From: Atopobiaceae bacterium
GTDB lineage: Bacteria; Actinomycetota; Coriobacteriia; Coriobacteriales; Atopobiaceae
DNA length: 64,000 nt
Reading direction: 5' to 3'
Assembly: GCA_017513965.1 (NCBI GenBank)
Contig: JAFWMI010000093.1
Span: 1 to 64,000, forward strand
The notes beneath the pieces are model-generated. The model worked only from the letters and a program-made list of their open reading frames with translations. It ran no database searches and was not told the DNA's origin. The translations under genes were made by a program, and so were the position numbers. The stretch's first letter is position 1. Each line of letters begins with the position of its first letter. Below, piece by piece: positions 1-64,000 of this stretch.

Positions 1-153
1 AGCCGCATCAGACATGGCTGGCGCTGCATCTTTCTGCGCTACGGTCAATCTATGGACGCACTCATCGACCTCACGCACTGGCTACCGTGCAGCAATCCGA
101 TAGACATTCTGCGCCAGATGGCTCACAGGGTAATAAGCCCTTTGATAGATTAA
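1..153 (+). CDS. C-terminal end of an unrecognised protein (partial)
   Basis: Frame 1 is open from the first base and stops with TAA at 151-153, giving about 50 residues of a protein whose start lies before the window. The tail is rich in aromatic and hydrophobic residues, with WRCIFLRYGQ near its beginning and HWLPCSNPIDILRQM in the middle. I do not recognise the family. The other frames are shorter, so this is the best reading, but such a short stretch could also be chance. Confidence 0.4.
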   Translation, partial: SRIRHGWRCIFLRYGQSMDALIDLTHWLPCSNPIDILRQMAHRVISPLID

Positions 154-191
154 GCTCGAAGGGATGATTCAACGACGACGTAGGGGGACTG

Positions 192-434
192 ATGAAGGCC
201 TTGTCAATCCAGGATGTTTTGGACGCACGTGCCGCAATTGCCGCTCGCGGTCTCGAATGCACGCTCCATTTGCATGATGCGTGTGGGAGGCAAACGCTGT
301 CTCTTGAGGTGGGCGAGCACGCTCCTCAAGAGACGCTGCAGCAGACAAGGGAACTCCTTACGGAGCACTTTGCCGCGCGCAACGTGTCCATTGAGTTCAA
401 CAAATACGATGGTACGGTGTTCTACGTGGTATAA
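192..434 (+). CDS. Small RDAC-like protein (80 aa)
   Basis: An 80-residue soluble protein preceded by a good ribosome binding site (AGGGGG five bases before the ATG). The centre reads LHLHDACGRQTLSLEV, which resembles the small RDAC family common in Coriobacteriia, named for an R/H-DAC motif followed by strand-forming residues; this link is from memory. There is no signal peptide or membrane segment. The function of that family is unknown to me. The gene stands alone: a repeat cluster follows and the next gene is on the other strand. Confidence 0.6.
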   Translation: MKALSIQDVLDARAAIAARGLECTLHLHDACGRQTLSLEVGEHAPQETLQQTRELLTEHFAARNVSIEFNKYDGTVFYVV

Positions 435-752
435 CGCTCATCCAAATACCAGGTGAGCAAGACCGTCATCGGGTGGTTCGCTGGTTTTGCGAACGCCGAG
501 GGTTGGTCTGCTGAGATTTGCAATGCCGAGGCTTTTTTCGCTGGAATATGCAATGTTGAGGTGATTAGACCCTCGGCGTTGCATATTCCAGCGAACTCAC
601 CCTCGGCGATGAAAAACCCGGCGAAGACACCCATCTTTGAGATGGACGGTTTTATACAAGACGATCACATATAAGATGCTGCGGGACGTGAGCGTTGCGT
701 AGGCTGTGCCCCCTCAGTCGTGTCCATTGTGCGCGTGTTAGGATGGGACATG
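435..752. repeat. Intergenic cluster of five ~24-bp repeats, three direct and two inverted
   Basis: This gene-free stretch holds five imperfect copies of a unit reading about TTCGCTGGnnTTTGCAAnGCC followed by GAGG. Copies at 477-502, 508-531 and 537-561 run forward; copies at 570-595 and 600-625 run in reverse. The inner pair makes a perfect 17-bp inverted repeat (TTCGCTGGAATATGCAA at 537-553, complement at 579-595) around a 25-base loop. Short open frames across it are products of the repeat. No gene is evident in 626-752. Confidence 0.75.
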
Positions 753-2099
753 CTATGGATGTGCTTCTTTCATTAGCCTTGTGGCTTGGTCTGCAAGGTA
801 GAGGGGGATATTGAGCATGTTGTCATCGAGACTCAGCCCCCTAAGCGATATGCGTACTCTAAGTGGTGTCTGGTTGCTGAACTTTCGCGTGTAATATCGC
901 AAGCTTATTGCCCGGACATTCTTACCAGACCTCACCTCGATGGGTGCTACCCAGTCTCCAAGCTGTACCAAGAAATCAACTTCATGCTTAGGCTTGTCAT
1001 TTATCCAGTACCTAGGGGCTATCTTGAGCTGTGGCCAAAGCGACTGAGCCACATAGTTCTCGGCAAAGCCTCCTTTGAATTGTGAGAACAGACCTACCGG
1101 TTTGCCAAAGAGAGATGCAGGCAAACCTGCCATGAGTCGTAGCACCCCAACATCAAGGCTGTAAAGCTTGAAGGCGGGTTCGTCGTCGAGCGAAGCTAAA
1201 GGAATGGAAGGGCCTTTGCTTCGTGTTATCTTGAGTGCAAGGCCTGCGTTTGATAGCCACTCAATTGCCGTCTCGTAATCTCGGGCCCTCGCACCATTGC
1301 GAACTTGGCCGTAAATAAACTTCTTGTTCTCTTGGGCAAGATGTATGGGAAGTGAGTTCCATACGTGTGACAGGCGAATGTAAAGATTTCTGCCCCCGTG
1401 TTTAGCAAAGTCGCGTTCGTATGAATCAAGGAGATCGCTGAGCACGACGTCCACATCGGCAAAGTTCTTGGTTTCTTGCCAACAACTGATTGCCTCGGGC
1501 ATTCCGCCAATAGCAAAATAGCGTTGCAATTCATCGGTTAGAAGCGAATCGACGACCTCTGGAATAGGGGTATCCACATGAATGCTCGTGATCCAATCTG
1601 CAAGTGCATTCAGTTCTACGGCGCGAAGATATTCCGTAAACGTCAAGGGATACATATTCATAAATGTGACCTTGCCCACCGGAAAGGAACCATCCTCATT
1701 TGCGAGCGCTACGCCAAGCAACGATCCGGCAGTGGCAACATGGTATTCTGGTGCCTCTTCGCAAAAGTGTTTGAGGCTTCGAATTGCTGCGGGACAATCT
1801 TGTATCTCGTCGAGTACCAAGAGAGTTGATTCCGGCCGAATGGGCATACCACTTGCTTGCGATAGATTGGCTGCCAACCTGTGCGGATCACTGGTAGTTT
1901 CGAAGAATTCAGCCCATTCACTTGGTGTATCGACACCTCGTTTTTCCAAGGAGAAGTACGCGAGGTTGTCATACGCCTGATGGCCAAATTCCTTAAGGGT
2001 CCACGTTTTCCCAACTTGTCGCGCGCCTTTGAGCATGAGTGGCTTGCGCCTCGAAGAATCCTTCCATGCCCACAATTCGTTGAGTATGCTTCTTTCCAT
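753..2099 (-). CDS. AAA family ATPase with DUF4143 domain
   Basis: A 448-residue protein of the archaeal-type ATPase family found widely in bacteria. Walker A is GARQVGKT at residues 25-32 and Walker B is LLVLDEIQ near residue 95, followed by a sensor-like TAGSLLGVAL. The C-terminal half matches DUF4143, with a restriction-endonuclease-like signature around HEVDFLVQLGDWVAPIEV. Length is normal for the family. It stands alone. The cellular role is not established; such proteins are often strain-variable and sometimes defence-related. A decayed relative lies at 20395-20667. Confidence 0.88.
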   Translation of the reverse strand: MERSILNELWAWKDSSRRKPLMLKGARQVGKTWTLKEFGHQAYDNLAYFSLEKRGVDTPSEWAEFFETTSDPHRLAANLSQASGMPIRPESTLLVLDEIQDCPAAIRSLKHFCEEAPEYHVATAGSLLGVALANEDGSFPVGKVTFMNMYPLTFTEYLRAVELNALADWITSIHVDTPIPEVVDSLLTDELQRYFAIGGMPEAISCWQETKNFADVDVVLSDLLDSYERDFAKHGGRNLYIRLSHVWNSLPIHLAQENKKFIYGQVRNGARARDYETAIEWLSNAGLALKITRSKGPSIPLASLDDEPAFKLYSLDVGVLRLMAGLPASLFGKPVGLFSQFKGGFAENYVAQSLWPQLKIAPRYWINDKPKHEVDFLVQLGDWVAPIEVRSGKNVRAISLRYYTRKFSNQTPLRVRISLRGLSLDDNMLNIPLYLADQATRLMKEAHP

Positions 2100-2338
2100 A
2101 TATCCCCCAAAAACTTCTAATTATGTGTAGATAATACACAAAGTAGGAATGGAAAACGTGCAACAATCACGCGATATACCATATATTGAGAATTGGGAGT
2201 GTCATAGTGGCGTTACGTCGATCCCCAGATGGGTATTGACGCGCGCGGTGGTAGAACATCTCTGTGCGGCTCGGAGTATACTCAGGTGACATGCTGTGGA
2301 ACCAGCGCTGTTCGCGTGCCAAAACAGGAGATGAGACT

Positions 2339-2944
2339 GTGGAAAAGAAACGTCAACTTCCCAAAATCACCTTCAACTCTCCCGTCGTTCTGAGCTTTGT
2401 CTTTATTTGCGTTGCCGTGCAAATCGCGAGCACGCTTACGGGCGGAGCGAGCACGCGTGCATTCTTTACGTCGCGCGTTGGCATGCCATTCAATCCACTG
2501 GTTATCTTTTGCTCCGTTTCTCACATATTTGGCCATGCGAGCTGGGAGCACCTTATTGGAAACATGAGCTACATCCTGCTCTTGGGACCTCTGCTCGAAG
2601 AGAAGTATGGCTCGGTGAGGCTCATTTGGATTATGCTCGCGAGCGCGCTTGCCGCAAGCATCGCAAACGGCGTACTCTTGCACGCCTCCGTTGTTGGAGC
2701 CAGTGGCGTTGTGTTCACGTTCATCCTCTTGTCTTCGATAACCGGCCTCAAGGAAGGCGAGTTGCCGCTTACCTTCGTGCTTGTGGCAGTGCTCTATCTT
2801 GGCCAGCAAGTGTATGGCGCGCTGTTTGTGCGAGACAACATTAGCTATCTTGGCCACATCGCCGGCGGAGTTGTTGGCTCCATTGTTGGGTTCCTGTTGC
2901 CCGTGAAAGAGAACACTACGACGTCTGGTTATGGACTGATGTAG
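2339..2944 (+). CDS. Rhomboid family intramembrane serine protease
   Basis: A polytopic membrane protein that should cleave transmembrane substrates within the bilayer. Numbered from the GTG start, the HxxxxH...N helix is HASWEHLIGN near residue 66, the catalytic serine is in GASG near residue 122 and the catalytic histidine is in GHIAGG near residue 173. I chose GTG at 2339 because AGGAG lies eight bases before it; the frame stays open upstream to an ATG at 2291 and further to 2264, which would add 16 to 25 residues lacking any rhomboid feature. It runs with no clear operon partner. Confidence 0.88.
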   Translation: MEKKRQLPKITFNSPVVLSFVFICVAVQIASTLTGGASTRAFFTSRVGMPFNPLVIFCSVSHIFGHASWEHLIGNMSYILLLGPLLEEKYGSVRLIWIMLASALAASIANGVLLHASVVGASGVVFTFILLSSITGLKEGELPLTFVLVAVLYLGQQVYGALFVRDNISYLGHIAGGVVGSIVGFLLPVKENTTTSGYGLM

Positions 2945-2994
2945 TCCTTAGCGATTGGCAGCGCGCGTTCGGTCTGATAGCAAGAGACATCCGC

Positions 2995-3669
2995 CTAGAA
3001 GCCGAAGCGGTCGTGAGCATGCATGCGCGTTGCCGCGAATCGGAGCGCGGCTATTAATGCGGATGCGAGGAGAACGAGCACCACGACCCATAGGGCCGTC
3101 TGCCAAATGGGCATCCTCCACACCAGGAGGAACGGGTAGGGTCCTTCGAAGATGAGCAGATAGTTGCAGGTGTAGGCCACGACGGCATACGTGAGCGTAG
3201 GCACGAGGGCAAGGATGCACTCACGCAGTTGGGGCACAGGGTCGCACTCGAAGAGCAGGTAGCTCGCAATGGTGAGGAGTGGTCCCAGTAGGTGCGTGAC
3301 TGGCGTGACGCCCGTGAGGAAAAGACGGTAGAAGCCATTCTCGCCGGTCGTGTTTATCATGGGTGCAAGTACGAAGACGACCACCACAAACGTCATGAGT
3401 TGGCTCGCGCAGGCACAGAACTTGAGTCGATGCGCGCGTACGGGGTCAATCCGTCCCGCGCATGCAGCCAAGCACACGACACCGGAGATGGCTGCCAGCA
3501 GGTTGGAGCACTGCGTGTAGTACTGGAACATGGAGAGGTCCGAGTAGAGATAGCGCGTTATGAGTGCCCACACCTCAAACGCTACGAGTAGCAGGTTGAG
3601 GACAACATCGGCACGCTGTGCCGTGCCATGTCTACGTTCCGCATGCACCCTGTCTTTGTCGTGCACCAT
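2995..3669 (-). CDS. Pr6Pr-type membrane protein
   Basis: A 224-residue integral membrane protein with about six hydrophobic segments. It resembles the Pr6Pr (FAR-17a/AIG1-like) family of actinobacteria and other bacteria: an early TRYLYSDLSMFQYYTQCSN segment, a central LTGVTPVTHLLGPLL segment and a late TYAVVAYTCNYLLIFEGPYP segment. The start is supported by GGAGGT six bases before the ATG. Its biochemical role is not known. It is convergent with the rhomboid gene with about 50 bases between them. Confidence 0.8.
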   Translation of the reverse strand: MVHDKDRVHAERRHGTAQRADVVLNLLLVAFEVWALITRYLYSDLSMFQYYTQCSNLLAAISGVVCLAACAGRIDPVRAHRLKFCACASQLMTFVVVVFVLAPMINTTGENGFYRLFLTGVTPVTHLLGPLLTIASYLLFECDPVPQLRECILALVPTLTYAVVAYTCNYLLIFEGPYPFLLVWRMPIWQTALWVVVLVLLASALIAALRFAATRMHAHDRFGF

Positions 3670-3926
3670 CCGCGACCTCCGCTGTTGGTTTATCCGAGAC
3701 TAGCATTGGCAGCAGGGGGAATGCAACATACGTACCTGGGCGTCGTCCCAGTTCGTATTGGCTGTCGAGAGGGGAACGCGAACGGCCTCCAACGCCGCAG
3801 ACGTTACAATGGGGTGGATATGCTGCGGAGGGAAGGTGGTGTCCGCCACGGGTAACGGGTCAACGCGTGCACATGCGCTACCCGCAGTTGTGGCAGAGAT
3901 ACATTAGCTGAGACTGGGAGGACGCA

Positions 3927-5102
3927 TTGGCCATTTTGCAGGAACAGGCAGCTGAGCTTGCCGATCTTTTGCCCGACGACATGCGGTGCGACAATGCACG
4001 CGAGCGTCTCCTGTGTCTGTTGTACATGCTCCTCTGTCTTACCGACGAAAACCACGTGCTCTCGAACGCAGACCTGCGTGCGGTGTTTCGTGCGCGGTTT
4101 GGTGACGATCGCGTACCATCCGAGAACACGCTGGCCGCGGACTTGCGGGCAATTGGGCACAGCGAGTACTTGGGCATCGGATTGCACGTTACTCCCTCGG
4201 GTGTCTGGTGCGAGCGAACGCAGCTTACGCCTGCCAAGGTTCGCCTGCTTCTAAACGCCGTGCAGTCCTCGCGTACGCTCACCACATCACAGAGCTATGA
4301 GTTGCAAGAAGACCTCATCAACTTGGTGAGCAGACACCAAGAGGATGGCCTTATGGCTGAGGTTCATGTGGACCAGCGCGTACACAAGGAGGCACAACGC
4401 GTGCTCGCGACCATCGACGTGGTGGCAGAGGCCATGCGCGCGGGGCGCAAGATTGAGTTTGAATACACCTATTCCGACTTCCGTGGCAGGCCTCATGCGC
4501 TGGAAGGTGACCAAGGAGGTACGTTGCGCTGCGAGACCCCTGTTGCGCTCTATTACTCGGAGGGCAACTACTATGTGGAGACATACTCTGCCAATCCGTG
4601 GCGACATGGCATAGAGCTTCTTGTGAGCCGAGCGGACCGTATGGTGGGAACTTGCGTCTCTGAGGAGCTGGCAGACAAAAACCGAACGGTGAGCGATGCC
4701 CGGCGTAGCGCACGAAAGCGCATGGAGAGCGAGTTTGAGATGGTGGGCGGACCGCTGCGCAACGTGTTCTTGCGCGTGCGTGCCGATGCGACCAATGGGT
4801 TTTTTGACCGCTTTGGGTATGGAGCGAAGTTTGGCCAGTTTGAAGGCACGCTGGGAGAGCCCGATGCGACGGGGCTCACGCTTGTGCGTGTGGCGCAGGC
4901 GTTTACCTTCTACAGGTGGCTCTCGTCATTGGGAGACGGCATGGTAATCGTTGAGCCACCTGCCGAGATCGGGCTGCGATCTGGTCCGTGGGCAAACAAG
5001 CTCAAAGGCGTGAGTCGGGACGAGCTCATGGAGGACTATGTGAGCATGCGCGAGGGTTTCTTGGCATATTTGGATCGTGCCCGCGCACCGTATGTGTCCT
5101 AA
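3927..5102 (+). CDS. WYL domain transcriptional regulator
   Basis: A 391-residue soluble protein with an N-terminal winged-helix-like region (residues 20-90), a WYL domain in the middle (around EFEYTYSDFRGRPHALEGD to ETPVALYYSEGNYYVETYS, residues 170-230) and a WCX-like C-terminal extension. WYL proteins bind DNA and often sense nucleic-acid or small-molecule ligands. It begins with TTG at 3927, supported by GGGAGG seven bases upstream. The gene is alone between divergent and unrelated neighbours, so its target cannot be inferred from context. Confidence 0.87.
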   Translation: MAILQEQAAELADLLPDDMRCDNARERLLCLLYMLLCLTDENHVLSNADLRAVFRARFGDDRVPSENTLAADLRAIGHSEYLGIGLHVTPSGVWCERTQLTPAKVRLLLNAVQSSRTLTTSQSYELQEDLINLVSRHQEDGLMAEVHVDQRVHKEAQRVLATIDVVAEAMRAGRKIEFEYTYSDFRGRPHALEGDQGGTLRCETPVALYYSEGNYYVETYSANPWRHGIELLVSRADRMVGTCVSEELADKNRTVSDARRSARKRMESEFEMVGGPLRNVFLRVRADATNGFFDRFGYGAKFGQFEGTLGEPDATGLTLVRVAQAFTFYRWLSSLGDGMVIVEPPAEIGLRSGPWANKLKGVSRDELMEDYVSMREGFLAYLDRARAPYVS

Positions 5103-5269
5103 TAAGGAGGGAAACGATAGGCGTTGTTCGCTTGTCGCAGAGTCGCATGGAAGGGCTATGCACAACTCGTTCTCTTACTTGTCGATAACCAATCACAGCA
5201 GCTTGAGTCGTCTTGAGCAGCGTATTTGATAGAATGACAACATCGTTGGAACGACGCAATGGAGTCCAT

Positions 5270-6868
5270 ATGGCAACTCATATCAAAAATGGGCAGGAGT
5301 CAAACGGCAAGCCCACCGATGGTGCCAATGTAAAGAACATCGATCACGTTGAACGTGCCGTTGACCGTGCGTTTACCACGGGCAAGGTTGATCGTGCCGC
5401 AATAACGCGAAAGGCTCAGCTCGATGCCGCGGAGGCCGTTGCCATGGCAGGTGTCGCCATGGAGTCCGACGAGGCTGCGGATGAGGCGGCTCGTCTTACG
5501 GTGATTGCAGCCGGCATGGGAAACAAAGAGAAGGCCAAGGCTGCACGTGAGCGCGAGCGCATCGCTCGCAACCAGGCGAAGGCGGACCATCGGGCAGCCA
5601 CAAAGTCGGCCAAACAGGCCTATGACGCCATCAAGTTTAGCGACCCGAGCAAGCTTGGCTTCATGCGATGGGTCCAGGTACTGTTCCTGCTTCACATTGT
5701 GGGCACGCTCGCCACGCTCATCCTTACTTCGCGTGATACGGTGGTATATAACACGGTAAGCATTATCGACTGGTTTATGGTGGTGCTCGAGGGCGTTGCA
5801 TTCTACTTCTTCGTGAACCGTATGAAGCTGGGACGTCCCCTCGTTATGGCCATAGCCGCCTTGGGAATAGCGGCCGGTATTATAAGGTCCGTCATCAAGG
5901 GCGAATTCACCATTTTTAGTATGATTTTTGACAATGCGTACTATCTCTTCCTCTTGCTGTACTTTGCGTTCTCCGATCGCGTGAAGTCGGTTTTGGTAAA
6001 CGACCTGTCTTCCGAGCATGGCATTGGAAAGCAGGACGACTTTGTAATCGTGCGGAGTGGTTGGCCGTTCTATCGCAACTTGGGAATCTACTTCGTGATC
6101 TTCTCCGTCTTGGGCCATTGGATGGAAGCTGCCATGTGTCAGCTCATCCGTCTTGGCTTGGTAAAGGGCGAATACGACCCCAGCAACACCATGCTTTGGC
6201 GCGACTGGCTTTACCCTTACCCCATGGAGGGCGCCGCCGTCGTGCTCATTGCGCTGCTGCTCTACCCGCTTTACTTATGGCTCAAGAAGAAGTTTGACAA
6301 CCAGATCGTGGCACATGTCATAAGCTTTGTGGCCAACGCCTTCACGTGCACGGTCATTGAGTTCATTGGCGGCATACTCTTTAACGCGCAACACCAGAAT
6401 TGGGATTACTCCGACATGCCCTTTAACTTTATGGGCCAAGTGTGTTTGCAGAACACGCTGGCGTTTGGCGTGGCGGCCTCACTCATCGCTTGGTATGCCT
6501 ATCCCGCGCTTGAGCGCGCCATAGCGCGCGTGAAGCCAGGCATCATGAACATCGTGTTTATAGTGGTAATCGTAATTGGCGGCATCTTGTTCTCGCTCTA
6601 TGCCATCGCTCCTCCCGATGGCATAGACTTGGGCGCAGAGAAGCGCGAGGAGATAGCGCAGGATGCAGCGAATCAAGATGAGAGCATAAAGAACCGAAAA
6701 GAAGCTTCCACGAGCATTGAATTTGCGAATGGCTTTGTGGACAACGCACAGGATTCTCTTGAAGGAGATGCGACCCTCTCTGAGGAGGAGCGCAAGGAGG
6801 TGGAGGAGTACCTATCCAACGCACAGAGCGAGCTGGACCGAGCTAGGGAGCTTCTTGAGAAAGAGTGA
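5270..6868 (+). CDS. Putative ABC transporter permease (CmpB-type) with charged N- and C-terminal extensions
   Basis: A membrane protein of 532 residues. Residues 1-130 are Ala/Lys/Glu-rich and probably helical. Hydrophobic segments begin at FMRWVQVLFLLHIVGTLATL. The part from about residue 275 to 430 (GWPFYRNLGIYFVIFSVLGH onward, with WLYPYPMEG and CTVIEFIGGILFN) matches the putative ABC-type permease family PF06541. The last 70 residues form a charged coiled-coil-like tail. The start at 5270 has GGAG five bases upstream; the frame extends to 5213 without a better site. No ATPase gene is adjacent, so transport activity is unproven. Confidence 0.8.
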   Translation: MATHIKNGQESNGKPTDGANVKNIDHVERAVDRAFTTGKVDRAAITRKAQLDAAEAVAMAGVAMESDEAADEAARLTVIAAGMGNKEKAKAARERERIARNQAKADHRAATKSAKQAYDAIKFSDPSKLGFMRWVQVLFLLHIVGTLATLILTSRDTVVYNTVSIIDWFMVVLEGVAFYFFVNRMKLGRPLVMAIAALGIAAGIIRSVIKGEFTIFSMIFDNAYYLFLLLYFAFSDRVKSVLVNDLSSEHGIGKQDDFVIVRSGWPFYRNLGIYFVIFSVLGHWMEAAMCQLIRLGLVKGEYDPSNTMLWRDWLYPYPMEGAAVVLIALLLYPLYLWLKKKFDNQIVAHVISFVANAFTCTVIEFIGGILFNAQHQNWDYSDMPFNFMGQVCLQNTLAFGVAASLIAWYAYPALERAIARVKPGIMNIVFIVVIVIGGILFSLYAIAPPDGIDLGAEKREEIAQDAANQDESIKNRKEASTSIEFANGFVDNAQDSLEGDATLSEEERKEVEEYLSNAQSELDRARELLEKE

Positions 6869-6896
6869 TACGCCCTCGTCTCCTTAAGGACGGCGC

Positions 6897-6970
6897 GTAA
6901 CCATAAAGGGACAGTCCCCGAATGGTTGATGCACGAATTAACCATTCGGGGTCTGTCCCTCTTTGGTTAC
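6897..6970. repeat. GGGACnGTCCC palindrome (REP-like)
   Basis: A near-perfect inverted repeat of about 74 bases. Arms starting GTAACCATAAAGGGACAG and continuing with CCCCGAATGGTT pair with their complement around a short loop. It lies 28 bases after the stop of the upstream membrane-protein gene and could act as a transcription terminator. It is the longest member of a family seen at several gene ends here (12101, 37430, 46555, 48428, 50377, 57200). Confidence 0.8.
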
Positions 6971-7054
6971 CAAAAGGTACGGACCGTCAATGCGTGTTGA
7001 ACGATTGGCATAAACACGCGATAATATATACAGGGGCGAAGAGAGGCGTGCCTT

Positions 7055-8977
7055 GTGGAGTGGTTAAGCGAGTACAACTACGACTATGCGTTGGCGTCAA
7101 TACCAATCCAATTGGTATTGATTGCCTTCTACTGCTCGCGGAGAAACCTACCCATTCGGCAAAGCCGAAGCTTCCTTTGGGTCATGCTCATCAATCTGGT
7201 GATGACGACTTCTGACATCGTTTCGTGCGAGATGAACGAGGTCTGGACGAGCTTTCCTCTGTGGCTCATGTATGCGGTCAACATGGTATACTTCCTCGCC
7301 TTTGTGTTGAGAGGCTGGGCGCTCTTTGACTACACGGCCGAGGCGTGCAACAGCTATCGCGTGTTTGACCGCCGTGTAAACTATGTTCTGTGGGTTCCTG
7401 CGTTCGTCCTGTGCGGCATTATTCTATCGACTCCTTGGACGGCAACCATCTTTCACTTCGCGCCCGTAGAGGGGTATTACAACTGTGGTCTGTACCAACT
7501 CATCTACTTCAACACGTATTTCTACATCGCTGTGTCGTTAGTGTTCGTAGTTGCATGCTGGGGTCGTACAGACCTGCGTATGAGCCTGAGCATGCTTGCA
7601 TACAACGCCATTCTCATAGCGGGTATTAGATTGCGCAGTCTGTTTATAAACACGCTCGTAACGAGCTACTTTAGCATCCTAGCCATTCTCGTCATCTATC
7701 TGTCCGCGCAGAATCCCGATCTGTTTCGCGACAAGCGCATAGGCGTGTTCAACCAAGACGCATTTGACGAGATCGTTTTGGAATACCTCTACAAGAGGCG
7801 TCCGTTCCACTGCGTGATTATTACCATTCCCAACTATGGCGCTGCGCGGGCACTTTATGGGCACAAGCAGACCATTCGTTGCCTAGAGCTTATTGGTGAG
7901 TGGATTGAACGCGAGTATTCGAGTTACTACGTGTTTACGTGTGGTGGTGGCGACTTTGTCCTGCTGCGAAGTGGGCGTACGGACGAGGTGACAAACACCT
8001 GCGTGCAGGGGATCAAGACACGTTTTGCCCGTCCATGGAAGAGCATCGATACGGAGGTGGCGCTGGCTGTCTCGGTAATCTGCCTACCGTACGATGTGAT
8101 ACCCGAGAGCATTACCGAGGTGGATGACCTCATACGGTATGCCATTGACCACTGCCAATATCAGGGCAAAGATGAGTACGCAATAATCTCGGATGACATG
8201 ATGAGCAAGATGCTGCGTCGCAAGGCGGTAGAGCACGCCATTGGTAAAGCGCTCGCCGAGCGTCGTTTTGAGGTGTATATGCAGCCAATATATGGCATTG
8301 CCGAGAGGCGTATTGTGGGTGCCGAGGCGCTGGCAAGACTTACGGACGACGAGCTGGGACCCATTCCGCCCGATGAGTTTATTGGCGTCGCCGAACAAAC
8401 GGGCGACATCATGGAGTTGGGTAGGCAGGTGTTTGATCGCGCCTGCGCGTTCTTGGAGGAAAACAACGTGGGCGACTTGGGGATTCGCAAGATAAACGTG
8501 AATCTGTCGCCGGCTCAGTGCCTCAACAATCAGCTGGCAACGGAATTTGCCCAGATTGCGCACAGCCACGGTGTCCCCCTGAGTATGATAGACCTTGAGG
8601 TTACCGAGAGTGCTGCCGAGGACCTAACCAGCATTCGCGAGCAGATGGATGGTCTGCTTGCAGCGGGTACGGAATTTGCTCTTGACGACTTTGGTACGGG
8701 GACATCAAATATCACCCGGCTCTTGAGTTTGCCCTTGCATGTGGTGAAGCTCGACATGACGGTTGTGTGGTCGTACTTTAGGGGTGATTCCACGCTGCTT
8801 CCCGACCTTATCAACATGTTTCGCAACGTGAACATGAAGGTGGTCGTTGAGGGCATAGAGACCGAGGAGATGCACCGCGCAGTGGAGGAAATGGGCTGTG
8901 ACTATGAGCAAGGCTACTACTACTCGCGTCCCTTGCCTCCTCAGGAGTTCGTGCGTTACATGCGTGGGCTTTCGTAA
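7055..8977 (+). CDS. Membrane-bound cyclic-di-GMP phosphodiesterase (degenerate GGDEF plus EAL)
   Basis: A 640-residue protein that should hydrolyse cyclic-di-GMP. Residues 1-220 contain about seven membrane helices, probably a sensor. Residues 225-390 are GGDEF-like but the signature is CGGGDF, so cyclase activity is unlikely. Residues 395-640 are an EAL domain with a full active-site set: QPIYGI, GAEALAR, the Asn of NVNLSP, EVTES, DDFGTG, KLDM, EGIE and EQGYYYSRP. It starts with GTG, with GAGAGG eight bases upstream. It stands alone; a second EAL protein lies at 34259-36163. Confidence 0.9.
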   Translation: MEWLSEYNYDYALASIPIQLVLIAFYCSRRNLPIRQSRSFLWVMLINLVMTTSDIVSCEMNEVWTSFPLWLMYAVNMVYFLAFVLRGWALFDYTAEACNSYRVFDRRVNYVLWVPAFVLCGIILSTPWTATIFHFAPVEGYYNCGLYQLIYFNTYFYIAVSLVFVVACWGRTDLRMSLSMLAYNAILIAGIRLRSLFINTLVTSYFSILAILVIYLSAQNPDLFRDKRIGVFNQDAFDEIVLEYLYKRRPFHCVIITIPNYGAARALYGHKQTIRCLELIGEWIEREYSSYYVFTCGGGDFVLLRSGRTDEVTNTCVQGIKTRFARPWKSIDTEVALAVSVICLPYDVIPESITEVDDLIRYAIDHCQYQGKDEYAIISDDMMSKMLRRKAVEHAIGKALAERRFEVYMQPIYGIAERRIVGAEALARLTDDELGPIPPDEFIGVAEQTGDIMELGRQVFDRACAFLEENNVGDLGIRKINVNLSPAQCLNNQLATEFAQIAHSHGVPLSMIDLEVTESAAEDLTSIREQMDGLLAAGTEFALDDFGTGTSNITRLLSLPLHVVKLDMTVVWSYFRGDSTLLPDLINMFRNVNMKVVVEGIETEEMHRAVEEMGCDYEQGYYYSRPLPPQEFVRYMRGLS

Positions 8978-9058
8978 AAACTTCCTTGAGATTCCTTGAC
9001 GCTTGCCCTTGCTGTGAGAAGGCGAGGGTTACCATAGTGGAGAGGGAAGGGGTGGAGC

Positions 9059-9472
9059 ATGGCGAGCGACTTGGTGAGATTCTCGGTGGCAATTCCAGAA
9101 TGCCTGCTGGACGACTTTGACGCCTACGCAGCGCGGCGGGGTACGTCGACCAATCGATCGGAGGCGATACGGGACCTCATGCGCGAGAAACTCGTTGAGG
9201 AAGTCGTTGCAGACCCAGATGCCGAGGTTGTGGGGTCAATCACCATGGTGTACGACCATCACACACCGGATCTGTCGCATAAGCTGGATAACATCCAGCA
9301 TCATCATCTTGCGCAGGTGGTCTCTACCATGCACGTGCACCTCGATCACCATAATTGTTTGGAGATTCTTGCCGTGCGTGGAACGCACGCGACTGTTCGT
9401 GAGCTTGCAGACTGCCTTTTGGGTACAAAAGGAGTACGGCATGGCAAGCTGGTGTGCACCACAATTGCGTGA
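9059..9472 (+). CDS. nikR: Nickel-responsive transcriptional regulator NikR
   Basis: A full-length 137-residue NikR. The N-terminal ribbon-helix-helix DNA-binding part covers residues 1-50, followed by the ACT-like nickel-binding domain. His81, His92, His94 and Cys100 line up with the four high-affinity nickel ligands of E. coli NikR (His76, His87, His89, Cys95). NikR normally represses nickel uptake when nickel is plentiful. No nickel transporter is next to it; an AIM24 protein and a lipoprotein follow directly. A second copy lacking its first codons is at 19110-19511. Confidence 0.93.
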   Translation: MASDLVRFSVAIPECLLDDFDAYAARRGTSTNRSEAIRDLMREKLVEEVVADPDAEVVGSITMVYDHHTPDLSHKLDNIQHHHLAQVVSTMHVHLDHHNCLEILAVRGTHATVRELADCLLGTKGVRHGKLVCTTIA

Positions 9473-9523
9473 GTGGTTGTGGCATGCGGAAACGAAACTT
9501 TGGCAGCGGCGAAAGGTGGCAAC

Positions 9524-10318
9524 GTGTACAAAGTAGGCAACTTCTTTCAGAATGACGACGTGGACGTTATTGCGCAGCTGGGTCCGTTTAGCGTGATTCA
9601 ATGGAAGCGCGATTTGTCTGTGGATGGCATGAATGCACAACAGGTGTGGTTTGCCGAGCAGATGAACGTTCGCCGCCGCCAAGTGGTTTGTAATCTGGCC
9701 GTGTCTCCTGTAACGGTACAAGCGGGCGCCATGCAATGGATGGTAGGCGACGTTGAGGCACGTACAGGGGTAAAGGGCATGGGCGATTTGCTGGGCAAGA
9801 CGTTGCGTGGTGCCGTTACCAGAGAAAGTGCCATTAAGCCCGAGTATACCGGCAACGGCATGCTCGTACTTGAGCCAACCTACAAGCACATTGTGCTACT
9901 CGACGTGGCACAATGGGGCGGTGGTGTCGTGTTGGACGACGGCTTGTTCTTGGCATGCGAATCGCGCATACAACACAAGACTGTTGCCCGCTCCACGGCT
10001 TCGTCGGCGATTGCGGGTGGAGAAGGCTTGTTCAATCTGGGGCTTATGGGATCTGGCATCGTGTGTCTTGAGGCACCGTGCCCACGTGAGGAGCTTATCG
10101 AGATTGAGCTGCAAAACGATGTGCTCAAGATTGATGGAAACATGGCACTTGCATGGAGCACGTCACTCAGGTTTACCGTGGAACGCTCCGGCAAGTCGCT
10201 GGTGGGTTCGGCAGCTTCCGGCGAGGGGTTGGTTAACGTGTACCGTGGCACCGGACGCGTGCTCATGTCTCCTACGGTGTACAACACAATGCTGGCACCT
10301 GCCGGTGCAAACCGCTAA
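9524..10318 (+). CDS. AIM24 family protein
   Basis: A soluble beta-rich protein of about 264 residues matching the AIM24/TIGR00266 family. Telling stretches are AGAMQWMVGDVEARTGVKG in the first third and ECPREELIEIEL-like text in the last third, with the typical run of glycine-rich turns. I prefer GTG at 9524, four bases after AAAGGTGG; the frame is open back to 9473, directly after nikR. The family is linked to mitochondrial biogenesis in yeast, but its bacterial role is unknown. It probably shares a transcript with nikR. Confidence 0.82.
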   Translation: MYKVGNFFQNDDVDVIAQLGPFSVIQWKRDLSVDGMNAQQVWFAEQMNVRRRQVVCNLAVSPVTVQAGAMQWMVGDVEARTGVKGMGDLLGKTLRGAVTRESAIKPEYTGNGMLVLEPTYKHIVLLDVAQWGGGVVLDDGLFLACESRIQHKTVARSTASSAIAGGEGLFNLGLMGSGIVCLEAPCPREELIEIELQNDVLKIDGNMALAWSTSLRFTVERSGKSLVGSAASGEGLVNVYRGTGRVLMSPTVYNTMLAPAGANR

Positions 10319-10325
10319 GGCAACG

Positions 10326-10331
10326 TATAAT
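10326..10331 (+). promoter_or_regulatory. -10 box of the lipoprotein gene
   Basis: TATAAT lies about 47 bases before the lipoprotein start codon. The same spacing and surrounding bases (AAGGCAA then TATAAT, and AGCCAATAATGAG at the start codon) recur before the paralogue at 19605, so the promoter was duplicated with the gene. No clear -35 box is visible. Confidence 0.5.
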
Positions 10332-10377
10332 ACGCTATGGGCTTCAGAAATGCCTACAACGTGGAAAGGAGCCAATA

Positions 10378-11055
10378 ATGAGGAGTATCAGCAAGGGCAT
10401 GGCTGCGATGGCGCTTGCGATGGCGCTTGCGATGCCGTTGGCAGCATGCGGAGGCGGACAGGCTCAGGGTAACGGCGCACAGAATGACACCGCCAGTCAG
10501 GCGAGTCAGGCTGCCACCGTGGACGTCTCGAGCTGGAAGACGTTTGGCGATGCCTTGGCAGCCAAGACGGACGAGTACAACCTTGCGTCTTGGGATGAGA
10601 ACTACTACGTAACCGTGTTCAATGCTGGCAACTCGATTGTTCGCGTCGTGGTAAAGATGACCCCCGAGGTGTACGAAAAGATTTCTGAACTCGATGGCTC
10701 TGCAGAAGATTATGATGCACAATTCGCCAAGGTGACTGGAGGGCTTGAGCTGGCGAGTGCTGAGGACATCACGAGCGAGAAGCTTTCCCAGAGCGATCTT
10801 GATGCGTGCATTGGCAAGAGAGGACAAGACCTCCTTGATGACGGGTTCGTGTTCGAGTCCTACTACATGTACGGCGGTGATGAGACAGGCGCCACCATGG
10901 CAAAGGGTCATCTTGCCTACAACGTCACGTTCAATACGAAGGTTACCGAAAAACAAACCGAGGACGAGGGCAAGGCGATTAAGAACGCTAAGGTTACCGC
11001 CGTCGAGTATGCTGGCGGATCTGACGCTGCGGTGGATGTTTCAAAGATAAAGTAA
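10378..11055 (+). CDS. Lipoprotein of unknown function, copy 1
   Basis: A 225-residue exported lipoprotein. The signal peptide ends in the lipobox PLAAC with the acylated cysteine at residue 24, followed by a Gly/Gln/Ala linker. The mature domain starts at VDVSSWKTFGDALAAK and includes RVVVKMTPEVYEKI and a late DEGKAIKNAKVTAVEYAGG. I do not recognise a named family. It is clearly paralogous to 19605-20285, which also follows a nikR gene, so the nikR-lipoprotein pairing may be functional. A strong ribosome binding site (GGAAAGGAG) precedes it and a terminator follows. Confidence 0.85.
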   Translation: MRSISKGMAAMALAMALAMPLAACGGGQAQGNGAQNDTASQASQAATVDVSSWKTFGDALAAKTDEYNLASWDENYYVTVFNAGNSIVRVVVKMTPEVYEKISELDGSAEDYDAQFAKVTGGLELASAEDITSEKLSQSDLDACIGKRGQDLLDDGFVFESYYMYGGDETGATMAKGHLAYNVTFNTKVTEKQTEDEGKAIKNAKVTAVEYAGGSDAAVDVSKIK

Positions 11056-11083
11056 CTTCCGACTGCAAGCCTTGAACTGAGCG

Positions 11084-11118
11084 CCTCCGAGCGATGTTGT
11101 TGCTCGGAGGTTGTTTTT
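11084..11118 (+). terminator. Rho-independent terminator
   Basis: CCTCCGAGC at 11084-11092 pairs with GCTCGGAGG at 11102-11110 around a nine-base loop, followed by TTGTTTTT. It sits 28 bases after the lipoprotein stop codon. Confidence 0.85.
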
Positions 11119-11241
11119 GTAGAGGACACGAAGTGAACAGGGAAGATCGACCATGCCGAGAATGGAGTGGGTTGCTGCCCCAAATGACACATGGGCATGG
11201 TATTGTTTGAGGGAGACCATCATCGGCGAAGGTAGGTCCTC

Positions 11242-12096
11242 ATGATTAAGCTCGTGCTCTCGGATATGGACAACACGCTCATTCCTTTTGGAAGGGAATG
11301 CGTCTCCCCACGAACCATCGATGCGATTCATGCCTGTCAGGAACAGGGCGTGGACTTTGGGCCGACCACCGGTCGCGATCGCTCTGAGCTCGCGGGCTTC
11401 TTTGGCGGAGATCGTAGCTGCTACAACACGGCGGTGGCGGTGAATGGCTTGAAGGTGTACTACCTGCGTTCCCTTGTCTTCGAGAAGAATCTCGACGACG
11501 TGCCCCTGCACCAGGCAGCCGAGCTGGTAGCAAGAAGGCCCGGCTGTGCGTTTGTTACCTATCGTTCCGACGGGCTTGGCGACTGGGTCGGGATATCACG
11601 GGAAGAGATGGGTTCCATGTTCGATCGTGCGTTTATGTCGGGAGGCATGTGGCACGAAGTGTTGCCTGTCTACCCCGTTGCCAAAGCGGGAGTTATTTGC
11701 ATCGCTGGCGACGAGGCGCTCGCTGCACTGCAGGACGAGTTGCAGTCGTCCTTCCCAATGTTCGATTTCTTGAACACAGTAGTCAACTGGATGGATGTGT
11801 CCATACATGGGTGGAGCAAGGTCGAGGGAATCAAGCAGCTCATCAAGACGCTCAGGCTCTCGCTCGACGAGGTGTGCGTGTTTGGCGACGCAGACAACGA
11901 CCTCTCAATGCTGGAGTACATTCCCAACTCCTGCGCTGTGGCCAACGCCAACGAGGCTGCCACGCGTGCCGCGCGCTGGCATGTGGGTGCTTCAGCTGAC
12001 GATGGCGTTGCCATCGCCCTTGAGCAGATTGCTGAGGCGGCGCGGCTGTGCAACGAGCGCGGCACCGAAGACATACTACCCGCCTTCATGTGCTAG
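11242..12096 (+). CDS. Cof-type HAD family hydrolase
   Basis: A 284-residue phosphatase of the HAD superfamily, Cof/YbiV-like subgroup. Motif I is LSDMDNTL at residues 6-13, where the first Asp is the nucleophile. Motif II is the Thr of GPTTGRDR, and motif III/IV is VFGDADNDLSML near residue 213, with a conserved Lys before it (WSKVEGIKQL). The type IIB cap lies between. Such enzymes dephosphorylate sugar phosphates or cofactors, but the substrate cannot be read from sequence. It appears monocistronic. Confidence 0.88.
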   Translation: MIKLVLSDMDNTLIPFGRECVSPRTIDAIHACQEQGVDFGPTTGRDRSELAGFFGGDRSCYNTAVAVNGLKVYYLRSLVFEKNLDDVPLHQAAELVARRPGCAFVTYRSDGLGDWVGISREEMGSMFDRAFMSGGMWHEVLPVYPVAKAGVICIAGDEALAALQDELQSSFPMFDFLNTVVNWMDVSIHGWSKVEGIKQLIKTLRLSLDEVCVFGDADNDLSMLEYIPNSCAVANANEAATRAARWHVGASADDGVAIALEQIAEAARLCNERGTEDILPAFMC

Positions 12097-12100
12097 GTGT

Positions 12101-12128
12101 CCGTTGGGGGACAGTCCCTCCCCAACGG
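12101..12128. repeat. GGGACnGTCCC palindrome (REP-like)
   Basis: CCGTTGGGG and its complement flank GACAGTCCC just after the HAD phosphatase stop codon. It belongs to the dispersed palindrome family of this window and may terminate transcription. Confidence 0.65.
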
Positions 12129-12279
12129 CTTGACGGGGCGATTGGTGTACACGTGTACCCTCTGAACTGAGATAAAGTACCTCACTTGATTATGGTTAGG
12201 AAGGATACTTGGCGGAATCCCGTCCGCGAAGGAACATGTTACAGTAGACGGGAGTTTGGTCGCTAAGGAAGGCGTCAGC

Positions 12280-12879
12280 ATGGCATCGGGTGTTGTTGAG
12301 CGCGTGAAGGCACGTCCGTCCGACGCGCTGTTGGTAGTCCTTTCGGTACTTTTGCTCGTAGCGTTTGGACTTGCCTATCTGTACCACCTTCGGTACAGCA
12401 AGGTAGATGACTCGGTGATGCCGGGCAAGGTCGAGCTGGTGTGCAACGATCGCTCGGTTGTTACGTTGGACATCACAAGTATGGATGACGCAACCATCGA
12501 ATTCGACGGACTCGTAGTCCATGGTAAGCTCAGGATCAATGGTATGGACACACAGTCGATTCTTTATTCGCTTAATGATGCGTCATATGAGAATGGCCTC
12601 AATCCTGAGGACTTCGCCCTGCTGCTGCGCGTTCCCCGTGGTGGCCTGCAGGGGGACCTTTCTGGTCCGTGGATGGTCTACTTTGCTCAGATTGAGGGTG
12701 ACGCGAAACACAGCATGTGGGCCCTGCTCGAGCAGGGCGGAAGGGCGCACTACGGAACAAGCAGGTCAGACAACCCCATGACCATGTTGTACCCCGAGTT
12801 GAAAAAAGTCTCAAAGGCAGGGACGTGGAAGCGTGACGGGAGCCGAATCATGGTAACGGTGCCTAAGAAGCAGGTCTAA
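12280..12879 (+). CDS. Membrane-anchored protein of unknown function, paralogue of the gene at 15314
   Basis: A 199-residue protein with a short basic N-terminus, one membrane helix (LLVVLSVLLLVAFGLAYLYH, about residues 17-36) and an extracytoplasmic domain. The C-terminal part (PWMVYFAQIEGDAKHSMWAL to the lysine-rich end) matches the end of the broken gene at 15314-16075 in layout: a GxW motif, an HS/HT-x-W strand pair and a final short strand. ATG at 12280 is supported by AAGGAAGG eight bases upstream; the frame is open to 12256. I do not recognise the family. It opens the envelope locus. Confidence 0.72.
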   Translation: MASGVVERVKARPSDALLVVLSVLLLVAFGLAYLYHLRYSKVDDSVMPGKVELVCNDRSVVTLDITSMDDATIEFDGLVVHGKLRINGMDTQSILYSLNDASYENGLNPEDFALLLRVPRGGLQGDLSGPWMVYFAQIEGDAKHSMWALLEQGGRAHYGTSRSDNPMTMLYPELKKVSKAGTWKRDGSRIMVTVPKKQV

Positions 12880-12980
12880 GAAGTACGTTGTTATCGCGTT
12901 GGGTGTATGGAAGAGCTACTACAGAGCATTTGCTAGAATTGCAAAGCGAGAAAACTAGAGATATCCGATAAAGCAAAGTT

Positions 12981-14240
12981 ATGGTGGTTATGAAAAACCT
13001 ACAAAGCACAGCAGGGTGCTCAGGACAGGGCCAGATTGTTCCGATGTGGAGTCGTAGTTTTTCTCAAGTCGTACGAGACGGCTCGGAGGGATTATTGCCT
13101 GCTTGGCTGTCGACAGCGTCAGTTGTCATTTACATCGTCTCAAAGGTTCTGTTTGGGTCGACGACGTTAGCGAATAGCTATCCTTGGCTTGCAACGAGCG
13201 GGCTGCCGGCGCTGCTAGAATGTGTTGCGCTCGCGTTGGCATGCATTGGCCTGATTGTTCGTTGTTCGAAACTCAGCTTCGCGCAGGTGCTTATATGTTG
13301 CCTAGCAGTTTCTCTGTCGTCGATATCGGCGGTTAACACAGGTGATTATCTCCTATTACAAGATTTTATTATCATAGCCGCAATTCCTTGGGATAACATT
13401 GAGCGCTTGCTCAAAATTTACGGTCTAATAGTGCTTTCAATAATAATCGCAACTATGATTTTTGCGGTATTTGGTTGCTTGTATAATAAGGACGTGATTC
13501 CGAACGAAAGGCTCGTATACGCTTTTGGCTTCTCGCACCCCAATACACTTGGAGGTATTTTATTCTCTGTGACCAGTGCCCTGTCGCTAGCTTATTGGAA
13601 GAGCAAGTATTGGTGGATTCCTAATGTTCTGACATTGCTCAGTGCCATCTTTTCGTTCGTAGCACTCTCTTCACGGACGGCTGCAATACTTTGTGTCCTT
13701 TTTTCCGTGCTGTCTATCCTTCTTCACAAGTTGCCAATGAATAATATGAGTACGACCCGGCGGATAATGCGCGTTGTTATTATCGCAATACCTGTCGCCT
13801 TGTTGTTTTTGATGTCCTTCTGCTCCATTTGGTACGATAGCAGCAATCCATTTTTTGCTTTTATGGACCGAATCACGAGCTACAGGCCTTATTATTCTCA
13901 TGAGTACTATACGAATGTGGGGTCTATCAGCCTATTTGGACGTCCGATTGAAATCCCACCTCACTATCATAATGGGGTGCCTTTTCAGAGTCTGGATTCT
14001 GGATACAGCTATATGATTTTCGTATACGGGTTGGGTGCTCTTGTAGCCCTGCTTATAACATACCTCTATGCCGTTCCCATGATCGTGAAATCAGAATACT
14101 GTCTTGGGTTTTCGTTGCTGATTGTAATGAGTTCGATTTACTTTTTGATTGAGCGCTTTCCTCTTTCTATTGCCATGTCTCCGGCTATACTCCTGTTGTC
14201 TTATGCCTTTGAACCGCGAGGTGTTGTTTTAGATGAGTAA
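12981..14240 (+). CDS. O-antigen ligase/polymerase-like membrane protein
   Basis: A 419-residue protein with ten or more membrane helices. A large outside loop lies near residues 290-340 (DRITSYRPYYSHEYYTNVGS, then PPHYHNGVPFQSLDSGYSY), the architecture of Wzy polymerases and WaaL ligases that join glycan units outside the membrane. The motif FGFSHPNTLGG is typical of the group. The gene is visibly richer in A+T than its surroundings, as these genes often are, which suggests transfer. The start is uncertain: ATG at 12981 and 12990 both lack a strong ribosome binding site. It overlaps the next gene by eight bases. Confidence 0.75.
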   Translation: MVVMKNLQSTAGCSGQGQIVPMWSRSFSQVVRDGSEGLLPAWLSTASVVIYIVSKVLFGSTTLANSYPWLATSGLPALLECVALALACIGLIVRCSKLSFAQVLICCLAVSLSSISAVNTGDYLLLQDFIIIAAIPWDNIERLLKIYGLIVLSIIIATMIFAVFGCLYNKDVIPNERLVYAFGFSHPNTLGGILFSVTSALSLAYWKSKYWWIPNVLTLLSAIFSFVALSSRTAAILCVLFSVLSILLHKLPMNNMSTTRRIMRVVIIAIPVALLFLMSFCSIWYDSSNPFFAFMDRITSYRPYYSHEYYTNVGSISLFGRPIEIPPHYHNGVPFQSLDSGYSYMIFVYGLGALVALLITYLYAVPMIVKSEYCLGFSLLIVMSSIYFLIERFPLSIAMSPAILLLSYAFEPRGVVLDE

Positions 14241-15312
14241 AACTTGTTTACATGCCCTGAGGAAGCGTTTTGATCGACCGGTGGGCGACTATGGGCATGA
14301 GACGTTGGTGGGTGTGGCAGTTGCAATTTGGACCTTTGGCCAGCTCGTCTTTACACATGCGACCGTGGGGCAACTACCCTTTGCCCGTGAGTTCAGCTTG
14401 GGTGTGTGCTGTGCGTCCGTTGCACTTGGCTGCTTGGTTGCCGCTATAGCCAGCAGGCAATTCGAGTTTGAGCCTGCCGGTTTGGCTGGACTTGGCATCT
14501 TTCTTTTTGTGGCTATTACTGTTTGGAACAAACTGAGAAGTCCTCGATTACTCGTCCTGCTTCTTCTCATCGTTGCGGCACGACAGATGAACGTGCGTCG
14601 ATTGTTGCGATTCTATGTGGGAGGCGCGGTTGCCGCGCTGTTTGTTGTTGCGGTCCTCGCGGTACTTGGTGTTACGACCATCAATCTTAATCCCTCGATT
14701 GGATTTGGTTTTGCAAATGCCAAGACCGTAGCTTGTTTGCTCATGGGTATCGTGGCTGCAATCTGCATATCAGAGGACAGGCGTGGCATGAGGGTACCCT
14801 GTGCCGTGCTCTGTTTGTTATGCGTCGTCGTAACCATGTTTGTCCTACGGGTCAGGAGCTACGCAGTCTTTATGGCGCTCATGGGCGTTTGTGTGCTGGG
14901 TCGGGACGTGTTGGCGCGCTTTGCTGCTGGGCTGATGGTGCATCGTGAGTTCAGCTCGTTTGTGGCAGCGCTGCCTATCGTGCTGTTCTGTCTCTCCCAA
15001 GACGCCACTAAGTTCTATCCGTTTGCCTCGTTTGTGAATGGTGGATACAAGTCGATCCTCTCACAGTATGGTTTTGCCACGCTATGCTGTATGGCCATGG
15101 TTTACGTGCGCGCTGTGTTACTGGCTAGCAGAGAGCAACACACGGTGCTTGCTTGGGCTTTACTGTGCATATATTTGCTGGTATGTGTTCGCGAAGCGAA
15201 CGTCACGCTCCTCGAGTTCAACGGCATGCTCCTGTTCTTCGCCCTGGGCATGAACAAAGGCGTCTTGGGTTTGGATGAACCCAAGACATACTCATCGGCA
15301 AGGGGTGAGTAA
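14233..15312 (+). CDS. Second polymerase-like polytopic membrane protein
   Basis: A 359-residue membrane protein with about ten helices, translated from ATG at 14233 inside the end of the preceding gene, so the two are co-expressed. The central GFGFANAKTVACLLMG corresponds to the FGFSHPNTLGG segment of its neighbour, and an extracytoplasmic part follows near SQDATKFYPFASFVNGGYKS. The arrangement is that of a shorter relative of the O-antigen polymerase family, but similarity is faint and the assignment is tentative. Base composition is closer to the chromosome than the upstream gene. Confidence 0.6.
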   Translation: MSKTCLHALRKRFDRPVGDYGHETLVGVAVAIWTFGQLVFTHATVGQLPFAREFSLGVCCASVALGCLVAAIASRQFEFEPAGLAGLGIFLFVAITVWNKLRSPRLLVLLLLIVAARQMNVRRLLRFYVGGAVAALFVVAVLAVLGVTTINLNPSIGFGFANAKTVACLLMGIVAAICISEDRRGMRVPCAVLCLLCVVVTMFVLRVRSYAVFMALMGVCVLGRDVLARFAAGLMVHREFSSFVAALPIVLFCLSQDATKFYPFASFVNGGYKSILSQYGFATLCCMAMVYVRAVLLASREQHTVLAWALLCIYLLVCVREANVTLLEFNGMLLFFALGMNKGVLGLDEPKTYSSARGE

Positions 15313-15313
15313 C

Positions 15314-16075
15314 GTGGTGCGGTGGTCCAAAGGCTTTGTCTACAGCGACGGAGAGCCTCAAGAAGTCGGTTCGCGTAGGTTCCTAATCGCGGTTTTGGCG
15401 GTATTGGCAGTTAGTATGATGCTGCTCGCGATTATGTGATTTAATACGTCCACGAAAGCACTGTCGACGTATGACGGGCCTTGTTTGATGGTGCACGGAG
15501 CACAGTACGACGAGATTGAGTCGTACGAAGAGTTGCACGATTTGCAGGTAATGGGATTGTATCCGCAGGAGTTCCGATTGGGACTCAACGACGAAAGCGT
15601 TAACGAGGATGGCAAAAAGGTAGGGGATACGCTCTCCTATCGCTTTTTGGGGCGGAACAACGACGAACACCTCACTACGGCATATTTCGACGCCCGTGTG
15701 AAGATCGTCCTCACGGGTTTGAGAGGCGAAGCAACCGATTATCGAATCACGCCCAAGAGTTCTAGAGAGTCCAAGGTGTGGAACGCGTATGCGACGATAC
15801 CCAGGCAACGAAACTTGGATAATCCGGTAGGGACGTGGCGTCTTATCGTGGAATCACCAAAACAATCCTGGAAACACACGACTTGGCTTACGGTTCATGG
15901 AGATGGTACAGGTGAGTTTGGCTCCATCGACAAGAACGCAAACGTAGCCACGGCTTCCGAACTCGCGAAGGCTTCGCATCCCTGCACAGTGACATGCGAG
16001 AAGGTGTCGAATGGCACTAGGCTTGTGGCGCGCTACGAGGGTGGAACGTACGTACTAACCGTGACGGAGGCGTAA
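15314..16075 (+). pseudogene. Membrane-anchored protein with in-frame TGA, paralogue of the gene at 12280
   Basis: Translation from GTG at 15314 gives 41 residues with a membrane anchor (RRFLIAVLAVLAVSMMLLAI), then meets TGA at 15437-15439. The same frame stays open afterwards from FNTSTKALSTYDGP to the stop at 16075, with a C-terminal domain (PVGTWRLIVESPKQSWKHTT) like that of 12280-12879. The gene therefore looks like one anchored protein of about 253 residues split by a single nonsense codon. ATG at 15485 could yield only the soluble part, which lacks any export signal. A sequencing error is possible. Confidence 0.7.
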
Positions 16076-16243
16076 AGACCGCATTGTGGTGGCAAGGAGC
16101 GATTCGTCGCGTTTGGTCAGGAATAACCTAAGTACGACGCACGTGCCAGTAATTTCCCCCGTATGTATGACTCAGAAGACGTGATTATAATACTGAAGTC
16201 ATGCGACAACCCGTTGTTATGGGAACATGGGAAGGGGAATGCT

Positions 16244-17641
16244 GTGTCACCGATACTCTCTAGGGTCAAACTAAACAAACGGCAGGTGATTGCTATGGTG
16301 GTGTTCGTTACCATCTCCTCTGCCGCCCAAATGGTTTCCCCTACACTGGTCAGCATCATGATTGATGGCGTGAGCAACAATGACCAGACGACCATCATCT
16401 ACCTCGCCATCGCGATAATCGTGCTTGCGCTGGTGGCGTGCGCAACGAACGTGGTAGCCACAAACTTGGCCTCCACGCTCACCACCAAGTTTTCTGCTAA
16501 CCTTCGAAAGGAGCTCTTTCGCAAGGTCCAGAGCTTCTCGGCAATCGATATTGACAAATATGGAGCTGCGTCCCTCATCTCGCGCAACACGACGGACGTG
16601 AGCGTAATCCAGAACTTCCTCGTCATGCTGTTCCGCATTGGCCTCCTGGCGCCGACGATGGCGGCAATCGGACTTGTGCTCGCCGTTGCGACTACCGGCC
16701 AACTTGCACTCGTGCTTGCCGTTGCCATACCAGTCGTGGTCGTGGTAATCGCGCTCATACTTATTAGGGCAAGTACGTACTCGGTAAAGCTGAGGAACAT
16801 GATCGACAAGATCAACCAGCTCTTTTTGGAGACCCTCGAGGGCGTTCGCGTCATTCGTGCTTTCAACAAGCAGGAACACGAGACGCGTCGCTTTGACGAG
16901 ACGAACGAGGAGGCGGCTGAGGTCTCTCGCAAGTCTATCGCAATCTCAGGCATGCTTATGCCCGTCGTGAACGTTCTCTTTGGCTTCACCTCCGTGGGTG
17001 CGATGCTCGTTGGCTCTTATTTGGTGGCAAAGAACCAGCTGGATGTTGCGGCATTGGTAGCTGCGACTCAGTACATCAACATGATTCTTATTGCAATCGT
17101 GCTTCTTGCGGTGGTCATTGCCCTGTTCCCCGATGCCTACGCCTGTATGAAGCGTATCGGTGACGTGCTTCAGACGGAAGCGCAAATAACGGACTCACAA
17201 AAGGACGCGTGCCAAAAGACCTGCAAGGGTACCGTGGAGTTCCGCATCGTGACCTTCGCCTATCCGGGAGCGGATGCGCCGGTAATCAAGGGTATAGACT
17301 TCGTATCGAGGCTCGGCGAGACGACTGCGATCATTGGCAGGACCGGCTGTGGCAAGTCGAGCGTCGTAAAGCTGATTCCCCGACCCTACGACACCCTTTT
17401 TGGAGACGTGCTCGTGGACGGCGTCAACGTAAAGGACTACAAGCTCGACGAGCTCAGGGATTTGATTGGGTACGTGCCACAGAAGAACGTCCTCTTTACC
17501 GACGACATTGCCAGCAACCTAAACTTTGGAAACGAAAACGGAACCGAGGAGGACTGGAAAGAAGCCACGCGCATTGCCTGCGCCGACGAGTTCGTGGAGA
17601 AGAAGGACGGATGTAAATGTCAAGGACTTTTTTCTTGGTAG
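16244..17641 (+). pseudogene. ABC exporter half-transporter, cut off within the ATPase domain by an IS element
   Basis: A type I ABC exporter with six membrane helices (residues 10-300) and the beginning of the nucleotide-binding domain. Walker A is GRTGCGKSS and the Q-loop is YVPQKNVLF. After RIACADEFVEKKDG the sequence leaves the family and stops, so the signature LSGGQ, Walker B and H-loop are all missing and the protein cannot hydrolyse ATP normally. The break lies next to the IS3-family end at 17641. I prefer GTG at 16244, six bases after AAGGGG; the frame is open to 16163. Its usual partner half-transporter is absent, presumably lost in the same event. Confidence 0.85.
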
Positions 17642-17676
17642 GGACTGCGGTGGAGAACTTGGACCAAGAATCCGCG

Positions 17677-17985
17677 TTACCAGATATCGTACTCCTCTTT
17701 GGGGTCGGTTACAGCCAACTCCATCCCATCGGCCTCGCACTCGAGGGCCTTTGCGAGCTCCCGGACGATCGAGGGGTCGCACGCCTGCGAGACAAGCTCA
17801 CCGATCGTGATGGTCGCATGCACGAGGAACTTGGCGTCGTTCCCGGGGTACGGCTCGGCAAACGAGGCCGGGCACTCGTTGAACAGGAGGTAGTCTCCCT
17901 CTCCGTCGGGAACCTTGAGACACGCGATTACCTCGGCGTCCGGATTCGATCCGCGAAGGGCATCCATCAGCTCCGACACTCTCAT
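17677..17985 (-). CDS. Passenger ORF inside the IS3 element, unknown function (102 aa)
   Basis: A 102-residue acidic protein starting 11 bases after the orfB stop, with GGGGG just before the ATG, so it would be translated on the transposase message. It reads MRVSELMDALRGSNPDAEVI at the start and has AKFLVHATITIGELVSQACD in the middle. There are no membrane segments. I do not recognise the family. IS3 elements normally carry only orfA and orfB, so an extra gene between orfB and the terminal repeat is unusual. It may be a cargo gene or a remnant of the element's host DNA. Confidence 0.55.
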   Translation of the reverse strand: MRVSELMDALRGSNPDAEVIACLKVPDGEGDYLLFNECPASFAEPYPGNDAKFLVHATITIGELVSQACDPSIVRELAKALECEADGMELAVTDPKEEYDIW

Positions 17986-17996
17986 TCACAAACCCC

Positions 17997-18296
17997 CTAT
18001 GCCGCCAGTCCAAGGTCCCTCCGATACGCCATCGGGCTCCTGTAGCCGAGGTCGCTCTTGATCCTGGCGTCCCTGTACCATCTCAGGTACGCGTCGAGCA
18101 TTCCCATGAACTCCTCGAGCGTGACCCCGCTCCAGTCGCAACCGTAGAAGAACTCTATCTTCAGCCTGCCGAAATATCCTTCGCACCTCGCGTTGTCGGG
18201 ACTGCACCCCTTCCTTGACATCGACCTGACCAGCCCGTTTTCCTTGCAAATCTCTATCCATCCCGGCCAGCGATAGTGACAGCCCCGATCCGAGCT
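17997..18296 (-). pseudogene. C-terminal third of an IS3-family OrfB transposase
   Basis: Ninety-nine residues of integrase-core sequence starting abruptly at SSDRGCHYRWPGW and continuing through SRKGCSPDNARCEGYFGRLK, where the Glu is the third acidic catalytic residue, to a normal end at DLGLAA. The two earlier catalytic aspartates and the N-terminal half are missing, so the protein is inactive. The break is exactly at the 34-bp palindrome at 18288-18321. Confidence 0.85.
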
Positions 18297-18321
18297 AAGC
18301 CGAATTCGGCTTAGCTCGGAT
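18288..18321. repeat. Perfect 34-bp palindrome joining two transposase fragments
   Basis: The sequence is its own reverse complement around a central GAATTC at 18302-18307. Each arm ends in AGCTCGGAT, which encodes the SSD of the transposase SSDRG motif on its own strand, so two IS3 orfB fragments are joined mirror-fashion at the same codon. Confidence 0.9.
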
Positions 18322-18676
18322 AGAGGTAGTCAGTACACCAGTTCGCTTCTCGCGCGCTGGGCGAGGAAACACGGCGTCCGGCTCTCCGTCGGCAGGACCG
18401 GAAGCTGCCACGACAACGCGGTCGCGGAATCCTTCTTTGGCAGCCTGAAAAACGAGTGGTACCACAGGTTCACGTTCAAGACCAGGAGCGAGGCCAGGAT
18501 GTCCGTGATCTGGTACATAGAGTCGTTCTACAACAGGATGCGGCCGCACTCGAGCGTCGGCTGGATGAGGCCGGCCGAGCTGATGGGCGAGTTCTTCGAG
18601 AGGTTCGAGTCAGGCCTGGAGGAGGTGCAGCTGGCGGCGTGATTTCCTGAGATTTTCGTGTCCGAAATCTTGACAC
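18313..18676 (+). pseudogene. C-terminal part of a second IS3-family OrfB transposase with its right end
   Basis: On the plus strand SSDRGSQYTSSLLARWARKH begins at the palindrome and runs to TGA at 18640-18642, including GSCHDNAVAESFFGSLKNEW with the catalytic Glu and YNRMRPHSSVGWMRPAE near the end. It is of a different subgroup from the minus-strand fragment. Bases 18643-18676 finish with CGTGTCCGAAATCTTGACA, a typical IS3-family terminus, so the right end of this second element is intact while its left part is gone. It lies just behind orfA of the first element. Confidence 0.8.
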
Positions 18677-18679
18677 CGC

Positions 18680-19057
18680 TCACACCTTCCTCTCCATGGG
18701 GACGGGCTCGGCCTTCGGGTTCGGGCCACGCTGCTTCCTGCTGCCCGGCGCAAGCTCGTCGATCCAGTCGCAGAGCGTCTGCCGGCCCCTGGGATAGCCC
18801 AGTGCCCGCATCGTCCTGGAGAGGCTCCTGCCATGCTCGAGGTAGTGGTCGACGGCGGCCCGCATCTGGCCGTCGCTGTACTTGGACTGCCGCGTTCCCT
18901 TTCCCTCGGGAATCACACCGGTCGACTCGTACTCCTTCCACCACAGCCTCAGCGTCGCCCTGTTGGGGTAGCCGAGCTCGGCGATCGTGTCGGCGTAGCT
19001 GTGGCCGTACTTGATGAAGGTCTCTTTCGCGATCCTTCTCTGCTCCGTGCAGAACAT
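18680..19057 (-). CDS. IS3-family OrfA (helix-turn-helix transposase subunit)
   Basis: A 125-residue OrfA starting at MFCTEQRRIAKETFIKYG, with AAGGAGGA six bases upstream. It contains two helix-turn-helix units: ADTIAELGYPNRATLRLWW in the first half and SRTMRALGYPRGRQTLCDWI in the second. It ends at MERKV with TGA where the frameshift into orfB would normally be, directly before the second IS end. Without an intact orfB it cannot support transposition. Confidence 0.82.
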   Translation of the reverse strand: MFCTEQRRIAKETFIKYGHSYADTIAELGYPNRATLRLWWKEYESTGVIPEGKGTRQSKYSDGQMRAAVDHYLEHGRSLSRTMRALGYPRGRQTLCDWIDELAPGSRKQRGPNPKAEPVPMERKV

Positions 19058-19109
19058 GCCGATGTCCTCCTTGTCCCATTTCCGGTCCAAGTTCTCCACC
19101 GCAGTCCCC

Positions 19110-19511
19110 TTGGTGAGATTTTCGGTGGCAATACCAGAAGGACTGCTGGACGACTTTGATGCCTGTGTGGCGCGGCGGGGCACATCGACCAATAGGTCGG
19201 AGGTTATACGCGACCTCATGCGCGAGAAGCTTGTGGAGGAGGTTGTGGGAGATCCAGACGTCGAGGTGGTTGGCTCAATTACCATGGTGTACGACCATCA
19301 CACGCCGGACTTGTCTCACAAGCTCGACAACATCCAGCATCAGCACTTGGCTCAGGTGGTTTCTACCATGCACGTGCACTTGGATCATCACAACTGTTTG
19401 GAAATCCTTACCGTACGCGCAACGCACCAGGCAGTTCGCGAGCTTGCGGACTGCCTGTTGGGTACCAAGGGCGTACGCCATGGCAAGCTCGTGTGTACCA
19501 CGGTGTCGTGA
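19110..19511 (+). CDS. nikR: Second NikR, first codons replaced by IS sequence
   Basis: From the fifth codon (LVRFSVAIPE) onward this copy is colinear with the nikR at 9059, including the nickel ligands (MHVHLDHHNC), with scattered substitutions. The original start and promoter are lost: the IS3 right end abuts TTGGTGAGA directly. TTG at 19110 or GTG at 19113 could start translation, or the open frame running back into the IS (to ATG 19011) could make a fusion. No good ribosome binding site is seen before 19110. It may therefore be silent. It is followed by the second lipoprotein gene. Confidence 0.8.
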   Translation: MVRFSVAIPEGLLDDFDACVARRGTSTNRSEVIRDLMREKLVEEVVGDPDVEVVGSITMVYDHHTPDLSHKLDNIQHQHLAQVVSTMHVHLDHHNCLEILTVRATHQAVRELADCLLGTKGVRHGKLVCTTVS

Positions 19512-19550
19512 AAAAGCGAGCGTGGCATATTTAACGCGGAACCAAGGCAA

Positions 19551-19556
19551 TATAAT
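19551..19556 (+). promoter_or_regulatory. -10 box of the second lipoprotein gene
   Basis: TATAAT 48 bases before the start codon, in the same context as the TATAAT at 10326 before copy 1. This gene therefore keeps its own promoter although the nikR in front of it was damaged. Confidence 0.5.
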
Positions 19557-19604
19557 ATAAGAGCATAGGCTCAACATATATCCAAACGATGAAGGGAGCC
19601 AATA

Positions 19605-20285
19605 ATGAGACACTCAACCAAGACTATAACTGCGATGACCCTCGCGCTGTCGCTTGCGATACCGTTGGCGGCATGCGGAGGACAGACGACACAAAACGGG
19701 GATTCGGTACCGGTGGCAAGCGAGCAAACAAACGCAACGACAGCTTCCATAGACGTCTCGGCCTGGAAGACCTTTGGCGATGCGTTGGCAGCCAAGTCTG
19801 AGGATGGTACCAGCACCGCAGCTTGGGACGAGCATCACTATGTAACCGTATTCCAGGCTGGAGACGCGACGGTGCGCGTAGTGGTTAAGATGACCCCCGA
19901 GGTCTATGCAAAGATAGCCGATTTGGATGCCTCAAAGGACGACTACGAAAAGAAGTTTGCCGAGGTGGTTGGTGGCCTCGAGCTGGAGAGCGCTGAGGAC
20001 ATTACGGGTGACCAGATTCCCCAGGATCAGCTCGACGCGCATGTGGGCAAGACGGGGCAAGACCTCCTCGATGCGGGCTTTACGTTCCAGAGCTACTACA
20101 TGAATGGTGGCGAGGAGACGGGTGCCACGATGCAAAAAGGTTACTTCGCCTACAACGTAACGTTTGAGACGACCGTGGACGAAGACAAAACCGAGGACGA
20201 GGGCGAGGCCATAAAGGGTGCGACCATTACGGCGATGGAGTGTGCCGGCGGCGCGGACTCGGCGGTAGATATTTCAGCGCTCTAG
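19605..20285 (+). CDS. Lipoprotein of unknown function, copy 2
   Basis: A 226-residue paralogue of the lipoprotein at 10378. The signal peptide ends at PLAAC with Cys24; the mature part has VSAWKTFGDALAAKSEDG, RVVVKMTPEVYAKIADLD and a DEGEAIKGATITAMECAGG end. Identity with copy 1 is high over the entire mature domain. The ribosome binding site (GAAGGGAG) and upstream bases are conserved. The function is unknown. The shared nikR neighbour suggests that both derive from duplication of a nikR-lipoprotein segment; the AIM24 gene between them at the first locus is absent here. Confidence 0.85.
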   Translation: MRHSTKTITAMTLALSLAIPLAACGGQTTQNGDSVPVASEQTNATTASIDVSAWKTFGDALAAKSEDGTSTAAWDEHHYVTVFQAGDATVRVVVKMTPEVYAKIADLDASKDDYEKKFAEVVGGLELESAEDITGDQIPQDQLDAHVGKTGQDLLDAGFTFQSYYMNGGEETGATMQKGYFAYNVTFETTVDEDKTEDEGEAIKGATITAMECAGGADSAVDISAL

Positions 20286-20320
20286 TTTTGTCAAAAGGGG
20301 CGAGACCCCTTTTGACAAAA
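20286..20320 (+). terminator. Terminator hairpin
   Basis: TTTTGTCAAAAGGGG pairs perfectly with its complement 20306-20320 around CGAGA, directly after the lipoprotein stop codon. The A/T-rich outer stem would allow termination in both directions. Confidence 0.8.
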
Positions 20321-20394
20321 CATGCCGTGCCTTGGGCGGAGGACGTAACCACAATGGCGTCCTCCGCCCGCTACCCCACGTATAGTTCCCAGCA

Positions 20395-20667
20395 TTTTGT
20401 GCGGACTTTGCCTGTTTCGAAGATACGACCGCCTTCAAGCTCTTCATGGGAGACACGGGCCTTTTGCTCTCGCAGGTCATGCAGGCCACGCCCGAGATGA
20501 GTGACGCATTGCTGCACGCGCTCGTTACGGGGCGGCTGGGGGGTTAACCTCGGCATGGTGATGGAGAACGCGGTGGCGAAGGTGGTGCGGAGTCGTACGT
20601 CTTCACATCCAAGGGTCTCTCGCGTGAGGGAAACCTAACCTACGTGCCCTTGCACATGGCCATGTGA
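20395..20667 (+). pseudogene. Remnant of a DUF4143 ATPase
   Basis: Only the C-terminal part survives. One frame reads FKLFMGDTGLLLSQVMQATP and on to ALVTGRLG; after a six-G run the sense moves to another frame (VNLGMVMENAVAKVV), and the end LTYVPLHMAM with TGA at 20665 looks like the normal C-terminus of these ATPases. The N-terminal ATPase part is missing. It is related to, but not a copy of, the intact protein at 753-2099. Confidence 0.7.
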
Positions 20668-20862
20668 CTTTAGTGAGAACTTCGTACGAAGTTGCCGAGG
20701 GCGGGCATATCCCTCACTTCTCATGAGTCTAACGCTCAGTGTCTGAGGCGGCAGCTATGCGCCATCAACAAGCGCTTAGTGCTACAATATATCAGTTATT
20801 GTCTTGCTTGCATGAGGCGGCAAGAGGACGAAGGCGCGAAGTGCGCGGGAAAGGAGAAGAAG

Positions 20863-20908
20863 ATGGGCAAAGTGCTGAGGGGGGGGGTCGCTCAGACGCG
20901 CGTTTAGC
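20863..20908 (+). promoter_or_regulatory. Translation start and 9-G run controlling the frame of the next gene
   Basis: An ATG at 20863 has an ideal ribosome binding site (AAAGGAG, six bases upstream). It begins a signal-peptide N-region, MGKVLRGG, but a run of nine G (20879-20887) puts it out of frame with the rest, stopping at 20907. With eight G the frame reads on as SLRRAFSVMLGAVLAFAILP, a complete signal peptide. The run is thus a candidate slipped-strand switch. Confidence 0.7.
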
Positions 20909-22783
20909 GTGATGCTGGGCGCCGTTCTCGCGTTCGCCATACTGCCAGGGATGGCATTGGCGGGGGAGAATGAACGCGTCGTTGAGGGGATTGGCGTGAG
21001 CGCGATAAGTGGCCCCTCAAATTTGGCTGCGTGGGAGTACGTGTACTTCGGCACCTACGACGGCCAGCCGGTTCGGTATCGCGTACTTGCGAGTGACGAA
21101 GTGTACGGCAACACCGTCGGTTCGTCGTTGCTGCTCGACAGCGACAAGGCCATTAAGAAGATGGCGTTCAAGGCGGATGGTTCAACCGATCAGTGGGCTG
21201 AGAGTGACGCACGCACGTGGCTGAACGGGGAATTCCTGAACTCGAGCTTTACCGATGTAGAAAACCATGCGATTCTGGCTAGCAAGAAGGACGCGGAAGC
21301 CAACATCGATCTTGGGGAAGGGTATTTGGGTACCGACGCCGCGGTTGACGACAAGGTGTTCTTGCTGGGTGTGCAAGAACTCGTAGAGAGATATGGCTAT
21401 CTGGGCAACAACGATAACGATAACGCGATCACCTTCAACAAGGAGTCTGTCGGCGATGACGGCAAGTGGCTCCTGCGCTCCTCGGTCAAGGACCCTGATT
21501 ACCCAAATGATAAGACGGCTCTAGGCTGGCAGAACAGCTGGGGAGGAGGAGTCGGTCTGGTGCAGCCGAATGCCGATGACTGGGCTGTCGCACCAGCCCT
21601 GAACGTTGGCACCGACTCGGTGGTGTATACCACGAAAGTAAAAGGCAGCGATGCCATCGAGCACTCGCTGACGCTTCTCGACCGTAATATGGCCGTCGAG
21701 GTGACCGGAGAGGTCGTGAAGAAGGGGTCCGTCGTGAGCGTGCCGTATAAGGCTACGGGTGACATTACGCAAGCTTCGGTGGCAGTCGTACGCACGCATG
21801 GCCCGTCAAGCGATCTCCTGCTCTATGCGAAACTGGGTAATGCGGCTGAGGGTACGGCGAGCTTCGAGCTTCCGGCAGACTACGATGCTACTACCGACAA
21901 GGTGTTGCTCTTGGCAGAGCGCATCACCTCAGACGAAAAGCAGACCGACTACGCAAGCCAGCCGGTAGAGATAGAGCCCAAGGACGCAACGTATGGGCTT
22001 TCCGTAACAGCTGATCCGGCAGAGGGTGGTACGGTTGACCCCGTGAATGGCACATACACTGCGGGAACGGCAGTGGCGCTTAAGGCTATCGCAAAGAGTG
22101 GCTACACCTTCTTAAACTGGGAGGTTACCTCTGGCGATGCTACGATTGCCGACGTGAAGGCTGCGAGTACGACGCTCACTATGGGCGAGGCGGATGCTGC
22201 CGTGGTTGCGCATTTTGAAAAAGAGTCCACCACCGTCGCCAAGGCGTCCAGGCCCTCCACGGAGGCCCACGCCGCCAAGGGCACCATCGACGTGAGCTGG
22301 AAGGCCGTCTCCGGCGCCAAGACCTACCAGCTCCAGTGGCGCGCCGCCGGCGGCAAGTGGACCACCAAGACGGTCAAGGGCCGCAAATACACCATCACCG
22401 GCCTCAAGCGCGGAACCCTCTATCAGGTCCGCGTGCGCGGCGCATCCGGCTCGGTGAAGGGCGCCTGGTCCAAAGCCTCCTGCCGCTGGCTGCAGAGCGC
22501 CTCGTCGGTGAGGGCCGCGACCGGCAAGAAGTCCGGCACGCTCAAGGTGAGCTGGGCAAAGGACGCCAAGGCCAACGCTGGCTTCCGCGTGTACGTCTAC
22601 GCGAAGAAGGGCGGCAAGGTCGTGAAGACCGTAGACGTCGCCAAGGGAAAGACGTTCGCCACCATCAAGGGCCTCAAGGCGGGCAAGGCCTACTACGTGC
22701 GCGTGAGGCCGTACCGCAAGGCCTCCGGCACCACCTACGCCGGTGCCATCAGCGGCTACCGCACCGCCAAGGCCGCCAAGTAG
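20909..22783 (+). CDS. Secreted or surface protein with DUF6273-like, InlB-type repeat and two FN3 domains
   Basis: As called from GTG 20909 the product is 624 residues. Residues 1-20 are the hydrophobic half of a signal peptide (see the G run at 20879). Residues 25-250 resemble DUF6273 (YVYFGTYDGQPVRYRVL, ARTWLNGEFLNSSF, NSWGGGVGLVQPN). Residues 365-435 are a divergent InlB B-type repeat (DPVNGTYTAGTAVALKAIAK). Residues 440-624 are two fibronectin type III modules rich in Lys, with SWKAVSGAKTYQLQW and GTLYQVRVRG. The last module block uses almost only G or C in third positions, unlike the front. There is no sorting signal, so the Lys-rich end may bind the cell wall by charge. Confidence 0.75.
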   Translation: MMLGAVLAFAILPGMALAGENERVVEGIGVSAISGPSNLAAWEYVYFGTYDGQPVRYRVLASDEVYGNTVGSSLLLDSDKAIKKMAFKADGSTDQWAESDARTWLNGEFLNSSFTDVENHAILASKKDAEANIDLGEGYLGTDAAVDDKVFLLGVQELVERYGYLGNNDNDNAITFNKESVGDDGKWLLRSSVKDPDYPNDKTALGWQNSWGGGVGLVQPNADDWAVAPALNVGTDSVVYTTKVKGSDAIEHSLTLLDRNMAVEVTGEVVKKGSVVSVPYKATGDITQASVAVVRTHGPSSDLLLYAKLGNAAEGTASFELPADYDATTDKVLLLAERITSDEKQTDYASQPVEIEPKDATYGLSVTADPAEGGTVDPVNGTYTAGTAVALKAIAKSGYTFLNWEVTSGDATIADVKAASTTLTMGEADAAVVAHFEKESTTVAKASRPSTEAHAAKGTIDVSWKAVSGAKTYQLQWRAAGGKWTTKTVKGRKYTITGLKRGTLYQVRVRGASGSVKGAWSKASCRWLQSASSVRAATGKKSGTLKVSWAKDAKANAGFRVYVYAKKGGKVVKTVDVAKGKTFATIKGLKAGKAYYVRVRPYRKASGTTYAGAISGYRTAKAAK

Positions 22784-23203
22784 CGGCCACCAGTAACAGT
22801 TACCCGTGGCAGAACCAGGGGCCCGTCGCGTCCGCGGCGGGCCCCGTTGAGCGAGTGCGCATTAACGATGAGCGCGCTGCGGTCGTGCTCGGTCGCCTCC
22901 GCGAGGTCGGGCATCCTGTTGTACAGGTCCAACGACATCTCAATCCCAGTTCCTGTCTCCCTTGTATTTCGTGGTGTCCGATGGGAGCACGGCGCCATGC
23001 CTTATGAGGAAACAACCCAAAAGGCATATGGCATGCTGTCGACGGGCAAGCAAGGACGGCATAAGGACAAGCCGGAAAGCGGTCGCGCCAACGCGACGGG
23101 CAGGGCGTTCCGTGAGGCGGGTCCCGCGCCAAGTGGCGCTACCCCGTCCATATCCTCAAGGCGAGCCGGTATCGGTTGAAACCGAGTTCGACGCTTCACA
23201 GTT
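22784..23203. other. Gene-poor spacer with one strong hairpin
   Basis: A G+C-rich hairpin at 22818-22845 (GGGGCCCGTCGC paired with its complement) follows the secreted protein gene and may end its transcript, although no T run follows. The rest has short open frames in both directions but none with a convincing start, composition or family. It may be decayed DNA at the edge of the tRNA-Glu island. Confidence 0.45.
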
Positions 23204-23227
23204 TGGTGCCCCCAGCGGGAATCGAAC
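23204..23227. repeat. Copy of the tRNA-Glu 3' end (putative attachment site)
   Basis: Twenty-four bases, beginning TGGTGCCCCCAGCGGGA, match the T-arm and acceptor end of the tRNA-Glu gene at 27514-27537 with one mismatch and in the same orientation. The rest of the tRNA is absent. This is the pattern left by integration at a tRNA gene and would mark the far end of an island covering 23204-27537. Confidence 0.65.
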
Positions 23228-23228
23228 T

Positions 23229-24530
23229 TCAGAGCTGTTCGAGAAATCGCCTGCAGTTTGCACCTATCTCGCGTATGAGCGCTGGACCGACTTGCTCGAT
23301 TCCAGCCAAATGCGCTTTGCTTGCGCTGTTCAGGACCACCTGAAGTGCTGAGGGTATTTCCGTTGCCATACGTTCGGCAGCGGACGCAATCCATTCGCGT
23401 GTTATGCCAGCAGTTATGAGGTTTGCGTCGCGTGATAGCCGTTCAAGGTGCCTGCCACTGAGCAATCCAAAGCGGTTCTCGCCTCCTATGGACATGGCGG
23501 CTCTCAATGGCTTTCTACGCCTTGGAGAGAGTGACTGGTAAGGTGCTATGGATGCGATGTCGTACAGGGGAGCAAGGAGAGCGGTGTCTCCAGTACCTAA
23601 GAGCACGGAGTAGTTCTTGGCGTGCGCGTCGGTGGCTCCCATAAGATAGTTGAATAACAGGTACAGGACAAAGAGCTGCAGGTTGCGGGGTGCATTGGCG
23701 TTGGTTGTGCCGAGTAGCGAAAGCACATCGGGAGAGGAAGGACCACCCTGCTCGGCATACTTGCGACTTGGGTCGATGCTGAGGGCCTGACACAGATCCT
23801 CTTGATGTATCCTGACGACCGTCCCGTCCTCATCAAAGATGCGGTCGTATCTCTGGATGGAGACCGCATGCTCGGATCCAAACGTAAGGTATTTGACTTG
23901 AGCTGCGGGTAGCCCCATCTGTGCAGCTACGCTCTGGCAGAGGTATTCATCGAGGGCCTGGTTGACGTATCCAGTGACGCCGGGTTTGAGAATGTGGGTC
24001 GTGGGCTCGGAGCCCTCACATTCATACCATCGTCCATCTTGGTATCTGAGGGCCATCTTTGACTGCGCACCACCCAGAGACCACCGACCTGAGCGACCTG
24101 TTTCCCACGGGCTTGAGGCACGTTCTCTCAGAAGGTGCAGCCGCTTCTCAAGGTCGGAGTCGGACAGCTCAGCGAGATTACCGGGCCTGCTCTCTACAAG
24201 ATGGGTGGCGTCTTCTAGTACGAGCTGGACGGCGCCGGGACAGTCGAGGCCAATGTGAGAAAGCAAGGCAAAAGGATTCTCGCTAGAGCAGTTATAGCGA
24301 TTCGCGATGTCTGCGCGTACGGTCGGATCGTCTGGCAGGAGTCCCATCAGGTAGGGACGTATGACGCGCTGTGAGTACTTGATGGGTGCGATAGGCATGG
24401 ATAGGGATACAGGAGGACCCGAGTAGGAGGGGTCGTATGCAAAGCTCAGCGCCCCATCCGCGTCTTGCAGAACATGTCCCGCAAACGTGCCGGCAATGAA
24501 AAGCAGAAGCGTGCGATAGCGACCTCTCAT
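23229..24530 (-). CDS. hipA: HipA family toxin kinase
   Basis: A 433-residue protein of the HipA serine/threonine kinase family, toxins that in the best-known case phosphorylate glutamyl-tRNA synthetase and cause dormancy. The N-terminal subdomain is followed by SLGGAQSKMALRY (nucleotide-binding), the catalytic loop in GATDAHAKNYS with the active Asp, and LAPLYDIASI, the metal-binding Asp motif. All key residues seem present. Its ATG overlaps the hipB stop as ATGA, so the two are coupled. It ends one base from the tRNA-derived repeat, consistent with being cargo of an island inserted at tRNA-Glu. Confidence 0.88.
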   Translation of the reverse strand: MRGRYRTLLLFIAGTFAGHVLQDADGALSFAYDPSYSGPPVSLSMPIAPIKYSQRVIRPYLMGLLPDDPTVRADIANRYNCSSENPFALLSHIGLDCPGAVQLVLEDATHLVESRPGNLAELSDSDLEKRLHLLRERASSPWETGRSGRWSLGGAQSKMALRYQDGRWYECEGSEPTTHILKPGVTGYVNQALDEYLCQSVAAQMGLPAAQVKYLTFGSEHAVSIQRYDRIFDEDGTVVRIHQEDLCQALSIDPSRKYAEQGGPSSPDVLSLLGTTNANAPRNLQLFVLYLLFNYLMGATDAHAKNYSVLLGTGDTALLAPLYDIASIAPYQSLSPRRRKPLRAAMSIGGENRFGLLSGRHLERLSRDANLITAGITREWIASAAERMATEIPSALQVVLNSASKAHLAGIEQVGPALIREIGANCRRFLEQL

Positions 24531-24832
24531 GGCAGGAGTCCCCATCTGTCTGCATCAAGAGTTCCCGTTGCGGCCAGCTTGACCAAGCGATTTACGTTCG
24601 CTTCCTTGTTGGGCTCGGCGTCCCAAACGCAAACGTCCAGGTGAGCGCCCAACGCTGAGAGGAGCGCTACCAGCCTGTCCAAGCTCAGGTTGTTGAGCTC
24701 GCCTTTCTCGACCGCATAGACGGTCCGCAGCGGTATACCCGAATTGCGAGAGAGCTCCTTGCGACTGAGGCCACGCGACTCTCTGAGTGATTTTACGAGG
24801 GCGCCAGCCTCGGCGGAAGTGGTTATCCGCAT
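24527..24832 (-). CDS. hipB: HipB-like antitoxin, XRE family DNA-binding protein
   Basis: A 101-residue protein with an N-terminal helix-turn-helix (LVKSLRESRGLSRKELSRNS then RTVYAVEKGE) typical of XRE/HipB repressors. It should bind and neutralise HipA and repress the pair. ATG at 24832 has AGGAAAGGA just upstream. The open frame extends further but that part looks random. Two identical palindromes directly before the gene (24850-24893) are the likely operators. Confidence 0.87.
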   Translation of the reverse strand: MRITTSAEAGALVKSLRESRGLSRKELSRNSGIPLRTVYAVEKGELNNLSLDRLVALLSALGAHLDVCVWDAEPNKEANVNRLVKLAATGTLDADRWGLLP

Positions 24833-24849
24833 GTTTGGTCCTTTCCTAA

Positions 24850-24893
24850 TTGCAGCATGCTGCAATAGTATCGTAAATTGCAGCATGCTGCAA
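24850..24893. promoter_or_regulatory. Two identical operator palindromes before hipBA
   Basis: TTGCAGCATGCTGCAA occurs at 24850-24865 and again at 24878-24893, centre to centre 28 bases, close to the multi-operator layout of hipBA promoters. Each is a perfect 16-bp palindrome 18 or more bases before the hipB start. Confidence 0.8.
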
Positions 24894-25082
24894 GTTTGGA
24901 GACGGCTAACTTTGAAAGGGTTGTTTCTGCGGGTTGATAAGGCCAAACAGACGATATGACCCGAACCGACGGACCTGGGAGGTCCTGCCGAGATGGTTGA
25001 AAAGGGGCCTCCCATGCCGCACAATGTCTAACTTCTCCACGGTTGGACGGCGCGCGGTGCCACGAGGGACGGGAGGCCCCAG

Positions 25083-25275
25083 ATGAGCAAGGATTCTAGC
25101 ACGAACGGCAAGGACGCGGACGCGAAGGCCGACCCCGGGGCGCGGACCATCTTCGGGATCGACAGCCACGCGAGGACCACCACGGTATGCGCCCTGGTCG
25201 TCGAGACCGGCGAGACCCAGGCCAGGATGTTCCGCGGCAACGACTACGCGGCCATGGCCGGGTGGCGGGAACCAC
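25083..25275 (+). pseudogene. N-terminal fragment of an IS110-family transposase
   Basis: After a charged leader, the sequence TIFGIDSHARTTTVCALVVE and ETGETQARMFRGNDYAAMAG is the start of an IS110-type DEDD transposase with the first catalytic Asp. Similarity stops at about 25270 and the frame ends soon after; the remaining 250 or more residues are gone. The fragment is G+C-rich compared with hipBA beside it. Confidence 0.75.
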
Positions 25276-25598
25276 ACCGGAAGACGGCATCCTCTACCTC
25301 GGTAAACGCGGATGTCCGTAGGCCCTGTAGGGGATGACCTCATCCAAAAACCGGCCACTTATTTGGCTTCGCTCCGCAAACCCCAGATAATTTTTGGCGA
25401 AACTGGCTCCACGGGCACATAAATAGCCGGTTTTTGCGGACCTGCGCACTTGCGCTGCGATGCCTCGCCGCCCGGCCCTTCCCGAGGCCCGCCAAGGCCA
25501 GTCTCAAGTCATCGGCGGTCGTGGTGTATGACAGGCGCACGGCATCTGCCAGGACCTGGGGAGCGTCCTCCGTGGTCACCGAGCCATGCCGACGACCA
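25276..25598. other. Mobile-element debris with a short inverted repeat
   Basis: CAAAAACCGGC at 25345-25355 is mirrored at 25426-25436, with weaker similarity extending inward, so these may be transposon ends brought together. The stretch 25440-25580 has a minus-strand open frame (DLRLALAGLGKGRAARHRSA) that might be a transposase tail, but I cannot assign it. No intact gene is seen. Confidence 0.4.
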
Positions 25599-27119
25599 CT
25601 ATGCCACGAAAACCGTCGAAGCCTGCCCCATCAGGAGGAGGGCGTACTCTGCCAAGGCGTAGACCGACTCTATTGCCGCGTAGGTGACGAGGACGCCCTT
25701 CCACCTGGACGCCAACAACCCCGCGAACTCGCGCAGGAACGCATTTGGCCAGAAGTAGGCGCGCGTGCGGCTGCCCATGCCCTGAACGGCCATGCCGGAC
25801 CGGTGGGCGCACACGTAGCCACGGAACACGTGGTAGTTGGTGGTCGAGAATCCCACGAGCAGCTCGCTCGCATCGCGACCCGCGTGCTCCTCGATCACCT
25901 CTCTGGAGAACTCCATGTTCTGGTTCGTGGTAGCGGGGCGGTCCTCCAGCACGATGCGGTCGGGGCCCACGCCGCACGACACGAGGTAGTCACGCATGCT
26001 CTGAGCCTCGGAGATTACCTCGTCTGGCCCTTGCCCGCCGCTGGGCACAAAGGTGGCGGGAGCGCCGCCAGCCTCCACGCACGCGGCGTCGAACTCCCGC
26101 GCGCGGTCCACGCGTCCCGCCAGCAGCGGCGAGGGCGTCCCGTCTGCCCTTATGCCGCAGCCCAACACCACCAGGTAGTCCATGGCCCCGGCGGGCTCCA
26201 GGCGCGACGCCATCCACGCGCACAGCATGGTGGCGAGCAGCAGGCACTCCCCATAGGCGATGGCAACCGCGATGGCCGACTGGACGAGCTGCGCCATCTC
26301 TGCGGTCATGCTCGCGGCGGCGGCGATGGTCCACCACTCGTTCCAGAGCCACATGGCGGCCAGCCACAGCACGCTCACTATGATTCCCAACAGGTTAACG
26401 GGGCGCATGCCCTCGCGGCGGATGAGCACGAGGTTGCTCAGGGAAACCAGCAGGCACAGCAGGGCCATGGGAACGAGGCCGACCAAGGCGAATACGTCGG
26501 CCGCCGAGGTGAGCATATACGCCAGGTCGCTGAAGCTGCGTAGGCCGCCATGCACGAGCAGGAGGGTGAACAGCAGGAACTGGGAGAAGAGGAACAACGT
26601 GCCGCCGCATGCGGCCACCATGCCATAGTCGAACCAGCGGGTGCGCTTCAGCTGCACAAGCACGCTGGCGCACAGCGCCGCGGACACGCCGAAGAGGATG
26701 CAGATGCAGACGAGGATGGATTTCCAGCCGGAGAAGTTAATGCCGGCGCACAGGACTGCCCCGTTGCGCACTTCCATGCTCCAGTACGTCGACAGCTTGT
26801 CGTCGCCGAACGTCACGTCGGTCGTACCATCCGCCACGGCCTCGAAGGTGACGCACGCCGTGCCGTCGGCCCCGTAGGCTATGTCGGTGGCACGCACCAC
26901 GCCGGTGTTGCCGATGTGCACGTCATCCAGCCCCAAGCGGTCGAAGCCCTCTCCATTGTCATCAAGAAATACCGGCGTCCAAGCCTCGTAGGTTGAGCAT
27001 ACCGAGCGGATGTGGGCGTAACATCCCACGGCCATCGCGGCTACGAGCGGTATGAGAAGCAGAAATCGGCGCCAGAGTCCCTTCGGCGGAAAAGCGGCGC
27101 CTGCGGCAGCATTGGTCAT
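25599..27119 (-). CDS. YdcF/DUF218 family protein with an extended membrane region
   Basis: A 506-residue protein. The N-terminal 280 residues include an exported-type stretch and several membrane helices. The C-terminal half is a DUF218 (YdcF/SanA-like) domain: YLVVLGCGIRADGTPSPLLA, then VPSGGQGPDEVISEAQSM, LEDRPATTNQNMEFSREVI and GFSTTNYHVFRG. DUF218 proteins act at the envelope and some affect cell-wall integrity or antibiotic tolerance; the reaction is unknown. ATG at 27119 has AGGAGG four bases upstream. It is probably cargo of the tRNA-Glu island and is more G+C-rich than the chromosome. Confidence 0.82.
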   Translation of the reverse strand: MTNAAAGAAFPPKGLWRRFLLLIPLVAAMAVGCYAHIRSVCSTYEAWTPVFLDDNGEGFDRLGLDDVHIGNTGVVRATDIAYGADGTACVTFEAVADGTTDVTFGDDKLSTYWSMEVRNGAVLCAGINFSGWKSILVCICILFGVSAALCASVLVQLKRTRWFDYGMVAACGGTLFLFSQFLLFTLLLVHGGLRSFSDLAYMLTSAADVFALVGLVPMALLCLLVSLSNLVLIRREGMRPVNLLGIIVSVLWLAAMWLWNEWWTIAAAASMTAEMAQLVQSAIAVAIAYGECLLLATMLCAWMASRLEPAGAMDYLVVLGCGIRADGTPSPLLAGRVDRAREFDAACVEAGGAPATFVPSGGQGPDEVISEAQSMRDYLVSCGVGPDRIVLEDRPATTNQNMEFSREVIEEHAGRDASELLVGFSTTNYHVFRGYVCAHRSGMAVQGMGSRTRAYFWPNAFLREFAGLLASRWKGVLVTYAAIESVYALAEYALLLMGQASTVFVA

Positions 27120-27513
27120 GGTACCTCCTAGGGCCACCATTCTAGCAAAAAGAGCCGAGACTCCGGTATTGCCGCAGGGGCCTACGGGTGGAGTGCAGTT
27201 TGTCCGACGGGGACCGGAGGCGCTGGTACGGTCTAGGGTTCCAAGGTGTCAAAAGGTATTACGTATGCCTGCTCGTCCTGGACGTATCTGGCAATCGTTC
27301 CACGGTCTAGCACCACGGCCATAGCCTGTTGAACCATAGGCAATCGTGTTTTTCGAGACATCAGCCATCCTCAGCGCAAGGTCTGCTGCGCAAACGGATG
27401 GGAATCGCATCGCGACTTCTCGCGCGACGCTCATAGGCTTCGGGCTCTCGGGCTCGATCCCCAGAAGGTTGACCTAACAAAAAAGCTCTCCAGTGTGGAG
27501 AGCTCGTTTGCAA
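27120..27513. other. Spacer between the YdcF gene and tRNA-Glu
   Basis: No supported gene. A minus-strand open frame at 27249-27434 (SVAREVAMRFPSVCAADLAL) has no family I recognise. A tRNA terminator occupies 27479-27504. Confidence 0.4.
27479..27504 (-). terminator. Terminator of tRNA-Glu
   Basis: On the minus strand AGCTCTCCACACTGGAGAGCT forms a short hairpin followed by a run of six T. It starts ten bases after the CCA end of the tRNA. Confidence 0.8.
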
Positions 27514-27588
27514 TGGTGCCCCCAGCGGGAGTCGAACCCGCCTCTGCACCTTGAAAGGGTGCCGTCCTAGCCGATAGACGATGGGGAC
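27514..27588 (-). tRNA. tRNA-Glu (anticodon TTC)
   Basis: A 75-base tRNA read on the minus strand, from GTCCCCATCGTCTATCGG to an encoded CCA. The acceptor stem GTCCCCA pairs with TGGGGGC-type sequence, the anticodon loop is CTTTCAA giving TTC, and the T-loop is GTTCGACTC. The 3' part is duplicated at 23204-23227, marking this gene as an integration site. Confidence 0.93.
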
Positions 27589-27617
27589 GCAAGAACATAG
27601 TATAGCAGATTTGACGG

Positions 27618-28409
27618 CTATGCCAAGGCCACGTCAAGGGCCATCATAAGAGTAAAACCAAGCGTAAACGCAAGGACTCCCGTGTGGGAATGCCCGTTTG
27701 CGCTCATTTCGGGCACGAGCTCCTCAACGACTACGTAGAGCATGGCTCCTGCAGCAAATCCCAGCAAATACGGCAAGAACGGAATGACGAATCGTGCGGC
27801 GAGAATGGTGAGTGCGGCAGCGGCAAGCTCTGCAACGCCAGAGAGCACACCGCCAGCGAACGCGCGCGCTTTGGAGGAGCCAGCCGCGCGCATGGGGGCT
27901 GCCACAATGGCACCTTCGGGAAAGTTCTGTATGGCAATGCCCACAGCGAGTGCCATGGCAGCACTGAGTGATACGGAGCTGTTACCGCCCACCATCCAGT
28001 CCGCGAGCACGACACCTACGGCCATGCCTTCGGGGATGTTGTGCAGGGTAATGGCGAGTACCATGAGCGTAGTGCGTTGGAGGTTGGTGTGGGGGCCCTC
28101 AGCCTGATTCTCGTTGGCGTGCAAGTGGGGGATAAGCTTGTCCAATCCCAGCAAAAACAGGGTGCCGAGCCATACTCCCACAAAGGCGGGCAAAAAGGCT
28201 AGGCGGCCCATGCCCATAGTTGCCGCTTCGTCCATGGCGGGTTGGATGAGACTCCATATGGACGCCGCAACCATAACGCCAGCCGCAAAGCCCGAGAGCG
28301 CACGGTTGACGTTATCGCTCAACTGATCGCGCATAACAAACACGCAGGCTGCACCTAGGCTTGTGCCAGCAAATGGAATGAGCATACCTGCAAGTGCCTC
28401 GATGGGCAT
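27618..28409 (-). CDS. ZIP family metal transporter
   Basis: A 263-residue transporter with eight predicted helices, importing zinc or related divalent ions. The metal-binding helices read ITLHNIPEGMAVGVVLADW (helix 4, HNxPEG) and GIAIQNFPEGAIVAAP (helix 5, QNFPEG). A histidine-containing loop (PHLHANENQ) lies between helices 3 and 4. It belongs to the ZupT/GufA-like subgroup. ATG at 28409 has GAGGAG five bases upstream. It seems monocistronic. Confidence 0.9.
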   Translation of the reverse strand: MPIEALAGMLIPFAGTSLGAACVFVMRDQLSDNVNRALSGFAAGVMVAASIWSLIQPAMDEAATMGMGRLAFLPAFVGVWLGTLFLLGLDKLIPHLHANENQAEGPHTNLQRTTLMVLAITLHNIPEGMAVGVVLADWMVGGNSSVSLSAAMALAVGIAIQNFPEGAIVAAPMRAAGSSKARAFAGGVLSGVAELAAAALTILAARFVIPFLPYLLGFAAGAMLYVVVEELVPEMSANGHSHTGVLAFTLGFTLMMALDVALA

Positions 28410-28625
28410 GGCGACTCCTCTCTTGTAGTTGTTGCCTTACGAGCCGAATACCGAATGGCCGTTGAGGCAATGCGGACCTTCACACTCCTGGCGCAAAGCA
28501 ACGGAATGATTCTACTATGCTAGGGTTGCTCGGTCCCGCACGCGACGCAATCGGCCCCGCACGAGGCGCGCCGACGGTTAGAGAACGGGGCGTGCGCCGA
28601 CCCGCCATTCGCCTCCAGCCCAAGA

Positions 28626-28782
28626 AGTGTACGCGCGATTGTTCAGCTTTCGCAAAACGCCTGTTGGCGTTTTGCGAAAGTCCCTCGCGCGTACACTCTG
28701 TGTTTTACACAGTGTACGCGCGAGCACGTCGTGTCGAAATTTATCTGGTGTTTTTTGCTAACTGAACGATTGCGCGTACACT
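28626..28782. mobile_element. MITE-like nested inverted-repeat element
   Basis: The outer ends (28626-28646 and 28762-28782) are 21-base inverted repeats with two mismatches, each beginning AGTGTACGCGC. Inside lie a perfect 15-bp hairpin with a TGTT loop (28647-28680) and a second hairpin of 14 bp (28684-28697 with 28711-28724) whose arms repeat the same AGTGTACGCGCGA. There is no coding capacity. Four copies of the motif in 157 bases suggest either a miniature transposon or a protein-binding array. Confidence 0.65.
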
Positions 28783-29060
28783 TTGCCCGCACGGGTGAGC
28801 GGGACGTGTGCTCCAACCCTCCTCTCGAGGGCGTTTTCGTTCATGTTTTCGTGGCTGCGCGGTAAACCTTATGCGATAGGTGGGGTGGAGAGGAGACGGT
28901 CGGCGTGGGGGATCCCGATTGTGGACGATTTGTGGACCACCACCCCGCTCGGGACGCGCAGCCCGCGGGTGCGTAGTACCAGTCAGATGACGAAGTGAAC
29001 ACGTCACCCCTTCCTTCCTTGTTCGCGCGCGGCCAGGCGCGCGACCGCCCCAACAGGGCC

Positions 29061-29105
29061 CAGGCCGTCGGGAACTCCTTCCGCCCGACGGCCTGATTCT
29101 TTTTT
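29061..29105 (+). terminator. Strong rho-independent terminator
   Basis: CAGGCCGTCGGG at 29061-29072 pairs fully with 29084-29095, then ATTCTTTTTTG. It closes a plus-strand transcript that has no recognised gene. Confidence 0.85.
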
Positions 29106-29117
29106 GCTGGTTATGGC

Positions 29118-29146
29118 AAAAAAGCGGGCGCCCTAGGAACGCCCGC
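29118..29146 (-). terminator. Terminator on the minus strand
   Basis: Read on the minus strand, GCGGGCG and CGCCCGC form a stem around a nine-base loop and are followed by six T. It faces the plus-strand terminator 15 bases away and ends a minus-strand transcript that would cover 29150-29480. Confidence 0.8.
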
Positions 29147-29149
29147 CCT

Positions 29150-29478
29150 GAAATCATATAACCGTTGCCGCCTCGTGCGGCGCCTCTATAAGCCCTTTGG
29201 ACTCACCCTCTCGGTTCCTACGACGAAATTTGGAACTCGAATCCTGCGCAGCACCTCTATGTGGTGCTCTGGCTCCTGCGCGGTCGTGCCGGTGCTTCCA
29301 TCTGTCGACTTCTAACTGACTTTGCGATCTCGTATCGCCTACGTTGACCAGGCTTTGCGTGGTCCTAGAGGAAAGACGGGACTCGCGACGCCGACCGCGG
29401 GATGCCCTTGTGTATGGTTTCGCTGTTCACTGGCACCACCTCCTTGGTCGACCGCTTCTTCGTTGCGGTTACTTTGCT
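29150..29478 (-). ncRNA. Candidate structured RNA or leader transcript
   Basis: Minus-strand segment between a possible -10 box (TATAGT, complement at 29487-29492) and the terminator at 29118-29146. It contains GAGCACC/GGTGCTC-type hairpins near 29250-29275 and a GGTTCC/GGAACC pairing near 29213-29237. Near the 5' end AAGGAGG precedes a GTG that would start a 21-residue peptide beginning MNSETIHKGIPRSAS. I could not match it to RNase P, tmRNA, SRP or 6S RNA. Prediction only. Confidence 0.3.
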
Positions 29479-29480
29479 TG

Positions 29481-29507
29481 ACTTAACTATAGCCATTCGA
29501 GTTAAGT
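29481..29507. promoter_or_regulatory. Inverted repeat, possible operator
   Basis: ACTTAACT and AGTTAAGT are separated by 11 bases. A TTGACT (plus strand) and a TATAGT (minus strand) overlap it, so a repressor here could control the putative minus-strand transcript. Confidence 0.4.
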
Positions 29508-29720
29508 TGTACACGAAAACATGGTCAACTTACCGCGAGCGGTGGCGATGTGGGTGTGAACGGCGAATGATCAACCGTACATGCGAACAATCCTGCCAAT
29601 ACGCACGGTAAGTGGCTTCAGCCCGCCTTGTCCTTCGTGTTGTTTCACGCATATCAGTTCGTTGCGGCGCTGGTTGGGTACATACTCTTTTGAGTTGGTG
29701 CAACGAAGGAAGGACCTCCT

Positions 29721-30308
29721 TTGGAAGATATATATGGGAAGCATCGGCCACGCATGGAGGCTGCGCTCAATGAGCTTGTTGAATATGTTGACGGCATGCG
29801 TAGCAGCGTGGCCGAAGAGACGGGGTTCGATCCCATAGAGCATATCTTGGCGCGCATTAAGTCTGACGAGAGCATGCGAGACAAGTGTCGAAGAAAGGGT
29901 TTGCCCGAGACTGCCGAATCGGCGTTGAATGAGCTCTATGATGCGCTTGGCGTACGTATTGTATGCGCCTTTTTGAGTGACGTGTACGCAGTGCGGGACC
30001 ACATAGCCGTGTGCCCCCACTTTAGCGTGATTGAGGAACGCGATTACATAATGCACGCCAAGCCCAACGGCTACCGAAGCTATCATATGATTCTGCGGTC
30101 GGATGAGGGATATTATGCGGAGGTGCAAGTGCGGACCATATCAATGGACACGTGGGCTGCACTCGAGCACCATCTCCAGTACAAAAAGCCTCATGTGGGC
30201 AATCAGCGGCTCATTGTGCAAGAACTCAAACGTTGCGCCGACGAGCTCGCGTCCACCGACGTTTCCATGCAAACGATTCGCGACATGATTCTAAACGAGG
30301 AGGAATAA
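29721..30308 (+). CDS. Small alarmone synthetase (RelA/SpoT domain, RelQ/YjbM-like)
   Basis: A 195-residue single-domain (p)ppGpp synthetase, which transfers pyrophosphate from ATP to GDP or GTP. Hallmarks are DALGVRIVCAFLSDVYAV (metal-binding Asp and the RIV strand), KPNGYRSYHMIL (the KxxGYxSxH substrate loop) and EVQVRTISMDTWAALEHHL (catalytic Glu-x-Gln-x-Arg). There is no hydrolase, TGS or ACT domain, as expected for a small synthetase. It starts with TTG after GGAAGGA. Its stop overlaps the ATG of the response regulator gene (TAATG), so alarmone synthesis is in one operon with a two-component system. Confidence 0.9.
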   Translation: MEDIYGKHRPRMEAALNELVEYVDGMRSSVAEETGFDPIEHILARIKSDESMRDKCRRKGLPETAESALNELYDALGVRIVCAFLSDVYAVRDHIAVCPHFSVIEERDYIMHAKPNGYRSYHMILRSDEGYYAEVQVRTISMDTWAALEHHLQYKKPHVGNQRLIVQELKRCADELASTDVSMQTIRDMILNEEE

Positions 30309-30991
30309 TGCCAACAAGGCTGCTGCTTGCCGAAGACACCTACGATCTTAACCGGGCGCTCGTCACGGTTCTTGAGCACGAGGGATACGAGGTGGTACCA
30401 GCGTACGACGGCGAAGAGGCGGCTGAACACCTTGTCAAGGAGAGCTTCGACGGGGTGATTCTAGACATTATGATGCCCAAGAAGGATGGCCTTGCGGTGC
30501 TGTCCCAAATGCGTGCGAATGGTAACTACACCCCGGTACTTCTGCTCACGGCAAAAGCTGAGGTAGACGACCGGGTGAGCGGACTGGATGCCGGTGCCGA
30601 CGACTATCTTACCAAGCCGTTTGCCATGAAGGAGCTCTTGGCGCGCGTTCGTTCTATGACGCGGCGCCGCGCCGACTATGGCATGCGGCGACTCACGTAT
30701 GAGGACATCTCCTTGGATGCCGAGACCTTTGAGCTCGCGGCATCGAACGCGGTTCGTCTCTCGGTCAAGGAGTTCGAGCTCATGCAAACGCTCGTGATGA
30801 ACGCGAACCGTGGGCTTACCTGCGATTATCTGCTTGAACACGTGTGGGGTACGGAGCAGGATGCCGATGAGGATACGGTGCGCCTGTATGTTTCGTATTT
30901 GCGTGGCAAGCTCAAATGGGTGGGTTCCAAGGTGAGCATTGGACTCTCGCAGGATGGCTTCTTGCTAAAGACGCAAGAGGTTGAGCGATGA
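30308..30991 (+). CDS. OmpR-family response regulator
   Basis: A 227-residue regulator. The receiver domain has the acidic pair at Glu9/Asp10, the phosphorylated Asp53 in ILDIMMPKKDG, Thr81 and Lys103 (YLTKPFAMKEL). The C-terminal winged helix covers residues 130-225, with LSVKEFELMQTLVMNA and DTVRLYVSYLRGKL. I chose ATG 30308 because it overlaps the upstream stop and starts the receiver domain correctly. It overlaps the histidine kinase gene by four bases. Confidence 0.92.
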   Translation: MPTRLLLAEDTYDLNRALVTVLEHEGYEVVPAYDGEEAAEHLVKESFDGVILDIMMPKKDGLAVLSQMRANGNYTPVLLLTAKAEVDDRVSGLDAGADDYLTKPFAMKELLARVRSMTRRRADYGMRRLTYEDISLDAETFELAASNAVRLSVKEFELMQTLVMNANRGLTCDYLLEHVWGTEQDADEDTVRLYVSYLRGKLKWVGSKVSIGLSQDGFLLKTQEVER

Positions 30992-32262
30992 ATTCTGCCG
31001 AGATAAGTGCACTCAGAAGAAAGTTCATTATCATAGCTACCATATCGTTCTTTGTGGTGATTACGTTTACCGCAGGTATGACGGCGTTGGCAAATCAGTA
31101 CATCATGCGCGCTCAGGCGGGACATGCGCTCGATCTTATTGTGGAGAATGGTGGCGATATGCCAGAGCCATCTGCCTCGGCTAGAAAGCTCCATGCCACG
31201 GATATTTTTGAAGGACTGTTTGCCGAGTTCGCTTATTCTGCCCGGTACTTCTCGGTGGTCTTTGACGCGAATGACAACGTGAGGAACGTGAACGTAAATC
31301 ACGTGGCCTCGGTCGATCGAGGAGAAGCCATTGACTACGCCCATGCGGCTGTTGAGTCGTACAACAAGAGCCTTACGGTCTCGTTGCTCGACATGGGCAT
31401 GACGGACACGTTCTACTATCGCGTGAAGAAGCTCGACGACGGTGGGACCATGGCCGTCTTTTTGGACTGCTCGTTCCAGATGCAGGTGAATCATGAGGTC
31501 GGTGTTACTACGCTGGTCATCTGCGGGGTTGGTCTGGTGGGATGCTTCCTCTCGGTCTTGTTCCTCTCTAAGCGAGCCATACGACCCGAGATTGAGAGCT
31601 CACGAAGACAGAAGCAGTTTATAACCAACGCCAGCCATGAGCTCAAGACGCCTTTGGCGGTAATTCGCGCCAATACCGAGGTGATTGAGATGCTGCAAGG
31701 CGAGAGCGAATGGACACGGTCTACCATGAGCCAGGTGGATCGTATGGATGGTCTCGTGCAGAACCTCGTTATGATCGCGCGGTCGGAAGAACGAGAGGAC
31801 CGCTCGGCCATGGGCGAGGTGGATGTGTCGAACCTGGTCATAGAGTCGGTGGATCCCTTCCAGGCGCTGGCTCGCCAAGAGGACAAGACGCTTGTGTGCG
31901 AGGTGGTGGACGATGTGCGCATGATGGCCGATGCGAGCGCCATCCAGCAGCTCGTAACGATTCTGGTGGACAACGCCATAAAGTACTGCGACGACCATGG
32001 AGAGGTTGTTGTGGGACTTGCCTCACCTCGCCGAGGACGGGTTACGCTCACGGTCTCCAACACATACGCAGAAGGAAAGAACGCGGAGTTCAACAAGTTC
32101 TTTGAGCGGTTCTATCGCGATGACGAGGCCCACAGCAATGAGGGTGGCTATGGCATTGGTCTCTCGGTTGCAGAAAGCATTTGCACGCGATACGGTGGCA
32201 GCATCAAGGCGGGGTGGAAGAATGGCATGGCGGTATTTACGTGCCAGCTTAAGAGTGTGTAG
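30988..32262 (+). CDS. Sensor histidine kinase
   Basis: A 424-residue membrane kinase: a first helix at residues 12-36, an extracytoplasmic sensor of about 125 residues, and a second helix near residues 170-192. The dimerisation domain holds the phosphorylated His in NASHELKTPLAV, and the ATPase domain has DNAIKYCDD (N box) and GGYGIGLSVAESIC (G box). It should phosphorylate the response regulator encoded just before it. The sensor domain has no family I recognise. This is the last gene of the three-gene operon with the alarmone synthetase. Confidence 0.92.
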   Translation: MNSAEISALRRKFIIIATISFFVVITFTAGMTALANQYIMRAQAGHALDLIVENGGDMPEPSASARKLHATDIFEGLFAEFAYSARYFSVVFDANDNVRNVNVNHVASVDRGEAIDYAHAAVESYNKSLTVSLLDMGMTDTFYYRVKKLDDGGTMAVFLDCSFQMQVNHEVGVTTLVICGVGLVGCFLSVLFLSKRAIRPEIESSRRQKQFITNASHELKTPLAVIRANTEVIEMLQGESEWTRSTMSQVDRMDGLVQNLVMIARSEEREDRSAMGEVDVSNLVIESVDPFQALARQEDKTLVCEVVDDVRMMADASAIQQLVTILVDNAIKYCDDHGEVVVGLASPRRGRVTLTVSNTYAEGKNAEFNKFFERFYRDDEAHSNEGGYGIGLSVAESICTRYGGSIKAGWKNGMAVFTCQLKSV

Positions 32263-32413
32263 CTTTTTTGATGCAACCGTTTGGAACTGTTGAAGAGCCA
32301 AGAGACTCAAATGTTTTCTAAATCATAAAAATCAGCAGCTAAAGCTGGATTTTATAGATATCTTAGGATAAGGTTTGTTTGTTGATTGAATGACATCTTT
32401 GATTGGATAAACG

Positions 32414-32911
32414 ATGTTCAAGAAGATAGCTGCCGTGCAGCCACTTGCTCAATATGAGCTCATTGTTTGGTTTGTTGACGGCGAGGCGCGACTTTTTGAT
32501 GCCAAGTCTCTAATAGAAGAGCGTGAGGAGTTTTTTGTACTTAAGGATCCCGTACGCTTTGATGCCGTAAAACTTGCGGCGGAGGGGTATGGGATTACAT
32601 GGGGAGGCGACCTCGATTTGAGCTGCAAGGAATTGCATGAAGGGAGTGTCCACGTGGATGTGGTTGAGTCGGAGAGCCATCGTGTTATATCCGAGGTCGT
32701 GGATGCGCGACACGACCGTGGTCTCTCTCAGGCGAAGCTTGCCACGGCGGCGGGTGTTAAACAGCCCGTGGTAGCGCGTTTGGAGACCTGTGTCAATTCG
32801 CCGCGTCTCGACACGCTGCTCAAGATTCTTACTCCGTTGGGCAAGACGCTGCGTGTGGTTGACCTCGCCGACGAGGCCAGCATTGTGCGTAAGAGACAAG
32901 ACGGAGAATAG
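32414..32911 (+). CDS. DUF2442 domain fused to an XRE-type helix-turn-helix
   Basis: A 165-residue protein. Residues 1-80 resemble DUF2442 (YELIVWFVDGEARLFDAKSL, then DPVRFDAVKLAAEGYGITWG with DLDLSCKEL). Residues 90-160 are a Cro/C1-type helix-turn-helix (ARHDRGLSQAKLATAAGVKQ). DUF2442 proteins are often encoded beside DUF4160 partners in putative toxin-antitoxin pairs, where they act as antitoxins, but no small partner gene is adjacent here. The fusion suggests a DNA-binding regulator, perhaps an orphan antitoxin. Confidence 0.75.
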   Translation: MFKKIAAVQPLAQYELIVWFVDGEARLFDAKSLIEEREEFFVLKDPVRFDAVKLAAEGYGITWGGDLDLSCKELHEGSVHVDVVESESHRVISEVVDARHDRGLSQAKLATAAGVKQPVVARLETCVNSPRLDTLLKILTPLGKTLRVVDLADEASIVRKRQDGE

Positions 32912-32928
32912 GACTACTGATTTTGCAG

Positions 32929-32966
32929 CGGATGGGGGCGCACCTCTTCAAGTGCGCCCCCATCCG
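32929..32966. terminator. Hairpin between convergent genes
   Basis: CGGATGGGGGCGCA pairs fully with 32953-32966 across a ten-base loop. It lies between the stops of the helix-turn-helix gene and icd and can serve both. Confidence 0.7.
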
Positions 32967-32991
32967 TCATTTGGAAAGCCGCTTGCTGCGA

Positions 32992-34194
32992 TTAGTTGAG
33001 CTTCTCTGCAACGGCTCGAATGAATTCCTGCGTGCTAACCTTTTGAGGATTGGGAAGGCTCGTGATGGCAGCGAGGTCGCCTGTCATGATGCCCGACTCA
33101 ATCGTGCTGATGGTAGCCTGCTCAAGCTGGTGGGCAAAGGCCGTAAGCTCGGGCAGGTTGTCCAGCTCCCCGCGCTTGGCAAGGGCGCCGGTCCAGGCGA
33201 AGATGGTTGCCACGGAGTTGGTGCTCGTCTCTTCTCCGGCAAGATGCTTGTAGTAATGGCGCTGTACGGTGCCATGGGCGGCCTCGAACTCGTAATAGCC
33301 TGCAGGAGAGACGAGCACCGAGGTCATCATGGCCAAAGAGCCAAAGGCCGTGCTCACCATGTCGCTCATCACGTCGCCGTCGTAGTTCTTGCACGCCCAA
33401 ATAAAGCCGCCTTCGGAGCGTATGACGCGTGCGACCGCATCGTCAATGAGCGTGTAGAAGTACTCGATGCCCGCCTCGGCAAAGCGCGTACGGTACTCGG
33501 CGTCAAACACCTCTTGGAAGATGTCCTTAAAGCGATGGTCGTACGTCTTGGAAATGGTGTCTTTGGTGGCAAACCACAGGTCTTGGCGTGTGTCGAGCGC
33601 ATAGTTAAAGCTGGCACGCGCAAAGCTCTGGATGGAGGCGTCGAGGTTGTGAATGCCTTGAGCGATGCCGGCGCCGTTGAAGTCGTGCACGGTGGCGCGT
33701 ATCTCGCTACCGCCGTCTGCCGGAGTGTAGACAAGCTCGACCTTGCCGGGTCCCTCCACGCGTAGCTCGGTGTTCTTGTACACGTCGCCGTAGGCATGGC
33801 GAGCGATCGTGATGGGCTTTTTCCACGTACGCACGTAGGGCTCTATGCCGCGTACGAGGATGGGGGCGCGAAACACGGTGCCATCAAGCAGCGCACGAAT
33901 CGTTCCGTTGGGACTCTTCCACATTTGGGTGAGGTGGTACTCGTCCATGCGTGCCGCATTTGGGGTAATGGTGGCGCACTTAACGGCGACGCCAAAACGC
34001 TTGGTGGCCTCTGCGGCGTCGACGGTTACTTGGTCAGCCGTGCGCTCGCGCTCTTCCAGGCCAAGGTCGAAGTACTCGGTTTTAAGGTCGACGAAGGGCT
34101 CGATAAGCTCGTCTTTGATCAGCTTCCAGATGATGCGCGTCATCTCGTCGCCGTCCATCTCGACCAAGGGGGTGGTCATGCGAATCTTTGCCAT
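32992..34194 (-). CDS. icd: NADP-dependent isocitrate dehydrogenase
   Basis: A 400-residue enzyme of the eukaryote-like homodimeric IDH family, converting isocitrate to 2-oxoglutarate and making NADPH. It starts [20 protein letters not shown] and contains the substrate-binding [19 protein letters not shown], the catalytic Tyr in [16 protein letters not shown], the metal-binding [16 protein letters not shown] and the NADP-binding [18 protein letters not shown] chose ATG 34194, with GGAGGA five bases upstream; the open frame runs further to 34347 without family sequence. No other TCA-cycle gene is adjacent. Confidence 0.95.
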
Positions 34195-34258
34195 GGAATC
34201 CTCCACTGGTATGGGAAACAATGACGACCATTGTAACCCTTCCAAAAGGATGGCACAG

Positions 34259-36163
34259 CTAGTGGATCGGGTTCTTCTTTTGTGCGTCGGGCTTGCCGAA
34301 GTAGTACCCCTGAGCGCGGTCGCATCCAATGGCATGCAAGAAATCAAACTGTTCCTTGGTTTCCACGCCCTCGCAGAGCGTGACCATGTTGAGCTCCTTG
34401 GCGAGCATAACGATGGACTCGAGTATGGGACCAGCCTTTTCGTTTTGTGGGAATCCCCGCAGGAAGGCCATGTCTATCTTGAGTACGTTAAAGCGGAAGT
34501 CCTTGAGCACGTTGAGCGACGAGTAACCGCTGCCAAAGTCGTCAAGCCAAAGCGAGAACTGCCCCTCTCGCAGCGAAGCCATGGTCTTTTGCAGTTCGCT
34601 GAGCTGTTCGGTAAGGGCGCTCTCGGTAATCTCCACGTCTAGGAGGTTGCTTGGCACGTCGTACTTCTGCGTCATCTCACGAAGGAATGCGGGAACGTCG
34701 TAGAGTTCAAAGTCCAAGCGCGAGAAGTTGAGAGAGACTGGTACAACGGGCTTGCCCGCATCGAGCTCGGCACGAAGGTCGCGGCATACCTGCTCGATGA
34801 TGCAACGATCGAGCTTGTCGATCTCTCGGTACTCCTCGAGCGTCTCGATAAAGGCGAAGGGGGGAAGCAGGCCGTACGTGGGGTCGTCCCACCGTGCAAG
34901 CGCCTCATAGCCGCACAGCTCACCGGATCCGTCGGAGCAACGAACAACTGGCTGATAGTAGACCTTAATCCAGCCGTCCGAGGCAGCGGTCTTGATGCTG
35001 TTGATGATGTGATGGCGACGTTCAACTTGCAGGTCGAGCGCTGTGTCGTACACGTAGAAGAACCGATCGGGACGCCGTTTGGTCTCGTTGCAGGCTATGC
35101 GTGCCTTGTCTATGGCAACGCCTACGTCGGTGTTCTCGCTCGTGGGCTCAAAGGCGCCCGCCTTGAGATGTAGGCGTACGTCACCGCGAAGACTGCGCAC
35201 CAGGGCACGTGCCGCCTCAACGCGCTCCTCTGCCACGTCCACCTCGCAGAGGGCGGTAAAGTGGTCGTCGGAAAAGCGCGCTACCAGTTCGTTGGCAAAG
35301 ATGTCCTGTAAGCCATGTGCCAGGTCGCAGAGCAGCTCGTCGCCGGCCAAAAAACCATGGCGTTCGTTGTACGACTTGAAGTTCTCAACGTCCATGTACA
35401 GAATCGAAAAACGCGTGCCCAGCTCATCGATTCCTTCGAGGAGTACGCCTACGGCACTGCGGAACGTATGCATGTTGGGTATCTTGGTGAGCTCGTCGTG
35501 TGTGGCGATGTATTGCAGACGCTCGTTGATTTCTTTGAGCCTCTGTTCCTTTTGCGACTCGGACTCCTTTTGGTGGTATGAGGCGAGTGCGACCACGAAG
35601 GTGGAGATCCACAGGGTAAACAGGTTGACCTGTGTGCCATAGGTGGGCGGCGCGCTCTGGGAGATGAGGAGGTAAAAGGCACCAAACGTAATGGTCGAGA
35701 ACACAAGGGAGGGTATGGGCCTCCAAGTGATGAGCCCAAACACAAAGAGCGTCATGGTCACAAAGGCAAGCACCTGTTCGCCCTTTGCGTACGAGTTGCA
35801 GCCATAGTAGATGCCAAAGGCGATGCAGGCGATGGAAAACGCCCACAAAAGGCCACGCGAAAACCTGCGGTTTCTTACCAACCCTCGCGCATATCTGAGG
35901 GAGTGGATCAAAACGGCCACGCCAAACACAAGCAAGACCACATACCAGCTCCCATGGTTGACGAGCCAGGGCAGGTCGCGGTGTTTGCCGGCCGCCAATC
36001 CCTCAAAGTATGACCGCAGCAGGCTCAGAATCATCCAGCTCTCGAGCGCGATAACAATGGCGGAAACATAAACTGCAGCGCGCATGTTGGCGTGGTCCAA
36101 GAAGGAACGTGTGCTCACGCTCTGTTTGGTAAGACCCCACCAAGCGCGTATTCGCTTGCCCAT
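34259..36163 (-). CDS. Membrane-bound cyclic-di-GMP phosphodiesterase (degenerate GGDEF plus EAL)
   Basis: A 634-residue protein. Residues 1-205 hold about six membrane helices. Residues 220-365 are GGDEF-like with the signature replaced by RFSDDHF, so no cyclase activity is expected. Residues 380-630 are an EAL domain with YYQPVV, YEALARW, the Asn of [29 protein letters not shown] and AQGYYFGKP, so hydrolysis of cyclic-di-GMP is likely. ATG at 36163 has AAAGGAG seven bases upstream; the frame is open to 36298. It shares its design, but not its membrane part, with 7055-8977. Confidence 0.88.
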
Positions 36164-36213
36164 GAATGACTCCTTTCGTACACGCCTGCATTGTACAGGA
36201 CTGCGAAGGCATG

Positions 36214-37404
36214 CTAGTGCAAGAGCACGTATAGGATAAGGCCAAGAACAAAAGATGCGAACGTCGCCAAAAGAAGTGTCGGTAATTCCTGACGCCACGT
36301 GAGGCGCGCGAAGAAGGGGTGCCGACGCAGCAATCGCTTGTCGAGCAGTAGATAGGCTAGTGCACTGAGTGGTACGACAAAGTAGAAGACGTACAGAACG
36401 GTGCGTACGCCAAGCGTGCTTTTTGCCAACGAATCGCTAGGATGGATAAACCCTGCGGCAAACGCACCGGCAAGGAATATGCCCAATAGGCCCAAGACGA
36501 TGATGTCCCAAAGAATGCCGATTGCTATGGGAACGCCTTTTGACGTTGCAAGAGAAGCCGCTTTTCGTGCGGAGGCATTGCTTGGCAGGTCGTTCGTATC
36601 AGTGACTGCCGCGACAAGGTCGTCCCTGAGCGCACGTGCGGACTCGTAGCGCGCGGTGGGGTCGAACTGAGTCGCCTTAACGAGTATGGGTCGCACGTGC
36701 GTGGGAATTCTGGGGTCTTCAAAGCCGTTCTCACGCAGCTGCGACGTGGGGTCTTCGCCTGTGAGGCAGTACGAGAGCGTCATGCCGATTGCATACACGT
36801 CGCTCGCGACCCCTGTTTGGCCAAATCCAAATTGCTCGGGAGGTGCGTATCCCGGCGTACCGTATCGCGCGGTGTCGTGCGTGGCCTCCTCGTTGAAGGT
36901 GCGTGCTATGCCCAGGTCGATGAGGAGCAAACGTCCGTTTGCCAGCATTATGTTGGAGGGCTTTACGTCGCGATGAATAATGGGCTTCTCAAGATTCTCG
37001 TGGAGCTCGGTGAGTGCGTCGCAAAGAGCGGGACCTATGGATTCCAAGAGAGGTAGCCCCGGACCGTCCTGCTGCACGCGTTCGCGTAGCGTGATTCCGT
37101 GCAGGTACTCCATCACCACATCCGTAGTCTCTCCCGTGGATGAGAAGTCGTAAACAAACGGCTGATGGGCCAGCGCGTTGCCGGCTGTTTGTGCGCGCAG
37201 GATGAGCTGATAGGCGGTGCCAAGGCCGGTGTCGTGTGCAAAACGCTTGCGAATAAAGGGGCCAATGCGCTGGTCTGCATCCGAGGCCTTGTATACGACC
37301 TCGGTGGTTTGCTCGGGGGATATGCGAATGGTGCGCTTAACCTCATAGCCGTCGATAACGGTGTTGAGCCATTCATCCAAGTCGTGTGAGAAATCGCTAT
37401 CCAT
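36214..37404 (-). CDS. Membrane-anchored serine/threonine protein kinase
   Basis: A 396-residue protein. Residues 15-280 form a Hanks-type kinase with the catalytic loop HRDVKPSN at 144-151, the metal-binding DLGIA at 163-167 and the activation segment GTPGYAPPEQ. The glycine-rich loop is replaced by IRISPEQTTEVVYKA, so nucleotide binding is unusual; FIRKRF may supply the conserved Lys. Three or four membrane helices follow (residues 315-395), with no external PASTA sensor. ATG at 37404 lacks a clear ribosome binding site and follows a REP-like palindrome. It sits 50 bases upstream of the EAL gene on the same strand. Confidence 0.85.
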   Translation of the reverse strand: MDSDFSHDLDEWLNTVIDGYEVKRTIRISPEQTTEVVYKASDADQRIGPFIRKRFAHDTGLGTAYQLILRAQTAGNALAHQPFVYDFSSTGETTDVVMEYLHGITLRERVQQDGPGLPLLESIGPALCDALTELHENLEKPIIHRDVKPSNIMLANGRLLLIDLGIARTFNEEATHDTARYGTPGYAPPEQFGFGQTGVASDVYAIGMTLSYCLTGEDPTSQLRENGFEDPRIPTHVRPILVKATQFDPTARYESARALRDDLVAAVTDTNDLPSNASARKAASLATSKGVPIAIGILWDIIVLGLLGIFLAGAFAAGFIHPSDSLAKSTLGVRTVLYVFYFVVPLSALAYLLLDKRLLRRHPFFARLTWRQELPTLLLATFASFVLGLILYVLLH

Positions 37405-37429
37405 GGGCAACAGTGTAACGCAAAAGGGC

Positions 37430-37496
37430 GCGTAACAACAAAGGGACTGCCCCTTGCTAAGAGACAGTCCCTTGTTTGCGGTGCGCAACGTGTTAC
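37430..37496. repeat. GGGACnGTCCC palindrome (REP-like)
   Basis: AACAAAGGGACTG and GACAGTCCCTTGTTT face each other around CCCCTTGCTAAGA, with the outer bases GTAAC and GTTAC also paired. It lies between the kinase gene and the end of the helix-turn-helix gene and belongs to the dispersed family. Confidence 0.7.
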
Positions 37497-37921
37497 GGCA
37501 GGGAGAGGGTCCGTTCGTTGCGCTGGTAGAGCGCGTCGTTTACGTCGGCAAGAGATGCGTGCCGATCCAGGCAGAAGATGATAATGGCATCGCGTCGGTC
37601 CTTGCAATACAGGCGGCTGGCCCCACCTGCCGTAAGGAGCCGGTCGGTCTCGCGAAGCGAGAGACCCATGGCAAACGCCAACTGCAGAATCTTGTCGCGA
37701 TTTGGCTTGGTTTTGCGTCCGGTGAACAGCTCGTAGCCGTACGTCTCGTTGATGTTTGCGGCGTGAATCACGTCCTTACGCACGAGCCCGTGCGTGTTGA
37801 GCAGCTCCTGCAGGTAGTCGCTCAGCTCACGCGTGTTCACGTCGTGCGTGCGCAAGAAGGAGTCTGGATCGGGTGAGTCCAGCAGTTCGTTGAGCATTTC
37901 TTCGGTTAGCGGCTCGTCCAT
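37493..37921 (-). CDS. Helix-turn-helix protein of unknown target
   Basis: A 142-residue soluble protein. The N-terminus is acidic (MDEPLTEEMLNELLDSPDPD), followed by an XRE-like helix-turn-helix with GLVRKDVIHAANINETYGYE and KTKPNRDKILQLAFAMGLSL, then a short C-terminal domain (KDRRDAIIIFCLDRHASLAD). Members of this type often sit beside Hanks-type kinases, as here, and may be their substrates or regulators. ATG at 37921 is supported by GGGAG four bases upstream. Confidence 0.75.
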   Translation of the reverse strand: MDEPLTEEMLNELLDSPDPDSFLRTHDVNTRELSDYLQELLNTHGLVRKDVIHAANINETYGYELFTGRKTKPNRDKILQLAFAMGLSLRETDRLLTAGGASRLYCKDRRDAIIIFCLDRHASLADVNDALYQRNERTLSLP

Positions 37922-37961
37922 CGTGCTCCCAATCATTTGGTCTGCGGTGTCCATTGTCCGG

Positions 37962-38771
37962 CTACGAAACGGTCCAGCTAATGTCCGAGTCGTCCTGGAA
38001 TAGGTTGGAGTAATACAGAATCTTAACCGCATCCCCCTCAAAGTATACATTGCCCGTAACGGTGCCGCCCTTCTTGAGCTTGCCCGACTCGAGCTGCTCG
38101 TCATTGGTGTAATACGTCGAGTACTTTTCGGCGCCATCCGCATTCTCGCTCTTCCAGTCGAGAGTGTTAAACGACACGTTCTCGCTGCCGTTGTTCTTGT
38201 AGGTTACGTTTGCGCATACCAGCGTCTCGTCGCTGTATGAACGCGTGACCGTGGAGAAGGAGTTAACGGTAATGTCGAGGCCGTTTTCGAGCGTTACGGT
38301 TTCGCCTGCCTTCATGTTGGAATAGTCGGGTTTGGGCTCCTCTTTCTTGACCTCCTCGGCCTTGGTTTCCTCAGCCTTGGTTTCTTCGGCCTTGGTGTCC
38401 TCTTTGGACGTGGCCTCGTCCTTCTTCGCGTCCTCTTTTTCGTCCTTGGTGGAGGTGGCAACTGGCTGATCGCCCTTCTTTAGCTCCTCAGCCGCCGATT
38501 TGAGCGCGGACGAGTACAGGGACTGGGTGGCGAGCACAATCACAAACGAGACCACCGCAAGAACTACGCCTGCGATTGCCAGACCCTTGCTGTCGTTCTT
38601 CCCGCGAGTGGCACCGACCAGGGCGATGGCTGCGAGGATACCGCCCACAATGGCCATGATGAAGGAGAGGTTGTTGATGATGGGGAGGAATGACGTAACC
38701 GCAGCTAAGATGCCAAGCACGAGTCCCGCAATAGCAAGCCCTGAGGTTTTTTTGGTTGTTTCTTCTGACAT
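37962..38771 (-). CDS. DUF4190-type membrane protein with a DUF4352-like external domain
   Basis: A 269-residue protein. Two membrane helices (residues 10-35 and 60-82) with GLAIAGLVLGILAAVTS and GLAIAGVVLAVVSF match DUF4190. A low-complexity linker of KAEET and KEDAKKDE repeats (residues 105-145) follows, then an outer immunoglobulin-like domain (VTLENGLDITVNSFSTVTRS to the end) like DUF4352/DUF5067. Such proteins are common in Coriobacteriia and have no known function. The linker DNA is a short direct repeat, prone to length change. Confidence 0.82.
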   Translation of the reverse strand: MSEETTKKTSGLAIAGLVLGILAAVTSFLPIINNLSFIMAIVGGILAAIALVGATRGKNDSKGLAIAGVVLAVVSFVIVLATQSLYSSALKSAAEELKKGDQPVATSTKDEKEDAKKDEATSKEDTKAEETKAEETKAEEVKKEEPKPDYSNMKAGETVTLENGLDITVNSFSTVTRSYSDETLVCANVTYKNNGSENVSFNTLDWKSENADGAEKYSTYYTNDEQLESGKLKKGGTVTGNVYFEGDAVKILYYSNLFQDDSDISWTVS

Positions 38772-38984
38772 GGGTGCTCCAATCGTCTGGGGAAGACAGG
38801 TCTTCCACCCATGATGCGAGATACGGCTTGCCGTTTCATTAGCTCGCAGCTAATGCGCGCTTTGGTGCCATGCCCATTGCTCGGGCATGTTAATACCGCG
38901 TGAGCGTTGCGGAGATAAACGAGCATCTTGCCGCTTTCCCCCTATACTGAGGTGGTAAGCGCAATATCGGTTTCGGGGGTATAT

Positions 38985-40406
38985 ATGGGTGCGTTTTTTG
39001 GTGCTGCTTCCAGACGCGACGTAACTCTTGACGTGTTCTTTGGCGTGGACTATCACTCTCACTTGGGTACAAGGCGTGCGGGCATGGTTATGCGCGACGG
39101 CAACGGTGTGTTTAACCGAGAGATTCATTCGATTGAGAACACCCCGTTTCGCACGAAGTTTGAACGCGACCTACTCACGTTTCGCGGATGCACGGGAATT
39201 GGCTGCATAAGCGATTCGGATCCGCAGCCTCTTCTCATAAGGTCGCATTTGGGTGTATTTGCGCTGGCGACGGTTGGTGCCGTGGTCAACTCCGAGCAGC
39301 TCATCGATACGTTTACTGGCGTGGGACACCAGTTTATGGCTATGAGTTCGGGTGACGTGAATGTGACAGAGCTCATCGCGGCGCTTATCAACACACAGAG
39401 CAGTCTTATTGAGGGCATTCAGTATGCGCAGGAGCAGATTGAGGGTTCTCTTACGCTGCTGGTTATGAACGCGGATGGCTCACTTATTGCGGCTCGCGAC
39501 AAGATGGGACGCCTGCCCGTGCTGATTGGCAAAGACGACGACGGGTACTGCGTTACGTTTGAGAGCTTTGCCTACGGCAAGCTGGGATATGTGGACGAGT
39601 ACGAGCTTGGCTCTGGCGAGATTGTGCGCATAACGGCAGACGGATACGAGACGCTGGTGCCCGCGCGTGACGAGATGCGTATCTGCGCGTTTTTGTGGGT
39701 GTACTACGGGTATCCCAACTCGAACTATGAGGGTCAAAACGTTGAGGTCATGCGGTATCGCAACGGCGCCATTATGGCCAAGCTCGACGAAGAGCGAGGC
39801 CTTTTGCCCGACGTAGACTATGTGGCGGGCGTGCCGGACTCTGGTTTGCCGCACGGCATTGGCTATGCCACCGAGTCACAAAAGCCATTCGCTCGGCCAT
39901 TCGTTAAGTACACGCCCACATGGCCGCGCTCGTTTATGCCGGCAAACCAAGAAGTGCGTAATCGTGTGGCCAAGATGAAGCAGATTCCCGTGCCCGAGCT
40001 CATCGCCGGCAAGAAGCTGCTGTTTGTGGATGACTCGATTGTGCGTGGCACCCAGCTACGAGAGACGGTTGACTTCTTGTATGGTGCCGGGGCTGCCGAG
40101 GTGCATATGCGATCCGCATGCCCGCCCATTATGTTTGGCTGCAAATACCTGAGCTTCTCGCGCTCGAACTCAGACTACGAGCTTATTGCCCGCCGCAAGA
40201 TTCGCGAGCTCGAGGGCGACGAGGGAGAGGCGCACATTGCGGAGTACGCGGACGGTCGCACGGAGCGCGGGCATTGCCTGCTTCGCTCCATTTGCGAAGA
40301 CATGGGCTTTGACTCGCTCAACTTCCAAACGCTTGACGGCATGCTCGAGGCAATAGGCATAGACCGCCACAAGATCTGTACCTATTGTTGGACTGGCAAG
40401 GAGTAG
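38985..40406 (+). CDS. purF: Amidophosphoribosyltransferase (PurF) homologue lacking the N-terminal catalytic Cys
   Basis: A 473-residue PurF-like protein. The glutaminase domain begins [20 protein letters not shown], so the essential Cys that follows Met in PurF is Gly. The phosphoribosyltransferase domain is intact, with the PRPP loop [17 protein letters not shown]-terminal cysteines (CPPIMFGC and CTYCW) could bind an iron-sulfur cluster as in Bacillus PurF. Without Cys it cannot use glutamine and might use ammonia or do another job. ATG 38985 follows GGGGGT. Its end overlaps the next, convergent gene by 25 bases. No other purine genes are near. Confidence 0.82.
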
Positions 40407-42283
40407 TCGGCGCAAAGCCAACGGGGGAGTTCGGCGCTCACGATGCGGGCGCAGATGTATGCACGCTCCAAGGTTAGGACGGTCGTGGCGGCATACCCTT
40501 CCGTTCCATGGGGCACCAACACGAGTGCGTGGCTTGCGCGGGTTGACTCCTGTTCCAGCGCAAGCGGCAGGAGCAGGCGCAGGCTGTTGGTCTGCGGATC
40601 GTATGCCGGGGTCGCAAGCCGATAGTCTCGTTGTGCGCGCATGATCGCGGTGTCCATGGCCGGCTGGAGCGCGTGGCCGTATGTTCTTTCCAAACGCGGC
40701 TCTGCGTAGGTGGTAAACGGTGGCGCCAGTGTAATGTCTTCCAGCGCACGTACATAAGACGCTGGCTCAGGTGCTTCTTGCGACGTGGCGACGCAAAAGC
40801 CACCGAATGCCCAAGGGATGTCATCCTCTTGGGAGCACAGACGCATGAGTATGCGCTCTCCGCGAGAGGTGAACAGGCCCGTGTCGAATGATGCTCCGTC
40901 ACCGTCTTGATCGGGGGCTATCTTGTTTTCCATCCGCACGCGATAGAAGGTGAGCGTGAGGTATTCGCGCAGGACCTCGTAGTCGGTTCCCCAGTGCTCG
41001 GGGGCCGCCAGCGATGCAAGTTCGCTGAGCAGGTCTTGCCAGGGGCCAAGTGCGACGAACTGGGCAAACGAGCGAGCCGGGCTTATCGTGGCATACATGC
41101 GCTCGTTGCTGCCCAAGAGCTCGTACCACACGCCATCGTCTGCGGAGGGAAGTCCCTCAAAGCCCACCTCGTTGATGTCTCCGGCGTCAACGTCCATCAG
41201 CTTCCAACGCTTGTTAGAGGTGGTTCGTGTGATGCGGTGCATGGAAATCTGCACGTGTTGGTCTTTCCTTGCGCGCAGATAGCGCAGCGGGAAGGTAACA
41301 ACGCCATGGCTGTTGGTGTAGTTGTTGGTCGAGCGTGCCACACGCCAGTCCTCGTCGAGGATCGAGACGGGGTCGATGTCGAGGGGAAGCACCTGATAAA
41401 GGACCGAAAGCTCCTCATCTGCACAGAGCACTTCGCTTGCGAAGCGATGAGGAACGAGCGGAGGGTCGGGCTGGGCAGAGTCCGCGCTTGATGGCTGGGG
41501 AGCTGGAGACGGAGCCTGCTGTGGCGAGATGAACTCTTCAAGACCTTCGTATGGATCGTAGGTCACGGTAATGGAGATGCTGGGCTCGGCGACTTGCTCT
41601 GCCTCGGGCGTGGGCTCTGGTGCCGGCTCGGTTGGCGGCTCTGGTGCGGGTTCCGGATTGGCTGCCGGCTCCGGCTCGGGCTTGGACTCGGCCGCAGTCA
41701 CGATTATTGGCTCTGGCTCCGGCTTGGCATCAGCCACAGGCTCCGAATCCGGCTTTGGCATTGGCTCAGCGACGACCTCTTGCTCGGGCTCGACTGTGGG
41801 ATTGGCCTCAGTCGTCGGCTCCGGTACGGGTTCCGGATTGGCTGCCGGCTCGGGCTCGGGCTCAACCATCGGCTCCGGCTCGGTAATAACTTTTGGTTCC
41901 GGTTCCGGCCTGCCTTTTGGTCGTGGCTTTGCAGGTCGTACGGTCTTCGGAGAACGCTTGCGTTTCCACGACTTTGGCCCTGCCTTGCCGGTGGGCTTGG
42001 TGTCGGTGCCTTTGTCCTCTTCCTGCGCGAGCAGCTGATCCCATTCCGGACGGGCGAGGACGGTGGCATACACGCGCCCCTTCTTAAAAACCGTGAGGCG
42101 CACAAAATCCTCGAGCTGCTCGAGCAACTCTCGTGCGTCGGCACATTCTAGGTCGCTAGGCCAGATGTCATCCTGCAAAAGGACCTCTTCCATGCGCGCC
42201 AGCATGGTTTGCTTACCCACGCCTATCTCGCGAACAAAGAGCTGGTAGAGGTAGAGCCTATTCCCTGGCGTGATCCTGGGCAT
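40382..42283 (-). CDS. DUF3825-like protein with a long Pro-Glu linker
   Basis: A 633-residue soluble protein in three parts. Residues 1-85 are a small helical domain ([36 protein letters not shown]), possibly a winged helix. Residues 95-265 are a basic patch followed by a repetitive EPEPxPEP linker. Residues 285-633 contain [20 protein letters not shown] and later [20 protein letters not shown], which resemble DUF3825, a domain met in putative RNA-binding proteins. Identification is moderate. It is convergent with purF and overlaps it by 25 bases. Confidence 0.65.
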
Positions 42284-42803
42284 GGTGTGTCCTTCGTTTG
42301 AGGTTGTCTGTTTCTAGCTTACTACCTTATGGGCGTTTGTTCGACAACTCCTCTAATACCTCCAAGGCTGAACGTAGATTCTGGTGTTGTCGCTTTGGGA
42401 GTGTCGCTTTGGGGGGGCCGAAAAAAGCACAGGGGCTTATTTGTTGAAAACCCACGGGCTCTCTTTTTGACGCTTGCGAGAAACCCGAGGTGGTGGGCTT
42501 GCGATGGCCGTTGGTCTCAAACCCCTGCATGGGTTATGTATAAAAAGTCCTGTGGGCTTTTGAGAATGTGCGCCGGCAAGCAAAACAGGTCCGCTCACCG
42601 GTGTTTGCGCGTTGTGGCATGGGGCATCAAACGACGGAACACGATTCCCAGAAAGAGCGTTCGCCTGCCTTAGCTGCGAAAAGAGAGGGCGTTGCGCGGC
42701 TGGAGGACCAACGCCGCAAGTTATGCGTATGCGTGGTGCAAGGTTCGTGCATGCGTCGGTCGCTACGGTTGCTGCATGGACCCTCAACCGTTAGGAGGCG
42801 CGT
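42284..42803. other. Intergenic region without a supported gene
   Basis: About 520 bases between divergent genes. Scattered short hairpins (CCCACGGGCT near 42450 and AGTCCTGTGGGCTTTT near 42547) are present, but no open frame has a ribosome binding site or family match. It must hold the promoters for both flanking genes. The ribosome binding site AGGAGG for the next gene is at 42794. Confidence 0.4.
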
Positions 42804-43820
42804 ATGTCTATGGTACATGGCAACGTTTGGGGCATTTGGTGGTGGAGGATTACGGCAAAGGGCATAATCGTCGACAACCTGCGCAAAGGCCGATGTTCGC
42901 TGCCGCGCTACAGCCGTGAGCTTGCGCGTGATCACAGGAAACAAGCCGCCGCAGTGCATGAGCAGCTTGTTAAGCGTGGCGTTCCACAGGCGGTTCCCGT
43001 GGAACTCATGTATTCGGGCACCATACAACGTACGGGAAACAGGTTTGTTGTTCCACGCCAGTGGAACGGGTTTGTTTGCAGTGGGTCACTGTGCGTCGTG
43101 GGCAGCGATTGGGTGTGCGCACCCGAATTCTGTTATCTACAGGTATGCGGATCCATTAGATTTACGGTGCGGGAGTCTTTGGCCGAATGGCAATGTCTCG
43201 TTATTTTGGTCGAACTTGGCTGCGAACTTTGCGGAACATATAGCAAGGCAATCAGCAAGCGCGGTTTTAAAGATCGAATTACGCCGCTCTGCAGTACAAG
43301 ACAGCTCTTGGAGTTCCTTGGTCGTATGGCCTTTGAATATGGGGCCAGCCGTGCGTTTGATGCCCTGCGTTGGATTCTCGACGGGCTGCGTTCTCCTATG
43401 GAGACGGTGCTTTACCTTATGCTTTGCATGCCCCAACACTGGGGTGGACTTGCGCTGCCGCGACCCTATGCGAATTACGGGCTAGAGGTGCCCGAACACC
43501 TGTGGGATAAGACAAGCAAGCGGACCATCGTGCCAGACCTCTTTTGGCCTGAGGCGAATCTGGCAATTGAGTACGACAGCGACGAGGAGCATACGGGACG
43601 AGATCACGAGGACCAGGAACGTCAAGAGCTTGCTCAAGACATGGGGCTTAAGGTGATCACCTTCCGCAATTCCGACATGGCCAATCTTACGCGGTTTAAC
43701 GCAAAGGCGCGTTCGGTCGCCACGTATCTGGGTTGGGGAGCGCTGCCGTTGGACGCTGCGTTTTTGTTGGTGCAAAAGACGCTGCGAGACATGCTTATGT
43801 ATCATGAGCGGTGGATTTAG
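42804..43820 (+). CDS. Orphan protein with a C-terminal PD-(D/E)XK (DUF559/VSR-like) fold
   Basis: A 338-residue protein. The N-terminal 200 residues (RKGRCSLPRYSRELARDHRK, later FRVTVRESLAEWQCL-like strands and TRQLLEFLGRMAFEYG) look like a helix-rich DNA- or peptide-binding part that I cannot name. The C-terminal part reads IVPDLFWPEANLAIEYDSDE and then ERQELAQDMGLKVITFRN, the pattern of very-short-patch-repair-like and DUF559 endonuclease folds, with PD and E-x-D catalytic candidates. No methyltransferase or toxin partner is nearby. Its codon use is less G+C-rich than its neighbours, suggesting transfer. Confidence 0.6.
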   Translation: MSMVHGNVWGIWWWRITAKGIIVDNLRKGRCSLPRYSRELARDHRKQAAAVHEQLVKRGVPQAVPVELMYSGTIQRTGNRFVVPRQWNGFVCSGSLCVVGSDWVCAPEFCYLQVCGSIRFTVRESLAEWQCLVILVELGCELCGTYSKAISKRGFKDRITPLCSTRQLLEFLGRMAFEYGASRAFDALRWILDGLRSPMETVLYLMLCMPQHWGGLALPRPYANYGLEVPEHLWDKTSKRTIVPDLFWPEANLAIEYDSDEEHTGRDHEDQERQELAQDMGLKVITFRNSDMANLTRFNAKARSVATYLGWGALPLDAAFLLVQKTLRDMLMYHERWI

Positions 43821-44085
43821 CATGCGAACGGCGCTTTTGTCAAACAGGGACGAGAGAGTATTTGTACAAAAGCCATAGGGGCTTTTGGGGGCAAGCGCGA
43901 GATTACAGAGGTCAACGCGTTGTCCATGCCAAAGAGCCCAAAAGGGGCTGTGCTTATTTGTTAAATAAGGCTATAGGGGTATACCCCGAGCCCTTTGAGT
44001 CCACGCGAGTGCTCGTGTTGCGCAAACGTGCCATAATGGAACGACGCATCAAAAACACACCACCACAACCTAAGGACGCAGCACC

Positions 44086-45420
44086 ATGGCAAACAAACGA
44101 GGCTATTCCGGAGCGCACTTTAAAACAGATTCCGCGCCGCAAAACAATGCATCAACCTATCGCGAACCGCGCCCTCGAAGAGGTCACCGTGGCTTGGTAA
44201 TCGCCCTCGTGTCCCTTGTGGTGCTCGGCGCGCTTGCCGCCGGTGGTGTGGTGTTTTGGATGCATCGGCCGGTGAGCATAACGGTTAACGGCCAGCAGCG
44301 CACCGTGTTTAAGCGCTCGACGATTGACGACCTGTACCGGGGAGAGGCGTTTGCGACTACACCGGGAGACTTTGTGGCCGTAACGGGCAAGGTGATAAAG
44401 GAGGGCGGCGGCGATCCATACAGCGCCACCGTCAACGGCACCGTGCTTACATACGAGCAGGCAAAGTCAACTATGGTCTGGGGAAACGAGAGCATTGAGT
44501 TTGGCGACGGTGCCAACGTGCTCGAGGAACACACGACCGAGGTGGTGGACGAGCAACCCAAGCTCGAGTATCGCGTGGTGCCGGGCACGGCCGAGAAGGG
44601 CGATCAGGTGCAGCAAGGCGTCGTGCAGTATGTGGCGCAATGGGGAAAGACGGGCCGCCGAGAGATTCTTCACGGCACGCAGACGGGCGAGACAGCCACG
44701 GGTGAGGTTGAGGAAGAGACCAAGAACCTGGTGATTGTGGCCCAGAACATTCATCCGGATGACGACAAGAAGCTCGTGGCGCTCACGTTTGACGATGGAC
44801 CCACGTACTTTACGACACCGTACTTGGACATCTTGGACCAAAAGGACGTTAAGGCGACGTTCTCCATTATTGGCGAGCAGATTACCGATGGCGGTGCGAC
44901 GGTAATCGCAGATACGGCCAGCCGGGGACACCAGATTATTTCGCACACGACGAACCACCTCCAGCTCACGACCCTCGACGAGGAGGGCGTGCGCTCGCAG
45001 CTGGGGGATACCTCCGCAGCACTCAAGGATGTGCTTGGCCACGACGTCATGTATCTGCGCCCGCCATACGGAGACATCGACGAGCAGGTATGGCTCAAGT
45101 CGGGCGGGCTCGTGTCGGTGTCCGTGTACTGGACGCACGACTCGCGAGACTGGGAGATGCCTGGCGTCGATGCCATCGTGAACAACTGCACCATCAACAT
45201 GGCGCCGGGCAGCGTAATCCTCATGCACGATGGTGGTGGCGATCGGAATCAGGACATAGAGGCGTTGCCACGCATCATTGATGCTTGGAAGGATGCCGGA
45301 TACACCTTCGTGACCGTTGAGGAACTGCTCAAGTCGGACAGCAGCATTTCCTTCGAAGCCATTGGCGGTGGCGAGGCGATGCCCGAAGATGTGGTGTGGC
45401 CCACGGAGATTGCGTCGTAG
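44086..45420 (+). CDS. Membrane-anchored polysaccharide deacetylase
   Basis: A 444-residue protein with a basic cytoplasmic start, one membrane helix (GLVIALVSLVVLGALAAGGV, about residues 36-56), an unusual external domain (residues 60-215, VTVNGQQR-like, reminiscent of ubiquitin-like/G5-type wall domains) and a NodB deacetylase domain (residues 225-420). Catalytic motifs are TFDDGPTYFT, SHTTNH, RPPYGDID and LMHDGGG. It should deacetylate peptidoglycan or another wall glycan. No ribosome binding site stronger than AAGGACG is seen. A glycosyltransferase gene follows on the same strand. Confidence 0.88.
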   Translation: MANKRGYSGAHFKTDSAPQNNASTYREPRPRRGHRGLVIALVSLVVLGALAAGGVVFWMHRPVSITVNGQQRTVFKRSTIDDLYRGEAFATTPGDFVAVTGKVIKEGGGDPYSATVNGTVLTYEQAKSTMVWGNESIEFGDGANVLEEHTTEVVDEQPKLEYRVVPGTAEKGDQVQQGVVQYVAQWGKTGRREILHGTQTGETATGEVEEETKNLVIVAQNIHPDDDKKLVALTFDDGPTYFTTPYLDILDQKDVKATFSIIGEQITDGGATVIADTASRGHQIISHTTNHLQLTTLDEEGVRSQLGDTSAALKDVLGHDVMYLRPPYGDIDEQVWLKSGGLVSVSVYWTHDSRDWEMPGVDAIVNNCTINMAPGSVILMHDGGGDRNQDIEALPRIIDAWKDAGYTFVTVEELLKSDSSISFEAIGGGEAMPEDVVWPTEIAS

Positions 45421-45493
45421 GTGGCAGTGTTATGGTGAACATGCGAACGAGGGTATAATCTGTAGACGTATGTATTCCAAGAGAGGGGCGTGC

Positions 45494-46528
45494 ATGAGCA
45501 AGATCATCACCTTCGCCATTCCCTGCTATAACTCAGCAGACTATATGGACCACTGCGTACAGTCCATCCTGGATGGTGCTGACGGCGCAGACGACATAGA
45601 GATCATCATCGTGGACGACGGGTCATTCAAGGACGATACGCCGGCCAAGGCAGATGCGTGGGAAGAAAAGCTGCCGGGCATTGTGAAGGCGGTGCATCAA
45701 GAGAACGGCGGCCACGGCACGGCGGTGCTCACGGGCCTTTCTCATGCACAGGGTACCTTCTACAAGGTGGTGGACTCCGACGACTGGCTGGACGCCGAAG
45801 CTTTGCGCGAGTTCCTCAAGACGCTGCGGGAGTCTGAGGACCGTGGCGATGAGGTGGACCTATTCATCGCCAACTATGTGTACGAGCACACCGTTGACAA
45901 CACGCGCAACGTGGTGGGGTATGCGCACGTGCTTCCTGAGGGTCGCGTGTTTGGCTGGAGCGAAATAGGTCATTTTCGCATGAGCCAGAACCTGCTCATG
46001 CATTCGCTGTGCTACAGGACCACCATCCTTCGCGACGAGGGCGTGCCCATGCCGCCGCATACCTTCTATGTGGACAACATCTATGCGTGGGTGCCGTTGC
46101 CGCGCTGCAAGAAGCTGTACTATCTCAACTTGGACCTGTATCGCTACTTTATTGGCCGGGAAGGCCAATCGGTAAACGAGCAGGTGATGGCCGGACGCAT
46201 TGACCAGCAGCGCCGCGTTACCCGCATTATGATGGAGTCGTACCACCTGTATGACGACATAAAGATCGCGCAGCTCCGTAGCTACATGGTCGACTACTTC
46301 GTGCTTATGATGGTCATCTGCTCGGTATTCTCGAAGCTCTCTGAGCAGCCCGACGCAAAGGACGAGCTCAAGAAGCTCTGGAAAGACCTGCACGACTACG
46401 ACAGGCGCATGTGGCGTAGGTGCCGTTGGGGGCTTTTGGGCCAAGGCTCCAATTTGCCCGGGCGTTTGGGCGAGCGTGCCACGATTGCCCTGTACCGACT
46501 TGCGGACAAGTTCGTGAAGTTCAACTAG
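45494..46528 (+). CDS. Family 2 glycosyltransferase
   Basis: A 344-residue GT-A fold enzyme. The N-terminus has FAIPCYNSADYMDHC, the nucleotide-binding IIIVDDGSFKDDT and the metal-binding VDSDDW. The C-terminal 150 residues are helical and amphipathic (MMESYHLYDDIKIAQLRSYM), without a membrane helix. It should transfer a sugar to a surface glycan or lipid. ATG 45494 follows GAGAGGGG; the frame is open further upstream, overlapping the deacetylase gene, but that part lacks family sequence. It is probably co-transcribed with the deacetylase. Confidence 0.88.
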   Translation: MSKIITFAIPCYNSADYMDHCVQSILDGADGADDIEIIIVDDGSFKDDTPAKADAWEEKLPGIVKAVHQENGGHGTAVLTGLSHAQGTFYKVVDSDDWLDAEALREFLKTLRESEDRGDEVDLFIANYVYEHTVDNTRNVVGYAHVLPEGRVFGWSEIGHFRMSQNLLMHSLCYRTTILRDEGVPMPPHTFYVDNIYAWVPLPRCKKLYYLNLDLYRYFIGREGQSVNEQVMAGRIDQQRRVTRIMMESYHLYDDIKIAQLRSYMVDYFVLMMVICSVFSKLSEQPDAKDELKKLWKDLHDYDRRMWRRCRWGLLGQGSNLPGRLGERATIALYRLADKFVKFN

Positions 46529-46554
46529 CAAGCCACGCTGGACGATTGTGTGGT

Positions 46555-46608
46555 TGCCTGCAAAAGGGGGACATGCCTCGCAGAGGTGTGTCCCCCTTTT
46601 GCAGGCAA
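46555..46608. repeat. GGGGGACA palindrome (terminator-like, REP family)
   Basis: TGCCTGCAAAAGGGGGACA pairs perfectly with 46589-46607 around a 15-base loop, between the glycosyltransferase stop and the convergent trmB stop. It would end transcripts from both sides. Confidence 0.75.
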
Positions 46609-46622
46609 GTCTGCGCACCCTG

Positions 46623-47447
46623 TTATTCGGCGCGCTTTGAGGCGCGATTTCGTAGGTTGAGCACCGTTCCCTGCATGCCGTGAGGAACATACGTCATGGC
46701 GTTGAGGTCGGTGGGCAGGTAGTCCACCAAGCTCAGCGAGGCCGTCTGCCGTACGGAGCCAAGGGCGGCGTTGGGATTTGGCGTTGCCCATATGCCATAC
46801 ACGGGCGCGCCTTGCGCCGTGAGTCGCTGCTCATACTCACTTGACGGCTCGTTGGGACGGTCGCGCCGCTCGTCGTCGCTCGTCCACACAACGTTGTAGC
46901 CAGCGAGGTCGAGTTGCGTGAGCGTGAAGTCACGCAAAGGCTGGCTGTCGGTGCGCAGGCGCAGGGTCGCGTTTGCTGAGAGAACCGCCCGGTACTCGAG
47001 CAGTCGCTCTAGGATCACCAGGCGATGCGAGGCTTCGCGCTTGCGTGGATACGGCGTGGGGAAGTTAAGATGCAGGCGGGAGAGCTCGCCTGCACCAAAT
47101 GCGTTGCATACGTTCGAACCTTTTGCAGGTACGACTATGGCGTTGCTCAGCCCTGCTTCCACGATATGCTGTGCGGTATAGGCAATGCACAGAGGCTCGG
47201 CATCCATGCCTACAAAGAGCACATGGGGTTCCCGCCGGGCGGACTCCACCAAAAAGGCTCCCTTGCCACAGCCAAGGTCGAGCCGCACCTCGTCAAAGCT
47301 TCCAAGTCCTGTGGGTGTAAGCGGAGCGCAAGCCTCGGCCCAATGTCCGGCAAGGCATGCGGGCTCCAGCTCAATAACGTCTGCATAGCGCTCGAGGCGT
47401 TCCTCGAGCACAAAGTGCCGAGGCAAACGCGCGTGCATACCGTGCAT
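46623..47447 (-). CDS. trmB: tRNA (guanine-N7)-methyltransferase
   Basis: A 274-residue enzyme that methylates G46 of tRNA with S-adenosylmethionine. Motif I is VRLDLGCGKGAFLVE; the family signature LNFPTPYPRKREASHR corresponds to the usual NFPDPWPKKRH loop, with Thr and Tyr replacing Asp and Trp. The beginning HARLPRHFVLEERL is also typical. It is slightly longer than most TrmB at the C-terminus (TYVPHGMQGTVLNLRN). ATG 47447 has GAGGAGA just upstream. Confidence 0.87.
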   Translation of the reverse strand: MHGMHARLPRHFVLEERLERYADVIELEPACLAGHWAEACAPLTPTGLGSFDEVRLDLGCGKGAFLVESARREPHVLFVGMDAEPLCIAYTAQHIVEAGLSNAIVVPAKGSNVCNAFGAGELSRLHLNFPTPYPRKREASHRLVILERLLEYRAVLSANATLRLRTDSQPLRDFTLTQLDLAGYNVVWTSDDERRDRPNEPSSEYEQRLTAQGAPVYGIWATPNPNAALGSVRQTASLSLVDYLPTDLNAMTYVPHGMQGTVLNLRNRASKRAE

Positions 47448-47604
47448 CTGCTTCTCCTCACCGCAAAACGTCTCCAGCCCCAAATCGTGACTGACCCACT
47501 ATAGCCAATATTCGACCGTCTGCCATCGAACGATTTCTTGTATTTGGCAAGGCATGTAGAATAGCGGTATGTATCTCAATTGTGGATGAATCGAGAATCT
47601 TCTG

Positions 47605-48429
47605 ATGAAGCTGAGCGAGGGGCGTGAGCGAATACTCAAAGTCGTGCGCGACTACCGCACCGACCTCTGGTTTAGGGCAGAGGCCTCGGTTCACATCTCC
47701 ACGGGCGTAAACGTTACGTACTCCATGTATCAGGCCCTCATCGGCTTGACCATGCACTCCGTGTGGTTTGACGTACTGGCTGTGTACTACATTTTGCTCA
47801 CCTGCACGCGCGCGCTTATGCTGCACTACATTCGCCACGAGGCCGAGGATGGCCGCGAAGAGCTACGCAGGTATCGCAGATGCGGCTATATGATGTTGGG
47901 CCTTACGGTGTTCGTGCTTGGCTTTGGCCTGCTGGTGAACAACGGCAACAGTCCGGTGAAGGAATACCCTGGCCACATGGTGTTTGTTGTGGGCGTCTTT
48001 ACCATATACACCTTTATTATCTCGATAGCGAACCTTTGGCGCTACCGTACACTCGAGAGCCCGCTTATCTCGGCGAGCAAATCGGTGAACCTAGCCACGG
48101 CGCTCGTGTCGCTCTATGCGTTCCAAGCGTCGGTGTTCGCCCAGTTCCGCAGCTACATTAATCCGTCGCTCATTACGTTGCTCAACGTCTCCGTTGCCGC
48201 TGGCTCGTTTATTTGCGTGGCCTATTTGAGCGGACACATTATTTTGCGTGCCACGCGCGCCCTCAATGGCAAGGAAGACCTCTACATTGTGGTGGACGAG
48301 GCGAAGACCGGTTACCAAAAGGAGTTTCGCCGTGACGTGAGCGACTGGATAAGTGCGGCGGGGAAGATGGATCTTCCCGACTGGGCGCGCGAGATGTCGC
48401 AGTATAGCGATCGGTTTAACGACTCGTAA
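47605..48429 (+). CDS. Polytopic membrane protein of unknown function
   Basis: A 274-residue protein with about six membrane helices between residues 25 and 220, a charged segment ALMLHYIRHEAEDGREELRR after helix 2 and a soluble C-terminal tail of 55 residues (VDEAKTGYQKEFRRDVSDWI). Similar proteins are found in actinobacteria and firmicutes without an assigned role. I cannot name a family. A short palindrome of the REP type follows at 48428, then the transketolase genes. Confidence 0.7.
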   Translation: MKLSEGRERILKVVRDYRTDLWFRAEASVHISTGVNVTYSMYQALIGLTMHSVWFDVLAVYYILLTCTRALMLHYIRHEAEDGREELRRYRRCGYMMLGLTVFVLGFGLLVNNGNSPVKEYPGHMVFVVGVFTIYTFIISIANLWRYRTLESPLISASKSVNLATALVSLYAFQASVFAQFRSYINPSLITLLNVSVAAGSFICVAYLSGHIILRATRALNGKEDLYIVVDEAKTGYQKEFRRDVSDWISAAGKMDLPDWAREMSQYSDRFNDS

Positions 48430-48456
48430 CCACAGAGCGACAGTCCCTCCGTGGTT
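48428..48456. repeat. Short GGGACnGTC-type palindrome
   Basis: AACCAC and GTGGTT flank an AGAGCGACAGTCCCTCC core directly after the membrane-protein stop. It is the shortest member of the family in the window. Confidence 0.5.
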
Positions 48457-48597
48457 GGCGGCAATCCATGAAACGTTCTACAGATCACCCGTGCTGCATT
48501 GGGGTATTTTTCCATTCGCGGTGCATTTTTGCGCCGTTTGGAGGATAATTGTTTGTGCTGCGTTCGGAGTCCGCAACTGGAAAAGGGGAACTCGGCA

Positions 48598-49410
48598 ATG
48601 AACAACGACCTGCAGTCCATTACCAAACGGATGCGTGCCCACATAGTAGAGATGCTCGCAGAGGCGGGATCTGGCCATCCGGGAGGTTCGCTCTCTGCCA
48701 CCGACATTATCGCCACACTTTACTTCAAGCATATGTGCGTAGATCCCGAGAACCCAAATTGGGAAGATCGGGATCGATTCGTGTTGGGCAAGGGGCATGC
48801 GGCGCCTGCGTTGTACGCCGCGCTTGCCATAAAGGGGTTCTTCCCCGAGGAGGAGCTGCTCACCATTCGCAAGCTCCACTCGCGCCTGCAGGGGCATCCG
48901 TCCATGAGCGTGACCCCTGGCGTAGACATGAGCACGGGTTCGCTGGGGCAAGGCCTTTCCGTAGCCAATGGTATGGCACTTGCTGGACGCGTGGACCACA
49001 AGGACTACTACGTGTATTGCGTTATGGGTGACGGCGAGATTCAAGAGGGCCAAGTGTGGGAGGCGGCCATGAGCGCCGCTCACTACAAGCTCGACCACCT
49101 GATTGCGTTTGTTGACCATAACGGCCTGCAGATAGACGGGCCCAACGACAAGGTGATGTCGATTATGCCCATCGACAAGAAGTTCCAGGCGTTTGGATGG
49201 AACACCATGGTGATAGACGGTCACGACCTCGATGCGATTGATGCCGCCATTGTTGAGGCCAAGCGCTCGGAAGGAAAGCCGACAGTAATCGTGTGCGAAA
49301 CGGTTAAGGGCAAGGGCGTCTCCTTTATGGAGAATGTCGTGGATTGGCACGGCGTGGCACCCACCGCTGAGGAAGCCAAAGTCGCCTTGGCCGACATCGC
49401 GGCGCTCTAG
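48598..49410 (+). CDS. Transketolase, N-terminal (thiamine diphosphate-binding) subunit
   Basis: A 270-residue subunit of a split transketolase, which moves two-carbon units between sugar phosphates in the pentose phosphate pathway. It contains GSGHPGGSLSATDI, KGHAAPALYAAL, the MSTGSLGQGLSVANGMAL region and the thiamine-diphosphate motif VMGDGEIQEGQVWEA (GDG with downstream N in VDHNGLQ). ATG 48598 follows AAGGGGAA. The C-terminal subunit gene begins 20 bases later; together they make one enzyme. Confidence 0.93.
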   Translation: MNNDLQSITKRMRAHIVEMLAEAGSGHPGGSLSATDIIATLYFKHMCVDPENPNWEDRDRFVLGKGHAAPALYAALAIKGFFPEEELLTIRKLHSRLQGHPSMSVTPGVDMSTGSLGQGLSVANGMALAGRVDHKDYYVYCVMGDGEIQEGQVWEAAMSAAHYKLDHLIAFVDHNGLQIDGPNDKVMSIMPIDKKFQAFGWNTMVIDGHDLDAIDAAIVEAKRSEGKPTVIVCETVKGKGVSFMENVVDWHGVAPTAEEAKVALADIAAL

Positions 49411-49430
49411 GCGCTGAGAGAGGAGCATCC

Positions 49431-50357
49431 ATGAACTCAGCAACGCGCGAGGCGTATGGCAAGGCCTTGGCAGAGCTTGGCAGGACCAATCCCAACGTGG
49501 TGGCGCTTGACGCCGACTTGGCTGGTTCCACCAAGTCCGCCATGTTTGGGAACAAGTTCCCAGAGCGATTCTTTGACATGGGTATTGCCGAGGCGGACAT
49601 GGTAGGCACGGCGGCTGGTTTGGCGACCTGCGGCAAGATTCCGTTCGCCTCGTCCTTCGCCGTGTTCTGCACGGGCAGGGCCTTTGAGCAGATTCGCAAC
49701 TCCGTGTGCAACCCGGGGCTCAACGTAAAGATCGTGGGCAGCCACGCGGGTCCCAGTTGCGGCGAGGACGGCAGCTCTCACCAGGCGGTTGAGGACATCG
49801 CCATTATGCGCTCGCTGCCAGGCATGATGGTTGTGGCTCCCGCAGACGATGTGGAGGCCTATGCGGCCACGCTGGCGCTCGCCGAGCACGTGGGACCGGC
49901 CTACCTGCGCGTGGCCCGTCTTGCCAGCCCCACCATCCACGATGAAGACTATGAGTTTGACCTGTACAAGGGCGATTTGCTGCGTGATGGCGACGACGTG
50001 ACCATTGTTGCCTGCGGCATGATGGTGCCGCGGGCGCTTGAGGCTGCAGAGCAGCTTGCCCAGGAGGGCATCTCGGCTCAGGTGGTCAACATGCATACCA
50101 TCAAGCCCATCGATGCCGAGCTGCTGGTATCATGCGCAAGGAAGACCGGGAAGGTAATAACCATCGAAGAGGGCACCATAGTTGGCGGCCTTGGCAGCGC
50201 GGTTGCCGAGACGCTGAGCGAGCGTCATCCCGTTCCCGTGGTACGCATTGGCATGCTGGACGTGTTTGGCACGTCGGGCAAGGGAGATGAGCTGCTCGAA
50301 TACTACGGCCTCAACGCCAAGCGTATTGTTGAGGTTGCCCACAGTCTGTGCGCATAG
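49431..50357 (+). CDS. Transketolase, C-terminal (pyrimidine-binding) subunit
   Basis: A 308-residue partner of the preceding gene. It has the pyrimidine-binding part (VVALDADLAGSTKSAMFGNK, FPERFFDMGIAEADMVGTAA with the catalytic Glu), GPSCGEDGSSHQAVEDIAIM, and the C-terminal transketolase domain (VVNMHTIKPIDAELLV, TIEEGTIVGGLGSAV). It is preceded by GAGAGGAG. The pair is the two-gene form common in anaerobic Gram-positive bacteria and archaea. A REP-like palindrome follows. Confidence 0.93.
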   Translation: MNSATREAYGKALAELGRTNPNVVALDADLAGSTKSAMFGNKFPERFFDMGIAEADMVGTAAGLATCGKIPFASSFAVFCTGRAFEQIRNSVCNPGLNVKIVGSHAGPSCGEDGSSHQAVEDIAIMRSLPGMMVVAPADDVEAYAATLALAEHVGPAYLRVARLASPTIHDEDYEFDLYKGDLLRDGDDVTIVACGMMVPRALEAAEQLAQEGISAQVVNMHTIKPIDAELLVSCARKTGKVITIEEGTIVGGLGSAVAETLSERHPVPVVRIGMLDVFGTSGKGDELLEYYGLNAKRIVEVAHSLCA

Positions 50358-50376
50358 CCACAAAGGGACATACCGT

Positions 50377-50418
50377 AACCGAGGGGACGGCCTCCTACAG
50401 GGGACCGTCCCCTCGGTT
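50377..50418. repeat. GGGGAC palindrome (terminator-like, REP family)
   Basis: AACCGAGGGGACGG pairs with its complement at 50405-50418 around a 14-base loop, between the transketolase stop and the convergent exonuclease stop. Confidence 0.75.
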
Positions 50419-50429
50419 TCACGCGAGTG

Positions 50430-51395
50430 CTAGGCGAACATGTTGCGTTCGCTAAACTCCGCCTCGACCGTGCGAATCATGAGGTCCACGTCGTCGAGGC
50501 CCAAATGCCGCTCCTTCTCGTTTGCCTTGAGCGTCTTGCGACGGCGTGCCCACGTTTCGAGTGCGGCTGGCTTGGCGTCGTGGGGCAGCGTGCGTACCTC
50601 GGGGTCGATGCGCCGGCATATGTCACGGGTGTCGATGGGTACAATGCGTCCCGCCTTGCGACCCTCGGCATAGCCAGTGAGGTGGAGCATAAACCACGAG
50701 TCCTCAAACGCGGCGTTGTGCGCCATGTAGGGGAATGTCTCCAACGAGGCGAGCAGGGCTTTTTGCAGCTCCTCGTTTTTTCTGAAGGGCAGCTTGCCGG
50801 CAAGATCAGACCACGTAATGTGATGAATCTCGGCAAGGGGAACGCCCGCCTGCTCATACATTTGGGGCAAACCGCAATAGGCGGCATAGCCCTTGTTGGC
50901 ACGGCCTTTGGGCGAGAGGGTCACGAACTGCAAACCCACGTTGATAATGTACCCGCGATCGGGATAGCGTTCGGTGGTTTCGATGTCTACGCCCGCCACC
51001 ATGCCCGAGACGGTTGCCTCCACGTACGCAACGCCCATGTCGCGCAGGCCCGGCCCAGCCGTACGTCGTATCTCGGTTATGTCACGATGCTGCAATGCCG
51101 CGGCGCCACGTAGGATGTCGTCGTCCGAGAGGCGCTGGGCAAGGCTCGTGCCACGAACCCTTCGAAGCTGTTCGGTGCCTATGAGGTCGCAGAGCTCGCG
51201 GTTTCGGTCGGCAAGGTTGCGAACAAGGTCAAAGGGAAAGGGTTCAGCGCCAAGGGGTGCCTCAAACCATGCTTGCGTAAGGACGGAGATGGCCTCTTCG
51301 TTCTTCTCTCGTTCGTTGTTGCGTGCGAGGTCGTCGGTCAAGAATTCGGGGAACACAAAGGCGTTGGCATGCTCTATGGCTTGTTGGAGGTTCAT
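50430..51395 (-). CDS. DnaQ-like 3'-5' exonuclease
   Basis: A 321-residue protein. The C-terminal half is a DEDDh exonuclease: GVDIETTERYPD (first Asp and Glu), MAHNAAFEDSWF (second Asp) and RHLGLDDVDLMIR (His and Asp). It resembles the polymerase III epsilon proofreading fold. The first 130 residues are helical (LTQAWFEAPLGAEPFPFDLV, ELCDLIGTEQLRRVRGTSLA) and not assigned. Its ATG overlaps the stop of helD (ATGA), so the two are translated together, hinting at joint action at nucleic acid or stalled RNA polymerase. Confidence 0.85.
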   Translation of the reverse strand: MNLQQAIEHANAFVFPEFLTDDLARNNEREKNEEAISVLTQAWFEAPLGAEPFPFDLVRNLADRNRELCDLIGTEQLRRVRGTSLAQRLSDDDILRGAAALQHRDITEIRRTAGPGLRDMGVAYVEATVSGMVAGVDIETTERYPDRGYIINVGLQFVTLSPKGRANKGYAAYCGLPQMYEQAGVPLAEIHHITWSDLAGKLPFRKNEELQKALLASLETFPYMAHNAAFEDSWFMLHLTGYAEGRKAGRIVPIDTRDICRRIDPEVRTLPHDAKPAALETWARRRKTLKANEKERHLGLDDVDLMIRTVEAEFSERNMFA

Positions 51396-53524
51396 GCGAG
51401 GTCCTCTCGGGTGGTGAGGTAGCTGTTGAGCAGAGGGGTGAGCGGGCCTTGCGAGAACACGGTTGCCTTGTGCATGGCACGGGAAATGGCGGTATACAGG
51501 CGGCGACAGGCAAGTGGTGTGTTGGGATAGACCTCCTCTTGGGCGTCAGCCACGATCACATGGTCGAACTCAAGGCCTTTTGCTAGGGCGAGGTCGAGCA
51601 GCACCACGCCGTTTGCGGGCAAGTGGTCGCTCCTGCGGATGACCGTCACCTGATCTTTGAGTTGCTTGGAGAGCCAGCTTACGCGCCTGCTGTCCAACAC
51701 GATAACGGCCGTAAGCCCCTCGTCCTGGTCACGTGCCGTGGCGACCGTGTTGCGGAGTGCCTCCAAGTACGAATCCGTGTCGTTGAACGCGCGAATGGTG
51801 GGCATAATGCCCGCGCGTCGCACCGACGAGAGCGTGCCGCGCTCCTGCTCGCTGAGCAGGCTGCTAAAGAGGTCGGTGATCTCGGGAGACGAACGATAGC
51901 TGGTGAGCAGGGAGCATTCGTCTACCGTGTCTTTTGCCGCGCAAAAGACGTCGCGTATTTGATCCCACGAGGCCGTGCCCTCGCGTATTGCCTGATGCGC
52001 ATCGCCAAGCAGCAGGAAGTGCGCACGGGAGAAGTAGCGCGAAAGCAGCATGAGTTGCGACACCGTGTAGTCCTGTACCTCGTCCACGTACACGTATCGC
52101 GTATCCTTGGCGCCCTGACCACATAGAAGCATACGAAGCCATAGCCATTCGCAGGCATTGATGGAGCGGCCGAGCATGCGCTGACCAACGCGATCGATGC
52201 GCAGCCATCCGCAGTCGTCGATGAGGTCGTGTGCGGCACCAAAGAGATGCACCACATACTCGCGCGTGCAGGCAATTACCTCACGCTCCGACTCGGGGCT
52301 TACGGTTTCGCCAAACACCTGGGTCTGCTCGTCCACGTCCATCGTGAGCATACGCTCCTGCAGGTCTTCTCGGCGAGCGAGCGTAGAGAAGCGCCGCTCC
52401 AGTCGGTCGTGCAGCTCGTCGCGGGTGAGCGTGATGCGGCGAGGGCCAAGGTCAAACTGCGAGAACTTGTTGAGCGCGCTTTGGATTTGACTTGCGCGCA
52501 GCAGCGTCTCGCCGTCCAGGCGGATGTCCTGCAAATCCTGTAAGTCGAGACTGAGCGAGGGAACGCCTTGCTCGAGGGTGCGCAGTGCCTCGGGGTCGGT
52601 TTGCGCGCCGGTATCGCGACCGCCCAGCCCCTCGTTTTCCATAAACGTGCGCCACGTGAAGACGCGGGGGTTGGTCTCACCAAGGCTTGGGAGCACGGAG
52701 TCGATGTAGTGCTCAAAGACGGCGTTGGGGGTGAACAGGGTTACCTGCTCCGGCCGCAGCCGTTCGCGCTCCTGGTAGAACATGTATGCGATGCGCTGGA
52801 GCAGCACGGAGGTCTTGCCACTGCCTGCGATGCCGCTTACGAGCAGCGCGGGGACGTCATCGTGGCGAATAACCTCGTTCTGCTCGCGCTGAATGGTGGC
52901 GGTGATGGCCTGGAGCTTCTCGGAGTGATGTCGCTTGAGTGCGCCGAGCAGCAGCGAGTCCTGGATGGCCACCGTTGTGTCAAAGTACATGCGCAGGATG
53001 TTGCGCTCGATGTCGAACTGCCGACGCAGCTCGAGGGTCACGTTGCGCGTGCGCCCGTCCACCGAGAATGACGTGGGGCCGTTTTCCTGCTTGTAGTAGG
53101 TCTCGGCCACGGGACTGCGCCAGTCAACGACGATGGGGTTGCGGTTTTTGTCGGTGAGGCCCACCGCGCCTATGTATACGTCGCGTGCGGGTCGACCTGG
53201 ACGCATTTGCAGGCGCACCATGGCGAAGTAGGGCTGACGGAGCAATGCGAGCACGCGTTGCATGCGCTCCATCGCAAAGTCGCGGCGCTGGTTGTATGCG
53301 TCAATAACGCTGTTGAGCGTCTCGATTGCGGCAAGCGTCTCCATGGCCTCGTCGGCCTCGATGCCAGCGACGTCGGGACGCAGCTCATCGCTCATGTCGC
53401 GCAGGTCTTGCGCCATCTCGGCCTGATGCTCATCGAGCTCTTCTGCAAGCTCGTCTCGCAAGGCCAAAATGGTGGCATAGACCTCGTCTAGATGGCGTTG
53501 TTCCGCCTCGAACGTCTTGTCCAT
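51392..53524 (-). CDS. helD: HelD-like UvrD/Rep superfamily 1 helicase
   Basis: A 710-residue protein. The N-terminal arm is a coiled coil (QRHLDEVYATILALRDELAE and on to residue 100), followed by a DUF-like segment with GLTDKNRNPIVVDWRSPVAE. The helicase domains have Walker A SGIAGSGKTSVLLQ, Walker B YVDEVQDYT, motif III LLLGDAHQAI, motif IV-like LTSYRSSPEI and motif VI YTAISRAMHK. HelD removes stalled RNA polymerase from DNA in Gram-positive bacteria. ATG 53524 has GGAGGA four bases upstream; the frame is open to 53710. Confidence 0.9.
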   Translation of the reverse strand: MDKTFEAEQRHLDEVYATILALRDELAEELDEHQAEMAQDLRDMSDELRPDVAGIEADEAMETLAAIETLNSVIDAYNQRRDFAMERMQRVLALLRQPYFAMVRLQMRPGRPARDVYIGAVGLTDKNRNPIVVDWRSPVAETYYKQENGPTSFSVDGRTRNVTLELRRQFDIERNILRMYFDTTVAIQDSLLLGALKRHHSEKLQAITATIQREQNEVIRHDDVPALLVSGIAGSGKTSVLLQRIAYMFYQERERLRPEQVTLFTPNAVFEHYIDSVLPSLGETNPRVFTWRTFMENEGLGGRDTGAQTDPEALRTLEQGVPSLSLDLQDLQDIRLDGETLLRASQIQSALNKFSQFDLGPRRITLTRDELHDRLERRFSTLARREDLQERMLTMDVDEQTQVFGETVSPESEREVIACTREYVVHLFGAAHDLIDDCGWLRIDRVGQRMLGRSINACEWLWLRMLLCGQGAKDTRYVYVDEVQDYTVSQLMLLSRYFSRAHFLLLGDAHQAIREGTASWDQIRDVFCAAKDTVDECSLLTSYRSSPEITDLFSSLLSEQERGTLSSVRRAGIMPTIRAFNDTDSYLEALRNTVATARDQDEGLTAVIVLDSRRVSWLSKQLKDQVTVIRRSDHLPANGVVLLDLALAKGLEFDHVIVADAQEEVYPNTPLACRRLYTAISRAMHKATVFSQGPLTPLLNSYLTTREDLA

Positions 53525-53598
53525 GGGTCCTCCAAAGGACGCAGTGCCAGTTGCGCGGTATTCCATAGTACACGCTTCTTGTGAGTGTGCGGCGCTCG

Positions 53599-54006
53599 TT
53601 ATGCGCGCCTGAAGCAGGTTGCCGTCATTCGGGCGACTGGTGTGCCCAAATCGTCCGCGACGTCGACGGTGTAGAACCCCAACGACCTGCCACTCTTGCT
53701 GGCCGTGCACGTGGCAATGAGCTGGGTGCCGCGCGTGGCGGACATAAACTCGATGGTATTGCTCACAGAAACGGTTGGTTGCTCACCTATGTTGCAGGCG
53801 ATGGCCAAGGTGAAGTCTGCCAAAGTGAAGATGGCTCCGCCCATTACGTTGCCTTGAGCGTTGCGATGCACGGGAGTGACGTCAAACGCACAGACGGCAT
53901 GGCCTTGCCTTGCTTCGAGCACGCGACATCCGCACGCCTCTGTGGCAAAACGGTCCTCACGAAAGAACGCGCGAACTTCCTCAAGAGAAGTGTCCTTGTT
54001 AAGCAT
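53599..54006 (-). CDS. PaaI family hotdog-fold thioesterase
   Basis: A 135-residue thioesterase that hydrolyses acyl- or aryl-CoA. The hotdog core includes HRNAQGNVMGGAIFTLADFT, where the catalytic acidic residue is the Asp of TLAD, and a C-terminal strand FYTVDVADDLGTPVARMTAT. Length is normal. ATG 54006 follows AAAGGCGG. It lies 75 bases upstream of helD on the same strand, perhaps in one transcript, without obvious functional link. Confidence 0.87.
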   Translation of the reverse strand: MLNKDTSLEEVRAFFREDRFATEACGCRVLEARQGHAVCAFDVTPVHRNAQGNVMGGAIFTLADFTLAIACNIGEQPTVSVSNTIEFMSATRGTQLIATCTASKSGRSLGFYTVDVADDLGTPVARMTATCFRRA

Positions 54007-54090
54007 GGTTGCCGCCTTTCTTGGTAAGGCGCGGGCGCACGACCAAAGAAGGCCGTGCGCCCGCAAGATGGCTAACGTTGTTCCGGGGAA

Positions 54091-54330
54091 CTATGCCTGC
54101 CAGGCAGCAGCCTCGTCCTCGGAGAGGGGACGAACGTCCTCGCCAGCGGCGTAGGGAGACGCTTCGCCACCCTTGCCCACGACGAAGAAGAAGCCTTGAC
54201 GATTCTGGTAGAGGGTCTCCTCGTAGCCAGCGGGATCGCCAAACACGCCGAAGGCGCGCGTACCGAGCTCGGTTGACTTCTCGGTGTCGTAGACGTGGCG
54301 CTTGCCATCGAACTGCTTGATCTTACGCAT
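54091..54330 (-). CDS. Small conserved-looking protein of unknown function (79 aa)
   Basis: A short acidic soluble protein starting MRKIKQFDGKRHVYDTEKST and ending DVRPLSEDEAAAWQA. It has a strand-rich middle (FFFVVGKGGEASPYA) but no motif I can name. TTG at 54345 is an alternative start; neither has a strong ribosome binding site. Codon use fits the chromosome and the reading frame is well conserved in third-position bias, so it is likely real. It precedes the thioesterase gene on the same strand. Confidence 0.65.
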   Translation of the reverse strand: MRKIKQFDGKRHVYDTEKSTELGTRAFGVFGDPAGYEETLYQNRQGFFFVVGKGGEASPYAAGEDVRPLSEDEAAAWQA

Positions 54331-54615
54331 GACACATCCAATCAATTGCTCGTACTAACAAAAACCTGTGGGGGATTGTATTCCCAAACGAGAATAAAAT
54401 GCAGCTCGCGAGAAGGATTTTTTTCTTTGGAAATGATAAAACACACGTAATGTGCATGTATGGCGGGTGATTTGGGCGTTTTTTTGGAGTGAGTGAACGG
54501 TTGTTGGCGACGACTCAGCCATGTCGCGTCCGCTCGCGCGGAGCCTCCCCCTGTGCGTGTGGCAAATGACGTACTATAAAAGTTGCATATACCATCTTAA
54601 CTGCGAGGAGGGGCC

Positions 54616-55812
54616 ATGGGTACCGATGCCATGCAGTCGCTTTTGTCAACATATCAAAAGATCTTTGGGAGCACCGACGGCAAGAGGCCGCTTGCCGTTC
54701 GTGCGCCCGGCCGTACCGAGCTGGCAGGTAATCATACCGACCACGAAGGCGGCAACGTAATTGCCGCAGCGGTGGACCGCTACATTGAGGGCGTGTTTGT
54801 GCCTAGCGACGATGGCGTTATGCACGTGCTGAGCGAGGGATACGGCCTCGTTGAGGTGGCGTGCGACGAGCTTGAGGCGCGCGAGGAGGAGCGGGGGACC
54901 ACCGCGTCGCTCGTGCGCGGCATGGCGGCTCAGTTTGCCAATCGCGACGTAGTGCCGAGTGGCTTTAGCGCGGTGCTGCGAAGTGACGTTTTGGGAGGTT
55001 CGGGACTCTCGAGTTCGGCCGCCTTTGAGTTGGAGCTGGGTCAGGCCATGAACGCACTTTGGGCAGATGGGGCCATTGAGCCGGCCGAGCTTGCCATGAT
55101 GGCACAGCGGGCCGAGCGTGAGTGGTTTGGCAAACCGTGCGGTCTTATGGACCAGGCCGCGGTGGCACTGGGCGGCGTGCAGCACATGGACTTTTTCGAT
55201 TCCACCAAGCTCAAGGCGGAGGGCATAGACTTTGACTTTGGGGCAGCGGGATATGCCGTGTGCATCGTGGCGGTGGGAGCCGACCACTCTGCCAACATAG
55301 ACGACTATGCCGCCGTGCCAGGCGAGATGCAGGCTGTGGCACGTGAGCTCGGCGCGGAGGTGCTCTCGCAGGTGAGCGAGCAGGACGTTATTGCGGCCTT
55401 GCCGCAGCTGCGTTCCTCGTTGGGCGACCGCGCCGCGCTCCGGGCACTGCATTACTACCGCGAGGAGCGTTTGGTTGCACGGCGCGTGGCAGCGCTGAAG
55501 GCCGGCGACGTGGACGCGTTCCTGGCCCTTACGCGGCTCTCGGGTGCCAGCTCGGCCATGTACCTGCAAAACGTGAGCGTGGGCGGAACGAGCGACCAGC
55601 CCTCCATGCTCGCCATTGCGTTGGCTGAGGAGTTGCTCGAGGATCGTGGCGTCGTGCGTGTGCATGGCGGGGGATTTGGCGGAACGATTCAGGCATTCGT
55701 GCGCAAGGAGGCCGTCAATGGGTTCGCGGCCGGCATGGATGCCGTCTTTGGCGAGGGTGCCTGCGGCGTGTACGGAATTGATCACGAGGGGGCAAAGGCA
55801 TGGTGGATGTAG
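54616..55812 (+). CDS. galK: Galactokinase
   Basis: A 398-residue GHMP kinase phosphorylating galactose at C1. The galactokinase signature is present in modified form (GRTELAGNHTDHEGGNV), the ATP loop is VLGGSGLSSSAAFELE, and the catalytic region is GLMDQAAVALGG. The C-terminal GHMP motif is RVHGGGFGGTIQAF. ATG 54616 follows GAGGAGG. The gene overlaps galT by 13 bases, forming a galKT operon. A TATAAA at about 54577 may be its -10 box. Confidence 0.93.
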   Translation: MGTDAMQSLLSTYQKIFGSTDGKRPLAVRAPGRTELAGNHTDHEGGNVIAAAVDRYIEGVFVPSDDGVMHVLSEGYGLVEVACDELEAREEERGTTASLVRGMAAQFANRDVVPSGFSAVLRSDVLGGSGLSSSAAFELELGQAMNALWADGAIEPAELAMMAQRAEREWFGKPCGLMDQAAVALGGVQHMDFFDSTKLKAEGIDFDFGAAGYAVCIVAVGADHSANIDDYAAVPGEMQAVARELGAEVLSQVSEQDVIAALPQLRSSLGDRAALRALHYYREERLVARRVAALKAGDVDAFLALTRLSGASSAMYLQNVSVGGTSDQPSMLAIALAEELLEDRGVVRVHGGGFGGTIQAFVRKEAVNGFAAGMDAVFGEGACGVYGIDHEGAKAWWM

Positions 55813-57191
55813 TACAGCAGCTCGTCTGGTATGCGGTTGAGCATGGCCTCGTGGATGCGGTTGACAGCACTTGGTCGTACAATCGCGTGCTCGAGTCGGT
55901 GGGTGCGTTTGGTCCTGTACTGCTCGATGAGGTTGAGAACAACATAGACGCGCTACTGGACGCCCTTGCTGAGGTCGCCGTCGCTAACGGCCAGGTGGAG
56001 GACTCGGCTACGGGACGCGACCGCGCGGCCATGCGTGTGGCAGGTGCGATTGTGCCCATGCCGTCGGTGGTGGCGGCACGCTTTGGCGAACTTACAAAAC
56101 AGGACGGGCCAAAGGCGGCCACGGACTGGTTTTATAAGCTGTGCTGCGACGTAAACTACGTGCGCGTCTCGGCCATTGCGCGCAACTTGGCGTGGACGTG
56201 CAATACGCGCTGGGGCGAGTTGGAGATTACCATCAACAAGTCCAAGCCCGAAAAGGACCCGCGCGACATTGCGGCTGCCGGAGCCGCACCTGCGGGGGAG
56301 GCGTATCCGGCGTGTCAGCTGTGCGTGCAGAACGAGGGGTATTCGGGACGACCGGCCTCAGATCCGCATGGTATGCATCCGGCGCGTCAAAACCTGCGCA
56401 TAGTGCCCATTGAGCTGGGTGGCGAGCGTTGGGGATTCCAGTACAGCCCGTACGCGTACTTTAACGAGCACTGCATTGCCATGAGCGCAGAGCATCGTCC
56501 CATGCACATTGACAGGGCGGCCTTCTCGTGCCTGCTTGACTTTGTGGACCTGCTGCCGCACTACTTTGTGGGATCCAATGCCGATTTGCCCATTGTGGGC
56601 GGTTCGATTCTTTCTCACGACCACTTCCAGGGCGGACGTTACGTGTTCCCCATGGAGCGTGCGGCAGAGCTGGACGCCTTTGTTATGGCGGGCCATCCCG
56701 GGGTTGAGGGATTCGTGTTGGAGTGGCCGCTCTCGGTGCTGCGGCTGCGGTCGGCAAGTCGAGAGGCGCTGCTCGATGCCGCCGAGCACGTGCTGCTCAT
56801 GTGGCGCGATTGGGACGCTCCTGAGGTGGGTGTGGTGAGCCATGAGGCGGACGGCACGCGTCACAACACGGTTACGCCCATTTGTCGGCGGCGCGGAGAC
56901 GCGTACGAGATGGATTTGGCCCTGCGGTGCAACGTAACGAGTGACGAGCATCCGCTGGGCGTGTTCCATCCCCACGAGGACAAGTGGCACGTAAAGAAGG
57001 AGAACATCGGACTCATTGAGGTAATGGGTCTGGCCATTCTGCCGCCGCGCCTTGAGGGCGAGATTGAGGCTGGGCGTCTTACCAAAGACGAGATTGGCCA
57101 GGTGTTCGGTGCCGTGCTCGAGGACGCGGGCGTGTTTAAGTGGGACGAGGAGGGTCGCGCGGCTCAAGCGCGCTTTGTGGCCGCCCTCTAG
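55800..57191 (+). CDS. galT: UDP-glucose-hexose-1-phosphate uridylyltransferase, type 2
   Basis: A 463-residue GalT of the second type found in Gram-positive bacteria, exchanging UMP between UDP-glucose and galactose-1-phosphate. The signature NEGYSGRPASDPHGMHPARQ and the active-site HxHxQ-like SHDHFQGGRY, containing the nucleophilic His, are present. The start codon lies within galK, so the two are coupled. No galE is found in the window; it may be elsewhere. A REP-like palindrome follows the stop. Confidence 0.93.
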   Translation: MVDVVQQLVWYAVEHGLVDAVDSTWSYNRVLESVGAFGPVLLDEVENNIDALLDALAEVAVANGQVEDSATGRDRAAMRVAGAIVPMPSVVAARFGELTKQDGPKAATDWFYKLCCDVNYVRVSAIARNLAWTCNTRWGELEITINKSKPEKDPRDIAAAGAAPAGEAYPACQLCVQNEGYSGRPASDPHGMHPARQNLRIVPIELGGERWGFQYSPYAYFNEHCIAMSAEHRPMHIDRAAFSCLLDFVDLLPHYFVGSNADLPIVGGSILSHDHFQGGRYVFPMERAAELDAFVMAGHPGVEGFVLEWPLSVLRLRSASREALLDAAEHVLLMWRDWDAPEVGVVSHEADGTRHNTVTPICRRRGDAYEMDLALRCNVTSDEHPLGVFHPHEDKWHVKKENIGLIEVMGLAILPPRLEGEIEAGRLTKDEIGQVFGAVLEDAGVFKWDEEGRAAQARFVAAL

Positions 57192-57199
57192 CAACAAAG

Positions 57200-57262
57200 G
57201 GGCACACCGCAATCGAAGGGACAAGTCCCCCTGCAATCAAGGGGGCTTGGCCCCCCGATTGC
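57200..57262. repeat. Palindromic repeat between galT and the LuxR gene
   Basis: GCAATCAAGGGGG and CCCCCGATTGC (57234-57262) form a hairpin that overlaps the LuxR stop codon. In front lies a related GCAATCGAAGGGACAAG unit. It may act as a bidirectional terminator and belongs to the REP-like family. Confidence 0.6.
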
Positions 57263-58620
57263 TAGCGGGTTTGGGCGTAGAGGTCGTGTACCTCGAGGCG
57301 GTTTTTGCAGCCGGTCTTCTTGAGCAGATTACGCACGTGGAATTTTACCGTTGCCTCCGAGACAAACAGCTCGCCGGCAATCTGGGCGTTGGTGTGCTCA
57401 GAGAGTACAAGGCGCAGCACTTCTCGCTCACGCGCCGAGAGGTCGTGTCGTGCCGAGAACCGGTCGAACAGCTCTTGCTCGCTTGGCTGTGCCTCGGGCA
57501 CAGCCGCATAGAGACGCTGATAGAGCAAGAAGAACGAGGCGGCTGTAAGCGCAAAGAGCACAGCCGTTATGCTCACCAGCACAAGCGGCATATTGGCGAG
57601 GGCAAGGCAGAGTGCCGTGCCGAGGGCGTCTCCCGTGCGTCCGAGCAAGAGGCCCATAACGGCCAAAGACGGGCGACGCTCGCTGCAGGCAAGGTCAACG
57701 AACAGAATGACCCGGTAGACCGCGAAGAATCCAAAGAGCAGGTAGTCGACGGACCAGAGCAGCGCACCGGGCGCGTCCATGCCCGAGAGCGCAAGCATAA
57801 GAAAGGGCGTTACGAGCGCCGTAATGCAGCAAAGGGCGCCAAAAGAGCGCCGGCGATCGCACACCAAACCGGCAACCACAAGGCCTACGCCGTACAGCAA
57901 GCGCGACAGCTCCAAGCTCAGGCCGGCAGAAAGGTCGGCAGTGGGGAAGCTGAAGCCGGCATTCTTCACGAGGCTTGCAAGGACCGCGGCAACGCACGCA
58001 AGCGGTATGAGCGTGCGGTCGAGCTCCTGTTGCTCGTCTGCGGCATCGATTGGCGCGCTTTGGACGGGTGTGGTGCTCACGAGGAAGGAAGTCAGGGCCC
58101 CAAGCAAAAGACAAAGCGCGATGGCGGGGACGCCTCGCAGGAGTGCGCCGGATGCCGGGAGCGTAATGAGCCACGATATAACCGTGGTCGTGGCATATGC
58201 TCCGCCAAACGTGAGGCCCTGACGCTCATGCGGCACAATGGTCGCAAGGCAGTGCAGGTAATACGCGGTAAAGACCCCACAGGCCACGTTGGCCAAATAG
58301 CCAAAGGCGAGGGCCGCCTCAAGACTTGCGGTGGTGATCGCGGGTGCCAGGCATACGGAGAACGCAGCCGTGCAGCTCGTGCTTATCTGCCGCAACCGGG
58401 CAGTGGTAAGCCGCTTGCTCATAACGAGGTAGGCTCCCATGCCAACCGCTTGCATGAGGTACCCCACGACCATGGTGAGTGCGTCGATGGCCGACGCTTG
58501 AGCAAGCTCCATGAGCTGATAAAGCCAAGCGAGCCAGCCCGTTGACCCAAGAAGAAAGCAGGCGCCAATGAGCAATGCTGCGCGCACGGCGGGCGATATG
58601 TTTGGCTGGTGGTGGCCCAT
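57262..58620 (-). CDS. LuxR-type regulator with a 12-helix membrane domain
   Basis: A 452-residue protein. Residues 1-375 contain about twelve membrane helices resembling a major facilitator fold, and residues 385-452 are a LuxR (GerE) helix-turn-helix: LSAREREVLRLVLSEHTNAQ then ATVKFHVRNLLKKTGCKNRL. Proteins of this design are abundant in Eggerthellaceae and other Coriobacteriia and are thought to couple ligand sensing at the membrane to transcription. ATG 58620 follows AAGGAGGG. It is divergent from the GH1 gene and next to galKT, so a sugar-linked target is plausible. Confidence 0.88.
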   Translation of the reverse strand: MGHHQPNISPAVRAALLIGACFLLGSTGWLAWLYQLMELAQASAIDALTMVVGYLMQAVGMGAYLVMSKRLTTARLRQISTSCTAAFSVCLAPAITTASLEAALAFGYLANVACGVFTAYYLHCLATIVPHERQGLTFGGAYATTTVISWLITLPASGALLRGVPAIALCLLLGALTSFLVSTTPVQSAPIDAADEQQELDRTLIPLACVAAVLASLVKNAGFSFPTADLSAGLSLELSRLLYGVGLVVAGLVCDRRRSFGALCCITALVTPFLMLALSGMDAPGALLWSVDYLLFGFFAVYRVILFVDLACSERRPSLAVMGLLLGRTGDALGTALCLALANMPLVLVSITAVLFALTAASFFLLYQRLYAAVPEAQPSEQELFDRFSARHDLSAREREVLRLVLSEHTNAQIAGELFVSEATVKFHVRNLLKKTGCKNRLEVHDLYAQTR

Positions 58621-58723
58621 GGCCCTCCTTAATATACTCGCTGCCAAGATTCTACCGCGCGGCGGGGTGTGGGCATGCGAAAAACGGGCGGCACGTTGCC
58701 TTCGTCGTATACTGAACGTGTAA

Positions 58724-60256
<1,533 letters not shown>

Positions 60257-60280
60257 ACGGCAGTACAGGAGCAACGTTGG

Positions 60281-60307
60281 GGGCGGCCGTCGCATGGACG
60301 GCCGCCC
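60281..60307 (+). terminator. G+C-rich hairpin after the GH1 gene
   Basis: GGGCGGCCGTC pairs with 60297-60307 around a short loop, 25 bases after the stop. No T run follows, so termination efficiency is uncertain. Confidence 0.55.
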
Positions 60308-60463
60308 TGCGTTCGCAGAGAAGGCCAAAACTGGCCTAACGACGTTTTTGCAGGTAAAGGGCTACCTAACCCAAAACTAGCCTACCCAAATCGCCCGTTG
60401 AGGCGCATTCTGAAACTGGATTTTTATCTGGATTGGCGGGGTGGACGAAGAGGGGTGGTTACC

Positions 60464-63400
60464 GTGAGAAAGCTACTGTCGTTTGTGGTGGCGTGCTCGA
60501 TGGTGTTTGGCTCCGTGCCAGCGCCGGCGCTTGCCGAGGCCGTGGAGGAGGCCGAGGCGATTGTGCAGGGGGAGGTGACCGAGGAGCAACCCGAGTCCCA
60601 ACCCGGGGACGAAGCACCCGGCCAGGCGCCGGAAGAGACCGCTCCTGAGTCCGAGGGAGACGCCGTTGCCGTTGAGGAGGGTGAGCCCCAAGAAGATGCG
60701 CTCACCGTGCAGAATGCGACGAAGCCATACCAAGTCGTACTCGAGGCATGGGTCGATTACGGTAGCGGCGGTAGATGGAGCAGCAATACCTATGTCTCAC
60801 CCATGGACCAGTTTAGAATTCGTGCGGTGGACAGTAGCGAAGACGCTATGAACATGAACTACTACGACTGGCACAATGCTACGGACACTATCACATTTGT
60901 GCCCTATCCAGACGAGACCGCCACGTATCGCGAGGGCCATACCGGCCCCTTCACCGTGTCGCTCAATGCGGACAAAAGCTCTATGGATGGCCTGTTTTAC
61001 GAAGAGGACGGGCTTACGCTTCCGTTACCGCCTGGCGAATACGCCTTTATAGTCACGAGCGAAGCGGGCGAGTACTCGTCGTTGGAGAACGGAGGCAACA
61101 AGACCATTACCGTCGATGACAGCTCCTCCTATATCTTCAACGGCTTTTACCAGACGGATGGTGCGGGCTCGTTCACGCGCGAGTCATTTAGCGTAAAGGG
61201 GAGCGAGAGCGGACAAGAGCTCGATCTTGTGGACCTCGACACGCGCGTTGATTTGCGGCTTGCGATAAACACGGTGTCTGTGCTCGGCGAGAACCCCGTC
61301 GTGGGATCTGTTGGCATAAAGAACCCTATCCTCAACATGTACAAGGCGAAGGATGGGAACACAGCGCTCACGATTGAGCAGCTCGAGCAGCTGAGCGCGA
61401 GCGGCAACATGGACGCATGGCCCACCGCATTCACTTGGAACGGTGATGCCGTGGACCAAAAGCCGGTGTGGCAGCGGTCGACTTCAACCACTGGCACCAA
61501 TGGAACGACATGGAGCCTTACGCCAAACGTTGGTCAAAAGACGGCAGTCTTTGCCATCAACGGCATAAGGCTCGGGGATAGGTTTGGTACCGAAACCAGC
61601 ACGTTGCAGCCAGGCGTGTACTTTCCGGTGCTGCGGTTGAACATAGACGGTGAGCTCTACTACTTCGCCTACAACCCCATTGAGGTGGGGTATCTCAACG
61701 ATGAGCGCGTGGCACCCACCATTACCACCCAGACCTTGCCGAGCGCCATGAAGGGCCTGAGCTACGCCACGACGCTCAAGGCGCGCACCGGCGTCCCAAC
61801 AGACAGCGATCCCGGGACGTTCTCGTGGGCAGTTACGACTGGTGAGCTCCCCACGGGCCTCTCGCTCAACGCGAGCACGGGTGCCGTATCGGGCACGCTG
61901 GCGAGCGATGCGACCACGCAGACGTTTACCGTTACGCTTACTGAAACCGTTGACGGCGTGCCCATGACGACCTCCAAGCAGTACACCATCGAGGTGCGCG
62001 ACGCCGTAACGCTGGGCGAGATTACGTACACGCCCACCGGCATCATATATATAGAGGACCAGGACGGCGCCACGATGCACCTCTCGGTGCCTGTTTCGGC
62101 CGACCTCACCAACACGGCACTCAACCTCTCGCAGTCCGACGTGGTGTTTAACGTTTACCAAACGGCGCGCAATAGTACGACCTCAAGCCCTGTAGCACCT
62201 CAAGGCTCTCCTCTTTTGGTGGAAGCGTGCTACAACAAGCAAGCAGGGACGCTCGAGGCCGACGTTCCGATTGGGTACGACACGACCATCGTCAATCGCA
62301 TTGAGGTTAATCTGCGGCTCAAGGACAACAACGGCGAGTACGTCCAGATGCCCAAGGAAGGCGATGTCAGTGGCGAGGGCGACTGGGCCATCATTACCGC
62401 CGAGGTAGCGGAGCCCAACATCACCATCGGCAGCTACGTGAGGTTCCCTGCGCTGAGCTTTGACGACGAGGAAGCTACCGACATACCCACGTCGGCACGT
62501 CTGCGCCTGTGGCCTTACGCTGAGGGCAGCACGGCCATACCCGACTCGGCAACGGAGTACGAGCTGGGTACCGCGGAATATACGGGCTATGCGCAGGCGA
62601 AGCTCGTTCCTGGCGACTACGTGTTTGTCATCGACGGCGAAACACCTATATATGATGCAAACGGCCAGCCCTCTGGCAAGACCCGCATAGTCGACTTGGT
62701 GGGCAGCGTAACCGATGCCACACCCATCGAAGGCACCAACCCTCGGCAGTATCTGTTGCACGTTGGTCCCAACGACGGCACGTTCAGTAGCCCGCGCGTG
62801 GTTGGCGTTACCTACACCACCAAGAACATGTCGGCAAAGATTCGCCATTATCTGAACGTGCGCTTCCAGAACGAGAGCGGCGAGTACACCGACGACTACG
62901 TCGCGGACTACGAGGTGCGTTGGTATCGCCGCAAGGGCGACACGCAGGACACCGACGTGCTGGTGGCAACTGGTAACTACGTACAGTTTGGCCCCTCGCC
63001 CTACGACCTGTATGTGGAAGTTGTACCTACGGGACGCAACACCTCATTCTGGAAGAGCAGCGATAGGGTTCTGGTGGAGGACGACGTAGCCGAGCCTGTG
63101 GTAAACGTGCCGCGCAAGCAGCTCTTCTCGGGCACGTTTACGCTTACGTGCGCGTCGGGCAAGACGCCCGTTGACAACGGATCGTGGGGCATCATTGAGG
63201 TGCAAACGCCGCTGGCGGCGGGTGGCTACAGCTCATACAACCTCTGGCCCACCAAAAACGATACCAACACGGTGGTCATAAGCGGCCTTACCTCGGGTTC
63301 CATTATTACCTTTACCCCGCGCATCGAGCTGGAGGCTGGGCCGGTGAGCTACGAAGTGCCCACGACAACGACCGGGAACTTTACTGCTGAGCTTGTGGCT

Positions 63401-64000
63401 CCGCTGCCTCACAGTCTCATAACCTTTGAAGGCTTCCAATTTACCGGCGTTGATGGCACGACCGATGCAGTTGACCTCAACGATGGCGTTACCGGCGTGG
63501 CCGTCAACCGCATAGAGGCCGATGGAAACGGCGTTGATCAAAGGTATCCCGTGCCGTTTTACGTTGCGGATGGGACGCACATCGTGCTTCAACCCGAGAA
63601 GGGCTACGACGATGACTGGTACATCGAGCATGGTCGGGAAGCCGCCTATGAGGTGACCATTACCCGGCGTGAGGCCAATGCGCCCGACCGCATGGGCACC
63701 ACGCATCCAGACGTTACCATGCGTGAGGTCAAAACCATTTCGCTGAGCCCCGAGAGCACGAAGGCCACCATTACGATGGCCGACCCCATCACCTCGTTTG
63801 GCTACGTAAACGTGCCCTTCTCCAACCCTGCAAAGAAGCTTTGCACGTTGCTGCTGTACGACGGCGAGGGCAAGTTGGTGGAGAGTGGCCCCGCCGGGAC
63901 GAGCGCGCAGCTGCGCACGCCCTTCCTGCCTGCTGGTGCATATACGCTCTATGCCGTGGATGCCAACTATCTGTCCAAGAATGCCGACGACTACCAGACC
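60464..64000 (+). CDS. Very large secreted surface protein with putative Ig-like domains (partial)
   Basis: From GTG 60464 (AGGGGTGG five bases upstream) the frame is open to the window end, 1179 codons. A signal peptide (RKLLSFVVACSMVFGSVPAP then ALA) is followed by an acidic Glu/Pro-rich stretch to residue 85. Beta-rich domains follow; residues 412-510 contain a putative Ig domain of the cadherin-like He_PIG type (LPSAMKGLSYATTLKA, GELPTGLSLNASTGAVSGTL). Later parts look like repeated carbohydrate- or adhesion-type folds. The C-terminus, where an LPxTG or repeat anchor is expected, is outside the window. Likely an adhesin or wall protein. Confidence 0.82.
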   Translation, partial: MRKLLSFVVACSMVFGSVPAPALAEAVEEAEAIVQGEVTEEQPESQPGDEAPGQAPEETAPESEGDAVAVEEGEPQEDALTVQNATKPYQVVLEAWVDYGSGGRWSSNTYVSPMDQFRIRAVDSSEDAMNMNYYDWHNATDTITFVPYPDETATYREGHTGPFTVSLNADKSSMDGLFYEEDGLTLPLPPGEYAFIVTSEAGEYSSLENGGNKTITVDDSSSYIFNGFYQTDGAGSFTRESFSVKGSESGQELDLVDLDTRVDLRLAINTVSVLGENPVVGSVGIKNPILNMYKAKDGNTALTIEQLEQLSASGNMDAWPTAFTWNGDAVDQKPVWQRSTSTTGTNGTTWSLTPNVGQKTAVFAINGIRLGDRFGTETSTLQPGVYFPVLRLNIDGELYYFAYNPIEVGYLNDERVAPTITTQTLPSAMKGLSYATTLKARTGVPTDSDPGTFSWAVTTGELPTGLSLNASTGAVSGTLASDATTQTFTVTLTETVDGVPMTTSKQYTIEVRDAVTLGEITYTPTGIIYIEDQDGATMHLSVPVSADLTNTALNLSQSDVVFNVYQTARNSTTSSPVAPQGSPLLVEACYNKQAGTLEADVPIGYDTTIVNRIEVNLRLKDNNGEYVQMPKEGDVSGEGDWAIITAEVAEPNITIGSYVRFPALSFDDEEATDIPTSARLRLWPYAEGSTAIPDSATEYELGTAEYTGYAQAKLVPGDYVFVIDGETPIYDANGQPSGKTRIVDLVGSVTDATPIEGTNPRQYLLHVGPNDGTFSSPRVVGVTYTTKNMSAKIRHYLNVRFQNESGEYTDDYVADYEVRWYRRKGDTQDTDVLVATGNYVQFGPSPYDLYVEVVPTGRNTSFWKSSDRVLVEDDVAEPVVNVPRKQLFSGTFTLTCASGKTPVDNGSWGIIEVQTPLAAGGYSSYNLWPTKNDTNTVVISGLTSGSIITFTPRIELEAGPVSYEVPTTTTGNFTAELVAPLPHSLITFEGFQFTGVDGTTDAVDLNDGVTGVAVNRIEADGNGVDQRYPVPFYVADGTHIVLQPEKGYDDDWYIEHGREAAYEVTITRREANAPDRMGTTHPDVTMREVKTISLSPESTKATITMADPITSFGYVNVPFSNPAKKLCTLLLYDGEGKLVESGPAGTSAQLRTPFLPAGAYTLYAVDANYLSKNADDYQT

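Follow-up and report, generated by a model that had tools for sequence, protein, structure and literature searches.

A nine-G tract in the signal-peptide region of an Atopobiaceae surface-protein gene: a very probable slipped-strand switch of a kind that recurs in Coriobacteriia

The start region and the encoded protein

The window, that is, the whole stretch of 64,000 nucleotides from an Atopobiaceae bacterium that was analysed, contains a surface-protein gene that stands alone, as a separate ORF on the + strand stops at 20285 and the downstream neighbour is a HipA-like gene on the opposite strand. Between about 20330 and 20690 we read what looks like the remnant of an ATPase gene, CFEDTTAFKLFMGDTGLL...GMVMENAVAKVVRS, with stops and frameshifts. 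The features of the gene are as follows.

20853–20856, + strand: Shine–Dalgarno-like GGAG, 6 nt 5' of the ATG (read from the sequence and also found as a pattern match)
20863–20865, + strand: ATG at which the signal peptide starts, with MGKVL as n-region (from the sequence)
20879–20887, + strand: G9 tract in the signal-peptide n-region (from the sequence; putative slippage site)
20888–20962, + strand: signal-peptide residues after the tract, read in the body frame, SLRRAFSVMLGAVLAFAILPGMALA (cleavage site predicted from the ALA motif)
20888–22783, + strand: body reading frame of 631 codons plus stop, surface protein with DUF6273, an InlB-type B-repeat (Flg_new_2) and two fibronectin type III domains
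20905–20907, + strand: TAG closing the ATG frame as written (from the translation; OFF product of 14 residues)
20909–20914, + strand: GTG and ATG fallback starts, lacking a ribosome-binding site or basic n-region (from the ORF list and the sequence)

The tract is preceded by A 20878 and followed by T 20888, and the sequence together with its translation confirms what an earlier note had claimed, namely that nine G residues put ATG 20863 out of frame with the body of the gene. As written, the frame of this ATG reads MGKVLRGGVAQTRV and then ends at TAG 20905–20907. The good ribosome-binding site ascribed to this ATG is indeed present in the form of GGAG, and the signal peptide expected beyond the tract in the body frame is there as well: SLRRAFSVMLGAVLAFAILPGMALA has the residues RR, a hydrophobic core and an ALA cleavage motif, with a hydropathy maximum of 2.7 over 11 residues. 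No sigma-70-type promoter match was found upstream of the gene. In the mature part, the fn3, Flg_new_2 and DUF6273 matches all exceed the Pfam cut-offs, so that the protein combines features of Sec export (basic n-region, hydrophobic core and cleavage motif) with adhesin-type domains. It is predicted to be secreted and is probably adhesin-like, with a presumptive adhesive role.

A TGA at 20876–20878, directly 5' of the tract, closes the body frame, and the earliest possible starts in that frame are therefore GTG 20909 and ATG 20912, in keeping with the earlier note, which had named the GTG. These are the sole in-frame starts as written, and translation might conceivably begin there, with the G tract acting as a 5'UTR element that tunes expression. 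However, reading of the sequence found no Shine–Dalgarno-like sequence before either codon, neither is followed by a basic n-region, and in relatives the in-frame tracts connect an upstream ribosome-binding site and ATG to the body, so that we consider this explanation highly improbable. As written, the window gene is in the OFF state.

Rarity of the tract and its recurrence in relatives

Apart from the G9 tract, no homopolymer of any base reaches 8 residues in the window of 64 kb, and the base composition of the window itself leads one to expect about 0.07 G runs of at least 9 on the strand of the tract. The genome of 3.5 Mb has just one further G/C run of at least 9, on another contig. That run, a G10 (L002 1236–1245; G000:C268), falls towards the 3' end of a gene for a phage-type DNA methyltransferase.

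To place the tract among relatives, all G runs of at least 8 were listed in 16 genomes of the genus and most of the runs not at gaps were read, long G runs beside scaffold gaps being left out; the compared genomes were sampled at one per species, many as fragmented assemblies, and their genus and family labels are our own assignments. The same order of ribosome-binding site, ATG, basic residues, G8–G11 and hydrophobic core was found ahead of other surface proteins. Within the genus, tracts lie right behind the ribosome-binding site and ATG, inside the signal peptide, at G005:C189 (G10), G003:C44 (G9), G005:C14 (G10), G010:C1 (G8), G008:C15 (G9) and G007:C351 (G10). The first of these, in a secreted ChW protein of a congener (L005/L200), reads ATGAGAAAACAACTGTTC-G10-TCGCTCAGGCG; its tract has the same position as that of the window, is out of frame, and has a near-identical 3' flank. 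G005 and G006 had been considered as hypermutable genomes on account of G runs of at least 12, but this was rejected because the runs mostly adjoin N stretches and are scaffold artefacts. A search of named genomes with the exact motif GGGGGGGGTCGCTCAG gave matches mostly in unrelated organisms, one match being G005 itself.

In the family, the pattern RBS-ATG-(4 to 30)-G8 was present in 45 of 140 genomes, compared with 12 of 140 for the same pattern reversed, which served as the control and for which genomes were counted by hand (Fisher p about 1e-6). After subtraction of genomes holding only a conserved non-coding element, described below, the figures were 37 and 12 (p about 1e-4), and the C8 version of the pattern was not enriched in these 140 genomes (19, compared with 21 reversed). 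Across the class, the G9 version occurred in 111 of 398 genomes and the reversed pattern in about 50 (hand count).

These surveys bear on the possibility that the gene is really stable and in frame, with the ninth G introduced by mistake during sequencing or assembly. Homopolymer miscounts can occur in short-read assemblies, runs of G12 or longer at scaffold gaps in two relatives look artefactual, and the assembly of the window genome is in 323 contigs with 7% contamination. Yet the layout is found in independent genomes, including assemblies with large contigs, and is out of frame in two-thirds of cases, for which miscalls of G9–G11 alone are an unlikely source; the enrichment is limited to G after a ribosome-binding site and ATG; and a count off by one would still leave a slippage-prone, switch-like tract. 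The earlier note had held out homopolymer error as an alternative giving the same picture, but recurrence in independent genomes and the G-specific enrichment now make it very unlikely.

A search of 15 congeners yielded no orthologue of the window gene. The closest homologues of its mature protein (L206 and L207, about 33% identity), which match its DUF6273 region, carry ordinary signal peptides that lack a tract, and L203, a paralogous surface protein with a signal peptide of its own, has no tract either, so that the Gly residues are not required for export. The earlier note had proposed that relatives with no tract and a different start would speak against a switch; L206 and L207 correspond to that description in part, but they are other loci, not orthologues.

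ON and OFF states among the tract-bearing genes

In total, 23 signal-peptide genes with this tract layout were collected from 18 genomes, 17 in the family and another 6 elsewhere in the class; their starts were assigned by pattern, and some ATG assignments may be wrong (G005:C14 has a long open frame upstream of its assigned ATG). In seven of the 23 the tract keeps the frame and in 16 it does not, a proportion that does not differ from one-third and is as expected of a freely slipping tract, and both OFF frame classes are represented. If the tract consisted of stable codons, the in-frame state would be expected nearly always.

Two pairs of orthologues are more direct. G005:C14 (G10, OFF) and G010:C1 (G8, ON) are almost identical from 120 bases 5' of the tract to about 130 bases 3' of it, and the tract is the only length change around the start. 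The tract is likewise the only such change between G198:C5 (G10, OFF) and G351:C1 (G9, ON), which resemble each other upstream and along the signal peptide. These two pairs are the strongest evidence for a switch.

These data also bear on the possibility of decay, in which a frameshift would have disrupted the signal peptide and left the window gene a pseudogene. The gene is out of frame as written and the apparent ATPase-gene remnant lies just upstream, but the 631-codon body frame is open, its domains are intact and the start region is well kept, while in related genes, too, the frame change sits at the G tract. We therefore find decay scarcely credible.

Long homopolymers can provoke transcriptional slippage and ribosomal frameshifting. 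Programmed slippage at the RNA level would yield some in-frame protein from every template, tuning its level, and would account for the persistence of out-of-frame genes; it is also compatible with slippage of the DNA. However, such a mechanism would favour a fixed tract length, whereas orthologues vary in both length and frame and both OFF classes are present, and no conserved stimulatory element was seen in a comparison of L005 with the window, apart from the 3' flank. As the principal explanation, we think RNA-level slippage unlikely.

The tract-bearing genes encode mature proteins that are mostly unrelated to one another and that mostly carry surface- or adhesin-type domains (Pfam), as listed below; some genes of the set had no informative Pfam match.

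VWA with Cna_B: G072
VWA alone: G100, G198, G351
Collagen_bind with Big_8: G087
BspA-type LRR (LRR_5): G088
ChW repeats: G003, G005, G010
MucBP with Listeria-Bacteroides repeats (Flg_new): G049
SpaA: G155
CBM96: G151

The leaders of the window gene and G005:C189 have GGGGGGGGGTCGCTCAGRCG and the next bases in common although their mature proteins differ, which suggests that leaders may be exchanged as modules.

Proposed mechanism and relation to known systems

Since unrelated surface proteins across the class share this arrangement, some with the tract in frame and others not, it is most likely an on/off expression switch that operates by DNA slippage. The window gene itself has a homopolymer of the kind expected of slipped-strand variation, about 8–9 or more residues in the reading frame near the start, and a change in tract length shifts the frame, as seen from frame analysis of the window and from the ON and OFF orthologues of related genes. 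We therefore regard the G9 tract as very probably a slipped-strand phase-variation switch, one of a set in Coriobacteriia surface-protein genes. This reading, already put forward in the earlier note, has gained support from the recurrent position of the tract in many secreted proteins that are unrelated to one another, in the genus, the family and the class alike, from an ON to OFF ratio near 1:2, and from differences in tract length between orthologue pairs of related genes. Our current working hypothesis is that slipped-strand mispairing during replication would lengthen or shorten the G tract in the signal-peptide n-region. In one length class of three, translation from the well-initiated ATG would run on into the hydrophobic core and the mature protein, giving the ON state with a full, exported surface protein, and in the other two it would end in a short peptide, giving the OFF state, to which slippage of RNA may add some leak. 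We infer that switching would be reversible within a population, with loss of the protein in OFF cells.

In Neisseria, the G tract of pilC1 and pilC2 sits in the region coding for the signal peptide. The likeness extends to a G tract in the frame of an adhesion-related protein with ON and OFF set by frame, whereas the protein and phylum are different and phase variation is experimentally established in Neisseria; the pilC tract is of G9–20 (PMC5953494). Closer in phylogeny, the sortase-dependent pilus genes bbr_0113 and bbr_1889 of Bifidobacterium breve, also an actinobacterial gut commensal, have intragenic G10–G11 tracts in genes for a surface structure, which turn ON and OFF by replication slippage; whether two ORFs fuse depends on tract length, and enrichment of the ON lengths was seen in mice (PMC9187656). 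In contrast to these pilus operons, for which slippage was measured, the Coriobacteriia genes are assorted single surface proteins with the tract in the signal-peptide n-region, and slippage is deduced from sequences. In Gardnerella (Bifidobacteriaceae), tracts of at least 8 vary between colonies, with lengths of 9 and 10 in colonies of one strain, and lie in genes with InlB B-repeats, a type of repeat also present in the window protein, LPXTG and other surface motifs; unlike that of the window, most of those tracts are upstream of ORFs (PMC11287997). The poly-G slipped-strand mechanism is thus already known, including in the actinobacterial Bifidobacterium and Gardnerella, but its repeated use in signal peptides of Coriobacteriia appears to be new; open-access papers, when searched, gave no account of phase variation by slippage in Coriobacteriia, which supports novelty only weakly. 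Bacteria of this class are common in the gut, and if our reading is right, clonal populations would be mosaics for surface proteins, gene callers would mis-start or split such genes, and strain comparisons of surface proteins would require tract-aware sequencing.

Other start-proximal tracts

A broader proposal, to which we give an even chance, is that Coriobacteriia have an extensive poly-G phasome in which tracts within signal peptides would switch surface proteins and other start-proximal tracts would act on pilins, BREX (BrxA), type III methyltransferases and c-di-GMP enzymes, and in which leader and tract (a G run and then TCGCTC) may move as a module between mature surface proteins in Atopobiaceae-like genomes.

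Several further tracts were noticed. Flp/Tad-type pilin-like leaders with G10–G11 tracts occur at L242 and L243 (G371) and L245 (G224), and L242 has a DUF6273 domain, as does the window protein. BrxA (BREX) genes L244 (G371:C1:902900-905000) and L236 (G397:C12:109000-111200) have a G9–G10 tract a few codons past the start, and one genus has this same BrxA leader sequence in at least seven of its genomes; phase-variable BREX defence is possible. A type III DNA methyltransferase gene, L248 (G347:C1:945900-948100), has a G9 tract at its start and is out of frame as assembled, making it a possible phasevarion. In two species of one genus, a response regulator-HD-GGDEF protein has a G9 or G10 tract at the start (L246, G187:C4; L247, G306:C5). 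The non-coding element mentioned above, G9–G10 followed by TTCTCCGAGTAGGAG, is conserved in about nine genomes of another genus of the family (L170, L171, L181–L184, L190, L192 and L193); neither a long ORF after it nor an Rfam match was found, and it was excluded from the coding counts. Finally, L098 (G004:C128:22500-25900) has five G8–G9 tracts within 1.8 kb, all on one strand, in DNA of phage-like appearance.
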